Shown in pieces: positions 1 to 64,000 of a stretch of 64,000 bases of DNA (the stretch's first letter is position 1; every line of letters begins with the position of its first letter). The stretch comes from Chloroflexota bacterium (GTDB taxonomy: Bacteria; Chloroflexota; Anaerolineae; Anaerolineales; Villigracilaceae), in contig JACRBL010000036.1 of assembly GCA_016234485.1 (NCBI GenBank), forward strand, positions 62,001-126,000. Direction: 5' to 3'. Both the position numbers and the translations under genes were made by a program. Under the pieces are notes generated by a model. It was given only the letters and a program-made list of their open reading frames with translations, was not told where the DNA came from and did no database searches.

Positions 1-1056
1 ATGAAGATGAAGCGCAAATCGTCCGTTTAATCTATCAATGGTACGCTTATGGCGAGGGGAAGAAAGGGCCTATGTCGGCACGACTTATCGCACGGCGCCT
101 CACTCAAATGGGCGTCCCGATTCCTCCCATTTCTGGTAGAAATTCCGACAAATGGTCCCGAACCACCGTGGGACGAATTGTCAACAGTAAAACGTATATA
201 GGCGTCTGGTATTACGGGAAAATTGGAAGCGTGAATGGTCACAGATCGCCAAACCCCGAGGATCACTGGCTCTCGGTTGAAGTTCCTGCAATCGTAGACA
301 TGGAAATATGGAATGCTACCCAGGAAAGGCGAACGACTAATATTGCTAACGCCAAACGGAACTTGAAATATTCATATTTGATGAATCGGAAGCTTAAGTG
401 TGGCGTCTGTGGTTCAAAAATCTCCGCATGTGGCAGTTACGATGGGTACAAAAACCGCCTCTATTATCGGTGTAACGCAGCTCGTGGTTATGATGATTAT
501 GAGCGGAAATGTGACAACGCGCGATATTTTAAGGCAGAGGATGTGGATTTTACTATTTGGGAATGGCTTAAGTCATTCATCAGAAATCCTGACGCTATTG
601 ATGCTGGAATTGCAGAGTACCAGGAAAATCGCGAACGCGAACAGGCGCCTATTCGAGAACGTCTTGCCGTCGTGGACGAGTTGCTTGTTGAACACCGGGC
701 ACAATTACAGAAACTTCTAGATTTATATCTGGATGGCAACTTTCCCAAGGAAGTGCTTGTTGAGAGGAGACAACGACTTCAAGATACGATTGATTCGCTT
801 GCTAGCGAAAGGGTTAATTTGGCCGGACGATTGGAAAGTTCTGCTTACTCCCCTGAGCAATTGCAAACCCTGAAAGAGTACACTTCGCAGATAGCTTCTG
901 GCTTGGATGAAGCAGAGGAAGATTTCGACTCAAGGAAATATATCGTGGAAATGCTGAGTCTGTTTGCGTCTCTTGTGATCGAATATGATGAAAAGATTGC
1001 TTATGTGACATGCGTGTTTAAAACCGCCCCTGAACGTTTGTTAATTACGCATCCAA
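1..1056. mobile_element. Right end of an integrated element carrying a large serine recombinase
   Basis: The window opens inside a large serine recombinase gene whose 3' end abuts a truncated class V aminotransferase gene on the other strand. The recognisable aminotransferase reading stops a few codons after its active-site lysine (codon at 1060-1062), so the junction lies near 1050-1060. Large serine recombinases usually sit at one end of the element they move. The rest of the element, its other junction and the missing half of the aminotransferase should lie upstream of base 1. The exact att core cannot be fixed from one junction. Confidence 0.65.
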
Positions 1057-1199
1057 ATACTTATAGGCCGAAGAGACGAGGAAATCGCAATCCAGTTTCT
1101 GCACGTCAATCGGGCCGTGCGGCGCGTATTGCACCGCGTCCACGTAGACCAGCGCGCCCGCCTCGTGCGCCATGCGGACAATTTTCGCGACCGGGTTAA
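3..1199 (+). CDS. Large serine recombinase, C-terminal part
   Basis: This is a site-specific recombinase of the resolvase/invertase large-serine type; the catalytic N-terminal domain lies before base 1. The frame is open from base 3 (EDEAQIVRLIYQWYAYG), ahead of the first internal ATG at 72. Visible parts in order are the Recombinase DNA-binding domain (RLIARRLTQMGVPIP, then WSRTTVGRIVNSKTYIG), a zinc ribbon (CGVCG near nt 408-420, then CNAARGYDDYERKC), and a coiled-coil-like Glu/Leu/Arg stretch from about nt 640 to 900. The last ~47 codons read antisense through the aminotransferase gene and are Arg/Pro-rich, so the original stop was probably lost or displaced by integration. Confidence 0.85.
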   Translation, partial: EDEAQIVRLIYQWYAYGEGKKGPMSARLIARRLTQMGVPIPPISGRNSDKWSRTTVGRIVNSKTYIGVWYYGKIGSVNGHRSPNPEDHWLSVEVPAIVDMEIWNATQERRTTNIANAKRNLKYSYLMNRKLKCGVCGSKISACGSYDGYKNRLYYRCNAARGYDDYERKCDNARYFKAEDVDFTIWEWLKSFIRNPDAIDAGIAEYQENREREQAPIRERLAVVDELLVEHRAQLQKLLDLYLDGNFPKEVLVERRQRLQDTIDSLASERVNLAGRLESSAYSPEQLQTLKEYTSQIASGLDEAEEDFDSRKYIVEMLSLFASLVIEYDEKIAYVTCVFKTAPERLLITHPNTYRPKRRGNRNPVSARQSGRAARIAPRPRRPARPPRAPCGQFSRPG

Positions 1200-1719
1200 T
1201 CGTCCCCAGCGAGTTGGACGCGTATCCCACCGCCACCAGTTTCGGCTTGCGTTCCAGCGCTTTTTCCAGTTGATCCATTTTCAGCGTGCCATCTTCCACG
1301 TCGAAGTCAATCCATGTGACGGTGGCGCCGCGGTCTTGCGCGGCCAGCGTCCATGGGGTGACGTTCGCGTCGTGGTCGAGACGCGTCACCACAATTTCGT
1401 CGCCCGCCTTCCAGTCACGCGAGAGCGAGCGGCTCATGTGTAGGGTCAGCGTTGTCATGTTATTGCCAAACACGATCTCCTCGGGCGAGGACGCGTTGTA
1501 AAAGTCCGCCATGGCCGCGTGGGCTTCGTCGAGAACCGCGTCCGATTTTTTACTGGTCTCGAACGCGCCTTCGTGATTGGCGTTGGATTCCAGCAAGTAA
1601 CGCGTGATGCGGTCGAGCGAGGGCTTGGCAATCTGCGTGCCGCCTGGGTTATCGAAGAAAATGGCAGGGCGGTCGAGCGATGGGAATTGTCTGCGAATGG
1701 CAGATAGGTTGAGGGTCAT
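1045..1719 (-). pseudogene. SufS-like class V aminotransferase, truncated by element insertion
   Basis: This is the N-terminal 224 residues of a cysteine desulfurase-like PLP enzyme (class V aminotransferase fold, normally about 400 residues). Visible features are the N-terminal FFDNPGGTQIAKPSL, the cofactor-side segment RLDHDANVTPW, VDAVQYAPHGPIDV, and CDFLVSSAYKY, where the lysine would form the Schiff base. The normal continuation (F/YFGPH...) is replaced by LDA and a stop, exactly where the serine recombinase gene begins on the other strand. The start ATG at 1719 has GGAG about nine bases upstream. An active enzyme is unlikely because the whole C-terminal half is missing. Confidence 0.8.
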
Positions 1720-1795
1720 TGCGGCGCTCCATGTTTATGCGATTCAATCGGTTTGGTTGTATACTAAAATTGTACCCCACGAACAAGGAGATGCC

Positions 1796-2209
1796 ATGTT
1801 CGAAAAAATCCTGCTTTCAGTAGACGGTTCGGATCATGCCCTGCGGGCCGCAAAATTTGCCGGCGAGCTGGCCCGCCAAATGAAATCGGAGCGGCTGAGG
1901 ATCGTGGTTTCATTTGAACCCATTCCTCCCTATCTGGGCGAACCCAACATGCAATCTGCCATCAACGCGCGCCTGGAAGAGGCACAGGGTATTTTGCACG
2001 CGGCGGAACAGGCGGTGGGTTCCATCCCTGGCGAAATTCACACCGAGTTGATCGAAGGCTCGGCCGCCGAGGCCATTCTCGATGTGGCGCGTACCCGCGA
2101 AAGCGACGTGATCGTGATGGGCGCGCGCGCGGCCTGGGTCGCATTGCCGCGGCGGTGCTGGGAAGCGTCAGCCAAAAGGTGGTGGCGCATGCGCCCTGCC
2201 CCGTGTTGA
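1796..2209 (+). CDS. Universal stress protein (UspA family), frameshifted near the C-terminus
   Basis: This is a small cytoplasmic UspA-fold protein. It starts at ATG 1796 behind AAGGAG and begins MFEKILLSVDGSDHALRAA, the typical first strand and ATP-site Asp. The frame as read ends AAWVALPRRCWEASAK.., which is not Usp-like. From 2131 a different frame reads GLGRIAAAVLGSVSQKVVAHA and then PCPVLIV, stopping at 2217. Joined after MGAR this restores the family ATP-binding motif G-x2-G-x9-G-S. The shift lies in the alternating GC run at 2120-2131. It may be a real lesion or a sequencing error. The family usually has about 140 residues, matching the repaired length. Confidence 0.8.
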   Translation: MFEKILLSVDGSDHALRAAKFAGELARQMKSERLRIVVSFEPIPPYLGEPNMQSAINARLEEAQGILHAAEQAVGSIPGEIHTELIEGSAAEAILDVARTRESDVIVMGARAAWVALPRRCWEASAKRWWRMRPAPC

Positions 2210-2223
2210 TAGTCTGATAGTTG

Positions 2224-2823
2224 CTAGTCTGCTGGTCGGGCGAGACGCTCAGCGCTCGCGAACTCTTCGGGGGTGTTGACATTCCAAAAGCATAACCCCG
2301 ATGGATCGGCCGCGACGATTTCGTCACGCGTCAACTCGCGCACTTTGACCGACGGGAACCAGGCGATGACCTTCCACAAGTCCGCATCAAGCGCGGCTTT
2401 GATGGCGGGGACGCATGTGCCTCGACGGTAGACCGCGTGGAACGGCTCATAGCCATCCTCCGTTTTTGCGATGACCACATCCGCCTCTTCCTGGACGAGA
2501 AGCCGCGTCGCGGTTTCGAAGAGCGCTTTGCTCGCGAACGGCATGTCGCACGCGACGACGCCCACGATGGGATGCGCCGCCGAAGCGACCGCGGTGTAGA
2601 GTCCGCCCAAGGCGCCGCGCCCCGGCGCGAGGTCCGAAACGAGGCGAGGGCCGAGGAAGGCGTAATCTGCGGGGCGATTCGTCGTCACGATGATTTCGTC
2701 CGCGAGGGGCGCGAGTCTATCAAGCGCTTGTTGAATGAGGGGTCGCCCCAAAAACGTCTTGAGGGCTTTATCTTCGCCCATGCGCTCGGACTTTCCACCG
2801 GCCTGGATGACAAGGCTGAACAT
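2224..2823 (-). CDS. mobA: Molybdenum cofactor guanylyltransferase (MobA-like)
   Basis: This nucleotidyltransferase should attach GMP to molybdopterin in the cytoplasm. The N-terminus LVIQAGGKSERMGEDKAL is the family's nucleotide-binding signature, and CDMPF around residue 97 is the metal/nucleotide-binding Asp motif. The 199-residue length is normal. The start at 2823 has no Shine-Dalgarno sequence; a TATAAT box ends seven bases upstream, suggesting a leaderless mRNA. The gene diverges from the AmrS-type radical SAM gene. A MobA/CTP-type nucleotidyltransferase for another cofactor cannot be fully excluded. Confidence 0.85.
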   Translation of the reverse strand: MFSLVIQAGGKSERMGEDKALKTFLGRPLIQQALDRLAPLADEIIVTTNRPADYAFLGPRLVSDLAPGRGALGGLYTAVASAAHPIVGVVACDMPFASKALFETATRLLVQEEADVVIAKTEDGYEPFHAVYRRGTCVPAIKAALDADLWKVIAWFPSVKVRELTRDEIVAADPSGLCFWNVNTPEEFASAERLARPAD

Positions 2824-2830
2824 GCGGTGT

Positions 2831-2836
2831 ATTATA
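2831..2836 (-). promoter_or_regulatory. -10 box of mobA, leaderless arrangement
   Basis: TATAAT lies seven bases before the mobA ATG, with TTCGAC (2854-2859) 17 bases further upstream as a plausible -35. There is no Shine-Dalgarno sequence. Confidence 0.6.
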
Positions 2837-2885
2837 CTGGTCGAACATTACAGGTCGAAGGTCGAAAGCTAGGCTCGTATCGTTT

Positions 2886-2930
2886 TCCAGCAGTTGCGCT
2901 GTTGTGGCGGCAGTGCAACTGTCGCAATAC
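2886..2930. repeat. CAGTTGC double-hairpin intergenic repeat
   Basis: Two adjacent imperfect hairpins (CCAGCAGTTGCGCTGTTGTGG and CGGCAGTGCAACTGTCG) sit between mobA and the radical SAM gene. The same two-hairpin pattern recurs at 23345-23450. Confidence 0.55.
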
Positions 2931-2952
2931 TTATCAAAAGTTGAAGGTAAAT

Positions 2953-4062
2953 GTGAGTATCGCAAATGTTCTCGATCAACTCACGAAGGAAGGAGAACTT
3001 TACACGCGTGAAGAGGGCAGCGCGGTGCGCTGTGTCGCGTGCGGACATCGATGCCTGATACGCGAGGGGCGGCGGGGGATTTGTCAGGTGCGGTTCAATG
3101 AGGGAGGAGTGTTGCGCGTTCCGTTTGGTTACGTGGCCGCGTTGCAGGCTGACCCCATTGAGAAGAAGCCTTTCAATCACGTTTTCCCCGGTGAAACCGC
3201 GCTGACGTTTGGAATGCTGGGTTGCGATTTTCATTGCGGGTATTGCCAAAACTGGTACACATCTCAAGCCATGCGCGAGCCAGAATCGGATTCGTCTGTA
3301 AATTTGATTCGCGAAATTACGCCCGCACGAATCGTGGATGCCGCGCGGCGGACGCGGGCTTCGGTGGTTGTCTCTTCATATAATGAACCGCTGATCACCA
3401 GCGAGTGGGCGGCGGCGATTTTTAAAGAGGCGAAGGCCGCGGGGTTGAAGTGCGCGTATGTGTCGAACGGCAACAACACGCCTGAGGTGATGGAGTATTT
3501 GCGTCCGTATCTCGACGCGTATAAAGTGGATTTGAAATCCATGAACGATAAAAATTATCGCAAGCTGGGCGGGGTGTTGCAAAATACGCTGGACGGAATC
3601 CAGCGCGCGGGCGCGCTGGGGATTTGGGTGGAGGTTGTGACTCTCGTGATCCCAGGCTTCAACGATTCGAACGAGGAACTGTGGGACGCGGCGCGTTTTC
3701 TGGCGAGCGTTTCGCCCGATATCCCCTGGCACGTGACGGCCTTCCACAAAGATTACAAGATGACGGAAAACGATAACACCGACGCGCGTACGCTCCAGCG
3801 CGCGGCAGATATTGGGCGCGAGGCGGGGTTGCACTTTGTCTATGCTGGGAATTTGCCCGGGCATGTGGGCGAGTATGAGCATACGTTTTGCCCGGGGTGC
3901 AATCGGCCGGCCATCGAGCGACGCGGCTACAGGGTCCGCGCGTACCGAGTGACGGGGGAGGGAAAATGCGCGTCGTGCGGGACGGTCATCCCCGGCGTGT
4001 GGACGGGCGATCCGAGCGGAGTCCGGATCAATGGCGCGGGAATCCCATTGCCTGTGTTTTGA
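2953..4062 (+). CDS. amrS: AmmeMemoRadiSam-system radical SAM enzyme (AmrS-like)
   Basis: This is a radical SAM protein of the PflA-like COG1180 group. The cluster motif CxxxCxxC appears as GCDFHCGYCQNW about 90 residues in, preceded by a Cys pair region (VRCVACGHRCLI) and followed by a second cysteine set near the C-terminus (FCPGCNRP and CASCG), as in AmrS proteins of the AMMECR1/Memo-associated system. The substrate of this system is not established. I chose GTG 2953 because AAGG lies five bases upstream. The frame stays open back to 2437, but that stretch is antisense to mobA. No AMMECR1 or Memo partner is visible nearby. Confidence 0.8.
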   Translation: MSIANVLDQLTKEGELYTREEGSAVRCVACGHRCLIREGRRGICQVRFNEGGVLRVPFGYVAALQADPIEKKPFNHVFPGETALTFGMLGCDFHCGYCQNWYTSQAMREPESDSSVNLIREITPARIVDAARRTRASVVVSSYNEPLITSEWAAAIFKEAKAAGLKCAYVSNGNNTPEVMEYLRPYLDAYKVDLKSMNDKNYRKLGGVLQNTLDGIQRAGALGIWVEVVTLVIPGFNDSNEELWDAARFLASVSPDIPWHVTAFHKDYKMTENDNTDARTLQRAADIGREAGLHFVYAGNLPGHVGEYEHTFCPGCNRPAIERRGYRVRAYRVTGEGKCASCGTVIPGVWTGDPSGVRINGAGIPLPVF

Positions 4063-4076
4063 ATTGGATTTTGCTG

Positions 4077-4082
4077 TATAAT
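4077..4082 (+). promoter_or_regulatory. -10 box for the peptide-type ABC operon
   Basis: TATAAT follows the radical SAM stop closely and would give a 5' leader of about 110 nt before the binding-protein GTG. No convincing -35 is seen at 17 bases. Confidence 0.4.
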
Positions 4083-4198
4083 TTTGAGACCTTTTGCATG
4101 ATTTTGCAGAAAGGAGGCGAAAGCCCCTCAAGATATTTCATCGTTCCCCCAGCCCTGTTCGTCACCTTACCCAACACTCTCAAATGGAGGAGAGAACC

Positions 4199-5977
4199 GT
4201 GAATAAGAAACTGTTTAACCTGCTTTCCCTGCTCGTGTTGGCCAGCATGATGCTGGCGGCCTGCGGCGGACAAGCGACCGAAGCCCCCGCCACGGAAGCC
4301 CCGGCCACCGAGGCTCCCGCGACCGAAGCGCCCACTGAGGCGCCCACTGCGGCTCCGACCCCTGAGCCCACCCCCATCCCCGATGTTCCGATCGCGACCT
4401 TTGATGGAACTTCGCTTTCCGTCCCCGCTGAGGAATGCAACGGCGATTACGCTGGCTTGATCCAGTCTGTCGTCGCGACCGACGCGAACACCGTGACCTT
4501 CACGCTCTGCCGCCCGGATCCTGCCTTCCTCTCGAAGATTGCCTTCAACGTGTATGGCATCTATCCCTCCGAGTGGATCGAAGCTACCGCGGGCGATGGC
4601 ATTCGCACCAGCGAGGGCCTCGAGCATCCCATCGGCACTGGCCCCTACATGGTGAGCGAGTGGAAACGCGGCGAAAGCGTGACCCTGTCCGCCAACCCCG
4701 AATATTGGGGCGAGGCGCCGTACGCCGAAACCCTGGTCTTCCGCTGGTCGACCGAGTCTGCGGCTCGTATGCTCGAACTGCAAGCCGGCACCGTGGACGC
4801 GATTGACAACGTCGGCCCCGAAGATTTCGAGACCGTGAAGAACGACGCGACCCTACAATTGAAGGAACGCCCGGCCTTGAATGTGTTCTACATCGGCATC
4901 ACCAACACCGTGGCCCCGTTCGATAATGTCAAGGTTCGCCAGGCGATCGCGCAGGGCATTGACCGCCAGCGCATCGTGGATACCTTCTATCCGCCAGGAT
5001 CCGAGGTTGCCAGCCACTTTACCCCATGCGCCATCCCGAACGGCTGCGTGGGCGATGCGTGGTACGAGTTCAACGCGGATGCCGCCAAGGCCCTGTTGGC
5101 CGAGGCCGGTTACCCCGATGGCTTCGCGATGAAACTGTACTATCGTGACGTCGTGCGCGGCTACCTGCCCCAGGTAAGCAACGTGGCCCAGGATATTCAG
5201 GCGCAGTTGAAGGAAAACCTGAACATTGACGCCGAGATCGTTGTGATGGAATCGGGCGCGTTTATCGAAGCCTCCACCTCCGGCTCGCTGACCGACGGCA
5301 TCTACCTGCTCGGTTGGGGCGCGGACTATCCCCACATCACCAACTTCCTCGATTACCACTTCGGCGCGGCCAACCCGCAATTCGGAACCCAGTCTGACAC
5401 CTACACCGACCTGTTGGTCGAAGGCGCGCAGATCGGCATTCCTACCGAAGCGGAATCGATCTACGTGGAAATCAACAACGCCATCCGTGAATACGTCCCG
5501 ATGATTCCCGTCGCTCATGGCGGCTCGGGCGTGGCCTATCGCGCCGACGTAACCAACCCGCAGGCCAGCCCGCTCGGCACCGAGTTGTTCTACGTCTCCG
5601 ATCCCGGCGGCCGCGACACCTTCGTCTGGATGCAGAACGCCGAACCCATCAGCCTCTTCTGCGCCGATGAGTCCGACGGCGAGTCGCTGCGCGTTTGCGA
5701 GCAGGTCGTTGAATCGCTCTACACCTACGAGATCAACGGCTCCGACGCCATCCCCGCGCTGGCTGAATCCTGCACGCCGAACGAAGACCTGACCGTTTGG
5801 ACCTGCGCTCTGCGCAAGGGCGTGAAGTTCCACGACGGCTCGGACTTCGACGCCGCGGACGTGGTTGCCACCTTCAACATGGGCCTGAACATCGGCTCTC
5901 CGTTCCACGTGGGCAACACCAACCTGTGGGAGTACTTCGATTACCTCTGGGGCCTGATGAAGAAACCCGGTGGATAG
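4199..5977 (+). CDS. Family 5 ABC substrate-binding lipoprotein, apparently circularly permuted
   Basis: This is an extracytoplasmic binding protein for a peptide/nickel-type ABC importer. The start is GTG 4199 with GGAGGAGA upstream. A lipoprotein signal ends LAAC (Cys22), followed by an Ala/Thr/Glu/Pro repeat linker. Residues ~83-460 match the middle and end of the SBP_bac_5 fold: TVTFTLCRPDPAFLSK, HPIGTGPYMVSEW, DNVKVRQAIAQGIDR, and the final AH..SGVAYRADV strand. Residues ~472-592 match its normal beginning: ESLRVCEQVVESLYTYE, PALAESC, LRKGVKFHDGSDF.AADVV. The order is therefore rotated, with the break after the NPYHK...YEYF-equivalent region. It heads an operon with two permeases. Confidence 0.85.
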   Translation: MNKKLFNLLSLLVLASMMLAACGGQATEAPATEAPATEAPATEAPTEAPTAAPTPEPTPIPDVPIATFDGTSLSVPAEECNGDYAGLIQSVVATDANTVTFTLCRPDPAFLSKIAFNVYGIYPSEWIEATAGDGIRTSEGLEHPIGTGPYMVSEWKRGESVTLSANPEYWGEAPYAETLVFRWSTESAARMLELQAGTVDAIDNVGPEDFETVKNDATLQLKERPALNVFYIGITNTVAPFDNVKVRQAIAQGIDRQRIVDTFYPPGSEVASHFTPCAIPNGCVGDAWYEFNADAAKALLAEAGYPDGFAMKLYYRDVVRGYLPQVSNVAQDIQAQLKENLNIDAEIVVMESGAFIEASTSGSLTDGIYLLGWGADYPHITNFLDYHFGAANPQFGTQSDTYTDLLVEGAQIGIPTEAESIYVEINNAIREYVPMIPVAHGGSGVAYRADVTNPQASPLGTELFYVSDPGGRDTFVWMQNAEPISLFCADESDGESLRVCEQVVESLYTYEINGSDAIPALAESCTPNEDLTVWTCALRKGVKFHDGSDFDAADVVATFNMGLNIGSPFHVGNTNLWEYFDYLWGLMKKPGG

Positions 5978-6058
5978 TCGTTAGCGACTTCCGTTTTTTG
6001 CAAGCCATACGGGATGGCGGGGAACCGCCATCCCGTATTCTCAAAGGAATCACCAGCC

Positions 6059-7141
6059 ATGATGCTCCAATACATCCTGCGGCGCGTGTTGACTTCGATC
6101 CCGGTCATATTTGGTATTTTGCTTGTGACGTTTATGCTGGCGCGCGTCATCCCCGGCGATCCGTGCCGCGCCATTTTGGGGGAAAAGGCCACCGAAGAGG
6201 TGTGCAGTCGTTTTATTCGCGAAAAGGGACTCGACCAGCCCCTGATGAAACAATTCGGCATTTATTTGGGAGAGATCGGGCGCGGCGAGTTTGGGCAATC
6301 GTACCGCCTCAGCCTGCCGATCTCGCGCCTGCTGGCCGAGCGCCTGCCGACCACGGTGGAGTTGAGCGTCTCCGCGCTGATGGTCAGCCTGCTGGTGGGG
6401 ATTCCCCTGGGCATCATTTCGGCGGTAAAGCATAATTCATGGGTTGACGTTCTTACAATGATCTGGGCCAACACCGGCGTATCCATGCCGGTCTTCTGGT
6501 TGGGGTTGATGCTGGCCTATGTGTTTTCATTATTACTCAAAGACACACCCTTCTGGTTGCCTCCCTCGGGCCGCGTCAGCCCGGGCATTCCCGACGATCC
6601 ATTCTATGAAGTGTGGGGCATGACCTTGACGGATGGAACCTTCCTCTTTGGGCTGTTGGGGTTCATCTCGCGCATGAACGTCATTAACGCCCTGCTCAGC
6701 GCCAATTGGGAACTTCTCAAAGACTCCATTGAACACCTCATCCTGCCGTCGCTGGCGCTTGGAACGATCCCAATGGCGTTGATCGCGCGTATGGCGCGAT
6801 CGTCCATGCTCGATGTGCTTGGGCAGGATTACATCCGTACCGCGCGCGCCAAAGGCTTATCGTTCAATGCGGTGATATTCAAACACGCTTTTCGCAATTC
6901 GCTTTTGCCGCTCGTCACCGTGATCGGGCTTTCGCTGGGAAGCCTGCTTGGCGGCGCGGTTCTCACCGAAACCATCTTCGGACTCTCCGGCGTGGGGCGC
7001 ACCCTCTTTGAAGCGATCACCGCAAGGGACTATGGCATTGTGCAGGCCTTCACCGTGGTCATCGCCGTTTTCTTCGTGGCGCTCAACCTGCTGGTGGATA
7101 TTTCCTACGCCTATCTCGATCCCCGCATCCGACTCAACTAG
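6059..7141 (+). CDS. Peptide-type ABC transporter permease, DppB-like
   Basis: This is an integral membrane subunit that forms the pore with the next gene product. The N-terminus MMLQYILRRVLTSIPVIFGI and ARVIPGDPC are typical of DppB/OppB permeases. The ATPase-contact EAA loop is visible as ARMARSSMLDVLGQDYIRTA followed by RAKG. The 360-residue length is normal to slightly long, with an extended extracytoplasmic region around residues 160-210. AAAGGA precedes the start, which is one of two adjacent ATGs. The gene lies 81 bp behind the binding protein. No ATPase gene follows, so a DppD/DppF pair must come from elsewhere. Confidence 0.9.
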   Translation: MMLQYILRRVLTSIPVIFGILLVTFMLARVIPGDPCRAILGEKATEEVCSRFIREKGLDQPLMKQFGIYLGEIGRGEFGQSYRLSLPISRLLAERLPTTVELSVSALMVSLLVGIPLGIISAVKHNSWVDVLTMIWANTGVSMPVFWLGLMLAYVFSLLLKDTPFWLPPSGRVSPGIPDDPFYEVWGMTLTDGTFLFGLLGFISRMNVINALLSANWELLKDSIEHLILPSLALGTIPMALIARMARSSMLDVLGQDYIRTARAKGLSFNAVIFKHAFRNSLLPLVTVIGLSLGSLLGGAVLTETIFGLSGVGRTLFEAITARDYGIVQAFTVVIAVFFVALNLLVDISYAYLDPRIRLN

Positions 7142-7150
7142 GAAACCCTC

Positions 7151-8113
7151 ATGACACAGGATAACAAAGTCGCCGCGCTCGACGCCGAGGGCCTCACCCT
7201 CAAATCGGTTAGCCTTTGGCAGGTGACGTGGAGACGTCTCTTTCGCCGCCGTTCCGCCATGGTGGGGCTGGGCATCCTCGGGGCGCTCATTTTGATCGCC
7301 TTCGCCGCGCCATTGCTCGCGCCCTATGACCCGATCCGATCCATGCTGGACGTGGACGGCTATCCCAGGGAATTTGCCAAACGAAGAGCTGCCCCCTGCA
7401 TCCACATTATGGGCGACTGTCCGGACGAACAACCGCAACACATCATGGGATTGGATGGTAACGTGCGCGACGCGTTCAGCCGCCTGCTCTACGGCACGCG
7501 CATCAGCCTGTTCATCGGATTCTCCACCGTCACCTTTGCCATCGTCATCGGGACGGTTCTCGGCGCGGTGAGCGGATATTTCGGCGGCTGGCTGGATAAC
7601 GTCATCATGCGCTTCATGGACGTCCTTCTGGCGTTTCCCTCGCTTCTTTTGGCGATCGCCATCGTGACCGTGCTCGGGCCAGGGCTGACAAACGCGTTGC
7701 TGGCGATCGGCATCGTCTCGATTCCATCCTACGCGCGCGTGGTGAGGTCGTCTGTCCTATCGGTTCGCGAAATGGACTATGTATCGGCCACTCGTGCGCT
7801 GGGCGGATCCAACTTTGACATTTTGTTCCGCCGCATCCTCCCCAACGCGTTGACGCCCCTCATCGTGCAAGGCACGCTCGGCATCGCCAGCGCCATTCTC
7901 GATGCGGCCGCGCTCTCGTTTCTCGGCCTCGGCGCGCAACCGCCCCTGCCCGAGTGGGGCAAGATGCTGGCGGATGAACGCAACCAGGTCTTCACTGCGC
8001 CGCACCTCGTCTTTTATCCCGGCTTCGCCATCATGCTGACCGTGCTGGCCTTCAACCTGCTTGGCGACGGCCTGCGCGACGCGCTGGATCCGCGGCTGGC
8101 GCATAACACGTAA
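7151..8113 (+). CDS. Peptide-type ABC transporter permease, DppC-like
   Basis: This is the second membrane subunit of the importer. Features are WRRLFRRRSAMVGLGILG before the first membrane helix, APLLAPYDP, SRLLYGTRISLFIG, the EAA loop (SVLSVREMDYVSATRALGGS) and a C-terminus ending FNLLGDGLRDALDPRL, all family-typical. The extracytoplasmic loop after helix 1 contains an extra stretch with two cysteines (APCIHIMGDCPDE), not usual in the family. The start lies nine bases behind the dppB-like stop. A strong terminator follows. Confidence 0.9.
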   Translation: MTQDNKVAALDAEGLTLKSVSLWQVTWRRLFRRRSAMVGLGILGALILIAFAAPLLAPYDPIRSMLDVDGYPREFAKRRAAPCIHIMGDCPDEQPQHIMGLDGNVRDAFSRLLYGTRISLFIGFSTVTFAIVIGTVLGAVSGYFGGWLDNVIMRFMDVLLAFPSLLLAIAIVTVLGPGLTNALLAIGIVSIPSYARVVRSSVLSVREMDYVSATRALGGSNFDILFRRILPNALTPLIVQGTLGIASAILDAAALSFLGLGAQPPLPEWGKMLADERNQVFTAPHLVFYPGFAIMLTVLAFNLLGDGLRDALDPRLAHNT

Positions 8114-8130
8114 AATATTCTGTATAAAAA

Positions 8131-8163
8131 AAACGGCAGACGTTTTCGATGCGTCTGCCGTTT
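8131..8163. terminator. Bidirectional terminator between DppC-like and rhomboid genes
   Basis: A twelve-base stem (AAACGGCAGACG with CGTCTGCCGTTT) and 9-base loop lies between convergent genes, with T-rich tracts on both strands. Confidence 0.85.
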
Positions 8164-8167
8164 TGGT

Positions 8168-8947
8168 TTAAGGCACAATCACGGATGTCATTCCGAGCAG
8201 GGCCAGGGCGGCGAAGAGGATCAACACCGCCGCCGCGCCCAGCACCACGTCGCGGCCTTCGCGTTTGTCCACGAGGCGGAGCAGGGGATAGATCCCCTCC
8301 ACCTGCCAGAGCGGGCCGCCGAACCAGGTGAAGATCAACCCGCCGAAGAGTCCGCCGATGTGTCCCCAGTTGTCAATTAATCCGCCGCTCGAAAAACCGA
8401 TTACGAGATTGATGACGGCCACCGAGATCACGTTGCCGATGGCTTGTTTTGATTCTTCGCCGAAGAGTTTTCGATTCTGGTAGAGAAAAATCCCCTCGGC
8501 AGCGATCAACCCAAAAATGGACGTGGACGAACCGACGGAGATCCCGTCTGTGAAGAGGAAGGAAAGCACGTTGCCAGAGAATCCAGCGAGAAGATAGAGA
8601 ACCAAAAATCGGAAATGTCCGAAGCGCCTTTCCAGCCCCGTGCCGAAACTGAAGAGCGCGTACATGTTGAAGCCGATATGCCAGAGCGATCCGTGCAAAA
8701 GGATGGGCGTGATCAATCGCCAGAGTTGCCCATCGCGAATCAACTCTCCCGATTTGGCGCCAAAAGCGACAGGCAGATCGTAACCTGTCAGGAAACTCGA
8801 AGCCATTTGCAGGAGGTAGATGAGAATCGTCAGCGCAAGAATCGTGTAGGTGACGCGCGGCGGGGAGGACGGAAGCCGAAGGGCGATGGGGCCGGCGGGC
8901 GGCGCGGCCGGCTGAACGTCGGATGGAGAGGCGGGGAAGTCGCTCAT
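8168..8947 (-). CDS. Rhomboid-family intramembrane serine protease
   Basis: This is a polytopic membrane protease expected to cleave transmembrane segments. Family landmarks are WRLITPILLHGSLWHIGFNMYAL (the HxxxN oxyanion region), the catalytic serine in GSSTSIFG, and the catalytic histidine in WGHIGGLFGG. The usual GxSG motif has Thr in place of the second Gly, but the Ser-His dyad is intact. The Pro/Ala-rich N-terminus is cytoplasmic. The start overlaps the gmk stop by four bases (ATGA), so the two are co-transcribed. Confidence 0.88.
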   Translation of the reverse strand: MSDFPASPSDVQPAAPPAGPIALRLPSSPPRVTYTILALTILIYLLQMASSFLTGYDLPVAFGAKSGELIRDGQLWRLITPILLHGSLWHIGFNMYALFSFGTGLERRFGHFRFLVLYLLAGFSGNVLSFLFTDGISVGSSTSIFGLIAAEGIFLYQNRKLFGEESKQAIGNVISVAVINLVIGFSSGGLIDNWGHIGGLFGGLIFTWFGGPLWQVEGIYPLLRLVDKREGRDVVLGAAAVLILFAALALLGMTSVIVP

Positions 8948-9567
8948 AGAGTCACCTGGCGCGGGTTGACGCGATGATGTTCGGCGTCGATGATGGCGCG
9001 GATGGAGTCCACGGTGGAGTCGAGATGGAAGTCGTTGTTGAGGATGACGTAGTCGAAGGCCGCGATACGTTGCAATTCCTTGCGCGCGGTGGCGATGCGG
9101 AGTTTGAGTTCTTCGAGGGTTTCGGTCTTGCGCGTTTCGAGTCGGCGGACGAGTTCTTCCTCGGTTTCGGTGGTGAGGAAGATGAGCAGGGCTTCGGGCG
9201 CGAGTTTGCGGATGGTTTCGGCGCCTTGCACGTCTATGCGGAGGATCACATCTTTGCCGCTGGCGAGGGCTTCGCGCACCTGCTGTTTGGGGATGCCTTT
9301 GTAATCGCCGTAGACGATGGCGTATTCGATCAACTCGTCGGCTTCGATCATGCCCGCGAATTCTTCTTTGGAGACGAAGATGTAATCGCGGCCGTGGACT
9401 TCGTTGGGACGTTTGGGCCGCGTGGTGGCCGTGACGACGAAGTGGAAGGGCAGGCCGCGCTCTTTCATGCGTTGGAGCACGGTATCTTTGCCCACGCCCG
9501 AAGGCCCAGAGATGACGATGAGCAGTGGTTTGGGATGCGGAAGATCGAAGTTGTGTTCGGAGGACAT
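8944..9567 (-). CDS. gmk: Guanylate kinase
   Basis: This kinase phosphorylates GMP to GDP with ATP in the cytoplasm. It has the P-loop VISGPSGVGKDTVL (the Asp replaces the usual Ser/Thr after GK), the GMP-binding TATTRPKRPNEVHGRDYIFV, and the lid region TRKTETLEELKLRI. The 207-residue length is standard. I chose ATG 9567 because the longer frame starts with an unrelated 35-residue extension and a TACAAT -10 box ends six bases before this ATG. It is followed in operon by the rhomboid gene. Confidence 0.93.
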   Translation of the reverse strand: MSSEHNFDLPHPKPLLIVISGPSGVGKDTVLQRMKERGLPFHFVVTATTRPKRPNEVHGRDYIFVSKEEFAGMIEADELIEYAIVYGDYKGIPKQQVREALASGKDVILRIDVQGAETIRKLAPEALLIFLTTETEEELVRRLETRKTETLEELKLRIATARKELQRIAAFDYVILNNDFHLDSTVDSIRAIIDAEHHRVNPRQVTL

Positions 9568-9573
9568 TGCGCT

Positions 9574-9579
9574 ATTGTA
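9574..9579 (-). promoter_or_regulatory. -10 box of gmk, leaderless arrangement
   Basis: TACAAT ends six bases before the gmk ATG; no Shine-Dalgarno sequence is present. Confidence 0.5.
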
Positions 9580-9624
9580 CCTGAAACGCATAACCCGTTT
9601 GGGTTGTCGCAAAAAAAACTGGCA

Positions 9625-9630
9625 TATAAT
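9625..9630 (+). promoter_or_regulatory. -10 box for the 9671 lipoprotein gene
   Basis: TATAAT lies 40 bases before the ATG. TTGTCG (9604-9609) is a weak -35 at 15 bases. Confidence 0.45.
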
Positions 9631-9670
9631 TTCGGCAGATGGAATCCAAACTGACAGGAGGTTATTTCCC

Positions 9671-10102
9671 ATGAACCCGTTTCAGAAATTCGTTTCAAAC
9701 CATCTCGTTTTCCTTTTGACTCTCGGAGTAACGCTTGCTTTGACTGGCTGTAATTCCCAACGCGGCACATTGGATGACGCGACGTTGGAAGCCAATGCTC
9801 TGGCCGAAGCCATAAATCATGGGTTGGTCGGCGATCCGCTCGCGACAAAATCTGTCCGCATGAGTTTTGATGAGTGGGCAAAGTTCAGCGGCGATGACGC
9901 AGGGGAGACTCCTGACCTGCCTATTTTTGTCTTTGTCATTCGCGGTGAGGTCGTTTGGAAAGGTCCAAGCGGAAAGGCGTGGTGGGGAGGCGAGGCAGAA
10001 CGCTTCGACAATATCACGGTTGTGTTAAACGCGGAGACGGGCAAAAGCATTTACGTCGGTTCGCTGCGCGCGGGCGTCCCTTTGCCTGTGGAGATTCCGT
10101 AA
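9671..10102 (+). CDS. Hypothetical lipoprotein
   Basis: A 143-residue protein with a clear lipoprotein signal (hydrophobic run ending LALTGC), so it is probably membrane-anchored and extracytoplasmic. The start at 9671 is supported by AGGAGG nine bases upstream. The mature part has an Asp/Glu-rich helix-like start and a beta-rich end (IFVFVIRGEVVWKG, then FDNITVVLNAETGKSIYVGS), resembling small conserved beta-domain lipoproteins. I do not recognise the family. It is divergent from gmk. Confidence 0.75.
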   Translation: MNPFQKFVSNHLVFLLTLGVTLALTGCNSQRGTLDDATLEANALAEAINHGLVGDPLATKSVRMSFDEWAKFSGDDAGETPDLPIFVFVIRGEVVWKGPSGKAWWGGEAERFDNITVVLNAETGKSIYVGSLRAGVPLPVEIP

Positions 10103-10132
10103 AAGATAACGGGTTTTTGCGTATGACGAGAG

Positions 10133-10158
10133 TGGCGCGAATTTTTTTATTCGCGCCA
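10133..10158 (+). other. Hairpin downstream of the 9671 lipoprotein
   Basis: A ten-base perfect stem (TGGCGCGAAT with ATTCGCGCCA) encloses a six-T loop, just upstream of the fmdB-type -10 box. The T-run is inside the loop, so it is not a classic terminator. Confidence 0.5.
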
Positions 10159-10165
10159 TTTGCGT

Positions 10166-10171
10166 TAAAAT
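10166..10171 (+). promoter_or_regulatory. -10 box of the FmdB-type gene, leaderless arrangement
   Basis: TAAAAT ends six bases before ATG 10178; no ribosome binding site is present. Confidence 0.5.
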
Positions 10172-10177
10172 GTAGCC

Positions 10178-10558
10178 ATGCCCACCTATGACTTCCTCTG
10201 CAATGACTGTAAAAAACGCTTCGAGATCTTCCTAACCTATGCCGAATATGGGAAGAAGCCCGCGCCCTGTTCGCATTGCGGAAGCGTGAACACGCGCCGA
10301 CGGATGACGCGCGTCCGCATCGCGAAGTCCAGCGACACGCGTATGGAGAACGTGGAAAGTGAATTCGCGAGTTTTGAAGGGATGGAAGACGATCCCAAAG
10401 CCCTCGGACAGATGATGCGAAAGATGGGCAATCAACTGGGCGAAGACCTGCCGCCCGAATTCGACGACGTGGTGGACAGGCTCGAATCAGGCCAAAGCCC
10501 CGAGGAGATCGAGTCCGCGCTGCCGGAGTTGGGGGGAGGGGATGACAGCCAACCGTGA
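10178..10558 (+). CDS. FmdB-type zinc-ribbon protein
   Basis: A 126-residue protein starting MPTYDFLCNDCKKRFEIF, with CxxC pairs at CNDC and CSHC that form the FmdB/CxxC_CXXC_SSSS zinc ribbon. The rest is acidic (ESEFASFEGMEDDPKALG, then PPEFDDVVDRLESG) and probably helical. The family is linked by name to formamidase regulation, but its general role is unknown. A strong terminator follows immediately. Confidence 0.82.
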   Translation: MPTYDFLCNDCKKRFEIFLTYAEYGKKPAPCSHCGSVNTRRRMTRVRIAKSSDTRMENVESEFASFEGMEDDPKALGQMMRKMGNQLGEDLPPEFDDVVDRLESGQSPEEIESALPELGGGDDSQP

Positions 10559-10565
10559 TACACTC

Positions 10566-10593
10566 AGCCCGCTGAAAGCCTGCGGGCTTTTTT
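10566..10593 (+). terminator. Rho-independent terminator after the FmdB-type gene
   Basis: AGCCCGC pairs with GCGGGCT across a 9-base loop, followed by a run of six T. Confidence 0.85.
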
Positions 10594-10614
10594 ATCCCCC
10601 TAACTGTGGTGAAA

Positions 10615-11493
10615 ATGAAAACAAAGCATTGGATTGTCTTTATCCTCTTGGGCCTGGTCTGGAGTTCCTCCTTTTTGTGGATCAAGATCGGCGTGCAGGA
10701 AATCGGCCCAATGGCGCTGGTGGCCTTCCGCATGTTGTTCGGAGCGCTGACGGCGTGGATTATCGGCGCTTTCCAAAAAGTGGCCTGGCCGCGCGACCGC
10801 AAAACCTGGCTGACCTTCGCCATCATCGGCCCCGCCAGCCTTGCCATCCCGATCTTCTTCATATCATGGGGCGAGCAGACCATTGATTCGGCGGTGGCCT
10901 CCATCCTCAACGCGACCGTGCCGCTCTTCACCATCGTCATCGCCCATTACTGGTTGCACGACGACAAGATGACCCTGCCGAAAGTCCTCGGCTTGCTGGC
11001 CGGCTTCGCGGGCGTGGTCATCCTCCTCAGCAAAGACCTGACGGCGGGCGCGCACAATTCGGCCATCGGGCAAGGCGCGGTGATCCTCGCCTCGCTCTTC
11101 TACGCGGGCAGCGCGGTGGCGGCGCGCAAGTTTACCCAACACGTCCATGGCGTGGTGCGCGGCGCGATGCCGCTTTTCACTTCCGCCATTCTCATGTGGA
11201 TTGTCGCGCCGATTTTCGAGAAGCCCTTCCTCATTCCTGCCCTGCCCATCACGTGGGTGGCCGCGCTATGGCTGGGCATCCTCGGCTCGGGAGTGGCGAT
11301 GATCATGTTCTACTATCTGCTCCACGAAATCGGCCCCACCCGCACCTCGCTCGTCACCTACCTCTTTCCGCTCGGCGGTGTGATCCTGGGCGTGCTCTTC
11401 CTCGATGAACATCTCTCCTGGCAATTGCTGGCTGGCACGGCGCTGATCGTCTCCAGCCTCGCCATTGTCAACTGGAAACCCCGAAAAGTATGA
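10615..11493 (+). CDS. EamA/DMT-family transporter
   Basis: A drug/metabolite exporter of about 292 residues with ten predicted membrane helices in two EamA repeats: WIVFILLGLVWSSSFLWIKIG at the start, FRMLFGALTAW, and in the second half YLFPLGGVILGVLFLDEHLSW, the typical end of repeat two. The substrate cannot be read. The start is ATG 10615; GTG codons at 10606 and 10609 are alternatives. None has a clear ribosome binding site. The stop overlaps the era start by four bases. Confidence 0.85.
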   Translation: MKTKHWIVFILLGLVWSSSFLWIKIGVQEIGPMALVAFRMLFGALTAWIIGAFQKVAWPRDRKTWLTFAIIGPASLAIPIFFISWGEQTIDSAVASILNATVPLFTIVIAHYWLHDDKMTLPKVLGLLAGFAGVVILLSKDLTAGAHNSAIGQGAVILASLFYAGSAVAARKFTQHVHGVVRGAMPLFTSAILMWIVAPIFEKPFLIPALPITWVAALWLGILGSGVAMIMFYYLLHEIGPTRTSLVTYLFPLGGVILGVLFLDEHLSWQLLAGTALIVSSLAIVNWKPRKV

Positions 11494-12404
11494 CTGACTT
11501 CCGCTCTGGTTTTATCGCCATCCTTGGCCGCCCAAACGTGGGCAAATCCACCCTCATCAATGCCCTGCTGGGACAAAAGGTCGCGGCGGTTTCGCCCAAA
11601 CCGCAAACCACGCGTCGCCGTCAACTCGGCATCCTGACGACCGACTCGTATCAAATGGTTTTTGTGGATACGCCTGGCGTCCACGCGGCGCGGCACAAAC
11701 TGGGCGAGTTCCTGAATCAAGAAGCCCGCGAAGCATTGGACGGGGTGGACGCGATCCTCTGGCTGGTGGACGCTTCGACGCATCCCACCGAAGACGACGC
11801 GCGGATCGCGTCCCTGCTCCCGCGTCGGACTCCCCTAGCGCTGGGATTGAACAAAGTGGACCTGGTCCTCGCTGAGGCGCTGGACGCGCGTCGAGAGGAG
11901 TACGCGGCCCTCGTCAAGAAAGACGCGAAGGTCGTGGCGTTTTCCGCTGCGCGCGGCAACGGTCTCGTGGACTTGTTGAGTCTGCTCGTCTCGTTCCTGC
12001 CTGTCCGACCGCCCGAATTCGATCCCGAACAAATCACCGATCTGTACGAAAAAGAGATCGCCGCCGATTTGATCCGCGAGGCCGCGCTGAATCACCTGCG
12101 CGACGAAGTGCCGCACGGAGTCGCCGTCCGCATTGACGAGTTCAAGGAGCGCGAGAACGGCATGGCCTACATCGCCGCCACCATTTTCGTGGAGCGCGAT
12201 TCGCAGAAGGGCATCGTCATCGGCGAGGGCGGCAAGATGCTCAAATCCATCGGCTCCGCGGCGCGCACGGAGATTGAGTCCATGGGCGGACGCCGCGTCT
12301 TTTTAGAGTTGCGCGTGAAAGTGCTGAAGGATTGGCGGAATGACGATGAATGGTTGAAGCGATTTGGGTATAAGGTGAAAAAGGAAGGAAGAAGAAAGAA
12401 GTGA
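11490..12404 (+). CDS. era: GTPase Era
   Basis: This ribosome-biogenesis GTPase binds the 3' end of 16S rRNA. It has G1 GRPNVGKSTL, the G2 region QTTRRRQLGI, G3 DTPG, G4 NKVD, and a C-terminal KH domain with GIVIGEGGKMLKSIGSAAR and the LRVKVLKDWR end. The 304-residue length is normal. It overlaps the DMT transporter stop (ATGA). A REP-like element begins three bases after the stop. Confidence 0.95.
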   Translation: MTDFRSGFIAILGRPNVGKSTLINALLGQKVAAVSPKPQTTRRRQLGILTTDSYQMVFVDTPGVHAARHKLGEFLNQEAREALDGVDAILWLVDASTHPTEDDARIASLLPRRTPLALGLNKVDLVLAEALDARREEYAALVKKDAKVVAFSAARGNGLVDLLSLLVSFLPVRPPEFDPEQITDLYEKEIAADLIREAALNHLRDEVPHGVAVRIDEFKERENGMAYIAATIFVERDSQKGIVIGEGGKMLKSIGSAARTEIESMGGRRVFLELRVKVLKDWRNDDEWLKRFGYKVKKEGRRKK

Positions 12405-12406
12405 GT

Positions 12407-12493
12407 CGTCATTGCGAGCGTTCGGTGCGAAGCAATCCCTTCCATGTTGAGCGAGATTGCTTCGTCGGGACGAACGCCCTCCTCGCAATGACG
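12407..12493. repeat. CATTGCGAG REP-like palindromic element
   Basis: Outer arms CGTCATTGCGAG and CTCGCAATGACG enclose inner arms GAAGCAATC and GATTGCTTC. A longer relative lies at 46429-46575 between groES and groEL. Confidence 0.8.
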
Positions 12494-12516
12494 AACAACA
12501 ATGAGAGGAGGCAGGG

Positions 12517-13179
12517 ATGCTGTTTGTACTTGCCGCGTTGATCTTCGCCGCGCTGACCGCGTGGGCGACATGGAAACAAAATCGAAAATTGGAATTCATC
12601 GCCAAGCCCGCGGTGATGATTCTCCTTCTGGCCTACCTGTGGACATCGGTAGGCTTGCATGGCGCGTTGACCTGGTTCGCGCTGGGGATGTTCTTCTCGC
12701 TGGTGGGCGACGTGCTGTTGCTCTGGCTCGACCGCATGTTCTTGTACGGACTGGTCGCGTTCCTGCTGGCGCAAATTTTCTACGTGATCGGATTCAACTC
12801 TCCGCCCTCGGCCTTCTCGATGTGGGGCATCATCATGGCCGTCATCGTCGGGTTGGGAGCGGCGCGCGTTCTGCGCCGAATCCTGTCCGCACTGGCGGAG
12901 AAGGGCGCCACGCGCATGCGAAAACTCGTCGCGGTCTACGGCATCGTCATCACGCTGATGTTGCTCTCCGCCATGCTCAAGTTGACGGATGCCACCTGGG
13001 GCGCGGGCGCTTCGGGATTGGTTGGCTTGGGCGCGTTCCTTTTCTATCTATCAGATATTGTTCTGGCATGGCTCAAATTCGTTACCCCCATCCAAAATGG
13101 ACGAATCATAAATATCGGGTTGTATCATCTTGGACAGGTTTGCATTGCCGCGGGGGTGGTCATGCAATATACAGGTTGA
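12517..13179 (+). CDS. YhhN/TMEM86-family lysoplasmalogenase-like membrane protein
   Basis: A 220-residue integral membrane protein with about eight hydrophobic helices. The landmarks KLEFIAKPAVMILLLAYL, ALGMFFSLVGDVLLLW and a C-terminal YLSDIVLAW fit the YhhN family, whose eukaryotic members hydrolyse lysoplasmalogen. Activity here is inferred by family only. The start has GAGGAGG upstream. Confidence 0.8.
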   Translation: MLFVLAALIFAALTAWATWKQNRKLEFIAKPAVMILLLAYLWTSVGLHGALTWFALGMFFSLVGDVLLLWLDRMFLYGLVAFLLAQIFYVIGFNSPPSAFSMWGIIMAVIVGLGAARVLRRILSALAEKGATRMRKLVAVYGIVITLMLLSAMLKLTDATWGAGASGLVGLGAFLFYLSDIVLAWLKFVTPIQNGRIINIGLYHLGQVCIAAGVVMQYTG

Positions 13180-13251
13180 AAGTCAAAAGTCGAAGGTCAA
13201 AAGTCACATTTTGCAAAAACGACTTTTGACCTTCGACCTTCGACTTGCTTT
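13176..13251. repeat. AAGTCGAAGGTC inverted-repeat block
   Basis: Tandem AAAGTC/GAAGGTC units are followed by their complement (GACTTTTGACCTTCGACC), giving a long hairpin between genes. Similar GGTCGAAGGTCGAAAG text occurs at 2852-2868. Confidence 0.6.
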
Positions 13252-13284
13252 TCGCGATAAAAAACCAACGGGGAATCCATGCTG

Positions 13285-13290
13285 TATAAT
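13285..13290 (+). promoter_or_regulatory. -10 box of the HAD-like gene, leaderless arrangement
   Basis: TATAAT ends seven bases before ATG 13298, with no ribosome binding site. Confidence 0.55.
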
Positions 13291-13297
13291 ACCCTCC

Positions 13298-13768
13298 ATG
13301 CTCGAACTCACCATCCCAGGCCGCGGCGAATTGCGGATTGAACACCTCGTCACCGACGTGAACGGCACGCTTGCCCTCGATGGCATCCTCCCCGATGGCC
13401 TCGCCAAACGCATCGGACTCCTGCGCGACCGACTCCAAATCCACCTGCTCACCGCCGACACGCACGGACGGCAGTCCGTCATTGACGCACAACTCAATCT
13501 TGTTGCAGTGCGAATCAAAGGCGGGAACGAGGCCCAGCAAAAAGCCGACTACGTGAAAAACATCGGCGCCGACTCGGTCGTTGCCATCGGCCAGGGAGCG
13601 AACGACGCGCTCATGCTCAAAGAAGCCGCGCTGGGAATCTGCATCCTCTCGAAAGAAGGCCTCGCGACAGAAACCCTCCTCGCCGCCGATCTGCTCGTCC
13701 CCGACATTTTCTCCGCCCTCGACCTGCTCGAAAAACCATTGCGATTGATCGCGAGTTTAAGAAAATAA
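13298..13768 (+). CDS. HAD-like protein, soluble P-type ATPase type (COG4087-like)
   Basis: A 156-residue protein with a haloacid dehalogenase core. Motif I reads DVNGTLALDG, where the second aspartate of DxDx(T/V) is Asn. Motif II is LLTADTHG, and the C-terminal VVAIGQGANDALMLKEAALGIC matches motifs III/IV of the P-type ATPase phosphorylation domain. The family is described as a soluble P-type ATPase-like phosphatase of unknown substrate. The Asn substitution may reduce phosphatase activity while keeping phosphoryl transfer. Confidence 0.8.
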   Translation: MLELTIPGRGELRIEHLVTDVNGTLALDGILPDGLAKRIGLLRDRLQIHLLTADTHGRQSVIDAQLNLVAVRIKGGNEAQQKADYVKNIGADSVVAIGQGANDALMLKEAALGICILSKEGLATETLLAADLLVPDIFSALDLLEKPLRLIASLRK

Positions 13769-13776
13769 TCCCCATC

Positions 13777-13830
13777 GCGGACTCGAAAGTCTCCGACTTT
13801 CGAACCAACGTCAGAGACGTTGGACTCCGC
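13777..13830. repeat. Three-way-junction repeat, copy 1
   Basis: An outer stem (GCGGA/TCCGC) encloses two hairpins, GAAAGTC-TCC-GACTTTC and CCAACGTC-AGA-GACGTTGG. The same architecture recurs at 32537-32594. Confidence 0.6.
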
Positions 13831-13843
13831 AGCCTTCACCCCA

Positions 13844-15088
13844 ATGAACGAACCCGCCTCCCCCAATCCCCCTCTTCACGACGCGCGCGCCCGCCGTCGC
13901 CGCGCCCGCCGCGCCCTGTTCCCCTCCGACGCCGAAGGGCAGGCCGCCGTCCTCGCCGACGTGGCGCATCGCTCCTATCCATCCTTTGAATTGTTCATCT
14001 TCGCCGTGGTCAGCGGGGTCATCCTGGCCGCGGGCTTCGCCTTCGACTCGCAAGCCACCCTCATCTTTGGCGCGCTCGCCGCGCCGCTCCTCACGCCCTG
14101 GGTCGGCCTCGCCATCGCCATCGTCACAGGCTCGCCGCGCTACTTCTTCCAAACCTTCGCCGCGCTGCTCGTTAGCGCCATCATCGTTTTCCTCATCGGC
14201 CTCGCGGCGGGCTTCGCTGCCCTCCCGTTCGAACCGCGCACACATCAAGAAGTCCACCTGCGCGCTTCGCTCTGGATTCCCCAACTCGCCATCCTCGCGC
14301 TCGGCGCGGTTCTGCTCGTCATCACCTTCGTCCGCACCGAAAACAAACCCTACCTCCCCAGCGCCTTCCTCGCCTACGCGTTTTACCTGCCCCTCAGCGC
14401 CGCAGGCTTCGGCCTCGGCGCACGGCTCAATGGCGTGTTTCCCGAAGCCGCATTCGTGGCGCTCGTCCACTTTGCGTTCGCCACCATCGTCGCCACGCTT
14501 ACCCTGATCGCCCTGCGCTTCCGCCCGCGCTCCTTCGGCGGATTCCTCTTCACCTTCTTCGTCATCATCGCTTTCCTCGCCATCGCGTGGACGGCCTACA
14601 CCTTCGATTTCGCCCCGCGCGGGACTGTGCCTCCTCCCGCGCCGATTCCCACCCTTTCATCGCCTCCCACCTCGACTTCGGCCGCGTTGCCCTCCGCCGC
14701 GCCGAGTCCCAGCCCGAGCGCTACCCTGCCCTCTCCCACGCAGACGGAGATTCCTCCCACCTCCACACTTGAACCAGCCACATCCACGCCCGAGGGCGCG
14801 TCCACGCTGGCCTTCACCGTCGAGCCGACGCCCATCTACGCCACCATCAAATCGCCCGAGGGCGGAGGTGCGCGCGTCCGCAACGCGCCGGGCGGCGATT
14901 ACCTCTTCACGCTCAGTAACGGATACATTGTCATCGTCCTCGGCGAGACCGTCATCCTCGAAGATGTTTGGATCAAAATTCTCGTGGATCGCAACGGCGA
15001 AAAGGTGGAAGGCTGGATCATCCAGTCTCTGCTCGCCACGGCCACGCCCGTCGTCAATTGGGAACCGACGGCTACGCCAACGCCCTGA
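13844..15088 (+). CDS. DUF389-like membrane protein with C-terminal SH3-like domain
   Basis: A 414-residue protein. After an Arg-rich cytoplasmic start come about six to seven membrane helices (residues ~45-255) whose first pair reads AAGFAFDSQATLIFGALAA and PLLTPWVGLAIAIVTG, similar to DUF389. A Pro/Ser/Thr linker (~265-325) leads to a bacterial SH3-type domain (~330-395; GGARVRNAPGGDYL, then EGWIIQSLLA) that usually binds cell-wall peptides. It starts at ATG 13844; the TTG 13820 in frame is less likely because it falls inside the repeat element. A fused envelope anchor with a wall-facing domain is the best reading. Confidence 0.75.
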   Translation: MNEPASPNPPLHDARARRRRARRALFPSDAEGQAAVLADVAHRSYPSFELFIFAVVSGVILAAGFAFDSQATLIFGALAAPLLTPWVGLAIAIVTGSPRYFFQTFAALLVSAIIVFLIGLAAGFAALPFEPRTHQEVHLRASLWIPQLAILALGAVLLVITFVRTENKPYLPSAFLAYAFYLPLSAAGFGLGARLNGVFPEAAFVALVHFAFATIVATLTLIALRFRPRSFGGFLFTFFVIIAFLAIAWTAYTFDFAPRGTVPPPAPIPTLSSPPTSTSAALPSAAPSPSPSATLPSPTQTEIPPTSTLEPATSTPEGASTLAFTVEPTPIYATIKSPEGGGARVRNAPGGDYLFTLSNGYIVIVLGETVILEDVWIKILVDRNGEKVEGWIIQSLLATATPVVNWEPTATPTP

Positions 15089-15089
15089 A

Positions 15090-15139
15090 GTACACAGGTA
15101 GACACGCAATAAGCAGTACGCAACACGCAGTACGCAATT
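15090..15139. repeat. GTACACAGGTAGACACG and ACGCAGTACGCAA repeats
   Basis: The 17-mer GTACACAGGTAGACACG starts directly after the stop and recurs at 27885-27901, also just after a stop codon. It is followed by ACGCA(A/G)-type repeats also seen at 26946-27008 and 42250-42298. Confidence 0.6.
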
Positions 15140-15164
15140 ATCCCCCCTCAAAACGGAGTTTAAC

Positions 15165-16625
15165 ATGCCCATCCATTTCGGCACCGACGGCTGGCGCGCC
15201 GTCATTTCAGATACCTTTACTTTTGACAATCTTCGCATGGTCACGCAGGCCATCGCGGACGCGGTCGCTTCGGAACATTGGACCAAGCCCGCGAATGGCG
15301 CGCCCGCTAAAGGTCCGGAAAGAATCGTGGTTGGTTACGATACGCGCTTTCTGTCGGATAGATTCGCGGGAGAGGTGGCGCGCGTCCTGGCCGCGAACGG
15401 ATTCGAGGTCCACCTGGCCCAGTCCGATTCGCCCACGCCCGCCATTTCGTACGCGGTCAAAAATCTCGGCGCGGTCGGCGGCGTGATGATCACGGCCTCG
15501 CACAACGCGCCGCGCTACAACGGAGTCAAATTGAAAGGCGCGTTCGGCGGATCGGCCCTGCCCGAGCAATGCCGCCGCGTGGAAGTGTACATCAACGACA
15601 ACGAGGAGCAGGCGCGCGGCCCCAACCTGATGGATTTCAAAAAGGCGCGCGAGATGGGCTTGATCCAAAAGTTCAACCCCCTGCCCGCGTATTACGATCA
15701 CCTGCGAACGCTCATCAAAAGCGACGTGATCGCCGACAACCCCCAGCGCATCGTGGTGGACTCGATGTACGGTTCGGGGCGCGGCACGATCAAGGGTTTC
15801 CTGCAAGGGACGGGTTGCGAGGTGGCCGAGGTGCGTAACGAGATGAACCCAGGCTTCGGCGGAGTCCACCCGGAACCGATCGCGAAAAATTTGGGCGCGC
15901 TGGCTTCGGCGATTTCTTCGGGCATGGGCGCCTTCGGCCTCTGCACCGACGGCGACGCGGACCGCATCGGCGCGATGGACGAGCGCGGCGTATTCGTGGA
16001 CCCGCACAAGATTTTCGCGCTCTCATTGAAATATCTGGTGGAGAAGCGCGGCATGACTGGCGCGGTCGTGCGGACGGTTTCCACCACGCGCATGATAGAC
16101 CGTCTCGCCAAACGCTACGGCCTGCCCCTGCACGAGACTCCCGTCGGCTTCAACCACATCGCCGATTTGATGATGAGCGAAGACGTGTTGATCGGCGGCG
16201 AAGAATCGGGCGGCATCTCGTTCAAGGGACACATCCCCGAAGGCGACGGCCCCATCATGGGCCTCTTGCTGGTGGAGATCGTGGCCGCCATGAACAAGCC
16301 CCTCAACGTGTTGGTGGACGATCTGCTCAAAGATGTTGGCCCCGCCTTCTACGAGCGCACCGACTTGCGCCTCAGCCGTCCCGTCGCAAAAGCCGAAATG
16401 ACCGACTTCCTGACGAAGCAAGCCCCCGCTGAAATTGGCGGCCAAAAAGTGGACGAGATCAGCCAGCGCGACGGCGTGAAATACATCATGGCCGATGACT
16501 CGTGGCTATTGATCCGCCCCTCGGGGACAGAACCTGTGTTGCGCGTCTACGCAGAAGGACGGACGCAGGAGATGGTCAAGGCGTTGTTGGGGTATGGGGA
16601 GAAGGTCGCGGAACGCGTAGTTTAG
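15165..16625 (+). CDS. Phosphoglucomutase/phosphomannomutase family protein
   Basis: This alpha-D-phosphohexomutase interconverts 1- and 6-phosphates of a hexose or hexosamine. All four active-site blocks are present: TASHNAP with the phosphoserine (Ser112), the metal loop DGDADR, the sugar loop GEESGG, and the phosphate loop RPSGTEP. The 486-residue length is typical of the COG1109 group. GGAG lies upstream of the start. Substrate preference (glucose, mannose or glucosamine) cannot be decided. Confidence 0.92.
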   Translation: MPIHFGTDGWRAVISDTFTFDNLRMVTQAIADAVASEHWTKPANGAPAKGPERIVVGYDTRFLSDRFAGEVARVLAANGFEVHLAQSDSPTPAISYAVKNLGAVGGVMITASHNAPRYNGVKLKGAFGGSALPEQCRRVEVYINDNEEQARGPNLMDFKKAREMGLIQKFNPLPAYYDHLRTLIKSDVIADNPQRIVVDSMYGSGRGTIKGFLQGTGCEVAEVRNEMNPGFGGVHPEPIAKNLGALASAISSGMGAFGLCTDGDADRIGAMDERGVFVDPHKIFALSLKYLVEKRGMTGAVVRTVSTTRMIDRLAKRYGLPLHETPVGFNHIADLMMSEDVLIGGEESGGISFKGHIPEGDGPIMGLLLVEIVAAMNKPLNVLVDDLLKDVGPAFYERTDLRLSRPVAKAEMTDFLTKQAPAEIGGQKVDEISQRDGVKYIMADDSWLLIRPSGTEPVLRVYAEGRTQEMVKALLGYGEKVAERVV

Positions 16626-16710
16626 GAAAAGGATGAAATTCTGTTGGCGAGTGCATTGTAACTATACCTAGCAGATTTTCATTATTGCTCATCTATGAAT
16701 ACTGCACTCA

Positions 16711-16755
16711 GTCACAAATTGCGTTTTTTAGAAGACAGAAGGCGCAATTTGTGAC
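16711..16755. repeat. 13-bp perfect inverted repeat upstream of an accessory gene
   Basis: GTCACAAATTGCG and its exact complement CGCAATTTGTGAC are separated by 19 bases containing a T6 run. It could be an operator, terminator or mobile-element remnant. Confidence 0.6.
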
Positions 16756-16769
16756 CATGAGTAGTATAT

Positions 16770-17252
16770 ATGGGAGATTACCGGCTCATGGTTAGTCTTG
16801 TCATAATTACACAGATTGAGCAACAGTATGTAGAGAAGGGCTGTCAAACGCTTGGAAGCGCTTTTACAATGCTGCAACACCGCTGGAAGGATGGCGCTCG
16901 CGATAAAGAAACTGCATTAAGGCTTTTATTTCTTGCATGGTATTCATGCTCGGAACCAGATTTCCTCACAGGGCTAGATGAAGACCTTGGTAATAAGGCT
17001 ATTTTTATTAATGTCTTTACTGAATTAGGAGGCATGGATTGTCAAGATCCAGAAGTTTGTTTTACAGTGGGCTTTATGGCGGAAACCTTTCCCTGGTGTA
17101 TTGGGGATGAAAAATCGTGGGAACAAAAGGGACTAGCGTTACGCACCCGCGGCAGAGAATTAAAACCAAATGGCTACCCCCCAGCACACTTTGAAGGTCG
17201 CGGAGCATACGGTAATTATTTTTCTCATATGGCTAGGATTGGCGCCCTATAA
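16770..17252 (+). CDS. Hypothetical protein in AT-richer accessory patch
   Basis: A 160-residue soluble protein with no recognised family. It contains several aromatic and Cys residues (RLLFLAWYSCSEPDFLTG, CQDPEVCFTVGF, AETFPWCIGDEKSW). An alternative start at ATG 16788 has GGGAGA ten bases upstream and may be the true one. Base composition is clearly lower in GC than its neighbours, and it lies beside a toxin-antitoxin module, suggesting recent acquisition. Confidence 0.6.
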   Translation: MGDYRLMVSLVIITQIEQQYVEKGCQTLGSAFTMLQHRWKDGARDKETALRLLFLAWYSCSEPDFLTGLDEDLGNKAIFINVFTELGGMDCQDPEVCFTVGFMAETFPWCIGDEKSWEQKGLALRTRGRELKPNGYPPAHFEGRGAYGNYFSHMARIGAL

Positions 17253-17400
17253 GACTAACTTGACCAACCGATCTGCAATTCAATCATTGTTTTAGGAGGA
17301 GACTGTGTCAATGCAACAAGGTGCATAAAACGAGTCAGGACTGGGGTTTGGTTTACGACTCTCCACCGACACGCACTAAATATCACAGCAACCAAAACGA

Positions 17401-17437
17401 ACGGCCCTAAAGCCAGAGACTTCAGGGCCGTTTTGAT
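17401..17437. terminator. Hairpin terminator between accessory gene and brnA
   Basis: ACGGCCCT pairs with AGGGCCGT over a 15-base loop, followed by TTTT. It is nearly identical in layout to the hairpin at 18066-18102 on the other side of brnTA. Confidence 0.7.
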
Positions 17438-17457
17438 TCGAGCAGGGCGCGCCAGTT

Positions 17458-17736
17458 TTACCTAGACGACTTCACCGAATACGCGTTATCAATGCTCTCG
17501 CGCAGAAAAAGTTTGATAAGCGACTGATACGGGACGTCACGTTCATTCGCCAGTTGGCGCAACTCATCGATCATGGATTCTGGCAAGCGCAGAGAAATGG
17601 ACTTGAGCGTAGGTTTGAGATTCGGGAAGATGGCGCGCTGGGCTTGCTTCCAATCGAGATAGTCCATGGAATCATTTTCCGCCCAGAAGGCGCGTTCTTC
17701 TTTTTCGGATTTGAATTTAGGAATAGGCTTGCTCAT
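17458..17736 (-). CDS. brnA: BrnA/CopG-type antitoxin
   Basis: A 92-residue antitoxin and DNA-binding repressor. The N-terminal IPKFKSEKEERAFWAENDSMDYLDW is the toxin-binding part of the CopG antitoxin family, and ISLRLPESMIDELRQLANER (about residues 47-66) forms a ribbon-helix-helix. The gene overlaps the end of brnT by 20 bases. It probably autoregulates from the palindrome upstream of brnT. Confidence 0.85.
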   Translation of the reverse strand: MSKPIPKFKSEKEERAFWAENDSMDYLDWKQAQRAIFPNLKPTLKSISLRLPESMIDELRQLANERDVPYQSLIKLFLRESIDNAYSVKSSR

Positions 17737-18016
17737 AGAAATTCCTTTCTCGCTTGCTCATATCACGAGCGGAGATCACACGAATATTTTCGCCGCGAAG
17801 GGTAAAAGAAATAAATAACCTTCGACCTGCATTGGTCTGACCGAGAATATAATAACGGGCTTCCGTTTGGGAATGTGACGGATCAGGCTTTAGCAGGAGC
17901 GGAAGATTGAAAAACACTTCCTCGCATTCGCTATTCGAGACCTGGTGTTTCTCCCAGTTCTTATCGCGATTACCGTCATCCCATTCAAAGCCAGTGACAG
18001 AGGAAAGGTCTACCAT
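17717..18016 (-). CDS. brnT: BrnT-family toxin
   Basis: A 99-residue RelE-fold ribonuclease toxin that should arrest translation. Family signatures are FEWDDGNRDKNWEKHQVSNSE, EARYYILGQTNAGRRLFISF and the C-terminal RVISARDMSKRERNFYE, with the catalytic Arg/Glu region kept. As usual for this module, the toxin is the first gene. No ribosome binding site is seen; the promoter is very close to the start. Confidence 0.87.
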   Translation of the reverse strand: MVDLSSVTGFEWDDGNRDKNWEKHQVSNSECEEVFFNLPLLLKPDPSHSQTEARYYILGQTNAGRRLFISFTLRGENIRVISARDMSKRERNFYEQAYS

Positions 18017-18019
18017 TGT

Positions 18020-18040
18020 TGTATATGGCTATTATATACA
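18020..18040 (-). promoter_or_regulatory. Palindromic operator over the brnTA -10 box
   Basis: TGTATAT-N7-ATATACA is a perfect inverted repeat that contains the minus-strand TATAAT (18031-18036) and ends three bases before brnT. A ribbon-helix-helix antitoxin such as BrnA could bind here. Confidence 0.6.
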
Positions 18041-18065
18041 GTTTTCAGAAATTGCCAACCACAAA

Positions 18066-18102
18066 AAATCGTCCCTGAAGCCAAAAACTTCAGGGACGAT
18101 TT
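18066..18102. terminator. Terminator of the GH13 gene
   Basis: A fifteen-base stem (AAATCGTCCCTGAAG with CTTCAGGGACGATTT) is followed on the minus strand by a T6 run. Confidence 0.8.
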
Positions 18103-18116
18103 GATTCAGGCCGTGT

Positions 18117-20963
18117 CTATTTTTTGCCCTTCGCAGCGGGCTTCCTTGGCGACTTGATTGATTTTGCCTTTGTAGTTGATTTCTTCACCGTGGACTTCTT
18201 GCTCGCGCTTTTCTTCTTAGCGGGCTTTTTCTCCGCAGGCTTCTTTTCAGGCGGTTTCTTCGAGTCGGCTTTCTTCTCGGCAGTTTTCTTGATCGCTGGC
18301 TTCTTGACTGCCCTCTTTTTCACCGCAGGCTTTTTCGTTTTACGTTTTACGCTTTCTTCTTCCGTGACTTCGCTCTTCACTACTTCCTTCACTCCAAACA
18401 TCTCCTCCCACTTCGCCTGCACAGACTCCACCCCCGCGCCATTCAGCGCCTCATTAACCATCCTCCATTCTCCACCATCCACAAATCGGAAATCCAAAAA
18501 CGTGTGACACTTGTACGCGCCGAGTTCCACATACAATCCCTGCTCGCGAATTTCTCTGCACGAGCGGATATATTCCAGGTTGGTCACGTAGTCACGGAAG
18601 GTCACGTAGTCGTTTTGTCCATTCGGAAGCTCGAGAGCATCAGCAAGAGATTTTTGTTGAAGTTGTCCGTTCTCCAAATACGCCGCAGACGTTTTGATCC
18701 GGCCGCGCGTGTCGGCGAACTTGTTGTGATAGATGACCAGTCCGCGCTCGTTTTCAAAACGATTTGAATACGCAAATACGTTCTCGTCCACATGCCCCTC
18801 TGGCGTAAACAGATCATACAGGAAGAAATTATCCACGCCCGCGAAAATGCGGCGGCGATGGAGCAGCGGCGAGATGATCTGCTCGTGGTAGCGGACGAAT
18901 CCCTCGTCGGGCGTCTCGTCCCATTTGGCGCGGCGATACTCCATGCCATATTTTTCGTGGAAACCCTCCACCTGTCCGTGGCCGAACATCGGCAGGCCAG
19001 GCAGGGTCGAGAGCAACACGCACACGCCGAAATATTTGTCCGCTTTGCCGAATTGCTCCACGGCGGTCTTCTCGTCGGGGTTGTTCATGAAGTTGACGTA
19101 TCTCTGCAAAATGCGCGCGTCGAACTCCAGCGTGTTCTTGATCGCCATGCGATACTTGGCGTTGTCCTCGTCCCTCAGCATGTGCATGAACGCCGAGTTG
19201 TAGACGCGGTGCATGCCCAGCGTGCGGACGAAGTATCCCTCCATCAGCCAGAAGGCTTCGGCGAGCAATAACGTATCGGGGACTTCCGCCGCGACGCGAT
19301 CCACCACCTCGCGCCAGAACTCCTCGGGCATGGCCGCTTCAAACTCAGACCTGGTGAGGCCGCGCTCCGCCCGTGACGGGATCGCGCCGCCCGCGCCCGG
19401 TTCGGGGAACCACAGCCGCTGGACGTGTTTCTTCGCCAATGTCATGGCCGCGTCAAAGCGGATGATGGGAAAATTGCGCGCCACGTGCAAAATCGTTTGG
19501 ATGACGGCCTCGCGCACCTCGGCTTTGAGGTAGTTGAGTTGCGCAGTGTCGTTCCACGGGAAGGACGTGCCATCGTTGCCGTGATAAATGTAGCGGACAT
19601 CGCCTGTCGTTCGGTCGAAGCGTTTGAAGACGACCGACGCGTCGGAATGATTGTAGTAATGGTCTTCGAGAATCACGCCGACGTTCGGGTGATCCATCAG
19701 GTTTTCGGAATCGAAGGTGTACGAGGGATAGGGCGGTTGGTCGAGCGAGAGGAACCAATCGGGGTGTTCGATGACCCAGGTCGAGTCAATGCCCATGTGG
19801 TTGGGGACCATGTCCGCGGAGAGGCGAATGCCCCTCTGCCACGCGCGCCAACGGAGATTCTCCAGCGCGCCCCATCCGCCGAGGTCGTTGGCGATGTCGT
19901 AACTGTTGAGCGAATACGCCGAAGCGACCGCGTCCTCCTGTCCCATGCGTTGCTTCATCTTCTGGCTGGCGCGACTGCGTTCCCACAGGCCGATCAGCCA
20001 GAGTCCCGTGAAGCCGCGCTGGGCGAGGGTATCTAATTCTTCATCGGGGACTTGATCGAGAGTAGAAATATTGCGCTGGTATTTTTTGCTCAACTGGTCG
20101 AGCCAAACATACGCGTTCTTTGCAATAAGCACGAGTCGCGGCATCCACTCTTTGTCGGGGCTGTAACGCTCATATTCGGGATAACCCGCGTAGGTCGGCG
20201 CTTCGGCGGTCGGCTGGAATTCCGAATGTCCCTGCGTGCGGATGACATCTTCGCGCACAAAATCCATCGCGCGCAGAAGACGCGTCACAAACTCTTCGCC
20301 GAGTACCGTTCCCCATCGTTCAATAATATATTCGAGTTGCCCTTCGAGCGAATAGGGCGACGCCAGCGCAGGCGCACGCAACATATCAATCAAAGACTCT
20401 CCACGACCTTTCACCTCCGACCTTTGACCGAAGAATTCTCCCAAGCCTTCGATCATCTTTTCATACGCGGTTTTTTCCAGCGGCTGGTCGTCGAACAATT
20501 CCACCAGTGGTTGCGCGGCCGGGTTGCTGTTGTGGATGTTGACGAGCAGGAGTTCTTCCAATGAAGCCCTCACCCCACCTCCCTCGGCGCTGTGCGCCAC
20601 TCCCCCCAAATTCTCCGAATTTTGGGGGAGACGGAGGGGAGCAAGATACTCTTCAGGTTTTAGTTTATCTTCGTAAATCGGCTTCGTGGGGAAGGCGGAG
20701 ACAAACGTCAGTGTGGTGGCGCGCACGGGAGCCGCGCCCACCCTCCCGTCGAGGAAAGAGGCGGCGGAGGCCATTTGGGCGGGCGGCGCGTTGTGAGTCA
20801 GCACGATGCGCAGGGCCTCGTCTATCAGTCCCAGCGCGTAGATGTCGCCTGCGGAGGCGTTGATTTGGGCGGCTACTTTACGAGCGGAGGAGAGATCGGC
20901 GAAGCGCAAACTTTCGAGCGCAAATCGGTCGCGGGCATGGCGGGAGAGATGACGTGTGTCCAT
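18117..20963 (-). CDS. GH13 alpha-amylase-family protein with histone-H1-like C-terminal tail
   Basis: A 948-residue alpha-glucan or trehalose-type glycoside hydrolase. The (beta/alpha)8 barrel shows SADMVPNHMGID (region I), IIRFDAAMTLAKKH with the nucleophile Asp near residue 504, TLLLAEAFWLMEGYF with the acid/base Glu near 567, and the substrate-side FMNNPDEKTAVEQ. A long helical N-terminal region precedes the barrel. Residues ~873-948 are a Lys/Ala/Pro/Ser tail (KKPAVKKRAVKKPAIKKTA and so on), like histone H1 or AlgP tails and unusual on a sugar enzyme. There is no signal peptide, so it is probably cytoplasmic. The start has TATCAT six bases upstream. Confidence 0.82.
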   Translation of the reverse strand: MDTRHLSRHARDRFALESLRFADLSSARKVAAQINASAGDIYALGLIDEALRIVLTHNAPPAQMASAASFLDGRVGAAPVRATTLTFVSAFPTKPIYEDKLKPEEYLAPLRLPQNSENLGGVAHSAEGGGVRASLEELLLVNIHNSNPAAQPLVELFDDQPLEKTAYEKMIEGLGEFFGQRSEVKGRGESLIDMLRAPALASPYSLEGQLEYIIERWGTVLGEEFVTRLLRAMDFVREDVIRTQGHSEFQPTAEAPTYAGYPEYERYSPDKEWMPRLVLIAKNAYVWLDQLSKKYQRNISTLDQVPDEELDTLAQRGFTGLWLIGLWERSRASQKMKQRMGQEDAVASAYSLNSYDIANDLGGWGALENLRWRAWQRGIRLSADMVPNHMGIDSTWVIEHPDWFLSLDQPPYPSYTFDSENLMDHPNVGVILEDHYYNHSDASVVFKRFDRTTGDVRYIYHGNDGTSFPWNDTAQLNYLKAEVREAVIQTILHVARNFPIIRFDAAMTLAKKHVQRLWFPEPGAGGAIPSRAERGLTRSEFEAAMPEEFWREVVDRVAAEVPDTLLLAEAFWLMEGYFVRTLGMHRVYNSAFMHMLRDEDNAKYRMAIKNTLEFDARILQRYVNFMNNPDEKTAVEQFGKADKYFGVCVLLSTLPGLPMFGHGQVEGFHEKYGMEYRRAKWDETPDEGFVRYHEQIISPLLHRRRIFAGVDNFFLYDLFTPEGHVDENVFAYSNRFENERGLVIYHNKFADTRGRIKTSAAYLENGQLQQKSLADALELPNGQNDYVTFRDYVTNLEYIRSCREIREQGLYVELGAYKCHTFLDFRFVDGGEWRMVNEALNGAGVESVQAKWEEMFGVKEVVKSEVTEEESVKRKTKKPAVKKRAVKKPAIKKTAEKKADSKKPPEKKPAEKKPAKKKSASKKSTVKKSTTKAKSIKSPRKPAAKGKK

Positions 20964-20969
20964 GACCTA

Positions 20970-20975
20970 ATGATA
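20970..20975 (-). promoter_or_regulatory. -10 box of the GH13 gene, leaderless arrangement
   Basis: TATCAT ends six bases before the ATG at 20963 without a ribosome binding site. Confidence 0.45.
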
Positions 20976-21004
20976 CCGCAAAGCCGACGGTGAGTGTTTT
21001 AGAG

Positions 21005-21010
21005 TATACT
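21005..21010 (+). promoter_or_regulatory. -10 box of the sensor kinase gene
   Basis: TATACT ends nine bases before ATG 21020. The GH13 and kinase promoters share a 56-bp intergenic region. Confidence 0.45.
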
Positions 21011-21019
21011 TTCGCAAAC

Positions 21020-23323
21020 ATGCCTGCTTTTACTTCAGAGTTTATCGCGTTTGTGGCTTTGCTGTTGGGCGCCGTGCTTTATGTCACGGTTCTGGTCAGC
21101 GCGTTTCGCAAGCGAAGTGGGCAGGAACTTACGGCCGCCTTGTTGGGGATTTTTACGCTGGTGGCGCTCGTCTTTCAGGTGATTGATGCGTTGTGGCGCG
21201 GCAGGTTCATCCAGCAGATGGACGCGCGCGGATTCTTTGAACTGCAAATTTTCGGCGCAGTGCTGCTGGCCTTTTTGCTGACGTTGATCGCGCGTTCGTT
21301 TTTGCGACTCAACGGTTGGTGGTGGCTGATCGCGGGCGCGGTCTGGATGGTAGGGCTGGGCTTGCTCGATTCTTATTTGCCCGCCATGCCAGAAATTTTG
21401 TGGACGAACGAGCGCGTGATGTTGCCGCGTGAAGGTCTCCCGCTTGCCTGGGCAATTTTGGGCTGGCTTGGTTTCATGGGAGCCACGATCGGACATTTGT
21501 TGCGGGCGCGTCGTAATTTGCGCCAGCCTCTGCATCGCAACCGTCTTTCGTTTTGGCTTCCCATTCTCATTTTGATTGTCATCAACGATTTGTTCGTTTT
21601 GGGCGGCGCGGGCATTTTGGGCAACCCCCTGCGGTTGGCGGCCACGGTCATCATGGGGTATGTGCTACTCACGTATAACCTGCCCGACGCGTTGCTCATT
21701 TTGCGACGCACGCTCATTTATCTCGTCACCACGTTGCTGGTGGTGGTTTTTTATCTGATCTCCACGCTCGGCGTGCAACCGCTCTTCCGCGCCGCGCCCA
21801 ATTACAACCCGGTCGTCATCGGCGCGGCGATCGCCATTTTGCTGGCGCTGTTGTTTACGCCCATGCTCAGCCTCATTCAGCGCATGGTGGATAACATGCT
21901 CCAGATCCAGACCACCGACGCGGGGCGCACGCTTCATCAATATAGCGAATCGATCAGCAACATTCTCGACGTGCAACGCCTCGCCAGCGTGGCCGTGGGA
22001 CTCATCATCGAGTCGATGGACCTCCAGCGCGGATTCCTTTTCCTCGTGGACACGGAGACCTCCACCGGCGGACGCCGCGTCTACCGCCTGCGCGCGGCCC
22101 GCGCCGATGGCGAGCGGCAAATCCTGCCTCTGGCGCTCGACGAGTCTCATCCCATTGCCGTCCAACTGGGAGGCGACCAGAAAACGCTTCTGCAATATGA
22201 CCTGGACGTGCTCCCCAACTTCCGCGGCATCACCGCCTTCGAGCGCGAATGGTTCGACCGCCTCGAGACGGAAGTGTACGCGCCGATCTTCGCCAACCGT
22301 CGCTGGATCGGCTTGTTGGCGCTCGGAGCCAAACTTTCGAGCCAGCCCTTCACCGGAGACGACCTCGTCACGGTCAGCGCGCTCGCCAACCAGACGGCGG
22401 TGGCGCTCGAAAACGCGCGTCTGGTGGAAAACCTGCTCAAACTCAACAATCAACTTTCGCAGGCCTATCGCGACCTCGACAAGGCCAATCGCGACCTGGA
22501 ACGCCTCGACCAGACCAAGAGCGATTTCATCTCCATCGCCTCGCACGAACTCCGCACGCCGCTGACTGTGATGCGCGGCTACACCGAGATGTTGCTCGAA
22601 GACCGCAACCTGGACGAGAATATCAAGCAGGTGATCGGCTCGCTTCACAAAAGCACGATGCGCATGCACGAAATCATGGACTCGATGTTCGACATCGCGC
22701 AGATCGACGCGCGCGCCCTGCAACTTCACATCCAGCCGATAGATATTGCCATTCTGGCGCGCGATGTGTGCAATGGCTTCAAGAAGGCTATCGCGGATCG
22801 TCGCCTCCACCTGACCATTGACCTGCCCATCCTGCCTAAGGTGAAAGCCGACCCGAACATTCTCCGCAAGGTGTTTTTGCATTTGGTGACGAACGCCATC
22901 AAGTTCACGCCCAACGATGGTTCGATCCGCATCACAGGGACGGTCGTCCCCGTCAGCCAGCCCGATCTGCCCAACGGCGGCGTGGAACTCGTTGTCAGCG
23001 ACACGGGCGTGGGCGTGGACCCCGATTTCCACGAGATGATTTTCACCAAGTTTTACCAGCCTGGCGAGTTGGGCAAACATTCCACCAGCCAGAGCCGATT
23101 CAAGGGCGGCGGCGCGGGGCTGGGACTGGCGCTCTCGAAAGGCATCGTCGAAGCCCACGGCGGGCGCATCTGGGTGGAAAGCGCGCGTCACGACGAAGTG
23201 TCTCTGCCGGGCAGTCAGTTCCATGTGCTTTTGCCTTTATCCAGGCAAGAGGATGACAAGACCACTCCCATGGGCGCGATGCTCCGCATGGAAATTGGAC
23301 AGACAAAAGCCCAGGTTTCGTAG
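21020..23323 (+). CDS. Membrane sensor histidine kinase with GAF domain
   Basis: A 767-residue two-component kinase. About eight hydrophobic helices (residues ~1-290) resemble an N-terminal membrane sensor module. A GAF domain follows (~310-475; VGLIIESMDLQRGFLFLVD, ALANQTAVALENARLVENLL), then a coiled coil, HisKA with the phosphoacceptor near residue 509 (SIASHELRTPLTVMRGYTE), and HATPase_c with the N box HLVTNAIKFTPN, G1 DTGVGVD and G2 GGAGLGLALSKGIVEAHGG. No response regulator is adjacent. GTG 20990 is an alternative start, but it precedes the -10 box. Confidence 0.87.
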   Translation: MPAFTSEFIAFVALLLGAVLYVTVLVSAFRKRSGQELTAALLGIFTLVALVFQVIDALWRGRFIQQMDARGFFELQIFGAVLLAFLLTLIARSFLRLNGWWWLIAGAVWMVGLGLLDSYLPAMPEILWTNERVMLPREGLPLAWAILGWLGFMGATIGHLLRARRNLRQPLHRNRLSFWLPILILIVINDLFVLGGAGILGNPLRLAATVIMGYVLLTYNLPDALLILRRTLIYLVTTLLVVVFYLISTLGVQPLFRAAPNYNPVVIGAAIAILLALLFTPMLSLIQRMVDNMLQIQTTDAGRTLHQYSESISNILDVQRLASVAVGLIIESMDLQRGFLFLVDTETSTGGRRVYRLRAARADGERQILPLALDESHPIAVQLGGDQKTLLQYDLDVLPNFRGITAFEREWFDRLETEVYAPIFANRRWIGLLALGAKLSSQPFTGDDLVTVSALANQTAVALENARLVENLLKLNNQLSQAYRDLDKANRDLERLDQTKSDFISIASHELRTPLTVMRGYTEMLLEDRNLDENIKQVIGSLHKSTMRMHEIMDSMFDIAQIDARALQLHIQPIDIAILARDVCNGFKKAIADRRLHLTIDLPILPKVKADPNILRKVFLHLVTNAIKFTPNDGSIRITGTVVPVSQPDLPNGGVELVVSDTGVGVDPDFHEMIFTKFYQPGELGKHSTSQSRFKGGGAGLGLALSKGIVEAHGGRIWVESARHDEVSLPGSQFHVLLPLSRQEDDKTTPMGAMLRMEIGQTKAQVS

Positions 23324-23341
23324 ACGTTATAGGTGTTCCGC

Positions 23342-23452
23342 CAGCAGTTGCACCGCTGGCGTTCGGCAGTACAACTGCCGAAGCAACTCCAATCGAGAAG
23401 CGTTCCACCAGCAGGTGCACTGCTGGATGTTCGGTAGCGCTACTCCAGAGAG
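23342..23452. repeat. CAGTTGC double-hairpin repeat, two tandem copies
   Basis: Two copies of a CCAGCAG(T/G)TGCAC(C/T)GCTGG hairpin are each followed by a CGG(C/T)AG..CTACC-type hairpin. Relative of 2886-2930. Confidence 0.6.
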
Positions 23453-23459
23453 CAAAAAG

Positions 23460-23498
23460 CGAAATCGCCCGCAGTCATTTGCGGGCGATTTCGTTTTT
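23460..23498. terminator. Bidirectional terminator between sensor kinase and GIY-YIG gene
   Basis: A fourteen-base stem (CGAAATCGCCCGCA with TGCGGGCGATTTCG) is followed by T5, with a second T-run on the other strand. Confidence 0.88.
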
Positions 23499-23502
23499 GA
23501 GT

Positions 23503-23754
23503 TCAAGCGGGATTTTTCTGCGCCAGTTTCTTTTTCTGTTCCCTCTTCAGCGCTTTGATCGCGAGTTCCCGTTTCATGGCCGCGGTACGGGATGGGAGTT
23601 CCTCCACATAGATTAATTTCACCGGGCGGCGGACGCTGGTGTACTTGGTGCCGCGTCCCGCGTTGTGCTGTTTCTCGCGGCGCGGCGGATCGGTCGTCCA
23701 GCCGGTGTAAAACGTCCCGTCGGCACACTCGAGGATGTAGCAGAAGAAGGGCAT
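23503..23754 (-). CDS. GIY-YIG nuclease-domain protein
   Basis: An 83-residue stand-alone GIY-YIG domain of the YhbQ/UPF0213 type. It starts MPFFCYILECADGTFYTGWT, where YIL and YTG form the catalytic GIY-YIG pair; RREKQHN carries the arginine region, and PVKLIYVEELPSRTAAMKRE is the conserved glutamate helix. Its role is unknown, possibly DNA repair. It lies seven bases behind the prephenate dehydrogenase stop and is probably co-transcribed. Confidence 0.85.
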   Translation of the reverse strand: MPFFCYILECADGTFYTGWTTDPPRREKQHNAGRGTKYTSVRRPVKLIYVEELPSRTAAMKRELAIKALKREQKKKLAQKNPA

Positions 23755-23761
23755 GGACGGG

Positions 23762-24760
23762 TTATTTATTTTCGCGCGGCTTGCGCGTGCCCCAGAACAT
23801 CTGCTTCATCCGTTCGCCCATGGACTGCGGCTCGTGTTTTTCCTCTTTGCGTTTGGCGGGCGGTTGATATTTTTCAATGCCGCGCGCCGAGAGCCAGCCA
23901 TAGACTTTGGTCTGCGTGTCGCGCATCTTTTTAGCAAGCGCCTCGCGATCTTCGGCCTGGACGAGGTCGCGCAGACGAAGCAGGGTTTCGATATGTTCGT
24001 CCAAAAGGCGGACGATGTTGTCGCGGTTGGCGAGCGTGGCCTGTCGCAACCCGTCGGCGTCGTCGCGGTCGAAGGCGGAGGCCACCGTCATGGCGTAGGA
24101 ACGTCCCGCCATGTTTTGCGAGTCGCGCCAGCCGGGCTTGCCCATTGTCGAGTCTGCGAGCGCGTAGGCGAGGAGTTTGGGCATCGTGGTCATGGCGCTC
24201 ATCAGGCCGTCGACTTCGACCGCGTCGGAGAGGAGGGGGGTGGCTCCCAGCAATTTCACAAAATCGGTGGCGAGGCGCACGGCGCTTTCGGGCGTCCCAA
24301 AGGGCGGACAAACCAGAATGGTCGCGCCCGCAAAAAGGTCCGCGTGAGCCGCGTTTAATCCGCCGCCCGTCTCCAGCAAGTGGACGGGGTTGAAGGCGGG
24401 CGCGAGGCCGATGTAGTAGCGTCCCTCGGGCAGGATTTCGCCCGCCCAAGCTTCCACTTGTCTTTTGGCGGGGGAGAAGTCTAAAATGACAGCGCCCTCT
24501 TTCAGGTCTTCACGGATGAATTTGAGCGTGTCGCGCACGTCGTTGAGCGGGATGGCGAGCGCGATCAGGTCGGCGCCTTCTGCCGAGGCGGGCAGGTTGA
24601 ATTGGACTTTGTCCAGCGCGCCAGCCTTTTGGGCGGAGCGCGCCACCTCTGGCTCCTTATCGTGGCCGGTGCGTTGAATGGCTTCGGTCTGCGAAGCCAG
24701 CGTCAGGCCGATGGAGCCGCCGATCTGTCCGAGGCCGATGATGGTGAGTTTGACTGCCAT
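23762..24760 (-). CDS. tyrA: Prephenate/arogenate dehydrogenase
   Basis: This NAD(P)-dependent enzyme of tyrosine synthesis converts prephenate to 4-hydroxyphenylpyruvate. The Rossmann fingerprint is TIIGLGQIGGSIGLTLASQ. The middle PAFNPVHLLETGGG replaces the usual G-H-P-M-A-G-type substrate loop and is a variant form. The C-terminal helical dimer domain contains DGLMSAMTTMPKLLAYALAD. A 332-residue length with a basic tail is slightly long. GGGAAGG precedes the start. The substrate assignment is by family only. Confidence 0.8.
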   Translation of the reverse strand: MAVKLTIIGLGQIGGSIGLTLASQTEAIQRTGHDKEPEVARSAQKAGALDKVQFNLPASAEGADLIALAIPLNDVRDTLKFIREDLKEGAVILDFSPAKRQVEAWAGEILPEGRYYIGLAPAFNPVHLLETGGGLNAAHADLFAGATILVCPPFGTPESAVRLATDFVKLLGATPLLSDAVEVDGLMSAMTTMPKLLAYALADSTMGKPGWRDSQNMAGRSYAMTVASAFDRDDADGLRQATLANRDNIVRLLDEHIETLLRLRDLVQAEDREALAKKMRDTQTKVYGWLSARGIEKYQPPAKRKEEKHEPQSMGERMKQMFWGTRKPRENK

Positions 24761-25069
24761 GAGTACCTTCCCGAAATTTGAATTGTGAACAGCGAATAAC
24801 GGGATTATACTTCCTCGCCGCGTTTGTTGTGATTGTGCTAAAATAGAACAAAATTTCCAGTTACAATCCTTACCCTAGGAATCGTGAGAGCCAGGGACGC
24901 CGACCCTGGCTCTCGGATGAAAGGAGGAGAAGAGAAATCACCTTACGACGTCATAATAACATCCCCCTCCGATTCATACTTGACGGCAAACCTACGCTTC
25001 CCCTACGATTGTTCGACAACTTGCATATTTGACAACGAATCTAGACATTTTTCATCGCAAGGAGACTCC
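24761..25069. other. 309-bp intergenic region upstream of the ABC exporter operon
   Basis: It holds an eleven-base perfect hairpin (GAGAGCCAGGG with CCCTGGCTCTC, 24886-24914) followed by an AAAGGAGG sequence (24919-24926), and a TTGACA at 25029-25034 that could be a -35. The frame of the ATPase is open back to 24884, but AAGGAG just before ATG 25070 marks the likelier start. No gene seen. Confidence 0.6.
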
Positions 25070-26095
25070 ATGTCCGCTCAACTGGCTGTGGAAACCAAAG
25101 ACCTCGGACGCATCTACAAGATCCGCGGCAGTAAAAAAGAAAAGGCCGTCCGCAAGGAACTGATCGCACTCGAAAACGTGAATATCGAAGTGCGACAAGG
25201 CGAACTGTTCGGACTGCTCGGCCCGAACGGCGCGGGCAAGACGACCCTCATCAAAATCCTCACCACGCTTCTCGCCCCGACCTCGGGCTGGGCGCGCGTG
25301 GCCGGAGCCGACGTCTCGCAGGAGCCGCACCGCGTCCGCCCGAGCATCAATATGGTTTCGGGCGGCGAGTCTTCGGGCTATGGCCTGCTGACCGTGCGCG
25401 AAAACCTGTGGATGTTCTCGCAGTTTTACGGCATCCCCTCGAAGGAAGCGAACGAAAAGATCGAGCAATTGATGAAGATGGTCGGCATGTCCGATCGCCT
25501 GCACACAAAATCATCCGACCTCTCGACGGGCTTGCGCCAGAAGATGAACATCGTGCGCGGCTTCCTCACCGACCCGCAGGTGCTCTTCCTCGACGAACCC
25601 ACTCTCGGCCTGGATGTGGGCGCGTCGCGCGACGTGCGCAAGTTTATCCTCGAGTGGTTGAAGGAGGACGGCAAACGCACGCTCTTGCTGACCACGCACT
25701 ACATGGTCGAAGCGGACGAGTTGTGCGACCGCGTAGCGATCATCAACAAGGGCAAGGTTCTGGCCTGCGATACGCCGTCCGCGCTCAAGCAACGATTGCA
25801 ACGCGACGCGCTGTTCGAGATTGACACGAGTCCGCTCAACGGGCTGACCGAGTCCGCGCTGGAGGCCCTGCCCGAGGTCCGCAAGGCTGCGTTGACCGAG
25901 ATCGAGGGCGGTGCGCGCCTCAAGTTGACGCTGGTCGAAGAGTCCGCGCTGGCGTCCGTCATCAATATCCTGACGCAGAAGAACGTCAAGGTGATGCGGC
26001 TCACGAAACAGGAACCGACTCTCGAAGATGTGTTCGTAGACCTGGTCGGCCGAAGCATGGCCGAGGAGGAATCCAATGACCGCGCTGAACACTAA
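25070..26095 (+). CDS. ABC-2 type exporter ATPase
   Basis: The cytoplasmic ATPase of an exporter of the DrrA/NodI type. Walker A is GPNGAGKTTLIK, the signature is LSTGLRQKM (Thr in place of the usual Gly), Walker B is VLFLDEPTLGLD, and the switch His is in LLTTHYMVEADEL. The ~100-residue C-terminal extension is typical of DrrA-like subunits. The start has AAGGAG. The end overlaps the first permease by 20 bases. Confidence 0.9.
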   Translation: MSAQLAVETKDLGRIYKIRGSKKEKAVRKELIALENVNIEVRQGELFGLLGPNGAGKTTLIKILTTLLAPTSGWARVAGADVSQEPHRVRPSINMVSGGESSGYGLLTVRENLWMFSQFYGIPSKEANEKIEQLMKMVGMSDRLHTKSSDLSTGLRQKMNIVRGFLTDPQVLFLDEPTLGLDVGASRDVRKFILEWLKEDGKRTLLLTTHYMVEADELCDRVAIINKGKVLACDTPSALKQRLQRDALFEIDTSPLNGLTESALEALPEVRKAALTEIEGGARLKLTLVEESALASVINILTQKNVKVMRLTKQEPTLEDVFVDLVGRSMAEEESNDRAEH

Positions 26096-26924
26096 ATATT
26101 CGCACAAAGACACGGGCTGGCGGTTGTTCCTGAAAACGATCCTGGCCCGCGCCTACCCGCGCATCATCGGCCAGCAACGCGAGACCTCGTGGTTGATCTT
26201 CGACTTGCTGATGCCGATGGGCACGGTGATCGCGTATGTGCTGGTTTACAAGGCGCTGAACGCGCCCGAAGAGTACGTGGGTTTCGTGGTGATGGGCGGC
26301 GCGATGACCGCGTTTTGGATGAACATTTTGTGGAGCATGTCCAGCCAGTTGTATTGGGAGAAGGAGACGGGCAACCTGGCCCTTTACATCATGGCGCCGA
26401 ATTCGATGATGGCGATCTTGCTCGGCATGGCACTGGGCGGGATGCTCGCCACCGCGCTGCGCGCCCTGGTTGTGACCCTGCTCGGCTCTTGGATTTTTGA
26501 CGTGACCTACGCCGTGACGGACTTCTTCCAGTTGTTCGCGGTCTTCATGCTGGCGATGATCGCGCTCTACGGCATGGGCATGATGATGGCTTCGGCCTTT
26601 CTGCTTTTTGGGCGCGAGGCCTGGCACATGGCGAACCTGGCGCAGGAGCCGATCTTCCTGGCTTCGGGCTTCTACTTCCCAATCAAGTCGCTTCCGTTTT
26701 GGGTGGCGGCGGGCGCTTCGATCATCCCGCTCACGCTCGGCATGGACGCGATGCGTCAACTCGTCTTCCCTTCGGGATCCAAGATCGGCTTCCTCAATGT
26801 TTCAACCGAGATCATCATCCTGAGCGTATTGGCTGTGCTTTTCATCGTGACGGCGAAGTATTTGCTGGCGTACGTGGAGAAGATCGCGGTACGCGAGGGG
26901 AGACTCACGGAGAGTAGGCGGTAA
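26076..26924 (+). CDS. ABC-2 type exporter permease 1
   Basis: A 282-residue permease with about six membrane helices and the ABC2_membrane layout: a basic cytoplasmic start, WLIFDLLMPMGTVIAYVLVY, YWEKETGNLALYIMAPNSMM, and the helix-rich end LASGFYFPIKSLPFW. It is coupled to the ATPase by overlap and forms a heteromeric exporter with the next permease. The exported substrate is unknown; polysaccharide, lipid or drug are the usual options. Confidence 0.88.
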   Translation: MTALNTKYSHKDTGWRLFLKTILARAYPRIIGQQRETSWLIFDLLMPMGTVIAYVLVYKALNAPEEYVGFVVMGGAMTAFWMNILWSMSSQLYWEKETGNLALYIMAPNSMMAILLGMALGGMLATALRALVVTLLGSWIFDVTYAVTDFFQLFAVFMLAMIALYGMGMMMASAFLLFGREAWHMANLAQEPIFLASGFYFPIKSLPFWVAAGASIIPLTLGMDAMRQLVFPSGSKIGFLNVSTEIIILSVLAVLFIVTAKYLLAYVEKIAVREGRLTESRR

Positions 26925-27010
26925 TTGGAGATTGGTAATTGGCGCGTGATGCGTATTGCGTACTGCGTATTTCGTAACACGCAACACGCAGTACGTAATA
27001 CGCAGTAAGT
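26924..27010. repeat. TGGAGATTGGTAATTGG and ACGCAATACGCAGT repeat block
   Basis: A TAATTGGAGATTGGTAATTGG unit (shared with 42216-42247) is followed by ATGCGTATTGCGTACTGCGT and its near complement, forming a hairpin between the two permease genes. Confidence 0.6.
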
Positions 27011-27027
27011 CCATAGAGGCACAAATT

Positions 27028-27882
27028 ATGAACTTCTCAGAATCCTGGCGTTCCTTCCGCATGGCGACGTGGCTGGGCTGGCAGATCGAATCGAACTGGA
27101 CAGATCCGTTCCTGTTCGCGGTCTATTCCATCGTCAAGCCGCTTTCGGGCGCGGCCATTCTCGTGGTGATGTACGCGGTCATCTCGCAGGGCGATTTCAC
27201 CAGCCCGATGTTCCCGTACATTTATCTCGGCAACGCGTTCTACATCTACGTCGGCGCGGTGATGACGGGCGTCTCGTGGGCGGTGGTGGACGACCGCGAG
27301 CATTACAAGACGCTCAAGTACATGTATATCGCGCCCATCCGCATCCCGCTCTATTTGTTGGGACGCGGCGTGGCGCGCTTTATCACTGGCTCGATCGCGG
27401 TCATCATCACCATCACGGCGGGCGTACTTTTCCTCAAAGTGCCGCTCAACTTTGCCGAGATCAATTGGCCGCTGTTCTTCCTCACCCTCATTCTCGGCGT
27501 GATTATGCTCGCCATGCTCGGACTTTTGCTGGCGGGCATCACCCTCACCGTGGCGCGGCACGAGGGCTTCATCGGCGAAGCGACCGCGGGCGCGTTGTAT
27601 ATTTTCAGCGGCGCGGTCTTTCCGCTCGACGTGCTTCCCAATGGGTTCAGACAGGTGGGATTCTTCATGCCCACCACCTACTGGCTCGAACTCCTGCGCC
27701 GCTCGCTGGTTGGGAATATTGCCGAGGCCTTCCCCACCCTATCCGCGTTCAGCAATGGACAACTGCTCGGCATCCTCGTCGCGCTCAGCATCTTCTTCGG
27801 CGTGATGGGCGTGTTCGTCTTCCGTCGCTGTGACAGAATCGCGCGCGAGCGCGGGTTGATTGATCGGACGACGAATTATTAG
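27028..27882 (+). CDS. ABC-2 type exporter permease 2
   Basis: A 284-residue second permease with six predicted helices. YMYIAPIRIPLYLLGRGVAR and SGAVFPLDVLPNGFRQVGFF followed by MPTTYWLELLRRSLVG are typical ABC-2 membrane segments. It probably dimerises with permease 1. The ATG at 27028 lies 103 bp after permease 1, with no strong ribosome binding site. The repeat block between them may tune expression. Confidence 0.87.
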   Translation: MNFSESWRSFRMATWLGWQIESNWTDPFLFAVYSIVKPLSGAAILVVMYAVISQGDFTSPMFPYIYLGNAFYIYVGAVMTGVSWAVVDDREHYKTLKYMYIAPIRIPLYLLGRGVARFITGSIAVIITITAGVLFLKVPLNFAEINWPLFFLTLILGVIMLAMLGLLLAGITLTVARHEGFIGEATAGALYIFSGAVFPLDVLPNGFRQVGFFMPTTYWLELLRRSLVGNIAEAFPTLSAFSNGQLLGILVALSIFFGVMGVFVFRRCDRIARERGLIDRTTNY

Positions 27883-27884
27883 CC

Positions 27885-27901
27885 GTACACAGGTAGACAC
27901 G
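27885..27901. repeat. GTACACAGGTAGACACG repeat, copy 2
   Basis: Identical 17-mer to 15090-15106; both lie immediately after a stop codon. Confidence 0.6.
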
Positions 27902-27910
27902 TGAAGTGAA

Positions 27911-27943
27911 AGAGGCGTAGAATGGGGACTACGCCTCTTTTTT
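27911..27943 (+). terminator. Terminator after the ABC-2 operon
   Basis: GAGGCGTAG pairs with CTACGCCTC across an eight-base loop, followed by T6. Confidence 0.85.
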
Positions 27944-27949
27944 ATTTGG

Positions 27950-28483
27950 ATGGTTGACATGCCCTCTGATCTTCCCCTCTACATTGGTCAACTCAAACGA
28001 TCGCCTCTGGGCGACTTGTGGGTGGCCGTCTCTGAACGCGGTTTGGTCGCCATCGAGTGGGATCACGCCAAAGACAAATTCGACGCCTATTTGACCCAGC
28101 GCCTCAAACGTCCCTGCCTGCTCGACGCGCGCAAGACTTCCATCCCGCTTCAACAATTGAACGAATACCTGCGCGGCCGTCGAACGGAGTTCACCATCCC
28201 CATTGATTGGGACTCGCTCCGTCCCTTTCAGCGCGAGGCGTTGAAACACGTCTACGCCATCCCGTACGGCGAGACGCGCACCTACGGCGAGATCGCCCAC
28301 GCGATGAAACGTCCCCGCGCCGCGCGCGCCGTCGGACGCGCCAACGCGACCAATCCCATGCCGCTGGTGATTCCCTGTCACCGCGTCATCGGGATGGATG
28401 GGAAGTTGCATGGCTACGGCGGAGGGGAAGGCGTGAAAACGAAGGAGTGGTTGTTGAGGATGGAGGGGGCGGTGGTAGTGTAA
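27950..28483 (+). CDS. ogt: Methylated-DNA--protein-cysteine methyltransferase
   Basis: A 177-residue DNA repair protein that removes alkyl groups from O6-alkylguanine. The acceptor cysteine is in IPCHRVIG (Cys143), preceded by VGRANATNPMPLV and the DNA-binding helix YGETRTYGEIAHAMKRP. The start could be ATG 27950 or 27959; neither has a clear ribosome binding site. It sits just behind a terminator and so has its own promoter. Confidence 0.92.
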   Translation: MVDMPSDLPLYIGQLKRSPLGDLWVAVSERGLVAIEWDHAKDKFDAYLTQRLKRPCLLDARKTSIPLQQLNEYLRGRRTEFTIPIDWDSLRPFQREALKHVYAIPYGETRTYGEIAHAMKRPRAARAVGRANATNPMPLVIPCHRVIGMDGKLHGYGGGEGVKTKEWLLRMEGAVVV

Positions 28484-28510
28484 TTCCCCGTAATGGCTTT
28501 TAAAGACAAA

Positions 28511-28540
28511 GGCGGGGCAGGTTATTTGGCCTGCCCCGCT
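28511..28540. terminator. Terminator between ogt and NBR1-Ig-like lipoprotein 1
   Basis: GCGGGGCAGG pairs with CCTGCCCCGC around an eight-base loop between convergent genes. Confidence 0.75.
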
Positions 28541-28557
28541 TCACGTTCCAGGGTTGT

Positions 28558-29190
28558 TTAGCGGACGATGATCCAGACCGAGAAAAATTGGCCGAAGGCG
28601 CTGCCGCGCGCGTTTGCCATGCGCCACCAACTCTTGTATTCCCCGACCGTGGTGGGAGCCTTGAACTGGACGGAGACGTCCACTTCCTGGCCGGGCGTGA
28701 CGGTGGTGTTGAGCGCGGCGGGCTGGCCGTTCATCCGCTCGCCGTAGCCGAAGACCACGGTGTAGCCCGCGCCCCACGAGCAGGAGCCGGTGTTGCGGAT
28801 CTTCCACGTCTTGAGAAATTCCGCACCAGGGGCGATGACCGTGCCATCGGAGACGGTCACATCCACGGTGGCGAGATTGTAACTGGCATCATCGCACAAG
28901 CCGAGGGGCGTGCCAACGAGACCGGGCGTGGTCAACACGCCGACGGTCATCGTCACCGTGACGGTGGGAGACTCGGCGGGCGTGTTGGTCGGTTGCGCCG
29001 TGGGGCTCGCCAGCGGAGTGAGGGCGGCCTCAGCGCTTTGGGTGGCGAGGATTTCGGCCACCACGGTCTGCGCCGCGGCGGTTTGAATGGCCCCGATATC
29101 GGGCGTGGGCATGGGCGTTTCCTGTGGGCCACAGGCCGAAAGCAAAAGCATCAACAGGAGCGCGGCAATGGCAATACTTCTTGTTTTCAT
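28558..29190 (-). CDS. NBR1-Ig-like domain lipoprotein 1
   Basis: A 210-residue lipoprotein: signal ending LLSACG, a Thr/Pro/Ala linker, then one immunoglobulin-like domain of the type found next to BRCA1 (NBR1) proteins. Landmarks are VSDGTVIAPGAEFLKTWKIR, NTGSCSWGAGYTVVFGYGE, TVTPGQEVDVSVQFKAP and YKSWWRMANARGSAFGQFFS. In eukaryotes this four-tryptophan fold binds partner proteins; here it should be extracytoplasmic. GGAGG precedes the start. It lies 25 bases behind lipoprotein 2, probably in one transcript. Confidence 0.85.
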   Translation of the reverse strand: MKTRSIAIAALLLMLLLSACGPQETPMPTPDIGAIQTAAAQTVVAEILATQSAEAALTPLASPTAQPTNTPAESPTVTVTMTVGVLTTPGLVGTPLGLCDDASYNLATVDVTVSDGTVIAPGAEFLKTWKIRNTGSCSWGAGYTVVFGYGERMNGQPAALNTTVTPGQEVDVSVQFKAPTTVGEYKSWWRMANARGSAFGQFFSVWIIVR

Positions 29191-29215
29191 GAAAAACCTC
29201 CGTTGGTGGACAGGC

Positions 29216-29914
29216 TTACTTTTCAACCACAATGGCAACAGTCATGCCTGTGCCAAAAGGAATATCCTGGTTGGTGTACAACTGATAGCGGGCTTCGTAT
29301 GTGCCGGGTTTGTTCGGCGCGACAAGGTGAACCGATATTTCGGCGATCACGCCGGGCGCAACAACGTCGGCTGGGAAGCGAATGACAAAGGTATCGCCGC
29401 CAAAATTGGTGTTGCCGCCTACGTGAACGAGATGGTAGCCAATGGCCCAGCTGCATGTGCCTGTATTTTGAATGAGCCAGCCTTTTGCAAAGGCTTGGCC
29501 GGGTTTGAGTTTTGTCCCATCGGGCGTACCTACATCCATCACGTAGGCCGAGTCGTTGCAGAGCGCCACGGTGGGAGTCCCTGGCCCGGGGATGATGGAA
29601 AAGGTGGGCGTGAAAATGCCCGGCGGGGGTTGTTGCGTTGCGCCTGCTTGTTGGGTGAAGATGCTGAACGTGGTGATGGGCGTGAAAGTGGGAGCCGTGG
29701 TAAAAGTCGGCTCGGGGGTATTGGTTTGGGTGGGGGCGGCGATGGTGAGCGCGTCCGAGGTCTGCGTGAATTGGGCGGCCACAGTCTGGGCGGCCTGGGT
29801 GTAAACGAGCGTCCCGTCCACCGTGGGCGTGGACGCGACGTCAGATGCGCCACATGCGCTGAGGAGCATGGCTGTCAACGCGAGGGCCAGCCAGAGTGTT
29901 GGGGTGAGTTTCAT
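29216..29914 (-). CDS. NBR1-Ig-like domain lipoprotein 2
   Basis: A 232-residue paralogue: signal ending LLSACG, a linker rich in Thr/Pro, and an NBR1-Ig-like domain (DGTKLKPGQAFAKGWLIQNT, GTCSWAIGYHLVHVGG, VVAPGVIAEISVHLVAP, ending YTNQDIPFGTGMTVAIVVE). The lead tryptophan is in KGWLIQN rather than KTWRIKN, a small divergence. GGAGG and a TATAAT box (29945-29950) lie upstream. The role is unknown. Confidence 0.85.
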   Translation of the reverse strand: MKLTPTLWLALALTAMLLSACGASDVASTPTVDGTLVYTQAAQTVAAQFTQTSDALTIAAPTQTNTPEPTFTTAPTFTPITTFSIFTQQAGATQQPPPGIFTPTFSIIPGPGTPTVALCNDSAYVMDVGTPDGTKLKPGQAFAKGWLIQNTGTCSWAIGYHLVHVGGNTNFGGDTFVIRFPADVVAPGVIAEISVHLVAPNKPGTYEARYQLYTNQDIPFGTGMTVAIVVEK

Positions 29915-29944
29915 TATGTTAACCTCCGATGGATGACCGCTTTC

Positions 29945-29950
29945 ATTATA
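29945..29950 (-). promoter_or_regulatory. -10 box for NBR1-Ig-like lipoproteins 2 and 1
   Basis: A minus-strand TATAAT lies 30 bases before the lipoprotein 2 start, which also has GGAGG. No clear -35. Confidence 0.45.
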
Positions 29951-30074
29951 ACGCAGTTGACTGGAACGCCAGTTGGGGGAGAAGGGCCTGCTGTTTGCGA
30001 GCAGTTGTACTGTGAGCCGTCAGCCGTTTAACTGCTGACGAATCTCCACTCCTGAGTCGGGATCGCGGATGGCG

Positions 30075-31334
30075 TTATGGCGCGGTGGTGGCGGTGGGCG
30101 TTTGAGTGGGCGTGACGGTCGTGGTGATCGTGGCCGTGGGGGTTGTGGTTGAGGTCGCGGTGGGGGTGTTGGTAGGCGGCGGGACGCCCGGTCGCAGAAT
30201 GTGCGGGCCGATCCACACCGCAAAGTCCTTGAACGACGCGCCGTTGGCATAAACGGTCAGGTAGAGTTTCACGTTCTGGCCCTTGAGCGCGCTCAGGTTG
30301 ATATCGAGCGAATACCACTTGCCCTCATAGACCTCATGCCATTGTCCCAGCGGTTGCAACGCGCCGTTGCCGATCTGGTAATCGAGGCGGAAGATCACGT
30401 CGCAGCCAACCGAGTTGTAGCGGCAGTTGATGGTGGAGCGGAAGCGATCTCCATCCTGAATTTGGATGGGAGGAAAGATGCCCTGAATGAAGGCATTGCT
30501 CGCGTCGCCCGGGACCATGAGCAGGCCGCCGTTTCCCGGCTCGGTTCCATCTTCAAGTTTTGGGTTGTTTAAATAAAGGGAATACCCAGCAACGTCGCCC
30601 TCCATGCCTGGGCAGGAAAGGAAGGAGCCGCCGTTGTTCCACTCCGCGTCGCAGAGATTGGCCGCGAGATCGTAGGCCACGTAATTCTGGCCCGAAACGC
30701 GCACATCCACCCAAAAGGCGGTGGAAGCCTGGCTCCCCACGCCGAACAACACGCCCGAGGCATTTCGCAGTTTGAAATAGCCTTTGTAACGTCCATCGGC
30801 AAACGGGGAAATCATGTTGACGGGGATATCAACGGTCTGACCAGGGTTCACTATGCCGGGCAGGGCAATCGCCACCGGCGCGGACATGGCGTCGCCTTGC
30901 ACGAAGACGAGCGCGTAACCGGTCGTCCATGAGCAGGTTCCGATATTTTTAAGCCGCCAGACTTTGGTAAACGGTTCGTTGCGTCCGATCACGGAGCCGT
31001 CGGGGTAGGTCACGTCGTCCACGAAATCGGCCCAGTCACAGCGGGTGACGGGAGCGCTGGTGCGGATGGGAGTCGCCATCCCGATGGCGGGCGCGAAGGT
31101 GACAGTCTGCAAAAGCGGCGTGGGCGAGGCGTATCCGAGGGTGGGCGCGACGGTCTGCGCAGCAGATTGGGATGCCATCGCCGCCAGCGTCTGCGCGGAC
31201 TGGGTGTAGAGCGCGTTCAATGTAGCCGCGGGGTCTTCTTCACTGGCGCGAAAGCCGGGAAAGTTGCAGGCGGCCTGCGCGAAGAAAACGAGGATCAATG
31301 CAAGAGAAATGGCTGGTTTGGTTGGGGCTTTCAT
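30075..31334 (-). CDS. NBR1-Ig-like domain lipoprotein 3 with extra C-terminal domain
   Basis: A 419-residue paralogue. The N-terminal signal ends AQAACNF (lipobox-like Cys). Then come a linker, the NBR1-Ig-like domain (~100-215; FTKVWRLKNIGTCSWTTGYA, FKLRNASGVLFGVG) and a further domain (~225-385) containing ANLCDAEWNNGGSFLSCPG and a jelly-roll-like end (YSLDINLSALKGQNVKLYLT). The tail is Thr/Pro-rich. The extra domain resembles beta-sandwich, possibly carbohydrate-binding, modules, but I do not recognise the family. Confidence 0.82.
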   Translation of the reverse strand: MKAPTKPAISLALILVFFAQAACNFPGFRASEEDPAATLNALYTQSAQTLAAMASQSAAQTVAPTLGYASPTPLLQTVTFAPAIGMATPIRTSAPVTRCDWADFVDDVTYPDGSVIGRNEPFTKVWRLKNIGTCSWTTGYALVFVQGDAMSAPVAIALPGIVNPGQTVDIPVNMISPFADGRYKGYFKLRNASGVLFGVGSQASTAFWVDVRVSGQNYVAYDLAANLCDAEWNNGGSFLSCPGMEGDVAGYSLYLNNPKLEDGTEPGNGGLLMVPGDASNAFIQGIFPPIQIQDGDRFRSTINCRYNSVGCDVIFRLDYQIGNGALQPLGQWHEVYEGKWYSLDINLSALKGQNVKLYLTVYANGASFKDFAVWIGPHILRPGVPPPTNTPTATSTTTPTATITTTVTPTQTPTATTAP

Positions 31335-31469
31335 GTGGATTCTCCGGGTAAAAAGGGGATTTCACGACTTGAGACGAAGCCCTGTAAGCGAAAGTTCCAG
31401 TTTCAATGAGGAGGGCAATGCAGGCTGGAGAAGAAATCCAACGGCGCCCGTCCTTTTCAGGAAAGGAAA

Positions 31470-31497
31470 AGTGGGCCAGGCGCGATGTTCTGGCCCT
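31470..31497 (-). terminator. Terminator after NBR1-Ig-like lipoprotein 4
   Basis: On the minus strand GGGCCAG pairs with CTGGCCC and is followed by ACTTTTCC. Short stem, moderate confidence. Confidence 0.5.
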
Positions 31498-31504
31498 CCT
31501 CGCG

Positions 31505-32431
31505 TCAATTACATTCGTAGGCGAAATCGAGCTGGTCGAAAATAATGTATTCCGGGAACACCTGCGTCAAACGCACCCACTTGGGTCCGCGGGCCGCCGT
31601 GCGGTGGAAGGACCACTTATCCGTGAAGGTGTGCGTGCTGGCCTCGGTGATCTCCAATTTGATCTTATTGGACCTGGCCCCATCGCTGTGCTGAAACTGA
31701 AGGTGGACTACTTCCATGGGGCCGCTAAAGGTCACGATGGCGCGGAAGGTGAAGAAGACGTTCACCGGGCAACCGCTGATCGGGTCGCGGTCAATCTCAT
31801 AGGTCACTGAAGTGATCCCGAAGGTGGGCGTCACGCTGGCGGCCACCACCTGAATCTCGGCCCAAAACGCGGTTTGATACGAGCCAACGCCAAAGATCTG
31901 TCCGTCGGGCGTTTGCAACTTCCACTCGCCTTTGTAAGTCCCCGCGGCGGCCGGGGCTTTCAACTGAATGCTGATATCGGCGCTTTTGCCTGCCAGAATA
32001 TCCTGCGGCAGGTTATAGGAGGTGAAGCCGTCCAATCGGTCGCCGCTCCAATACACCAGTTTGTAATTGGTGTTCCAGTCACATTCGCTGGTATTTTGGA
32101 TGTGCCAGGTTTTGAAAAAGGTATCGCCGGGATAAAAGATGGTTTTATCGGGCGGATTTTCGGAAACGAGGCTGGCCGACATGCAGTTTGCGTACAGGCC
32201 GGTTGGATTGGGCGTGGACGTGGAGGTAGCCGTCGAAACGGGCGTCAGTGGGACGTCCGCGCGGGGGGTGGCGGTGGGGACGATGCCCGGCTGGGTCGCG
32301 TCCCGCGCCTGGACCGTGAGCGCGACCGCCGTGGCGATGGCCGCGTCACTGTCGCCGTCCGAAGCGCCGCAGGCGCCCAGGAGCAGGCTGAGTGTCAACA
32401 AAAGGGAAAGTAAGGGAAAGGTTCGTTTCAT
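31505..32431 (-). CDS. NBR1-Ig-like domain lipoprotein 4 with extra beta domain
   Basis: A 308-residue paralogue: signal ending LLLGACG, a linker, and the NBR1-Ig-like domain (TFFKTWHIQNTSECDWNTNY, LKAPAAAGTYKGEWKLQTPD, GVGSYQTAFWAEIQV). A second domain of about 100 residues (FGITSVTYEIDRDPISGCPV, then FHRTAARGPKWVRL) ends with a Cys. Lipoprotein 5 has a related second domain. AAAGGA precedes the start. Confidence 0.84.
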   Translation of the reverse strand: MKRTFPLLSLLLTLSLLLGACGASDGDSDAAIATAVALTVQARDATQPGIVPTATPRADVPLTPVSTATSTSTPNPTGLYANCMSASLVSENPPDKTIFYPGDTFFKTWHIQNTSECDWNTNYKLVYWSGDRLDGFTSYNLPQDILAGKSADISIQLKAPAAAGTYKGEWKLQTPDGQIFGVGSYQTAFWAEIQVVAASVTPTFGITSVTYEIDRDPISGCPVNVFFTFRAIVTFSGPMEVVHLQFQHSDGARSNKIKLEITEASTHTFTDKWSFHRTAARGPKWVRLTQVFPEYIIFDQLDFAYECN

Positions 32432-32454
32432 TCTAGTCCTTTCAACGTAATTTT

Positions 32455-32460
32455 ATTATA
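32455..32460 (-). promoter_or_regulatory. -10 box for NBR1-Ig-like lipoprotein 4
   Basis: Minus-strand TATAAT 23 bases before the ATG, which also carries AAAGGA. No clear -35. Confidence 0.45.
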
Positions 32461-32489
32461 ACGCCCACAAATGAGAATGGATTAATGGA

Positions 32490-32520
32490 AACCGCCCAGC
32501 GCGAGGCTGGACGGTTTTTT
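32490..32520 (+). terminator. Hairpin with T-run on the plus strand
   Basis: ACCGCCCAGC pairs with GCTGGACGGT and is followed by T6. It faces against the minus-strand genes, so it may be structural or stop antisense transcripts. Confidence 0.5.
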
Positions 32521-32536
32521 AGGTCTCATTGGGAAG

Positions 32537-32594
32537 AACGGAGTCGAACGTCTCCGACGTTCGTTATCCAAAGCCAGAGACTTTGGACTCCGTT
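32537..32594. repeat. Three-way-junction repeat, copy 2
   Basis: The outer stem AACGGAGTC/GACTCCGTT encloses hairpins GAACGTC-TCC-GACGTTC and CCAAAG-CCAGAGA-CTTTGG. Same architecture as 13777-13830. Confidence 0.65.
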
Positions 32595-32604
32595 TTTCTT
32601 TCCG

Positions 32605-33549
32605 TTATGGAGATGTGCAGGCGTTCGTAAAACTGATGTGGCCGAAATTCTGGTTGTTGGGCGTGACGATGATTATGCCAACCCAGGTGGGCGTTCCGGC
32701 CCAGGTGGAGCCGCGCGCCCAATCGGTACGGACGTTCTTCGTGCCGGCCGCGGCAAAGTTGACGCTTTGGGTCGCGCCGCCGCCAGGGGTGTCCATGCGC
32801 GTCCACTTGAAGGTGACGGTTCCAGGCCCGTTCGTTGTGATGTGCGCGACCACGCGTGGACAGTTGGTATGCCCCGCGTCGCTCCAGGTGGAGAGGGTGT
32901 AGGTTACGCTGGTGACGGCAAATAGAGTCGCGGCCTGCACTTTGATATTGGCATAGAACTGGGTAAAGGTGACGCCGCTGGCGTTGCGTAGTTTCCAGTA
33001 ACCGGTGTACTCATTCGGCGTGGTGGGCGCGACAAGGTTGACGGGAATGTCCACCGTTTGGCCGGGGCTGACGGTGACGCCGAGGGCCTGGGCGTTCGGC
33101 CCGCCCATCTGGTTGCCATGATCGTAGACGACGGTGTAGGCGGGAGTCCACGTGCATGTGCCGATGTTTTTGATGCGCCAGGTCTTCGTAAAGGAAGAGC
33201 CAGCCGGCACCACCGTCCCATCGGGGATGGTGACGTCGGTGACGAATTGAGCCTTATCGCATTGCTGGGTGGAGGTGGGGAAGGGCGTGTTGGTGTTAAG
33301 CGGCGCGATGGTGGGTGGGACGTTGGTGTTCGTGGATGTGGGCGGAGGCGCGCCAGCCTGCGTGTTGGTGGCTGTCGGAACCTGGTTCTGCGCGGACTGG
33401 GTTAGGGCCACGGCCACGGTCTGCGCGGCGGCGGTGTAGGCGGCGTTCGGTCCCTCGGACGGAGGGGGCGTGGGCTGTGGCAGGTTACAGGCCAGCGCGG
33501 CCAGCAATAAGATGGTTACGGCCAGCGGGATGCGGTTGGTTCTCCTCAT
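32605..33549 (-). CDS. NBR1-Ig-like domain lipoprotein 5 with extra beta domain
   Basis: A 314-residue paralogue: signal ending LLAALACN, a long linker, an NBR1-Ig-like domain with very conserved landmarks (PAGSSFTKTWRIKNIGTCTW, TVSPGQTVDIPVNLVAP, GYWKLRNASGVTFTQFYANI), and a C-terminal domain (FAVTSVTYTLSTWSDAGHTN, then WTRMDTPGGGATQSV) related to that of lipoprotein 4. AGGAG precedes the start. It is the first of five tandem paralogues in transcription order. Confidence 0.85.
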   Translation of the reverse strand: MRRTNRIPLAVTILLLAALACNLPQPTPPPSEGPNAAYTAAAQTVAVALTQSAQNQVPTATNTQAGAPPPTSTNTNVPPTIAPLNTNTPFPTSTQQCDKAQFVTDVTIPDGTVVPAGSSFTKTWRIKNIGTCTWTPAYTVVYDHGNQMGGPNAQALGVTVSPGQTVDIPVNLVAPTTPNEYTGYWKLRNASGVTFTQFYANIKVQAATLFAVTSVTYTLSTWSDAGHTNCPRVVAHITTNGPGTVTFKWTRMDTPGGGATQSVNFAAAGTKNVRTDWARGSTWAGTPTWVGIIIVTPNNQNFGHISFTNACTSP

Positions 33550-33689
33550 GTCTCATTCTCCTGTTTGTTTTGGGGTATTTTACTTGAATGTGGGGCTTGA
33601 ACGGTTTGCGTCCAGCGCACGCGGCGTTAGTCTGCTGTTGTGTCGAATGAAGTATTTGTAAACACGACCAAGTGTTTTTGATAATCACT

Positions 33690-34157
33690 TTACTTGTAAA
33701 CTTTTGAAATATCAAGAGCAAAATAAACATCTCCATCAAGATAGTGAGTTATTTGAAAGCCAAATTGTTTATAGAATTCGATAACTTCGTGCCATGTTTC
33801 AGTGGTTTCAAGCACAAGCCGCTTGTAGCCATTAGATTTTGCGTACTCAAACAATTTATGAAGAATCTTGCGTCCAACGCCCTTTCGGCGCATGTTGGCG
33901 GCGACGGACATTCTAACAATTTCTGCAATATCGTTTGATTTGGGGACAAGCGCGCCTGTGCCAATTATTTTGTTATTTTGCCAAGCAACCAGAAAAACCG
34001 CATTAGCATAAGCCAAACCAATATCATCTAAATCAGGATTCTTGCTTAGATCAAGCGTACCCCAATGCTCTACTAACCCAGCCAAAACTAATTTCTTGAC
34101 TTCACTTTGATATTCTGACTGGAACGGTAGGATGATGATGTCTTGCGAAGAATTCAT
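33690..34157 (-). CDS. GNAT-family acetyltransferase
   Basis: A 155-residue N-acetyltransferase. The acetyl-CoA site is in VRMSVAANMRRKGVGRKILH, and the fold end is VLETTETWHEVIEFYKQFGF. The substrate is unknown. Base composition and codon use are markedly AT-richer than neighbouring genes, suggesting recent horizontal acquisition. No ribosome binding site is clear at ATG 34157. Confidence 0.82.
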   Translation of the reverse strand: MNSSQDIIILPFQSEYQSEVKKLVLAGLVEHWGTLDLSKNPDLDDIGLAYANAVFLVAWQNNKIIGTGALVPKSNDIAEIVRMSVAANMRRKGVGRKILHKLFEYAKSNGYKRLVLETTETWHEVIEFYKQFGFQITHYLDGDVYFALDISKVYK

Positions 34158-34286
34158 CTTGTAAATGTCCGAAATAATAGTGATTGATTATGCGCCAACT
34201 CTGTTCCGCAAGCGGTTTGCAGGCTAACGTGGGTACATAAATACAAACCCCGCGAGCGCCGTATTTGTTCCACGCGTCAGATTAGA

Positions 34287-34320
34287 AAAAGGAACGGGAG
34301 GCCGCGCCCGGCCTCCCGTC
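34287..34320 (-). terminator. Terminator of the nucleoside-type ABC operon
   Basis: On the minus strand ACGGGAGGCC pairs with GGCCTCCCGT, followed by TTCCTTTTTCT. Confidence 0.75.
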
Positions 34321-34344
34321 CAGAAAGAAGCGAGGAGAGATGGG

Positions 34345-35604
34345 TTATTGTTTTTCGTAGGCCACGCCGTCCGCCGCGGGGGGGATGGCGCGTCCGACCA
34401 CGCCGGTCAGCACGATCATGGTCACGATGTAGGGAGCCATCGCCAGGATGGAAGAGGGAATCGGCACGGAAAGAATCTGCATCTTGATCTGCAACGAGTC
34501 CGCGAAGCCGAAGATGAGCGAGGAGGTGAACGCGCCGATGGGATTCCAGTTGCCGAAGATCATGGCGGCAAGGCCGATGAAGCCTTTGCCGGCGGTCATC
34601 ACTTCGTCGAAGCGGCCGACCGAGCCGAGGGTGAAGTAGACGCCGCCGAGGCCGGCGATCATGCCGCCGACAATGACGTTGACGTAGCGCACGAAGAAGA
34701 CGTTGATGCCGAGCGTATCCGCGGCTTTTGGATGTTCGCCCACCGCGCGGGTGCGTAGACCCCAGGGGGTGTAATAGAGAACGATGTGCATCACAATGAC
34801 GATGAGCAACATCAAATAGACAACGAGGTTGTTCTCGAAGAGGATCGGGCCGAGAACGGGAATTTTGGAAAGCAGGGGAATCTGGATGATGGGGTATGTG
34901 CCAGAGTTGTTGAGCAGGTCGCCCTGGTGTTGCAGGTATTTGGAGGAGAGGAAGGATGTGGCGCCTGTGGCGAAAATGTTGATAGCGACGCCGCTCACGA
35001 TTTGGTCCACTTTGAAGCGGATGACGAGGAAGGCGTGGAAGGCCGCCACCAACGCGCCGACGAGGACGCCGACGATGAGGCCGAGCGTCATGCTTCCGCT
35101 CATGGTGGCCGCGACCACCGAGGCCTGCGCCGAAATGAGCATGATGCCTTCGATGCCGATGTTGACCACCGCGGCGCGTTCGCTGATGACGCCGCACAGC
35201 GCGGCCAGCGCGATGGGCGTGGCGCGCACCAGCGAACTGCTTAACATGCCGATGAGGCTGAGCGATTTTCCCTTGGTGGCCCAGATGAGGAAGGCGGCCA
35301 CGAACGCGAAGGCCACAATGCCGAAGAGCGCGCCGGCCGAACGGATGCCGCGCGCCATTTGGAACGCGCCGAGGAATACGACCAAGATCGAAAGCGCGTA
35401 GATGCTGGCCTGCACGGGTAGCGTTATATCGGGGATGGGCAGCGCGGCGGAACTCTTGAGGTTCATGCCGAATTTGGCGACCTGGCCGGCTTCTGTGCCG
35501 GGCGTGAAGAGCAGGAATATCAACAAGCCAAAGACGATAAGAATCCCGCCCACCGTGAGTCGGTTGCGTTGTGCGGTGTGTTGAGAAGTGGATTGAACAG
35601 CCAT
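34345..35604 (-). CDS. Nucleoside-type ABC importer permease 2 (NupQ-like)
   Basis: A 419-residue permease of the branched-chain/sugar/nucleoside (BPD_transp_2) family with ten or so helices. Signature text is VVNIGIEGIMLISAQASVVA, FKVDQIVSGVAINIFATGAT, WGLRTRAVGEHPKAADTLGI and GKGFIGLAAMIFGNWNP. These match permeases paired with BMP-type nucleoside binding proteins (NupQ, BmpG). It lies seven bases behind permease 1. Nucleoside specificity is inferred from the binding protein. Confidence 0.88.
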   Translation of the reverse strand: MAVQSTSQHTAQRNRLTVGGILIVFGLLIFLLFTPGTEAGQVAKFGMNLKSSAALPIPDITLPVQASIYALSILVVFLGAFQMARGIRSAGALFGIVAFAFVAAFLIWATKGKSLSLIGMLSSSLVRATPIALAALCGVISERAAVVNIGIEGIMLISAQASVVAATMSGSMTLGLIVGVLVGALVAAFHAFLVIRFKVDQIVSGVAINIFATGATSFLSSKYLQHQGDLLNNSGTYPIIQIPLLSKIPVLGPILFENNLVVYLMLLIVIVMHIVLYYTPWGLRTRAVGEHPKAADTLGINVFFVRYVNVIVGGMIAGLGGVYFTLGSVGRFDEVMTAGKGFIGLAAMIFGNWNPIGAFTSSLIFGFADSLQIKMQILSVPIPSSILAMAPYIVTMIVLTGVVGRAIPPAADGVAYEKQ

Positions 35605-35611
35605 AAAACCT

Positions 35612-36874
35612 CTATTTGCCCCAACCGCGCGTCAACACGGTTTCATCGCCGGTCGAGATGCGGATGCGGAACAGCCAGCGGATGATGGCCGGCGCGGCCA
35701 CAAAGATGATGACCAGACCCTGGATGATGGAGATGATATCAATGGGGATGCCTGCCAGCGATTGCATGCGCGTCGCTCCGCTTCGCAAGATGCCGAACAG
35801 GATGGCGGACAGCACCACCCCAAGCGGGTGACTCTTTCCGAGCAGGGCCAGCGCGATGGCGTCGAAGCCGTAGCCCGCCGAGAAGCCCTGCCCCACCCAA
35901 TGGTCCACGCCCAAAACCTGCGCCGAGCCGGCCAAGCCGGCCAGCGCGCCGCTGAGCACCATCACCAGCACAAAGTTGCGGACAACGCTCATACCGGCGT
36001 ATTTCGAGCCATCGGGGTTGGCGCCCACGGAACGGATTTCAAACCCGAGCGTGGTTTTAAACAGGAACCAGTAAACCAGCCAGGCCACAACCAGCGCCAG
36101 CACAAAGCCCCAGTTGAAACGCAGGGGATCTTCAAAGAAGCGCGGCAGTTCGGCGGTCTTTTGAATGTTCGGCGTTACGGGGCGGAAGCCGGCTGTCATC
36201 ATCGGCCCGGTCAGTAACCAGTCGCTCAGGCGGAACGCGATCCAGTTCATCATGATCGTGTTCACCACTTCATGCGCGCCGAATTTTGCTTTCAGGTATC
36301 CTGGCACCGCGCCCCAGATCGCGCCCGCGAGCCCGCCTCCCAGAATCGCGAGCGGCAGGTGAACGAACCACGGCAGGCCTTTGAGGCTATAGCCCACATA
36401 GGCCGCGCCCAGCGCGCCCATGAAGAACTGTCCCTCCGCGCCGATGTTGAACAATCCGCAACGGAAACCGATGGCGACCGCGAGGCCCGCAAAAATGTAC
36501 GGGGTGGCCGTCACCAGGCTTTCGGTGAGCGGATAAATGGCTTTCAAAAATGCATCGTTATCGCCGGTGGCTTGCAGCGCTTTGAATCCCGCGATGATCT
36601 CGCGCGGGCTTCCGAGCGAGCCGTAGAACAGCGCGCCGTAGGCCGTGGCGATGGCCGTCCAGATGGATTTGAAGGCCGCGCCCGGATCAGATGAAAAATT
36701 CTTAAACGCTTCCGCCACGCCCGCGTCGGTGGCCGCGATCACGAGGCCGCCAATCACCAGGCCGATGAAGACGGCCAGCGTGGGGATCAGCAGGGACTGA
36801 AAAGCCGACCCGCCGAACATCTTTGCCAGGCTTGAACGCGCTTCTGTTTTCTTGATTTCTTTGTTCGCCGACAC
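35612..36874 (-). CDS. Nucleoside-type ABC importer permease 1 (NupP-like)
   Basis: A 420-residue permease of the same family. It has TPYIFAGLAVAIGFRCGLFN, GAEGQFFMGALGAAYVGY, FGAHEVVNTIMMNWIAFRLS (the motif before the ATPase contact), and GYGFDAIALALLGKSHPLGV. A cytoplasmic start and an extra N-terminal helix are normal for NupP/BmpF. It follows the ATPase by nine bases. Confidence 0.88.
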   Translation of the reverse strand: MSANKEIKKTEARSSLAKMFGGSAFQSLLIPTLAVFIGLVIGGLVIAATDAGVAEAFKNFSSDPGAAFKSIWTAIATAYGALFYGSLGSPREIIAGFKALQATGDNDAFLKAIYPLTESLVTATPYIFAGLAVAIGFRCGLFNIGAEGQFFMGALGAAYVGYSLKGLPWFVHLPLAILGGGLAGAIWGAVPGYLKAKFGAHEVVNTIMMNWIAFRLSDWLLTGPMMTAGFRPVTPNIQKTAELPRFFEDPLRFNWGFVLALVVAWLVYWFLFKTTLGFEIRSVGANPDGSKYAGMSVVRNFVLVMVLSGALAGLAGSAQVLGVDHWVGQGFSAGYGFDAIALALLGKSHPLGVVLSAILFGILRSGATRMQSLAGIPIDIISIIQGLVIIFVAAPAIIRWLFRIRISTGDETVLTRGWGK

Positions 36875-36883
36875 GTCCGCCTC

Positions 36884-38452
36884 CTAAAACACGCGTTCCG
36901 CTTCACCCGTCACGGATGGCGCGGATTTCAACGCGTCTTCGGGACGAATGCCCGCCATGAGCAGACCGATATATTCCTTGCTGGCCTGCGCGGCGGGAAC
37001 AATATCCACGATCTGGCCGCGATACATCACCGCGATGCGGTCGGAGAGCGCCAGGATCTCGTCCAACTCGGAGGAGACCACCAGCGCTCCCACGCCCTCA
37101 TCCCGTTTTTCGATGATGCGGCTGTGGATGTATTCGATGGAGCCAACGTCCAGCCCGCGCGTGGGTTGCGAGGCGATCAGCAGTTTTATGGGGCGCGAGA
37201 ATTCGCGCGCCACGATCACTTTTTGCTGGTTGCCGCCCGAAAGGCTGGAGGCGGGAACGTAGATGCTCGGCGTACGAACGTCATATTGCTTTGTCAGCGT
37301 TTCGGCGTTGTCCATGATGACCTTTTCCTGCAACCCAATGCCGCGCGCAAAGGGCGGCTGGTAATACGTGCAGAGCATCATGTTATCGTGGATCGGGAAC
37401 GTGAGGATCAATCCATGCCGCTGACGATCTTCGGGGATGTGCGCCACGCCTCTTTCCAGGATGTGACGCGGGGTCGCGCCGCGTTTGAGCGTTTCGCCAA
37501 CGATGCGAATCTCGCCCGATTGCAACGGCAGGAGGCCGGTCAACGCGTAGACGAGTTGCGTCTGCCCGTTGCCCTGCACGCCCGCGATGCCCAACACCTC
37601 GCCCATCTTCACGTCGAACGAAACGCCGCGCACGGTCATCTGTCCGCGTTCGTCTTCCACGTAGATGTCTTTCACTTCCAGAACAGACTCGGTGGGGTTG
37701 GCCTTCTTCTTCGGGACAACCAGGTTGACGTCGCGTCCCACCATCATCGAAGCCAGTTTTTCGGGGTTGACATCGCCGGGGATCACCGTGCCAACCGTCC
37801 GCCCATTGCGAAGAACGGTGATGCGATTCGCGAGCGCCATCACCTCTTTTAATTTATGCGTAATGAAAATAAGGGACTTGCCTTTTTCCACCAGCGAGCG
37901 CAGGACTTTGAACAAGCCTTCCACTTCCTGCGGGGTAAGCACCGCGGTCGGCTCATCGAGGATGAGAATGTCCGCCTGGCGATAGAGGACTTTGATGATC
38001 TCCACGCGCTGTTGCGTGCCGACGGGCAGGTCTTTGATATAGGCGTCGGGGTCCACTTCCAGTCCGTAGAGTTGCGAGATCTCGCGGATGCGTTTTGCCA
38101 CTTTGGCGCGGTCAAGGAAAACGCCGTTACGTTTCTCCTCCACGCCCAGCATCACGTTCTCGGTCACGGTCATCACCGGCACGAGCATGAAGTGCTGATG
38201 CACCATGCCAATGCCGCGCGCGATGGCGTCATTGGGGCCGTGAATTTCGGCTTTCTTGCCGCGCACGTTGATCTCGCCTGAATCGGGTTTATAGAGTCCG
38301 TAAAGAATATTCATCAGCGTGGTTTTACCCGCGCCGTTTTCCCCCAAAAGACAATGGATTTCGCCTTCCTGCAAATCAATATTTACGTGATCGTTTGCAA
38401 GTACGCCCGGAAATGATTTTGAAATATCCCGCAGTTCCAAAACTGTAGGCAT
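36884..38452 (-). CDS. Nucleoside/sugar-type ABC importer ATPase, double domain (NupO-like)
   Basis: A 522-residue fused ATPase with two ABC domains. The first has Walker A LLGENGAGKTTLMN, the degenerate signature LPVGTQQRVEIIK and Walker B ILILDEPTAVL. The second has IAGVQGNGQTQLVY (altered Walker A), SLSGGNQQKVIVARE and Walker B-like LLIASQPTRGLD. The layout is typical of RbsA/NupO/BmpE proteins. The first site should be the active one. It lies downstream of the binding protein across a terminator. Confidence 0.9.
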   Translation of the reverse strand: MPTVLELRDISKSFPGVLANDHVNIDLQEGEIHCLLGENGAGKTTLMNILYGLYKPDSGEINVRGKKAEIHGPNDAIARGIGMVHQHFMLVPVMTVTENVMLGVEEKRNGVFLDRAKVAKRIREISQLYGLEVDPDAYIKDLPVGTQQRVEIIKVLYRQADILILDEPTAVLTPQEVEGLFKVLRSLVEKGKSLIFITHKLKEVMALANRITVLRNGRTVGTVIPGDVNPEKLASMMVGRDVNLVVPKKKANPTESVLEVKDIYVEDERGQMTVRGVSFDVKMGEVLGIAGVQGNGQTQLVYALTGLLPLQSGEIRIVGETLKRGATPRHILERGVAHIPEDRQRHGLILTFPIHDNMMLCTYYQPPFARGIGLQEKVIMDNAETLTKQYDVRTPSIYVPASSLSGGNQQKVIVAREFSRPIKLLIASQPTRGLDVGSIEYIHSRIIEKRDEGVGALVVSSELDEILALSDRIAVMYRGQIVDIVPAAQASKEYIGLLMAGIRPEDALKSAPSVTGEAERVF

Positions 38453-38539
38453 GAAAATTCTCCTCGATACATCGCACCTTGCAAAATTAATTTCCCTGGC
38501 GATGCACGCCAGGTGTGTGGCACGAAATCAAGAGTCAAA

Positions 38540-38572
38540 AAAGAGGCCGGGGAGAAATCCCCCGGCCTCTTA
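38540..38572 (-). terminator. Terminator or attenuator between the BMP binding protein and its ATPase
   Basis: GAGGCCGGGG and CCCCCGGCCTC form a stem followed on the minus strand by T6. It would limit read-through from the highly expressed binding protein gene into the ATPase and permeases. Confidence 0.8.
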
Positions 38573-38583
38573 TGGCAAACAGA

Positions 38584-39744
38584 TTACTCGGCGAGAACGC
38601 CGTCCACGGTCAAAGAACCGTCAATCAAAGCCGCCTTGATGGCTTCGAGTTCGGCTTTCAGTTCCGCAGAAACGTCATCATCGAACTCATGGAAGGGGGC
38701 GATATCAACGCCGCCGTCGGCGATGGTGTAAACCACGGTGCCGCCGGTGAACTTGCCTTCCGTCGCATCCTTGATGGTGCTGTAAACAGCCACATCAATC
38801 TTCTTGAGAACGGAGGTCAGGGTGACCGAAGCATACTCAGAAGCGGTCTCGACCCAGTCGGCATCCACGCCGATGACCAGGCAGGAGCCGGTCTCTTTGC
38901 AGACCGCGGCGGAGCCGAGGCCAACCTGTCCAGCGACGGGCAGGATGATGTCGGCGCCTTCCTGCATGAAGGATTCAGCCAGGCGGCGGCCATCATCGGT
39001 GGATTCGAAGTTGTTGGTGAAGGTGCCTTCGCCGGAAGCGGTGTTCCAGCCGAGCACTTCAACGGTCGTGCCCTTCTGCTTGTTGTAGTACTTGACGCCG
39101 GCCTCGAAGCCCTTCATGAAGATCGTCACGGTGGGGATCGGGAGACCGCCGTAGGTGGCGACCTTGCCGGTCTTGGTCATGCCAGCGGCCAGGTAACCAG
39201 CCATGAAAGCGGCCTGGTCGGTCTGGAAGGCGAGACCGCGGACGTTCGTGAGGTCCTTGTCGGTACCGCACTGAACGCCAACTTCAGCGCCGGGCCAGCA
39301 GTCGGGGTAGGTGTAGTCCACGATCGCGAACTTCTGATCGGGGTTGGCAATGGCGGCCTTGGCAGTGTCCACGCCGAGCAGGAAGCCGATGGTGATGACG
39401 AGGTCGGTCTTCTCATCCAAGTACTGCTGGATGTTCTTGGCGTAGTCAGACTGCTGCTGCGACTCGAGGTACTTGGCCTCAACGCCGAGATCGGCAATCG
39501 CATCCTCGGCGCCCTTCCACGCGCTGGCGTTGAAGGACTTGTCGTCAATACCGCCGAGGTCGGTCACCTGACCAACTTTGAAAGCGGGCGCGGGCGGTTC
39601 GGTGGGGGCAACTGTGGGCGGTTCGGTGGGGGCGACGGTAGGCGGCTCGGTCGCGACGGGGGTGGGCGTCTGCTTGGGGCCGCAGGCGGTCAGCGCGAGC
39701 GAAAGCGCGACCAAAAGGGTCAAAATGGCGTACAGCTTCTTCAT
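38584..39744 (-). CDS. BMP-family ABC substrate-binding lipoprotein (nucleoside-type)
   Basis: A 386-residue lipoprotein of the BmpA/Med/PnrA family, which binds purine nucleosides in known members. The signal ends LALTACG; a Thr/Pro/Glu linker follows. The mature part has KVGQVTDLGGIDDKSFNASA, GVEAKYLESQQQSDYAKNIQ, FQTDQAAFMAGYLAAGMTKT and IILPVAGQVGLGSAAV. AGAAGGAG precedes the ATG. A full promoter is visible upstream. Confidence 0.9.
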   Translation of the reverse strand: MKKLYAILTLLVALSLALTACGPKQTPTPVATEPPTVAPTEPPTVAPTEPPAPAFKVGQVTDLGGIDDKSFNASAWKGAEDAIADLGVEAKYLESQQQSDYAKNIQQYLDEKTDLVITIGFLLGVDTAKAAIANPDQKFAIVDYTYPDCWPGAEVGVQCGTDKDLTNVRGLAFQTDQAAFMAGYLAAGMTKTGKVATYGGLPIPTVTIFMKGFEAGVKYYNKQKGTTVEVLGWNTASGEGTFTNNFESTDDGRRLAESFMQEGADIILPVAGQVGLGSAAVCKETGSCLVIGVDADWVETASEYASVTLTSVLKKIDVAVYSTIKDATEGKFTGGTVVYTIADGGVDIAPFHEFDDDVSAELKAELEAIKAALIDGSLTVDGVLAE

Positions 39745-39834
39745 TTCGTTCTTCTCCTTCTTAGGAACACAAAAAAATTGGATGGATGGGGGACGTGAAC
39801 GGTTTCATCGTGTCAGCGTCGTTCCCCGTTGGGA

Positions 39835-39863
39835 AGTATAAAGCCTCTCGATTTATTGTGCAA
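39835..39863 (-). promoter_or_regulatory. Promoter of the BMP-type ABC operon
   Basis: TTGCAC (39858-39863), 17-base spacer, TATACT (39835-39840) on the minus strand, about 90 bases before the ATG at 39744. Confidence 0.7.
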
Positions 39864-39874
39864 GGATGGACAAA

Positions 39875-40939
39875 TTAAGGTTCGGGTGAGACATTGGTTT
39901 GGATGGAACCGTCCACTAAACCGCGGCGGATTTGCTCGATTCTTTCCTGGACGGTGGGCGGGATCAGCCTCCCGAGGCTGTGATACGGCCCAAGCGCGTA
40001 CGCTCCAATGACCTCCCCACTTGGAAACGAGCCCTCCTGCGCGAGACGAATCAACTCGTAGACTTTTGGCGCGGCCTGCTGAAGAACGCTACTCAAAACC
40101 AGGTCGGGACTCTTCAATTGATAGAACATCTCCTCGTCCACGCCGATCACGTAAACGCCGCGCGTCGACGCGGTTTCGAGCGCGGCGCGGGCCGTCTCGC
40201 CGCCCGCCGCGAAGAGGATGTCCACGCCTTCGCCGATCATAAAGAGAGCCTGCTCGTTGCCCCACTTTGGGTCGTTAAAAAATTCAGCCGTGCCGCCTTC
40301 GCTTTTATACATGACGCGCGCCCGCATTTCTGGATCCGCAAAGCGGACGCCTGCGCGAAAGCCCTCGCACGCGCGCCACATGGACGGGATGGATTCCTGC
40401 TCACACAGCGCGGCGATCTTGCCTGTTTGGGTCGTCAACGCGGCGAGCGCGCCGGCGAGGAATCCGCCCTGGTCTTCGGGGAAGGAGATCGTCGCCAGAT
40501 TCGGGCGGGGGGATTCGCCCGCGGGCTGGTCCACGCCAACGAAGGCCGCGCCCGGCCACTCGTCCGCGGCGAGGCGGGTTTCCTCGTCCAGAGAGAGTCC
40601 CACTGTCACGATCAAGTCGTAGCCATTTTCCGCGAAGGCGCGAATATTTTTGGCGTGGTCGCGCGCATCAATCGTCTCGATGAAATCAGCTTTGCGGACG
40701 AGGCCCTCGTCGCGCGCTTGCACGACTCCCTCCCACGCGGATTGGTTGAGGCCGTGATCGTCCACCGTGCCAAAGGCGGTGACGAGGCCGACACAAAACA
40801 CCTCTGGCCGCGCGCAATCCGCGGCGGTGGGGAGGTTGCAAGCGGAGAGGACGACTAAAGTCGTCACTACATGGATACCACCACGTAGTAACGACTTCAG
40901 TCGTTTGAATGTTGAAACGCTAAACACGCTGCGCTTCAC
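39875..40939 (-). CDS. Second BMP-family substrate-binding lipoprotein
   Basis: A 354-residue Med/BmpA-like protein divergent from the neighbouring one. The lipobox is VVLSAC, the mature start is ARPEVFCVGLVTAFGTVDDH, then GLNQSAWEGVVQ, with DEGLVRKADFIETIDARDHA and LLDEET-like segments. It overlaps the end of the MFS gene by 20 bases. The N-terminal 35 residues are coded across an inverted repeat (40851-40904), and the true start could lie slightly downstream. It may serve the same permeases or act as a sensor. Confidence 0.8.
   Translation of the reverse strand: MKRSVFSVSTFKRLKSLLRGGIHVVTTLVVLSACNLPTAADCARPEVFCVGLVTAFGTVDDHGLNQSAWEGVVQARDEGLVRKADFIETIDARDHAKNIRAFAENGYDLIVTVGLSLDEETRLAADEWPGAAFVGVDQPAGESPRPNLATISFPEDQGGFLAGALAALTTQTGKIAALCEQESIPSMWRACEGFRAGVRFADPEMRARVMYKSEGGTAEFFNDPKWGNEQALFMIGEGVDILFAAGGETARAALETASTRGVYVIGVDEEMFYQLKSPDLVLSSVLQQAAPKVYELIRLAQEGSFPSGEVIGAYALGPYHSLGRLIPPTVQERIEQIRRGLVDGSIQTNVSPEP
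40851..40904. repeat. Inverted repeat coding for the signal peptide of the second BMP protein
   Basis: ACGACTAAAGTCGTCACTAC is complementary, with few mismatches, to GTAGTAACGACTTCAGTCGT across a 14-base loop. Confidence 0.65.
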
Positions 40940-42197
40940 CGCTTTTCACACCCAGCATGAGGATCATCGCGACGATCATGAAGAAGGGCGCGATGAGCAT
41001 GACGATGTTGTAGTTGCCGCCCGTGAGTTGCACCGCCCAGCCGTTGACGTTTGGCCCGACGATGGCGGAGAAGGTGGAGAAGAGATAGTAGAGGCCGGTG
41101 AACGTGCCAACGCGCGCCGCGCTGGTGAGGTCCACGATCATGGGCAGGGAGTTGATGTTGACGAAGGACCAGCCGATGCCGCCGAGGATGAGCATGACGC
41201 CCGCCAGGGTGAGCATGCGTGCGCCGCCTTCCACGAGGGGAATGCCAACGAGAGGCAGGGGCGCGATGCCCGTGAGAAGCGCGGAGGCGGGCGTGATGAA
41301 CAAGAGGAAGAGGACGACCGTCACTGTGATGAGGCCGATCGTGATGGTGACGCGTCGTCCGATGCGGGCGGCGATGAGGCCCGATGGGATGGCGAACAAA
41401 ACGAAGAAGAGCGGAAAGACCGAGAGCAGGGTCGCGCCGTCGCCTTCGGGAATGCCGAGGTGATTCTTGGCGTAGAGCGTGAAGAAGGTCTCGACGGCGG
41501 AATAACCGAGGAACCAGAAGAAGATGGCAGAGAGGATTCGCAGTCCGCTTTTATCGGGGTCGTTGATGACCTCGCGCAGGCTTTGGAACATGCCGGGCTG
41601 TTGTTCGGTCGCTTCGTATTCCTTTGGTTCTTCAATGAAGAAGAACACGATCAAAGCCGCCACGATGACCAGCGCTGACCCAAGCCAGAACGGGAAGTTG
41701 GGACTGATCTTGTAGAGCATGCCGCCGGTCTGCAAGGCGATGATGGTGCCGATACCACCCATGAAGTTGATCACGCCATTGGCCTGTGAGCGGAACTGCG
41801 AGGGCGTGATATCGGGCATGAGGGCCACGACGGGCGTACGCCAGAGCGCGGCGCTGAGCAGGGTTGTGCTGGTGCAGGCCACAAAGATCGGCAAGAGGGA
41901 TGCCATCGGGATGAACCCGAACGCGAAGGCCGTGATCGGCGCGCCGATGAGGATGAACGGGATGCGCCGTCCCCATTTGGTGCGGAGTCGGTCCGACCAG
42001 GAGCCGACGGGCGGTTGGATGAACAGGGCCGCGATGTTATCGAGCGTCATAAAGAAGCCGATCAGCACGGGCGAGAGATCGAACTTGTCCGCGAGGAAGA
42101 TGGGGACGAATGCGTTGTACACGCCCCAAATCACGCTGACGCCAAAAAAGCCAAAGCCGAGCAGGAAGATCTTGCCGTAGTTGAGTCGGGAAGTCAT
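40920..42197 (-). CDS. MFS transporter (SLC45/GPH-like)
   Basis: A 425-residue major facilitator with about 12 helices. LGFGFFGVSVIWGVYNAFVP, SPVLIGFFMTLDNIAALFIQ, the loop-2 motif GSWSDRLRTKWGRRIPFILI and FRSQANGVINFMGGIGTIIA point to the sugar/proton SLC45-like MFS subgroup. The substrate is unknown. GGAGG precedes the ATG. It is followed in operon by the second BMP-type binding protein. Confidence 0.82.
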   Translation of the reverse strand: MTSRLNYGKIFLLGFGFFGVSVIWGVYNAFVPIFLADKFDLSPVLIGFFMTLDNIAALFIQPPVGSWSDRLRTKWGRRIPFILIGAPITAFAFGFIPMASLLPIFVACTSTTLLSAALWRTPVVALMPDITPSQFRSQANGVINFMGGIGTIIALQTGGMLYKISPNFPFWLGSALVIVAALIVFFFIEEPKEYEATEQQPGMFQSLREVINDPDKSGLRILSAIFFWFLGYSAVETFFTLYAKNHLGIPEGDGATLLSVFPLFFVLFAIPSGLIAARIGRRVTITIGLITVTVVLFLLFITPASALLTGIAPLPLVGIPLVEGGARMLTLAGVMLILGGIGWSFVNINSLPMIVDLTSAARVGTFTGLYYLFSTFSAIVGPNVNGWAVQLTGGNYNIVMLIAPFFMIVAMILMLGVKSGEAQRV

Positions 42198-42215
42198 GGG
42201 GTCCTCCGTGGGGGA

Positions 42216-42298
42216 TGGGAGATTGGTAATTGGTAATTGGAGATTGGTGCATATTGCGTAATGGTTGCGAAATACGTAGTACGCAATACGAAGTACTA
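42216..42298. repeat. TGGTAATTGG and ACGCAATACG repeat block
   Basis: GGAGATTGGTAATTGG units are followed by TATTGCGTAAT..ACGTAGTACGCAATACG. They resemble 26924-27010 and lie between trmD and the MFS gene. Confidence 0.55.
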
Positions 42299-43048
42299 CT
42301 ATCCTTTTTGCTTTTCCAAAAATTTCTTATCGCTATCGGTCAACTCTGCTTTTTCCAATAAATCCGGCCTGCGCGCCAGCGTTCGCAAAAGCGACTGTTC
42401 GCGGCGCCACTTTTCGATTTTGGCGTGGTCGCCGGAGATCAACACGTCGGGGACTTTGTCGCCGCGGAATTCAAGTGGACGGGTGTAGTGCGGATATTCG
42501 AGCAGGCCGCTGGCGTGCGAGTCATCCTCCGCGCCGGTTGGGTCGCCGAGGGCGCCGGGCAGGAGACGCGTGACCGCGTCTATGAGGATGAGGGCGGGCA
42601 GTTCGCCGCCGGTGAGGACGTAATCGCCGACGGAGATTTCGTCGGTGACGAGGCGCGTGCGGATGCGCTCGTCGAAGCCCTCGTACCGTCCGCAGACCAG
42701 TGCGATGCGTTCGTGCGCGGACAATTCGCGGGCCACGGCTTGGGTGAAGACGCGTCCCTGTGGAGTCAGCAAAATGATGGGGACCCCGCTCGAAGGCGTC
42801 GCGCTGAGCGTGTCGAAGCGTCCAAGAATGGATTCGACCGCCTCGAAGACCGGCTCAGGCTTCATCACCATCCCGCCGCCGCCGCCGTAGGGCGTGTCGT
42901 CTGTCGTGTGGTGTTTGTCACGCGCCCAATCGCGGATGTTGTGGATGCGCGCGTCCATCAGCCCACGTTGGCGGGCGCGTTGAAGTATGCTCGATTCAAG
43001 ATAGGGGGGGAAGACTTCGGGCAGGAGGGTGAAGACCTCGAACTGCAT
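42299..43048 (-). CDS. trmD: tRNA (guanine-N1)-methyltransferase
   Basis: This SPOUT enzyme methylates G37 of tRNAs from S-adenosylmethionine. It begins [20 protein letters not shown], with [51 protein letters not shown] and the trefoil-knot end [20 protein letters not shown]. The 249-residue length is standard. I chose ATG 43048 rather than 43183 because the family starts here and a TAAAAT box ends seven bases before it. The rest of the rpsP/rimM/rplS operon is not adjacent. Confidence 0.95.
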
Positions 43049-43055
43049 GGGAGTG

Positions 43056-43061
43056 ATTTTA
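43056..43061 (-). promoter_or_regulatory. -10 box of trmD, leaderless arrangement
   Basis: TAAAAT ends seven bases before ATG 43048; TTGCCG (43080-43085) lies 18 bases upstream as a -35. Confidence 0.6.
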
Positions 43062-43126
43062 CCTCCCCTCTCTGCATTTCGGCAAACGAAAGTACAAAAA
43101 AATGAGAGCCGAATAAGGGGGGACGC

Positions 43127-43155
43127 TTGACGCTCTTTCTCTTGAAAGGTAAGAT
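43127..43155 (+). promoter_or_regulatory. Promoter of the TPR gene pair, leaderless arrangement
   Basis: TTGACG (43127-43132), an exact 17-base spacer and TAAGAT (43150-43155), with the ATG only six bases after the -10 box. This is the clearest of the leaderless promoters. Confidence 0.75.
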
Positions 43156-43161
43156 GACCGC

Positions 43162-44451
43162 ATGTATTTAAGACGCAAGCCAAAATGGAGCATGACGCGC
43201 AAGCGTTACAGAGTTAATAAATTTACAGTCGCGCTTCTTTTGATTCTGATCGCGGCCATGACGTACGTTAACCGTGTGATCGTTCCCACCATCCCGCCGC
43301 CGTTTGTGCCAACGCCAACTGCCACGCGCTCCCCCGAATCGTTTATCGTTGATGCCGAGACTGCTTTCAATGAAGGGAAGTTGTCCAAGTCTGTTGAACT
43401 GTATCAACAGGCCATCCGCGCCAACCCGCAGAACGACGCGGTGTACGCCGCGATGGGACGCGTGCAGATCTTTGCCGCGCTCTACGACGACGCGCTCGAA
43501 AGCGCCGACAAGGCCATTCTGCTGAATCCCAACAACCCGCGCGCCCACGCCATTCGCGCCTGGGCGATGGATTTCAAGGGCGATCTCCTGGCCGCCGAAG
43601 CCGCCATCAAACGCGCGCTCGAACTCGATGCCAACAGCGGATTCATCCACGCTATTTACGCCGAGATCCTCGTAGACTCGGCCCTCTCTGGCACAGGCCC
43701 GCTGGAGAATTTGACGGTGAAAGCCGCCGAGACTTCGCGTCTGGCGCTTTCGCTGGAACCAAACGCCATCGAGACACACCGCGCCCGCGGCTACGTGCTG
43801 GAGGCCACGGCCAACTATCCCGAAGCCATCGCCGAGTATCAGGCCGCCATTGCCATCAATCCAAACATCGCCGACCTGCACATCGCGCTGGGACGCAACT
43901 ACCACTTCACGCAAGTCTACGACCTGGCGGTGGACGAGTTCAACCGCGCCAACACCCTCAATCCGTCTGACCCCACCCCTGACCGTTTGATCTCGCGCAC
44001 CTACGCCACCATCGGCGAATTTGCCAAGGCCGCGCAATACGCCGAATCGGCGGTGAAGGACGCGCCCGCCGACCCCAGCCTGCACGGCAATTATGGCGTG
44101 ATGCTCTATTACACAGCGAACTGGCAGGAATCCGCCGCACAATTGGGGCTGGCAATCAACGGCGGCCGTACAGAAGGCGGCGACACGATCGAAGCGATTT
44201 CGTTTTCCACCAACTCGCGCGTGGTGGAATATTATTTCACCTACGCGCTGGCGCTGGCGCGGGTCAATCGTTGCGGCGAGGCCATCCCGATCGCGAATAC
44301 CATCCTCGGGCGCGTCTCCGATGAGTTGTCCATCTCCAACGCGCAAAAGGCGCTCGCCATATGCGAAGCCAACCTGGCGGCCACGCCCACGCCAACGCCC
44401 AAGATCGCTACAACGGAAACGCCAACAGCGACTGCAACGGCAACGCCATGA
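43162..44451 (+). CDS. Membrane-anchored TPR protein 1
   Basis: A 429-residue protein: a basic start, one membrane helix (~residues 22-42, [17 protein letters not shown]), a Pro/Thr linker and then about nine TPR repeats (for example [60 protein letters not shown]), ending in another Thr/Pro tail. TPRs make protein contacts, presumably outside the membrane. It overlaps the second TPR gene by four bases; the two are paralogues. Confidence 0.82.
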
Positions 44452-45902
44452 ACGTTTATCCCCGACGAGAACTCTTTCATAAAAAACCACAGACCAGCAT
44501 CTATCGCGTCTTCTTTTTGATCGCGATGATCCTGGGCGGAATCTGGTTGATTAGCGGCTGGCAAAAAGGGGGGATCGAAAAACCCTTCACGCCCACCGCC
44601 ACGCCCACCCGCTCGGTGGACTCGTACTCGCTGGAGGGCGACACGCTCTTCGCGGCGGGCAAACTGGACGCGGCCATCACCGCCTACCGCGAGTCGGTGC
44701 GCGTGGATCCGTCCAACGCACAGGTCTGGGCCAAACTGGCGCGCATCCAGACCTATTCCTCCGCGCTGAAAACCACCGACCCCGAACGCCTCGCCCGCCT
44801 GACCGACGCGCTGGGTTCCATCAACGAGGCCGTTCGCCTCGCCCCAGACGATTCCACCGTCCACGCCATCCGCGCCTTTGTGCTCGACTGGAACGCGAAC
44901 GCGTCGCTCGTCTGCACGCCGGAGGAGTTAGCGGTCGCGCCCACCTGCGATGCCGTCCTCGATTTTCTGACAGAGGCCGAGCAGGAAGCCTTCATTGCCC
45001 TGCAACTGAACAATCAAAACACGCTGGCGCTGGCATACTTTGCCGAAATCCTCGTGGATCAGCAAAAGTGGACGCAGGCCGAGCAATACATTCTACAAGC
45101 CCTCGAACGCGAAGACGCGGCACAACTGATGGACGCCCATCGCGTGTATGCCTATGTGCTGGAGTCGCTGGGCGATTACAAACAGGCCATCGAAGAATAT
45201 GATCGGGCTTTGCTCATCACTCCGAACCTGACCTTCCTATATTTGCGCGCGGGCGCGAACTATCGGCGGCTGGCGTTTGGCGCGCTGAACGAAGACTCGG
45301 CCAAGCCTCTTTACGAAAAATCGTTGGAATATTTCCAAAGAGCCGCACAGATCAACGCGCAGTTGGAAGTGTTCGATCCTGTTCCATATCTGTCCATTGC
45401 AAAAACGTATTCACAGACGGGCGATTACTTCGCGGCCGCGCTCAATGTGCAGAAGGCATTGGATTTCGACCCTGGCAATGCGGACACTTACGGGCAACTC
45501 GGCATTGTCTTCTTTAAATCGCGCAACTACGAAGGCTCGATCCCCGCGTTGAAGTGCGCCATACGAGGTTGCACGGCTGAAGAATCCTGCAAAGCGCGCA
45601 ACGGCTGTGATGAAGGCGATCCCGGCACGGCGATCACCGGCCTCAAACTCTCACCGAACACGGTCGTCTACTATTACACCTACGGGTCGGTGCTGGCCGC
45701 GCTCAGCCGTCCGAAGGATGATAAATGCGGCGAGGCCCTGCTTGTCTTTGATGAGGTGCAGGCCGCCTTCCCAACCGATCGGGATATTCTGGGTATCGTC
45801 AACGAAGGGCGGCTCGTCTGCCAATTGGTGTCCAGTACGCCCGAGGCTGGCGCGACCGGCCTGCCCGTCACGCCCGAAGCGACGGGGACGGCGACGCCGT
45901 AA
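44448..45902 (+). CDS. Membrane-anchored TPR protein 2
   Basis: A 484-residue paralogue of the preceding gene. It has a cytoplasmic start, one helix (~residues 20-38, VFFLIAMILGGIWLISGW), a Thr/Pro linker, and TPR repeats such as YSLEGDTLFAAGKLDAAITA, ALGSINEAVRLAPDDSTVHA and YVLESLGDYKQAIEEYDRAL. A Cys cluster (CAIRGCTAEESCKARNGC) interrupts the late repeats and might be disulfide-bonded. The start overlaps TPR 1 (ATGA). Confidence 0.82.
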   Translation: MNVYPRRELFHKKPQTSIYRVFFLIAMILGGIWLISGWQKGGIEKPFTPTATPTRSVDSYSLEGDTLFAAGKLDAAITAYRESVRVDPSNAQVWAKLARIQTYSSALKTTDPERLARLTDALGSINEAVRLAPDDSTVHAIRAFVLDWNANASLVCTPEELAVAPTCDAVLDFLTEAEQEAFIALQLNNQNTLALAYFAEILVDQQKWTQAEQYILQALEREDAAQLMDAHRVYAYVLESLGDYKQAIEEYDRALLITPNLTFLYLRAGANYRRLAFGALNEDSAKPLYEKSLEYFQRAAQINAQLEVFDPVPYLSIAKTYSQTGDYFAAALNVQKALDFDPGNADTYGQLGIVFFKSRNYEGSIPALKCAIRGCTAEESCKARNGCDEGDPGTAITGLKLSPNTVVYYYTYGSVLAALSRPKDDKCGEALLVFDEVQAAFPTDRDILGIVNEGRLVCQLVSSTPEAGATGLPVTPEATGTATP

Positions 45903-45903
45903 C

Positions 45904-45987
45904 GCGGATTGGCAATCCGTCCCGCGTGAGGGATGTCAGAATCGAGTAAGGCGGATTGCCAATCCGCCCCACGTGGGGGATGTCAGA
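45904..45987 (+). repeat. Tandem 37-bp direct repeat
   Basis: GCGGATTG(G/C)CAATCCG..CC(G/A)CGTG..GGGATGTCAGA occurs twice (45904-45940 and 45951-45987), each copy holding a GGATTGGCAATCC-type hairpin. Confidence 0.7.
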
Positions 45988-46013
45988 TTTTTGTAAAAAT
46001 TTTCGCTTTCCCC

Positions 46014-46042
46014 TTGACTTCAATTTCAAAGGCAAGTATTAT
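46014..46042 (+). promoter_or_regulatory. groESL promoter
   Basis: TTGACT (46014-46019), 17-base spacer, TATTAT (46037-46042): a housekeeping-sigma promoter with the CIRCE operator just downstream. Confidence 0.85.
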
Positions 46043-46052
46043 TCGTCCACAT

Positions 46053-46079
46053 TTAGCACTCACTATAGTAGAGTGCTAA
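46053..46079 (+). promoter_or_regulatory. CIRCE operator (HrcA binding site)
   Basis: TTAGCACTC-N9-GAGTGCTAA is an exact match to the CIRCE consensus. HrcA should repress groESL here and release it on heat shock. Confidence 0.95.
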
Positions 46080-46123
46080 TCCTAGTCAACAATTCAATCC
46101 AACCCAATCTCAGGAGTAAATTT

Positions 46124-46417
46124 ATGAAACTCTCCCTCAAACCTCTTGGCGACCGCATCGTTGTGGAACCCATTGAGCAGGAAGAAGTGACTGCGGGCGG
46201 CATCGTTTTGCCCGAAACCGCCAAAGAGAAGCCCCAGCAGGGCAAAGTCCTCGCCGCCGGCCCCGGCGCTCGCGATGACGATGGCGACCGCATCGCCATG
46301 GACGTGAAAGTTGGCGACAAGGTGCTGTATGCCAAGTACTCTGGCACCGAATTCAAAATGGATGGCAAGAAACTGCTCATCCTGCGCGAGAGCGACCTGC
46401 TCGCGATCATTGATTAA
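46124..46417 (+). CDS. groES: Co-chaperonin GroES
   Basis: The 97-residue heptameric lid of the chaperonin. It begins [20 protein letters not shown], has the mobile loop [19 protein letters not shown], and ends [26 protein letters not shown] lies upstream. It is controlled by the CIRCE site. Confidence 0.97.
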
Positions 46418-46428
46418 TTGCCCATCCT

Positions 46429-46575
46429 GTCATTGCGAGCGTTGGTTGCGACACTTGCCCCACCTGCACTGCACCAAACGCAGTGCGGTGCAAGTGTGGC
46501 GGGCAGCGCCAGGGAGCAATCCCGCCCCACGACTGGGAGATTGCTTCGACGGAAGAACGCCGTCTCGCAATGACG
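46429..46575. repeat. CATTGCGAG REP-like element inside groES-groEL, with nested insertion
   Basis: Outer arms GTCATTGCGAG and CTCGCAATGAC enclose GATTGCTTCG-type inner arms, as in the 12407-12493 copy. An extra hairpin block (ACACTTGC...GCAAGTGT) lies within the left half, making this copy 60 bp longer. Confidence 0.75.
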
Positions 46576-46617
46576 ACAGACACTAATTAGATCAGACACT
46601 ATCGGAGGAATAACTCT

Positions 46618-48258
46618 ATGGCTGCTAAACAACTCGTATTTTCTGAAGACGCCCGCCGCCGCTTGAAAGAGGGCATGGACGTCGTCGCGAACGCCGTTTC
46701 CGCCACGCTTGGACCGAAAGGCCGCAACGTGGCCGTGGATCGCAAGTTCGGCTCCCCCACCATCACTCACGACGGCGTTTCCGTCGCGAAAGAAATTGAA
46801 CTCGAAGACCCGTTCGCCAACATGGGCGCGCAGCTCCTCAAGGAAGCCGCCCAGAAGACCAACGACATCGCCGGCGACGGCACCACCACCAGCACCGTCC
46901 TGGCCCACGCCATCGTGAGCGAAGGCCTCAAGGCGCTGGCCGCCGGCTACAACCCGATGCTACTCAAGAAGGGCATCGAACTGGCTACCGATGAGATCGT
47001 CAAGTCGCTCAAGAAGATGGCCACCAAGATCGACACCCGCGAAGAGATCGCGTCGGTCGCGACCAACTCCGCCGCGGACGCCGAAATCGGCGGCCTGATC
47101 GCGGACGTGATGGACAAGGTCGGCAAAGACGGCGTCATCACCGTGGAAGAATCCAAGTCCATGCAGTTCGAGACCGAATTCGTCGAAGGCATGCAGTTCG
47201 ATCGCGGTTATATTTCGCCCTACTTCATCACCGACACCGAACACATGGAAGCGGTCATCTCGGACGCTTACATCCTCATCAACGAGAAGAAAATCTCCGC
47301 CGCGCAGGATATCGTCCCCATCCTCGAGAAACTCGTCCAGATGGGCAAGCGCGAACTGGTGATCATCGCCGAAGACATTGACGGCGAAGCGCTCGCCACC
47401 CTGGTGCTTAACAAACTGCGCGGCATGTTGAACGTGCTGGCCGTGAAAGCCCCCGGCTTCGGCGACCGCCGCAAGGCCATGTTGCAGGATATCGCCGCCC
47501 TCACCGGCGGAACCGTCATCTCCGAAGAGACCGGCCGCAAGCTCGAAACCACCACCGTGCAAGACCTCGGCCGCGCCGAGAAAGTCACTGCCGACAAAGA
47601 GAACACCACCATCATCGGCGGTAAAGGCAAGAAGAGCGAGATCGAAGCCCGCATCAAGGAAATCCGCGTCGAGATTGACAAGTCCACCAGCGACTACGAC
47701 AAGGAAAAACTCCAGGAACGCCTCGCCAAGCTTCACGGCGGCGTCGCCATCATCCGCGTAGGCGCGGCCACCGAGACCGAGATGAAAGAGAAGAAGCACC
47801 GCGTCGAAGACGCCCTCTCCGCGGCCCGCGCGGCCGTTGAAGAAGGCATCGTCCCGGGCGGCGAAATCTCGCTCATCAACGCCAGCGACGCGCTCGACAA
47901 ACTGAAAGGCGCGAGCGAAGAGGAACAGGTCGGCATCGGCATCGTCAAGAAGGCGCTGGAAGCCCCCATCCGCAAACTTTCCGCCAACGCAGGCCAAGAC
48001 GGCTCCGTCATCATTGACGGCGTGCGTCGCAAGGCCAAAGAGGTCAAGAACAAGAATATCGGTTACAACGTCCTCACCGGCGAATTCACCGACATGATCA
48101 AAGACGGCGTGATTGACCCCGTGAAAGTCGTGCGCGGCGCGCTCGAAAACGCGGCCTCCATCGCCTCGATGATCCTCACCACCGAAGTCCTCATCACCGA
48201 CATACCCGAGAAAGACAAGCCCGCCCCGGCCATGCCGCCCGGTGGGATGGACTACTAA
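46618..48258 (+). CDS. groEL: Chaperonin GroEL
   Basis: The 546-residue chaperonin subunit, ATP-driven with GroES. It begins [20 protein letters not shown] and has [11 protein letters not shown], the ATP loop [10 protein letters not shown], the hinge residues ([12 protein letters not shown] instead of the usual GGG) and the C-terminal PGGMDY. GGAGGA lies upstream. The 200-bp gap from groES is unusually long because of the REP-like element. Confidence 0.97.
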
Positions 48259-48332
48259 ATCGCCCTCACCCTTCGACAGGCTCAGGGCAACGCCCCTGCC
48301 CCTCTCCCAATTTTGGGAGAGGGGTTTTCGTT

Positions 48333-48338
48333 TATAAT
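48333..48338 (+). promoter_or_regulatory. -10 box of the parvulin-like lipoprotein gene, leaderless arrangement
   Basis: TATAAT ends seven bases before ATG 48346. A CCTCTCCCAATTTTGGGAGAGG hairpin (48301-48322) just upstream probably ends the groESL transcript. Confidence 0.55.
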
Positions 48339-48345
48339 CCCGACG

Positions 48346-49236
48346 ATGTTTCCCCAAAGACTTAAAAAACTCACAACGATATTTTTCCTGACCCTCTCGC
48401 TGACGGCCTGCTCGCTGCGCGCGGGACCTGAGGCGGGCGCGACCCCAACCGCGTCATCCACGCCCGAGCCGCCCACTGCCACGCCCGTCCCCGCGGCCGC
48501 GACGGTGGACGGCGAGATCATCCCGCTGGCGGAGTATCAGGCCGAGCTGGCGCGTTACAAGTCCGCGCAGGCCGCGCTCGCGAAGACCGTCTCCGATGCG
48601 GACGCGGCGCGCATTGTGCTGGACGACATAATCGCGCAGACGTTGCTCGCGCAAGGCGCGCGGGCCGCGGGGCTGTCCATAACGGAGGCCGCTCTCCAGT
48701 CGCGGGTGGACGCGTTGGTCGCGTCGCTCGGAGGGGTGGAGAAACTCGCGGCGTGGCAGTCCGCACATGGGTATGATGACGCGTCGTTTCGGTCCGCATT
48801 GAAGCGCGCCGCGGAAGCCGCGCTGATGCGTGACAAAATCATTGCGGATGTGCCTGGTACTGTTGAGCAGGTTCACGCTCGCCAAATTCTGCTCTATAAT
48901 GAAACCGACGCGCAACGATTTTTGGCGCAACTCGCGGCCGGCGCAAAATTCGACGATCTGGCCGCCAGCGTGGACCCCGTGACGCGCGGCGATTTGGGTT
49001 GGTTTCCGCAAGGGTATTTGCTGAACACGAATCTCGAAGCGGCGGCGTTTGCCCTGCAACCCGGGCAATTTAGCCAGATCGTTCCCACCGAGGTGGGCTT
49101 CCACATTCTTTATATTGTGGAGCGCGGCCCGCATCCGCTTTCGCCCGATGCCCTGCTGGTTTTGCAAGGACGCGCCGTGAGCGACTGGGTGAGCCAACGC
49201 CGCGCCCAGGCTGTAATTTCTGTGACGGCTCCGTAG
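48346..49236 (+). CDS. PpiC/SurA-like parvulin lipoprotein
   Basis: A 296-residue foldase-like lipoprotein with a signal ending SLTACS and a Pro/Thr linker. A SurA-N-like helical region (~residues 60-165) precedes a parvulin domain (~168-270): VHARQILLYNETDAQRFLAQ, DPVTRGDLGWFPQGYLL, FALQPGQFSQIVPTEVGFHI. It should catalyse prolyl isomerisation in exported proteins. The frame extends to 48313, but 48346 fits the -10 box and the signal peptide. Confidence 0.86.
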   Translation: MFPQRLKKLTTIFFLTLSLTACSLRAGPEAGATPTASSTPEPPTATPVPAAATVDGEIIPLAEYQAELARYKSAQAALAKTVSDADAARIVLDDIIAQTLLAQGARAAGLSITEAALQSRVDALVASLGGVEKLAAWQSAHGYDDASFRSALKRAAEAALMRDKIIADVPGTVEQVHARQILLYNETDAQRFLAQLAAGAKFDDLAASVDPVTRGDLGWFPQGYLLNTNLEAAAFALQPGQFSQIVPTEVGFHILYIVERGPHPLSPDALLVLQGRAVSDWVSQRRAQAVISVTAP

Positions 49237-49246
49237 TGGAGATGAC

Positions 49247-49987
49247 ATGAGCGATATTTACGACATTGACTTTGACAAACCGCAAAAGAAGTCCGCTCCA
49301 AAATTGAGTCTGTGGGACTTGCTTTCGATCGTGATGTTGATTCTCACGGCCTGCATCGCGGGGTATTACGCGTTGATCTTCGCCAGTCCCAATATCGCCC
49401 TTAATCCATTCGCCCCGCGCAGGTTGGAAGCCAGCCTGCCGCCCACGCTTGTGCCCACCGCCATTCCCGCGAGCCCCACGTGGACGCCCAGCGCGACGCC
49501 TTTCATCCCTCCCACCGATACGCCGCGTCCCACCTTTACGCCGGTCTTTACGCCCACGTTGTTTTCGATCATCACGCCCAGTAGCACGCCCAAACCATCG
49601 GCCACGCCCAAGGCTCCTTATTCGGCTTCGGTGCAATACATTGCCAGCAATAAGTATCGTCCCGAGTTTGGATGCAACTGGCTCGGCGTGGCAGGGATCG
49701 TGCTCGACAAAAAAGGCGCGCATCACATTTACGTGCAGGTGTTGCTCTTCGGCGACCTGAAAGGACAGCCGATCAACAACATCACCGTTTCCGGCACGGC
49801 TCCGCAGTATTACGGCGCTTCGGGCTTTGAGATGCAACTTTCGGAAACCCCCGTGGATACCAGCAAGACACTCTACCTGCAACTGCGCGACCAGGGCGGC
49901 ATCCCCCTGTCGGAAAATTTATACATCAACACGTACAGCAGTTGCGATAAGAACATGGTGTTTGTCACGTTCAAGGAAAACAAGTAA
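49247..49987 (+). CDS. Membrane-anchored hypothetical protein with Thr/Pro linker
   Basis: A 246-residue protein with an acidic start (MSDIYDIDFDKPQKKS), one membrane helix (~residues 22-48, LSIVMLILTACIAGYYAL), a Pro/Thr-rich linker, and a conserved beta domain (~125-246) with WLGVAGIVLDKKGAHHIYVQ, ITVSGTAPQYYGASGFEMQL and YLQLRDQGGIPLSENLYINT. GGAG lies before the start. The beta domain recurs in similar anchored Anaerolineae proteins by my reading, but I cannot name it. Confidence 0.72.
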   Translation: MSDIYDIDFDKPQKKSAPKLSLWDLLSIVMLILTACIAGYYALIFASPNIALNPFAPRRLEASLPPTLVPTAIPASPTWTPSATPFIPPTDTPRPTFTPVFTPTLFSIITPSSTPKPSATPKAPYSASVQYIASNKYRPEFGCNWLGVAGIVLDKKGAHHIYVQVLLFGDLKGQPINNITVSGTAPQYYGASGFEMQLSETPVDTSKTLYLQLRDQGGIPLSENLYINTYSSCDKNMVFVTFKENK

Positions 49988-50228
49988 CCGCGATCAGAAA
50001 CAAAAAAATCAGCCACAGATTTTACAGATGGGGATTCAAAATCTGTGGAATCTGTGGCAAAATTTTTCAACCACGTTTAAACGCCGCGCTACCGCCAACC
50101 CCTGCCTCCCCATTTTGGGGGAGAATTTCATCATTAAAAACGGCTAATATCCTGCTTGTAATGGACAGAAAAACTCTGTACAATAAAGTTGTAAGCATCG
50201 CCCCTTTCTTCGATGCTGGGAGACTCTC

Positions 50229-50507
50229 ATGGATATGATCAAAGTTTCTGCGAACTCCCGTACCTCTGCGGTAGCTGGAGCGATTGCGGGGGTGATCCGT
50301 GAACACAAACATGCCGAAGTGCAGGCCATCGGCGCGGGCGCGGTGAACCAGGCCATTAAGGCGCTGGCGCTCGCGACGGGCTACCTGAAGAACGACGGCA
50401 TCGAGGTGGCCTGCGTCCCCGAGTTTGTGGATGTGGAGATCGAGGACAAGGTGCGGACGGCCATCAAACTTGTGATCGAGCCGCGGACGCCTGCCAATAA
50501 TCCCTAA
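50229..50507 (+). CDS. spoVS: Stage V sporulation protein S homologue
   Basis: A 92-residue Alba-fold DNA/RNA-binding protein, matching the SpoVS family nearly from start to end: MDMIKVSANSRTSAVAGAIA, AEVQAIGAGAVNQAIKALAL, GIEVACVPEFVDVEIEDKVR. The family also occurs widely in non-spore-formers such as Chloroflexi, where the role is unknown. GGGAG precedes the start. Confidence 0.93.
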   Translation: MDMIKVSANSRTSAVAGAIAGVIREHKHAEVQAIGAGAVNQAIKALALATGYLKNDGIEVACVPEFVDVEIEDKVRTAIKLVIEPRTPANNP

Positions 50508-50606
50508 CCCGCTGGTTGACAATTCTTTTTGGAAGGTGGCAGTCGCTTTTGGGATGTTTGCAGAAGTGACTGTCGTTTTGCGTCCTAACCATCCCGTTTT
50601 CTAGGG

Positions 50607-50612
50607 TAGAAT
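50607..50612 (+). promoter_or_regulatory. -10 box of the lamin-tail gene, leaderless arrangement
   Basis: TAGAAT ends six bases before ATG 50619 with no ribosome binding site. Confidence 0.45.
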
Positions 50613-50618
50613 CTTTTT

Positions 50619-53600
50619 ATGCGTAGAAACTCTTTACTTGCGCGCTGGCTTTTGACCATGCTTTTGCTGGCTGGTCTGTTGTTTGGCGCGGTTGGTAGGT
50701 CGGTGAGCAGTGTGGGATCAGCGCCATTGGCGGCGGGAACGGCCTGCTTGGGAAGCACAATTACACAGTGGACTTTTAACAATACAACAGCCCCTTCCAC
50801 TGGTTTTGGAACTTTAGCAGTGGGTTCTATTACTGGCCCGTCATATATTTCCTCGGGTATTCAAAACGCCCCTGCAATCGCTTACAGCGGCTGGAATGTG
50901 GTCTCTGCAGCTGTGAATAAATATGTCGAATTCTCCATCAGCACACTGGGGAGAAATTCGATCAGCCTTTCCTTTACATCAAACCGATCGGATAGCGGGC
51001 CGCCGAAGTTTGATCTTGAATATGACACAGGATCGGGCTTTACTCCCTTTGATACACGAGATGTAACAACCGATGAATTGACTTATATTTACGATTTTAG
51101 TTCCATTGGCGCAATGAACGACGCGGCAAGCGTGGCAATCCGTTTGTATGGCTATAGAACGTCCAGTGGCACAGCAACCTGGCGGCTTGATAATGTTACT
51201 TTCACCGGCTCTTGCGTTACGCCTGGCGATACGCTTACGCCCACGCCCACAGCCACTTCATCACCAACCCGCTCCATCGTCATTAATGAAGTGGCATGGA
51301 TGGGAACGCTTGCATCGCCTGACCATGAATGGATTGAACTATATAACAACTCCGGCGTAAATGTTGACCTCGCTGGCTGGACTCTGGAAACGTCGGATGG
51401 CTACCCATCCATTACAATCAACAGCGGAAGCATTGTGACTGGCGGGTATTTCTTATTGAGAAATGAGAATGTATTTTCCCCCGACGTGACCGCGCCTACT
51501 TTTTTATATAGCGGGTCATTGTCTGACAATGGAGAAGAACTTACGCTCCGAGATTCCCGAGGAGATGTCATTGACACCGCCAACGCAGGCGGCGACGAAT
51601 GGCCTGCTGGAAGGTTAACAACAGACGCCAATCACGGAACGATGGAACGCATGGGCGTCGGCGTGGATGCCTATTCCAATTGGATTACCAATACCAACGC
51701 GGCAAGTTGGACGAAACACGACATTGCGGGAAATATCATTCACGGAACCCCCGGCGAAAGCAATTGGGGTTTTACCATCACCAATACCCCAACTTCAACC
51801 AGTACGCCAACCAATACTTCTACCGTTACTCCGACTTTTACTGCAACTCTAACTCACACCCCCACTTCCACCGACACGCCAGCCAAAACCGTCACCATCA
51901 CCGAAGTCGGCTGGATGGGAACGAACGCCTCCAGCAGTGATGAATGGATCGAACTTTACAACCATACCAAAAAGTCAATTAATTTAACCAACTGGCGGAT
52001 CCGAGCCGCCGATGGCTCTCCTGATTTTTTCATTGATAACTGTGAGGCTATTAACCCTAACTGTACCATCGCCCCGGAAAGCTATTTCCTGCTCGAACGG
52101 ACGAACGACACTGTCACATCTGTTCTCGCGGACATGATTTATGCCGGTGAAATGAGCAATGCAGGTGAGGCTCTTTCGTTGTACGATCCGCTCAACAATC
52201 TGGTGGATACGGCTAACGGCAACGGAGGCGCGTGGCCGGGAGGAAGTTCCTCCACGATGGGGAGCATGGAACGCCGCCAGCCAACCGCAACCGATTCGGA
52301 CTCGGCCTGGTTTACGCACAACGGCGGCGATCCCAAAAACGGGTTGGACGCGAATAGCCAACCAATCTGGGGAACGCCTAAAAGCTCGAACTGGTCATTC
52401 ACGGTCACGGCTACTGCAACGCCAACTTCCACTCCCACCGCAACCGGCACAATCCCGCCCACGCAGGTTCCGTTCAAGACCGTGGTCATCTCTGAGGTGG
52501 CCTGGGCCGGCACAAACTCCTCCAGTTACGACGAGTGGATCGAGCTTTACAACACCGGCTTTCAACCCGTCAACCTGGATGGCTGGCGGCTGGTCTCCTT
52601 CCGCTGGGACGGGACAAAATTCGTCCTCAACCTCAACATCGCGCTGACGGGAACCATCCTGCCGCGCACATCGCAAAGCCAGGGCGATACAAGCGGGTAC
52701 TACCTGCTCGAGACGCGTGAGAGCGCGATCTCAAACATCATAGCCGATCAACTCTACAGCGGCACGTTGTATAACACCGGCGAGATCCTCTTATTGTGTT
52801 CCAAATATAACGTTGATATTGCCAAGAACTGCACCATCAACACAAAAAACCAATTGGTGGACTTTATAAACGGAAGCCTCACAAGCGACGGCAAAGCCAG
52901 GCCTTGGCCCGCCGGCAGTAGTTCCACCTACGGGAGCATGGAACGCCGCGACGTCCGCAGCGACGAACCGACCACCTACTTCACCCACACTGGCGCCAAT
53001 CCACGCTTCGGCCAGGACGCGAACGGCAACAACATCAAAGGCACGCCCAAGCACGCCAACTGGGCCTTCACCGTCACCGCCACACCTTACGCCACCTACA
53101 CGCCCACGCGCACGCCCACGCCTCGTCCGCAGGCCGCGCCGATCGTGGTGATCAACGAAGTCTTGGCGCGCGCCGGCACAGACTGGAACCTTGACGGCGT
53201 TGTGGATGTTTACGACGAGTTTATCGAGGTGATGAACGCCGGCACGGTGGATGTCAACATCGGCCAATATAAACTGGACGATCGAGCCAACGGCGGTTCC
53301 GCCATATTCACCCTGCCAAGTCAGACGCTCAAGCCCGGCGAAAAGGCCCTCTTCTACGCCTCGCAAAGCGGCATCCGTCTTGAAGATTCGGGCGACACTA
53401 TCCGCCTCATCCGCTCGTCCAACAGCTCGGTCGTGGACGAGGTCACGTATCCCGTCGTGCGATCGGTGGACGCGTCCATCTGTCGCTACACCGACGGCTA
53501 CGGCTCGTGGATTTATGGATGCTTCCCCACGCCCGGCCGCGCCAACTCGTTGAGCGGCGACGCCCCTGCCAGTTCCGCGGCGGTCTGCTACATGCCCGAC

Positions 53601-53747
53601 TCCACACCAAAGGACTTTGTCCTGGCGGAGTGCGAGGAATTTGGCTACGGCATCTGGAACCCCGCCTACTGGGATTCTTTCCCCGGCGAAGGGAGCGAGG
53701 TCTGGAGATCAGACCCGCTAGATAAAGGGATCGTCTATTACGAATAA
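50619..53747 (+). CDS. Secreted protein with four lamin-tail domains
   Basis: A 1042-residue exported protein. After a signal peptide (LLTMLLLAGLLFGAVGRS) and a beta-sandwich N-terminal domain (~residues 45-200), four lamin-tail domains begin near residues 217, 422, 620 and 840, each with (V/I)I(N/S/T)EV.W.G.....(D/H)EWIELYN and PSG-type repeats (for example MGSMERR). Thr/Pro linkers separate them. There is no clear sorting signal at the C-terminus (ends near SEVWRSDPLDKGIVYYE). The first third is AT-richer than the rest, suggesting a mosaic origin. Possible roles are adhesion or binding DNA outside the cell, unproven. Confidence 0.8.
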   Translation: MRRNSLLARWLLTMLLLAGLLFGAVGRSVSSVGSAPLAAGTACLGSTITQWTFNNTTAPSTGFGTLAVGSITGPSYISSGIQNAPAIAYSGWNVVSAAVNKYVEFSISTLGRNSISLSFTSNRSDSGPPKFDLEYDTGSGFTPFDTRDVTTDELTYIYDFSSIGAMNDAASVAIRLYGYRTSSGTATWRLDNVTFTGSCVTPGDTLTPTPTATSSPTRSIVINEVAWMGTLASPDHEWIELYNNSGVNVDLAGWTLETSDGYPSITINSGSIVTGGYFLLRNENVFSPDVTAPTFLYSGSLSDNGEELTLRDSRGDVIDTANAGGDEWPAGRLTTDANHGTMERMGVGVDAYSNWITNTNAASWTKHDIAGNIIHGTPGESNWGFTITNTPTSTSTPTNTSTVTPTFTATLTHTPTSTDTPAKTVTITEVGWMGTNASSSDEWIELYNHTKKSINLTNWRIRAADGSPDFFIDNCEAINPNCTIAPESYFLLERTNDTVTSVLADMIYAGEMSNAGEALSLYDPLNNLVDTANGNGGAWPGGSSSTMGSMERRQPTATDSDSAWFTHNGGDPKNGLDANSQPIWGTPKSSNWSFTVTATATPTSTPTATGTIPPTQVPFKTVVISEVAWAGTNSSSYDEWIELYNTGFQPVNLDGWRLVSFRWDGTKFVLNLNIALTGTILPRTSQSQGDTSGYYLLETRESAISNIIADQLYSGTLYNTGEILLLCSKYNVDIAKNCTINTKNQLVDFINGSLTSDGKARPWPAGSSSTYGSMERRDVRSDEPTTYFTHTGANPRFGQDANGNNIKGTPKHANWAFTVTATPYATYTPTRTPTPRPQAAPIVVINEVLARAGTDWNLDGVVDVYDEFIEVMNAGTVDVNIGQYKLDDRANGGSAIFTLPSQTLKPGEKALFYASQSGIRLEDSGDTIRLIRSSNSSVVDEVTYPVVRSVDASICRYTDGYGSWIYGCFPTPGRANSLSGDAPASSAAVCYMPDSTPKDFVLAECEEFGYGIWNPAYWDSFPGEGSEVWRSDPLDKGIVYYE

Positions 53748-53781
53748 AAAATACAGCCGCTCGAATGCGGCTGTATTTTTT
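53745..53781. terminator. Bidirectional terminator between lamin-tail and dNK genes
   Basis: ATACAGCCGC pairs with GCGGCTGTAT over a six-base loop, with T5-T6 on both sides. Confidence 0.88.
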
Positions 53782-53782
53782 A

Positions 53783-54448
53783 TTAATCCTCGGCGGCACG
53801 CGCCACTTCCTCTGCCTTAAAATCCACCTCGTCCCTGCCGGTCAACTTTTCCTGCATCTTCGCGACGACCAGGTTCAAATGGCCAGGATGCGCCACAAAA
53901 TCGAGATCGTCTGCGGGAACGGTGAGCGCCGGGCACAAGCTGAAACCGCCCAGCCAGTTCTCATACAATTGATTCAAGCGGGAAAGATATTCGGGCGTAA
54001 TCTCGCGCTCATAATCCCGCCCGCGGCGCGAGATGCGGCCCATCAGCGTGGGGACCGAAGCCCGCAGGTAAATCACCAGATCGGGCGGAGGCAGGAAGCG
54101 CAGCGCAGTCTCGTAGAGCTCGCGATAGGTCTGGTAATCGCGCGGGCTGATGTGTCCCTGCAAAAAAAGATTCTGAGCGAAGATCTCCGCGTCCTCGTAC
54201 ACGCTTCGATCTTGAATCACCGCCGAGGGCCGCAGGGATAACTCGTGGTGCGCCTTCAATCGGTGCGTGAGGAAGAACACCTGCGAATGGAATGCCCACG
54301 CGTTCATATCATGGTAAAAATCCGCAAGATACGGATTCTCGGTGACGGGTTCGTAAAACGGCTCCCAGCCCAGTTTGGCGCACAACATTCCCACCAGCGT
54401 GGATTTCCCCACGCCGATATTCCCCGCCACTGCAACGAATTTTTTCAT
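53783..54448 (-). CDS. Deoxynucleoside kinase (dGK/dCK type)
   Basis: A 221-residue kinase that phosphorylates deoxynucleosides in salvage. The P-loop is AVAGNIGVGKSTLVGML, the catalytic DRS is in IQDRSVYEDAEIFAQNL, and the LID arginines are in LMGRISRRGRDYEREI. I chose ATG 54448 because AGGAG lies upstream and the family starts at the P-loop strand. Base specificity cannot be decided. Confidence 0.92.
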   Translation of the reverse strand: MKKFVAVAGNIGVGKSTLVGMLCAKLGWEPFYEPVTENPYLADFYHDMNAWAFHSQVFFLTHRLKAHHELSLRPSAVIQDRSVYEDAEIFAQNLFLQGHISPRDYQTYRELYETALRFLPPPDLVIYLRASVPTLMGRISRRGRDYEREITPEYLSRLNQLYENWLGGFSLCPALTVPADDLDFVAHPGHLNLVVAKMQEKLTGRDEVDFKAEEVARAAED

Positions 54449-54560
54449 AAGGTCTCCTGGTTTTTGATAAAAAATAATTGAAGGGTGTGGTTGCAGAAAT
54501 CGTACCATAGAGTTTCTCGATAGGGCGAGCCAAAAATAAAAAAGAACGCCCCGTTCATTT

Positions 54561-54577
54561 GGGAGTATCATTGCCCC
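54561..54577 (+). promoter_or_regulatory. GGGAGTATCATTGCCC promoter module, copy 1
   Basis: It contains TATCAT (54566-54571) as -10. The same short module occurs before 56318 and 56730. Confidence 0.5.
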
Positions 54578-54600
54578 ATCCCAACTCAGGAAAAATCACC

Positions 54601-55560
54601 ATGACAACAAACTTTCACTTACGTCCCGCCGAAGTGGATCGGGATTTCGGCCTGTTGGCGGCCTGGTTCACGCGGATGGAGGATGAAGAGTCCACGGAGG
54701 CAGGTCTCCGCGAAGAGTACGAACGCAACAAGGAACGCGTCACGCTGACGATGGCCGATAACGAAGATGGGAAAAGCATCGGATTCTATTGGGCCTCACG
54801 CAACAAAGTGGACTTGGAGCGGCTGGACATTTATCTCTACGTCACCCCCGATCAGCGCGGACGGGGAGTGGGGCGCGCCCTCTACGCGGACGTGGCCCGT
54901 CTGGCCGCGTCCACGGGGGCGAAGCGGATGCGCGTTAGCGTCTCGGATGGCTCGCCCGCCGATCGGTCGTTTGCGGAGCGACGCGGCTTCACCGAGAAAC
55001 GTCATCACTTTGGAATGTCGCTCGATCTTGCCGCGTTCGACGACCGTCCCTTTGAGGCGGTCATCGAACGGTTGAAAGGCGAGGGCTTCGAGTTCACTTC
55101 GATGGACGCGTTGGGAAACACGGAAGAAGCGCAACGCAAGTTGTACGCGCTGAACGATTCTGCCGCGGCCACCACACCCGGCGCGGAGGGCGAACATCCG
55201 TGGGCCTCGTTTGAAGATTTTCAAAAAAGCGTCTGTCAGGCGAAGTGGTATATCCCCAGCGGACAAATGGTGGTCGTGGACACGTCCACGGGCGAGTGGG
55301 CCGCGCTGAGCGCCATCACCCGCTTTGATGGCAAGGATTACGCCTACAACCTCTTCACCGGCGTGGACCCTCGCTACCGCAACCGCGGCCTTGGTCAAGC
55401 CGTGAAAGTGACCGCGCTCCGCTTTGCGCGTCAGGTTTTGAAAGTGGATATCGTCCGCACGCACCACAACTTCAAGAACCAACCCATGATCGCGATTGAT
55501 CGCAAGTTGGGATATGCCATGATGCCAGGGACGTATTTGATGGAGAAGGTCAGCGAGTAA
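54601..55560 (+). CDS. Double GNAT acetyltransferase
   Basis: A 319-residue protein with two acetyltransferase domains: the first ~residues 1-150, with DIYLYVTPDQRGRGVGRALY and the acetyl-CoA loop; the second ~160-319, with NLFTGVDPRYRNRGLGQAVK and VRTHHNFKNQPMIAIDRKLG. Both keep the R/Q-x-x-G-x-G/A loop. It could be a bifunctional or antibiotic-modifying enzyme; the substrate is unknown. The start ATG 54601 has CAGGAAAA upstream. Confidence 0.87.
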   Translation: MTTNFHLRPAEVDRDFGLLAAWFTRMEDEESTEAGLREEYERNKERVTLTMADNEDGKSIGFYWASRNKVDLERLDIYLYVTPDQRGRGVGRALYADVARLAASTGAKRMRVSVSDGSPADRSFAERRGFTEKRHHFGMSLDLAAFDDRPFEAVIERLKGEGFEFTSMDALGNTEEAQRKLYALNDSAAATTPGAEGEHPWASFEDFQKSVCQAKWYIPSGQMVVVDTSTGEWAALSAITRFDGKDYAYNLFTGVDPRYRNRGLGQAVKVTALRFARQVLKVDIVRTHHNFKNQPMIAIDRKLGYAMMPGTYLMEKVSE

Positions 55561-55691
55561 TGCTTGGCGGTTAGCGACTCATCCCGTCGAGTTTCGGCGG
55601 GAGGTTTTGGTTTTGCTTCGCAACTCCACGAAAATTCATGTGTTCAAAAAGCATAGGAACATCCAAATTTTAGTGGTACAAGGAGAAGATC

Positions 55692-56195
55692 ATGGCAACT
55701 GGAAAAGAAATCCGAGTCGGTCCTGGCGAATTGGGATTTGCATCTTGTTGGAAAACTCCCAAGGTAGTTGACATTTGCGTTCATGGCGAGGGGTATCTGG
55801 AAGGTTGCTCGCAGGATTGCAGGTACGCGGCGGTCCCTGGCGTTGCGATGAAGTTGGGAGGCGTGTACACGGTGCGCGGCGCGGTGGTGGATGTTGAGTC
55901 TGGTAAGCCGCTCGCGAAAATGCGCGTGTCCCTCATCATGCCGACGAACAAACGATACTATACGGTTACAGATAACAATGGAACATTCGAGATCGCCGTC
56001 AAGCCGGATACTTCTGCGAGAATACGCAGCGCCTTCACCGAGACGCGAGACTTCGGCACGATGAAAAGCGCGCAGGAAATCCCCGAAATCGTCCTGTTCG
56101 CCGAGTTCACCGAAGCGTTTCAGAAATTGCATCCTGACATCCAGATCGAACGTCCACTGGTTTCGCGTTTCACTGGGGAAACCATTAACGTGTAG
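55692..56195 (+). CDS. Hypothetical protein with carboxypeptidase-regulatory-like domain
   Basis: A 167-residue protein with CWKTPKVVDICVHGEGYLEG as a Cys-rich N-terminal part (CSQDC) and a beta-rich TonB/CarboxypepD_reg-like stretch: GVYTVRGAVVDVESGKPLAK, YYTVTDNNGTFEIAVKPDTS. There is no signal peptide. AAGGAGAAG precedes the start. The role is unknown. Confidence 0.6.
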   Translation: MATGKEIRVGPGELGFASCWKTPKVVDICVHGEGYLEGCSQDCRYAAVPGVAMKLGGVYTVRGAVVDVESGKPLAKMRVSLIMPTNKRYYTVTDNNGTFEIAVKPDTSARIRSAFTETRDFGTMKSAQEIPEIVLFAEFTEAFQKLHPDIQIERPLVSRFTGETINV

Positions 56196-56214
56196 GTGAC
56201 TTTAACGCAATGAA

Positions 56215-56309
56215 AAAGATCGGCCTCCGCGCCGGTCTTTTTCGTTGCGGAGTATCCTTGCCCAACTCCCCGTTCCCGAAAGACATTCATGTCACGTAAG
56301 AGAAAGTAG
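56215..56309 (+). repeat. Duplicated terminator-promoter-leader cassette, copy 1
   Basis: It contains a terminator hairpin, the GGAGTATCCTTGCCC promoter module and a leader ORF at 56289 (MSRKRK, stop) that matches the first codons of the DHA2 gene (MSRNR). Its partner is 56656-56741. Confidence 0.7.
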
Positions 56310-56317
56310 AGGAAGAA

Positions 56318-56602
56318 ATGGCTGAAAAAGAATACATCATCACAGTTGAAATGCTCAAAGAACTCGATGAACTGTATGAAAACACAGAAGACATTACGCC
56401 CCAACTGAAGCGGCATCCAGATTGGGGCATCCTGGTCGAAGAGCTACGCGACATACGCCGCCGTATAGAGGCAGGAGTGACGGTAAGAATTGAGGGGACC
56501 GATACGGCTTTAACCGATTGGTCGGGTTTCTACGAATGGGCGCACGGACGCTATCACGCGCTCGAAGACGGCTACGACCGCTGGATAGGCGACAACAACT
56601 AG
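56318..56602 (+). CDS. Hypothetical 94-residue acidic protein
   Basis: A small soluble protein rich in Glu/Asp (MAEKEYIITVEMLKELDELY, HPDWGILVEELRDIRRRIEA, WSGFYEWAHGRYHALEDGYD), probably helical. AGGAAG precedes the start. It lies behind a duplicated cassette that may drive it. No family recognised. Confidence 0.6.
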   Translation: MAEKEYIITVEMLKELDELYENTEDITPQLKRHPDWGILVEELRDIRRRIEAGVTVRIEGTDTALTDWSGFYEWAHGRYHALEDGYDRWIGDNN

Positions 56603-56655
56603 ATCAGCCTCCATTCTGCTACGTTAAGATAATGCAGGTCATTTGCGCTACCATT

Positions 56656-56741
56656 AAAAGACCGGCCTCCGCGCCGGTCTTTTTCATTCGGGAGTATCAT
56701 TGCCCAACTCCTCGTTCTGAAAGGCATTCATGTCTCGTAAT
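56656..56741 (+). repeat. Duplicated terminator-promoter-leader cassette, copy 2 (DHA2 promoter)
   Basis: Terminator (AAGACCGGC/GCCGGTCTT plus T5, 56656-56684), TATCAT -10 (56695-56700), GAAAGG ribosome binding site and the ATG of the exporter at 56730. Near copy of 56215-56309. Confidence 0.75.
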
Positions 56742-58208
56742 CGAATCATCCTCATCACCATCGGCATCATGTTGAGCATCTTCCTGGCCTCGATGGAATC
56801 CACCGTCGTCGCCACGGCCATGCCAACCATCGTTGGACAGTTGGGCGGGCTGGAGCATTACTCGTGGGTCTTCTCGGTTTACATGCTCACATCCACCACG
56901 TCCGTGCCGCTGTATGGAAAACTCTCCGACCTGTATGGCCGCCGCCGACTCTACGTCATCGCGATGACGCACTTTCTCGCGGGTTCCGTGCTCGCGGGCA
57001 TGGCGACCAGCATGACGACCCTCATCTTCGCCCGCGCATTGCAAGGACTCGGCGCAGGCGGCGTCATGCCGCTGGCCTTCATCATCATCGGCGAAATGTT
57101 CTCGCTCGAACAGCGCGCCAAAATGCAGGGATTCTTCTCGGGCGTGTGGGGCGTCTCGTCCATCATCGGGCCTCTGCTTGGCGGCTTCATCGTGGAACAA
57201 CTTTCGTGGCGCTGGGTTTTCTACGTCAACCTGATCCCCGGCCCCATCGCCGTCGCCATCGTCGTTCTGGCGTGGCGCGACACCATCCACGCGCGCGGCA
57301 AAGTCAGCGTGGACTATCTCGGCGCGATCCTGCTCTCGGCCAGCGTCGTCACTCTCCTGTTGGGTTTGATGGAAACGGGCACAACCACGAGTTGGGCGCT
57401 GATCGCCCTGGCCGTCGTCCTCTTCGTCGTCCTTCTCTGGGTGGAAGGCCGCGCCCCCGACCCCATCCTGCCGCTCCCACTCTTCCGTGAAAGTCTCTTC
57501 GCCGCGGCCAGTTCACACGGACTGCTGACAGGCTGGGCCATGTTCGGCAGTCTTTCGTTCATCCCGCTCTTCGTCCAGACCGTACTTGGCACGAGCGCCA
57601 TGCAGGCCGGCCTCACCATCACGCCCATGCTCCTCGGCTGGGTCATCGCCAGCATTATCGGTACCCGGCTCATCTTGCGCGTCGGATTCCGCAGGCTCGG
57701 CGTCATCGGCACGAGCGTCTTCCTCGTCGGCGCGGCCCTCATGTCCACGGTTAACGTGGACGCCAGCCAAACGGGCATGATGATCTACGTCTCGCTCATG
57801 GGCATTGGCATGGGGTTGTCGGTGCCGTCCTTCCTTATCGCCGTGCAAACGACAGTGGAAAAGCGACACCTCGGCACGGCCACATCCACCCTGCAATTCA
57901 GCCGTTCCATGGGCGGGACGTTGGGAGTCAGCGTGATGGGCGCGGCCCTCAGCATGAGACTCGCCTCCAACCTCGCCGCCTCCGGCCTGGACCCTCAACT
58001 GGTCGCGGCCTTACTCGATCCGATCGGCCCGCAAACAGTCCTCGTGGACGCGGGCGTGCGGCTCGCGCTCGCAGACGCGATCCACGTCGTCTTCGTCATC
58101 GCCCTGGTCGCGGCCGCGCTTGGGCTTTTGGCCGTCCTCTTCACCCCGCGCGTCGATCTCAGGGATAGCTCGTCCGCGCCACGCGAGGGCGCGGCGACGA
58201 TGGAGTAA
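56730..58208 (+). CDS. DHA2-family MFS drug exporter (EmrB/QacA type)
   Basis: A 492-residue exporter with about 14 membrane helices. Motif D1-like LASMESTVVATAMPTIVGQL, motif A GKLSDLYGRRRLYVIAMTHF, motif B ARALQGLGAGGVMPLAFIII and motif C GVSSIIGPLLGGFIVEQLSW RWVFYVN are all present. It probably exports drugs or metabolites in exchange for protons. GAAAGG precedes the start. Confidence 0.92.
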   Translation: MSRNRIILITIGIMLSIFLASMESTVVATAMPTIVGQLGGLEHYSWVFSVYMLTSTTSVPLYGKLSDLYGRRRLYVIAMTHFLAGSVLAGMATSMTTLIFARALQGLGAGGVMPLAFIIIGEMFSLEQRAKMQGFFSGVWGVSSIIGPLLGGFIVEQLSWRWVFYVNLIPGPIAVAIVVLAWRDTIHARGKVSVDYLGAILLSASVVTLLLGLMETGTTTSWALIALAVVLFVVLLWVEGRAPDPILPLPLFRESLFAAASSHGLLTGWAMFGSLSFIPLFVQTVLGTSAMQAGLTITPMLLGWVIASIIGTRLILRVGFRRLGVIGTSVFLVGAALMSTVNVDASQTGMMIYVSLMGIGMGLSVPSFLIAVQTTVEKRHLGTATSTLQFSRSMGGTLGVSVMGAALSMRLASNLAASGLDPQLVAALLDPIGPQTVLVDAGVRLALADAIHVVFVIALVAAALGLLAVLFTPRVDLRDSSSAPREGAATME

Positions 58209-58209
58209 A

Positions 58210-58246
58210 AAAACAGACGGTCACTTTCAAAGTGACCGTCTGTTTC
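58210..58246. terminator. Bidirectional terminator between DHA2 and SGNH genes
   Basis: ACAGACGGTCACTT pairs with AAGTGACCGTCTGT around a three-base loop, with short T-runs each side. Confidence 0.85.
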
Positions 58247-58249
58247 ATT

Positions 58250-59272
58250 TTATGGAAGTTTCTTCAACAGATCATTTCCCAACAACTCAGTGAAGATGAC
58301 CTGGCCCGTGTCATTCATGTGCAGGGGGTCGGCAAAGGCCTCGCGCGATAATGCTTGCTCGCCTGAATAATCGAGATAGACCACGCCGTTGGCCGCGAGG
58401 TAGGCCGCGAGTTTTTCGTTGTATTCGCGCAACACGGGCGGCTCCGAGCCAGGCGCGACGAAGCGCAGGATTCGCATCCGCACGAGCACAAGTTGGACGT
58501 TGTGTTCCTTCGTCAACTGGATGAGATCGGGCAGGAAAGATTCGCCCACCTGCTGATCGAAATCGAGGACTTCGGCGCTGTAGAGATAATCGTCGGCGGC
58601 GGCCAGCGCATCGCTCAGGAAGTTCGGGTCCATATTCATGTCGCCGAAGACCACGCCCATGGCGTTATCCATGCAGGGCTGGTCGCAACTGAGCAGGAGA
58701 CGCGGCATGGTGTAGCGGATGTGCGCGTCCACGGCCTGGCGGATGTTCCAGCGCGAGCCAAAGGGAGGGAACCACGCTTCGGCCCACTTCTCGAGCGGAT
58801 TCATCTGGTTGAGGTAAGCCTTCTTGACGAGTTCCGCGTCTTTCGGACCTGCGAATTCGTCAATTTGCTCGAAGTAACGTCCCGTGACGCGATAGGCGGG
58901 GACGGTCATCATGGTATCGCGAAAAAAGATGACCAGCGTTTGCGGCGGCGTTTCGGCTTCGAGAATATTGTTCTTGACGATCAGATACCACAGCGTAGAT
59001 GCCGACCCGGGCAAGCCAATGGACATGATCTGCTTATCCAGCGTCTGCGAGAGGACGGTGGAATTAACCGATGGATAGAGCATCGAATCGCCGAGCAGGA
59101 CGACGTTGGGACGTTCCTCTTCGATGGCGTCTGCAAACTTGCGGCGGATGTACTTGTCGAATTGCGGCTTGACGTCGCGCGGGTATTCCACATCGTAGCG
59201 CGCGGGGATAACGACCCACGAAACGGCCACGAGCGTGATGAGGAGGAGGGAGTATTGCAGGAAGGATTTCAT
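58250..59272 (-). CDS. SGNH-type hydrolase partner of an MBOAT acyltransferase
   Basis: A 340-residue protein with an N-terminal membrane helix, then an SGNH/GDSL-like fold: the nucleophile block VVLLGDSMLYPSVN, a middle GLPGSASTLWYLIVKNN, and the catalytic DPLHMND near the C-terminus. Such AlgJ/DltD-like proteins work with MBOAT acyltransferases to acylate polymers outside the cell. The start is three bases behind the MBOAT stop. A QP-CMDNAM insertion with two Cys is unusual. Confidence 0.78.
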   Translation of the reverse strand: MKSFLQYSLLLITLVAVSWVVIPARYDVEYPRDVKPQFDKYIRRKFADAIEEERPNVVLLGDSMLYPSVNSTVLSQTLDKQIMSIGLPGSASTLWYLIVKNNILEAETPPQTLVIFFRDTMMTVPAYRVTGRYFEQIDEFAGPKDAELVKKAYLNQMNPLEKWAEAWFPPFGSRWNIRQAVDAHIRYTMPRLLLSCDQPCMDNAMGVVFGDMNMDPNFLSDALAAADDYLYSAEVLDFDQQVGESFLPDLIQLTKEHNVQLVLVRMRILRFVAPGSEPPVLREYNEKLAAYLAANGVVYLDYSGEQALSREAFADPLHMNDTGQVIFTELLGNDLLKKLP

Positions 59273-59275
59273 AGT

Positions 59276-60673
59276 CTAAAACTGGAAGTAAATAAAATCG
59301 GGCGTGCCAGAGTTGATGTAGATGAACATCAGCATGGTGGCGACGGCGTAGTAGGCGGCGATAACGAACGAATCGGGTTTGAAATATTTATCGAGCAGGA
59401 GTTTGATGATGAGCGGCAGGGAGTAGACCGCGGTGAGCGAGAACATGAGCCACGCCACGGCCTGGTCTTCCACCGTCCCGAGGAAGGGGCCAGAGAGGGC
59501 GCGCCCGGCCCACGTCAAGGAAGGGGAGGCGAAGAGTAGCCAGGCGAACAGGGTCAGCGCGAACATCACCGTCCATGCGAGAATCGTCTTAGTCCAGCCC
59601 TGGGGTTTCCATTCGCCGCGCAGTCCGACGAGTTGGTAGGCCGCGATCGAGACGCCGTAGAACGCGCCCCAGGCGAGGTAGTTCCAGCCAGCCCCGTGCC
59701 AGAGGCCGCTGACGAGCATGGTTACGATGGGCGGCGTGGACTGCACGACCCAATCGGGCAGGGACTTGGCGCGCAGGAGGGCGCGGCGCACGGGGAAGAA
59801 GACGTAGTCGCGCAGCCAGGTGGAGAGGCTGATGTGCCAACGGTTCCAGAACTCGGTGGGGGTGAGGGAGAGGTAGGGCGTGCGGAAGTTTTCGGAGGTG
59901 TCGAAGCCGAGCAGGTAGGCGAAGCCGCGGGCGAGGTCGGTGTAACCTGAGAAGTCCGCCAGGATTTGGAGGGTGAAGCCCATGGTGGCGGCGAGGGCGA
60001 GTTCGCCGGTGGGATTGGTGAGATGGAAGATGCGGCTGACGGTGGGGCCGACGCCGTTGGCGATGACGAATTTTTTGAAAAAGCCCATCACGAGCAGGGG
60101 CCAGGCTTTGTGGAAATTTTCGGGTTTCCAGATTCGATCGGATTGAATCTGCGGCAGGAGTTTTTGGGCGCGGTCCATGGGGCCGGCGGTGATCTGGGGG
60201 AAGAACGCCACGAAGAGGGCGAACCCGACGAAGTCACGCGTGGGGCGGATGACGTCGCGCGAGACATCCAGCACGTAGGCCAGTTTTTTGAGCGTGAAGA
60301 AGGACAGCCCCACGGGCAGGAGGATGCTGGCGAGGAAAACGTCCGCCTGAATGCCCATCTCAGCCAAGCGCGCGCCGAGCGAGGGGACGAAGAATCCGAA
60401 ATATTTGAAGAAGGCCAACACGCCCAGGTTGAGGACGAGGCTCGCCCAAACGAGGCGATTCTTTTTCTCGGACTTTTCGAGGGCGAGGGCGATCCAATAA
60501 TCTCCCAGCGTTGAAAGCCCCAGCAGGAGCGCGTACCACGGATGAAGCCAGCCGTAGAAAATGTAACTCGCCGCCAGCAGGAGCAAATTTTGGGGCATCT
60601 GCTTGCGGACGAGCCAGTAGGCCGCGAATATGATTATGAAGAAGAGGAGGAATTCGTAACTGGTGAAGTTCAT
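59276..60673 (-). CDS. MBOAT-family O-acyltransferase (AlgI/DltB type)
   Basis: A 465-residue polytopic membrane acyltransferase. The family landmarks are FFPQITAGPMDRAQKLLPQI, TEFWNRWHISLSTWLRDYVF and the catalytic His in SGLWHGAGWNYLAWGAFYGV. It should pass an acyl group from the cytoplasm to a cell-surface polymer (alginate-like polysaccharide or teichoic acid). It forms an operon with the downstream SGNH gene. A TATAAT lies 17 bases before the ATG. Confidence 0.9.
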   Translation of the reverse strand: MNFTSYEFLLFFIIIFAAYWLVRKQMPQNLLLLAASYIFYGWLHPWYALLLGLSTLGDYWIALALEKSEKKNRLVWASLVLNLGVLAFFKYFGFFVPSLGARLAEMGIQADVFLASILLPVGLSFFTLKKLAYVLDVSRDVIRPTRDFVGFALFVAFFPQITAGPMDRAQKLLPQIQSDRIWKPENFHKAWPLLVMGFFKKFVIANGVGPTVSRIFHLTNPTGELALAATMGFTLQILADFSGYTDLARGFAYLLGFDTSENFRTPYLSLTPTEFWNRWHISLSTWLRDYVFFPVRRALLRAKSLPDWVVQSTPPIVTMLVSGLWHGAGWNYLAWGAFYGVSIAAYQLVGLRGEWKPQGWTKTILAWTVMFALTLFAWLLFASPSLTWAGRALSGPFLGTVEDQAVAWLMFSLTAVYSLPLIIKLLLDKYFKPDSFVIAAYYAVATMLMFIYINSGTPDFIYFQF

Positions 60674-60703
60674 GGGTGGGTCGGGGCGGGATTATATCAA
60701 AGG

Positions 60704-60961
60704 TTATCGAACGCAGCTTCCGAAAAATTCATTTTTCTCTTCTGAAAGAGCATCAGCATGCACAAATCCGCGATGCTGTTGAGCGACCGCTTCTGAATAG
60801 GTAATCCATTTTCCGCTTGTTTCTTCGCAGAGGATTCTCGGATAGGTTGCAAAGAAGAAAACCACAACAAAGATGACAAGGCTTGCCAGCGCAACCGCGG
60901 CGCTTGTCCAAAGCGGGCGTTTTTGGATGGGTTTGGGGGCGCGGGGGAAGTTGAGTTCCAT
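60704..60961 (-). CDS. Small single-helix membrane protein, paralogue A
   Basis: An 85-residue protein with a cytoplasmic basic start (MELNFPRAPKPIQKRPLWTS), one helix (~residues 22-40) and a short outer part with a Cys/Trp pattern (RILCEETSGKWITYSEA) ending GSCVR. I chose ATG 60961 because AAAGGA lies upstream. It is a paralogue of the next gene. The function is unknown. Confidence 0.65.
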   Translation of the reverse strand: MELNFPRAPKPIQKRPLWTSAAVALASLVIFVVVFFFATYPRILCEETSGKWITYSEAVAQQHRGFVHADALSEEKNEFFGSCVR

Positions 60962-60975
60962 GATGGTTCCTTTCG

Positions 60976-61266
60976 TTATCTCCAAACGCACTTTCCGTGT
61001 AACTCCGCCCATAATTCTGGCTCATTCATCTGCATTTGAATATCAGCTGAACTTGGTCGGCCAAAATCCCATCGGTTTGTGTAGGAGCGCCATTCTGGAA
61101 ACGGTAGCCATTCTCCTCCGATTACATTGCAAAAAACGCGCTGATTGAAAAGGGTAAAGGTCAGAACGGCAATCAGGAAAATAACAAGCGTTCCAAAAAC
61201 CAGAATCTTCCAAATCGGCTTCTTTCGCGGCGGCAGGGGTTGTAGACGGTACTGGTCGAGCGCCAT
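60976..61266 (-). CDS. Small single-helix membrane protein, paralogue B
   Basis: A 96-residue protein with a basic start (LPPRKKPIWKILVFG), one membrane helix, and an outer part FCNVIGGEWLPFPEWRSYTN ending HGKCVWR. The Cys-x..-G-x-W and terminal Cys pattern is shared with paralogue A, which lies 14 bases downstream. A TATAAT box (61290-61295) and AAGGAGG lie upstream. Confidence 0.65.
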   Translation of the reverse strand: MALDQYRLQPLPPRKKPIWKILVFGTLVIFLIAVLTFTLFNQRVFCNVIGGEWLPFPEWRSYTNRWDFGRPSSADIQMQMNEPELWAELHGKCVWR

Positions 61267-61689
61267 GGGAACCTCCTTTGTCTGTGGGTATTATAGGACA
61301 ATCCACGGGAAAGGGAAAGCGGGGAGGCCCTCACTCATCCCCCCTGCCCCCTTCTCTCTCCCGACTTCGGGAGAGAGAAGGGGGAGAAGACTCCCCTCTC
61401 CCAGAATTGGGAGCCCCGCGGGGATGCTTCGCGAAGGAGTCGGGGGTGAGGGCGGTATAATAAGTTCATCTCTTCAGACTGGCAGGAATTCCGTCATGAT
61501 CCACATATCCCTCTAACTCCGTAAGCCGCGCTTTAAAGGCTCGCGCGGCGCAAGTACCTCTTTGCCTCTCCCTCACGTGAAACGTGGAACCCTTCGATGA
61601 ACTCACATCGTCCCGATGTCCTTCGGGAGTGCGAGCTTGAAACTTGACACCTGGCACGTGACACCGCAATACCTGACACTGAGACACTT
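61267..61689. other. 423-bp intergenic region upstream of the SpoIIIAA-like gene
   Basis: It holds a minus-strand promoter for the small-protein pair (TATAAT 61290-61295), a large hairpin near 61353-61390 (CCCTTCTCTCTCCCGACTTC with its GGGAGAGAGAAGGG complement), a plus-strand TATAAT at 61456-61461, and a TGACAC run at 61637-61678 just before ATG 61690. No convincing gene; a small RNA from the 61456 promoter cannot be excluded. Confidence 0.5.
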
Positions 61690-63327
61690 ATGAACCAAAA
61701 ACGCATCACCGACAACCTCGACGCAATGCTGGACGTGCTTCCCCCGACGATCCGTCATGCAGTCGAGGCAGCCAACCAAAAAGAATATCTGCTCGAGATC
61801 ATCCTCGACCTGGGGCGCGTCCCGACGGCGCGCTTTGTGGAAAACGAGATCATCCTGAGCGAAAAGGAAGTGACCCGCGCCGATCTCGACTACGTCACCG
61901 AGCGCATCGGCGATTTCGACGCGGACAACCGCGCGGGCATGGAGCGCACCCTGCATCGCATCTCGGCCATCCGCAACCGCCGCGGCGCCATCGTCGGCCT
62001 CACCTGCCGCGTCGGGCGCGCCGTCTACGGGACGATTGACATCATCGAAGACATCGTCAACTCGGGCAAGTCGCTTCTCATCCTCGGACGCCCTGGCGTG
62101 GGCAAGACCACCCTCCTGCGCGAAGCCGCCCGCATCCTGGCCGAGACCCGACGCGTCGTCATCGTGGACACCTCGAACGAGATCGGCGGCGACGGCGACG
62201 TGCCGCATCCCGCGGTCGGCAAGGCGCGCCGCATGCAAGTCAAAGTCCCCACGCTTCAACATGAAGTGATGATCGAAGCCGTCGAGAACCACAACCCCGA
62301 AGCCATCGTCATTGACGAGATCGGCCGCGAACTCGAAGCGCAGGCCGCCCGCACCATCGCCGAGCGCGGCGTCCAACTGATCGGCACGGCGCATGGCATC
62401 ACGCTCGACAACCTGCTCCTCAACCCGACCCTCTCCGACCTCGTCGGCGGCATCGAAGCGGTGACCCTCTCCGACGAGGAAGCGCGTCGCCGCGGGACGC
62501 AGAAGACGGTGCTCGAACGACGCGCCCCTCCCACCTTCGATGTCCTCGTCGAGATCCAGACGCGCGACCGTTTCGCCGTCCACACCGACATCATGGGCTC
62601 GGTGGACGCGCTCCTGCGCGGCTTCCCGCTTCCGCCCGAAATTCGGACGCGCGACGAAGAAGGGAAGATCAAGATCGAGAGGGCCGCGCCCGCCGTCGGG
62701 TCGAAACTGGATGCGAAGGAGACGACGAAGAAACCCTCGCCTCCGCGCGGACGTCTGGCGGGCGCGGCCTCCGAGGAGCCGAGTCCGGCCTCCGCGCCCG
62801 CGCCCCGTCCCGCCAATGACGCGGCCGCGCCGTCCGTCCCCGCCGCGCTGGGAGTGAAGACCGTCCGCATCTATCCGTATGGCGTGGCGCGCAACCGACT
62901 GCAACAAGCCGCCAAACGATTCGGCGTGCCTGCCATCATCGTCCGTGACGCGGACGAGGCCGACGCGCTCGTGACCCTGCGCGCGTATTACCGCGACCGC
63001 CAGGCCACCATCATGGACGCGGAAGCGCGCGGCATGCCCATCTACGTTTTGCGCGCCAACACCATCGCGCAGGTGGATCAATTCATGGGCGACCTGTTCA
63101 ACCTGCCTTCGGAGGGCGCGGCCGCCCGAAGCAGTGAGCTCGACAACGTCCGCGACCAGACGCAGGCCGCTATCGCCTCGGTGCTAAACGGCGAACGCTG
63201 GGTGGACTTGCCGCCTGGCCCCTCGCTGGTGCGTCGCCTGCAACACGAAATGGCGCGCAACGCGGAGTTGGTGAGTCACTCGTATGGTAAAGAGCCGCGC
63301 AGGCATGTGCGGATTTTTCGCGAGTAG
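61690..63327 (+). CDS. SpoIIIAA/Ycf45-like R3H-domain ATPase
   Basis: A 545-residue cytoplasmic ATPase. A N-terminal domain (GRVPTARFVENEIILSEKEV) is followed by an AAA-type core: Walker A LILGRPGVGKTTLLREAARI, Walker B IVIDEIGREL, and RGVQLIGTAHGITLDNLL. A Pro/Ala/Ser linker then leads to a C-terminal nucleic-acid-binding region ending in an R3H-like helix (LQHEMARNAELVSHSYGKEP, RRHVRIFRE). Homologues occur in cyanobacteria and plastids (Ycf45) with unknown function. Confidence 0.86.
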   Translation: MNQKRITDNLDAMLDVLPPTIRHAVEAANQKEYLLEIILDLGRVPTARFVENEIILSEKEVTRADLDYVTERIGDFDADNRAGMERTLHRISAIRNRRGAIVGLTCRVGRAVYGTIDIIEDIVNSGKSLLILGRPGVGKTTLLREAARILAETRRVVIVDTSNEIGGDGDVPHPAVGKARRMQVKVPTLQHEVMIEAVENHNPEAIVIDEIGRELEAQAARTIAERGVQLIGTAHGITLDNLLLNPTLSDLVGGIEAVTLSDEEARRRGTQKTVLERRAPPTFDVLVEIQTRDRFAVHTDIMGSVDALLRGFPLPPEIRTRDEEGKIKIERAAPAVGSKLDAKETTKKPSPPRGRLAGAASEEPSPASAPAPRPANDAAAPSVPAALGVKTVRIYPYGVARNRLQQAAKRFGVPAIIVRDADEADALVTLRAYYRDRQATIMDAEARGMPIYVLRANTIAQVDQFMGDLFNLPSEGAAARSSELDNVRDQTQAAIASVLNGERWVDLPPGPSLVRRLQHEMARNAELVSHSYGKEPRRHVRIFRE

Positions 63328-63399
63328 CGCGGTTAGCGATTTGCTTTTAGCAGTTAGCGGTCAGCGATTGGGCTGGCCGCTAATTGTTTAACGGGAGTT

Positions 63400-64000
63400 T
63401 TACTTTCTAAATATCCCCTGCCTTGGATTGAATAAAAAGACAACAATAAACACCGCCGTCGCGGTCAACACGATGGCCGCGCCGGAGGCGATGTTGAGAT
63501 AGTAACTGAGATACAACCCAACGACGGACGAGGCCGCGCCGATGGACGCGGCGATGATCATCATCATCCACAGGCGGCGCGTGAGCAGGGACGCGGTCGC
63601 GGCGGGCGTGACCAGCATCGCCACCATCAGCGCCACGCCGACCATCTGCATCGAGACCGCCACGGTGACGGCGATCAGCACGAGCAAAAGGTTGTTGAGC
63701 AGGCTGACGGGCATCCGCAAGGTGGCAGCCAGCACGGGGTCGAATGAGAGCGTGAGAAATTCCTTGTAAAAGATGATGACAAGCAGAATGACAATCCCAC
63801 CGAAGATGGCGGTCAGGATCAGGTCGCTATTCGAGATGCCCAGCACATCGCCAAAGAGGAAGTGACTCAAGTCAACAGCGTAATCGTCCACGGTGGAGAT
63901 GATGACAATGCCGAGGGCGAACATCCCTGCGAAGATAATTCCAATGGATGTGTCTTCCTTGATGCGGGCATTCTTGCTGATGGCGCCAATGCCGAGCGAT
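63400..64000 (-). CDS. Metal ABC transporter permease (ZnuB/TroC-like), partial
   Basis: The C-terminal part of an ABC-3 family manganese/zinc importer permease. The frame stays open to base 64000 (IGAISKNARIKEDTSIGIIF, then AGMFALG), so the start lies beyond the window. Landmarks are SFDPVLAATLRMP and MQMVGVALMVAMLVTPAATA. The visible part has several membrane helices and ends FNPRQGIFRK. The ATPase and binding protein are probably just outside. Confidence 0.88.
   Translation of the reverse strand, partial: SLGIGAISKNARIKEDTSIGIIFAGMFALGIVIISTVDDYAVDLSHFLFGDVLGISNSDLILTAIFGGIVILLVIIFYKEFLTLSFDPVLAATLRMPVSLLNNLLLVLIAVTVAVSMQMVGVALMVAMLVTPAATASLLTRRLWMMMIIAASIGAASSVVGLYLSYYLNIASGAAIVLTATAVFIVVFLFNPRQGIFRK

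Follow-up and report, generated by a model that had tools for sequence, protein, structure and literature searches.

The window, a stretch of 64,000 nucleotides from a Chloroflexota bacterium, carries on its plus strand a gene (4199-5977) whose product is in all likelihood, with a probability of about 0.87, a natural circular permutant of a DppA-type substrate-binding protein (SBP) lipoprotein. It appears to be inherited from an old rotation, termed CP1, that is one of several in the SBP_bac_5 family. The canonical order of segments in this family is N-A1-A2. The window protein has the order A1-A2-N and is thus classed as a circularly permuted SBP_bac_5 variant and not as a plain member.

Segment order and fold of the window protein

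The gene is a single 592-amino-acid frame with a GTG start at 4199 and a TAG stop at 5975-5977, as the preliminary description had it; its order of segments rests on open reading frame, profile and alignment evidence. Residues 1-62 (4199-4384) form a signal peptide and an Ala/Thr/Glu/Pro linker, and the signal peptide displays a lipobox, LAAC, read by eye, with Cys22 at 4262-4264. By alignment and segment profiles, segment A1 (residues 84-310, 4448-5128) corresponds to residues ∼150-374 of the Escherichia coli DppA precursor, and segment A2 (residues 311-465, 5129-5593) is the native C-terminal part. A closed junction of about 6-7 residues (466-471, 5594-5611, by alignment) leads from the native C-terminus to the native N-terminus; of the 160 distinct CP1-order proteins, 155 have a junction of 6-7 residues. 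Segment N (residues 472-592, 5612-5974), the native N-terminal segment, is now C-terminal according to Pfam, phmmer and a model control, and profiles and alignment place the native first ∼115 residues there.

The protein scores 271.5 bits with PF00496 against a curated cut-off of 32.4, which makes it an SBP_bac_5 protein by profile. A two-part alignment had been proposed, and the match does fall into two stretches, the better one joining residues 86-392 to profile positions 63-365. On the genome the two are reversed: profile positions 63-365 lie at 4454-5374 and positions 3-54 downstream at 5750-5905. When the protein is compared by phmmer with the solved structure 3m8u, residues 475-581 match chain positions 5-118 and residues 84-465 match positions 122-503. 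These pieces nearly abut, and therefore almost no residues were lost at the cut. Profiles, alignments, relatives and models thus agree with the preliminary description, which had proposed a permuted family 5 protein with a clean break. No segment was present twice in any reading frame in a segment-profile scan at 12 bits.

The two-lobe fold of SBP_bac_5 is predicted for the window protein. An AlphaFold model built on 63 sequences has a mean pLDDT of 86.2 and a pTM of 0.82; for a tail-less model (residues 1-472), built on a different alignment of 52 sequences, the values are 79.9 and 0.71. Upon removal of the tail, the mean pLDDT (over ten-residue blocks) of residues 61-150 falls from 92.9 to 69.9, and that of residues 211-450 is unchanged (91.1 and 92.8); confidence is thus lost mainly where the native N-terminal segment should give support. 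These values indicate that the moved tail completes the N-lobe, as had been predicted, the placement being read from model confidence. The linker (residues 18-58) has pLDDT below 50, and confidence is high for some 20 further residues (62-83) ahead of the first matched segment. Structural aligners that follow chain order cover only about model residues 64-471, and the best family 5 rows from Foldseek span ∼390-400 columns. This is a warning for annotation, as tools of this kind leave about one third of a permuted protein unaligned.

E. coli DppA and Haemophilus parasuis GbpA/HbpA are the best matches of the window protein both by sequence and among the structural neighbours. The window protein differs from them in being rotated near DppA residues 149/150 and in being a lipoprotein, and identity is 27-30% over its aligned part. 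These proteins and SBP_bac_5 belong to cluster C of the binding proteins.

Two permease genes follow on the plus strand, as the preliminary description had also noted: a DppB-type gene at 6059-7141 (PF00528, PF19300; start chosen by eye in a frame that opens at 6014) and a DppC-type gene at 7151-8113 (PF00528, PF12911). A reading of the open reading frame list finds no ATPase gene behind them on that strand. After the two permease genes, a rhomboid-like membrane protein, recognized by eye, is encoded on the minus strand at 8168-8947.

Distribution and origins of the rotations

The CP1 rotation characterizes a whole clade, present in Chloroflexota and some Acidimicrobiia. A scan of named genomes gave 97 relatives, of which the best 80, representing 79 distinct loci, were kept, and all 79 have the window's order. 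By record name, 68 are from Chloroflexota, seven from Actinomycetota (six of them Acidimicrobiia), one from Acidobacteriota and three carry no phylum. Relatives in the Anaerolineae and beyond thus share the rotation, which the preliminary description had treated as a single-gene event; the trait is old, and the family has rotated more than once. That the order is an assembly artefact, a frameshift or a chimera is for practical purposes refuted: most source records are metagenome-assembled by their titles, but the order recurs at every one of the 79 loci, including Ilumatobacter nonamiensis YM16-303, whose record title is not of this kind, and in 160 distinct proteins.

Of 100 genomes sampled from the window's family, including its own, 61 have one match in CP1 order that begins at residue 77 or earlier and ends at residue 582 or later, one of them with an internal stop, and 39 have no such full match. 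Junction profiles were run in two phyla. In the window's phylum the contiguous A2-N junction is spanned in 55 of 400 genomes (E 1e-40, at most six candidates scored per genome), and in the phylum of I. nonamiensis in four of 296 (E 1e-35). The other 24 matching genomes of the 296 have one-sided matches only, which end or start near position 157. Twelve of the 296 genomes, chosen by hand as a control, have 56 PF00496 matches, and a reversed pair of stretches occurs in none of their reading frames; a frame of 389 residues matches profile positions 63-366 only.

In the window's genome, three of the nine SBP_bac_5 genes are permuted as judged by Pfam stretches, the reversed order of PF00496 recurring at C31:88763-90376 and C52:95325-97046. 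Reversed stretches are also found in G330:C5, G292:C7 and G205:C509.

Segment profiles, built from the first-found set, were used to read the order of 240 distinct proteins: 160 have CP1 order, 72 standard order, four CP2, three CP3 order and one CP4, ratios that do not represent frequencies, as permuted queries were used to collect the loci by similarity. CP2 is A2-N-A1 and CP3 is A1b-A2-N-A1a. The single divergent protein scored as A1b-A2-A1a, termed CP4, begins and ends in its sequence at the same motifs as CP3. On the E. coli DppA precursor the cuts fall at ∼149/150 (CP1 and L253), ∼303/304 (the CP3 proteins L190/L191, and L237) and ∼374/375 (CP2), the exact residue depending on where the segment models begin.

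Several loci display further arrangements. Permuted genes occur in tandem pairs at L228 and L229, four copies in one small genome (G693). At L243 of the window's genome (G000:C31), a CP4 protein (12656-14755) heads a dpp-like gene set, and a standard-order SBP (6159-8135) lies behind the apparent second ATPase gene of that set. The divergent permuted protein L253 at L317:3372-5084 (G736, a record titled Acidimicrobiia) has the window's order without the window's cysteines.

Trees were built from re-ordered sequences, first of 202 distinct rows and then of chosen sets of 66, 59 and 51; the 59-row tree leaves out seven long rows and the 51-row tree the partial standard rows L298 and L293. The AU tests were picked after the trees had been seen, so that their p values carry less weight, and the trees contain long branches. 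With a mixture model, one clade of the CP1-order rows and CP3 (L190/L191) is not rejected (p 0.597), and its likelihood is above that of the free tree. If CP2 is added, so that all permuted rows form a single clade, the tree is rejected (p 3.9e-138), and CP2 is therefore independent. A CP1 clade without CP3 is likewise rejected (p 3e-45). As only the clade with CP3 withstands the tests, the L190/L191 proteins are read as a second rotation of an already rotated protein; they keep the CP1 arm (APNCDYGG), now inside the chain.

CP4, which occurs twice in the window's genome and once in G292, lies beside standard-order paralogues (support 99 in the wider tree); a tree that places it within the CP1 clade is rejected (p 0.00015). 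AU tests also reject a grouping of L237, a protein of CP3 order, with CP3 (p 0.003) and, more weakly, with CP4 (p 0.021). A separate origin of the basal CP1-order proteins was considered and dropped: FastTree split them off, but the mixture model joined them to the main clade, and given the one-clade result they are counted with CP1 as one origin. Nor was an independent origin counted for L253, since its grouping with the CP1 clade is not rejected (AU p 0.13). The standard-order protein L142 is placed beside basal permuted rows and is possibly a reversion. As the trees stand, at least four rotations appear supported (CP1, CP2, CP3 and CP4), probably five with L237, at three breakpoints. The preliminary description had named standard-order relatives as a possible ground against the rotation; such relatives were found, but they form lineages of their own and leave the rotation standing.

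CP2 differs from a standard-order relative within one type of operon. The CP2 genes L129, L130, L192 and L193 and the standard-order L128 all head a set of two permease genes followed by ATPase genes; the second ATPase is missing at L193, where the contig ends. Between L128 and the CP2 loci, permeases are 68-76% and ATPases 69-77% identical, and the binding protein pieces are 69-73% (N plus A1) and 60-63% (A2) identical. The simplest reading of these sequences is that CP2 arose by rotation in place in its operon. A split gene, L131 (G070:C104, broken at ∼residue 310), was considered as a CP2 intermediate and rejected, as its frames overlap as in a frameshift.

Heads, lipid anchors and cysteines

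The signal peptide and repetitive linker, described earlier as new additions, are indeed present, with the refinement that they resemble the heads of other lipoproteins of the same genome. A nucleoside-type ABC importer-like cluster on the minus strand of the window (34345-39744), recognized by eye, includes a BMP-like lipoprotein, and the signal and linker of this protein are similar to those of the permuted gene. Copying of the head from another lipoprotein gene was considered and set aside; the best DNA match, 72% over 126 bases, is repetitive and no proof.

A lipobox pattern is found in 141 of 160 CP1-order proteins, 4/4 CP2, 3/3 CP3-order and 56 of 72 standard proteins; the pattern is crude and misses at least one protein (L199), and a laxer pattern raises the CP1 count to 147/160. 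Four permuted proteins (L118, L119, L120 and L230) have, by eye, a signal without a lipobox. Fused SBP_bac_3 and/or Peripla_BP_6 domains stand ahead of SBP_bac_5 in 19/160 CP1-order and 15/72 standard proteins, the domain scan covering the frames fetched up to then; L182 has both heads in a frame of 1140 residues. Lipoproteins with an SBP_bac_3 (amino-acid-type) or Peripla_BP_6 (branched-chain-type) head, of either order, occur at L174, L180, L182, L188, L231, L068 and several of L148-L169. The permuted proteins L186 and L187 start with what is presumably a LysM-like stretch, recognized by eye; Pfam at 0.001 reports no LysM in the two. The stretch is perhaps a cell-wall anchor. Swaps of N-terminal modules thus occur with and without rotation, and by such a swap a rotated gene could plausibly acquire a new signal.

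Four cysteines are specific to the clade by conservation: Cys80 (4436-4438) and Cys104 (4508-4510), spanning 4436-4510, and Cys488 (5660-5662) and Cys500 (5696-5698) of the moved tail, spanning 5660-5698. The full set is found in 134/144 main-group CP1 proteins, 0/16 basal CP1, 0/4 CP2 and 0/72 standard proteins, and in two of the three CP3-order proteins, L237 being the third. A Cys80/Cys104 disulfide would possibly staple the new N-terminal arm, and Cys488 and Cys500 may pair in the tail.

Whether rotation serves a purpose can be weighed with these data. It may be selectively neutral: the native termini would lie near enough to each other for several rotations to fold, and lineages would drift from one order to another. 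This is a plausible reading, at a little under even odds. Three breakpoints and several origins agree with it, as do the permuted proteins without a lipobox, where lipid anchoring is apparently not required. The retention of one order over a wide clade, and the four-cysteine set with one member in the new arm that marks the main CP1 group, speak against neutrality, yet both are compatible with it. More tentatively, the rotation could be adaptive, by shifting the membrane anchor or fused head to a position free of strain on the ligand site. A tether is apparent in most permuted proteins and head modules are swapped in front of them, and the same idea is raised for the Treponema pallidum MglB-2 permutant in the part of the article covered (PMC4990184). 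Standard-order relatives look tethered too, however, and carry the same fused heads, so that tethering alone does not explain rotation.

Under the reading preferred here, of a natural permutant inherited from the CP1 rotation, the gene could have originated by duplication or recombination, with the neighbouring native termini fused and the product trimmed onto a new signal-linker head of a kind often swapped in SBP_bac_5 proteins. The SBP_bac_5 proteins of Chloroflexota and some Acidimicrobiia are, rather probably, topologically fluid: permutation would be recurrent and serial, with five or more origins, three breakpoints and one re-rotation, coupled to swaps of anchors and fused domains at the new N-terminus.

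Ligand, function and significance

Arg320 (5156-5158) and Asp376 (5324-5326) align with the dipeptide-binding Arg383 and Asp436 of E. coli DppA and are invariant in 63 aligned relatives. The DppA residues bind the carboxyl and amino ends of dipeptides, and reversal of both abolished binding, according to the part of the study covered (PMC12136057). The window protein keeps both salt-bridge residues, a likeness at residue level only, and permease genes adjoin, as with DppA. Its score with the DppA equivalog NF043070 is 171.8 bits against a cut-off of 1005; the protein probably works like DppA, but falls outside the equivalog. Its most likely function is binding of the dipeptide type, with the lipid anchor displaced; by analogy with GbpA, the ligand could also be glutathione-like. 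Equivalents of the Arg and Asp residues are kept in CP2 and in the CP3 of L190/L191. Both are absent from the CP4 rows and L225, and in L227, L237 and L253 the Asp is kept and the Arg absent; these proteins may bind other ligands.

It is unlikely that the fold was kept while the protein left transport, for example as a tethered sensor. The lack of an ATPase gene behind the window's permeases and the multi-domain fusions of some relatives would fit such a role. Against it, the ligand residues are invariant, and a permB-like gene lies directly 3′ of 81 of the 92 CP1-order frames with at least 2.6 kb of downstream DNA (repeats from overlapping loci included), with permB-permC-ATPase in 20 and none of the three in nine. 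As a transport protein, the window permutant would be anchored through its new N-terminal linker at a different place on the N-lobe, would close over a dipeptide-like zwitterionic ligand by Arg320 and Asp376, and would hand it to the adjoining DppB/DppC-type permease, as in DppA.

Natural permutation is known in other clusters of binding proteins, and titles and abstract openings in the open-licence literature gave no report of a permuted family 5 protein. T. pallidum Tp0684 (MglB-2) is a circularly permuted glucose-binding lipoprotein for which a 'cluster Bc' is proposed in the passages covered (PMC4990184). Like the window protein, it is a tethered SBP with a natural permuted topology common to its relatives; unlike it, it has a cluster B (type I) fold and another breakpoint, and those passages describe no second or serial rotation. 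For the window protein, PF00496 is the only Pfam family at 0.001 and the structural neighbours listed are family 5 proteins, which speaks for a cluster other than B, absence from the list of neighbours being no test. Glycine betaine- and molybdate-binding proteins form a circular-permutation family in the part of the CPSARST article covered (PMC2395249). There, as here, permutation lies between bilobed binding proteins, but those are remote relatives with less than 24% identity, and here near orthologues of one operon type are concerned.

In the published cases of permuted binding proteins found, as far as these sources were covered, a single difference in order sets one family apart from another. 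In the present set, a rotation separates the CP2 genes from a near orthologue of standard order that heads the same type of operon (pieces 60-73% identical), and one clade appears to have rotated twice. With such pairs and such a clade, the origin of permutation, its intermediates and its functional effect become directly testable, and several rotations in one protein family would provide a natural test bed for protein rewiring.
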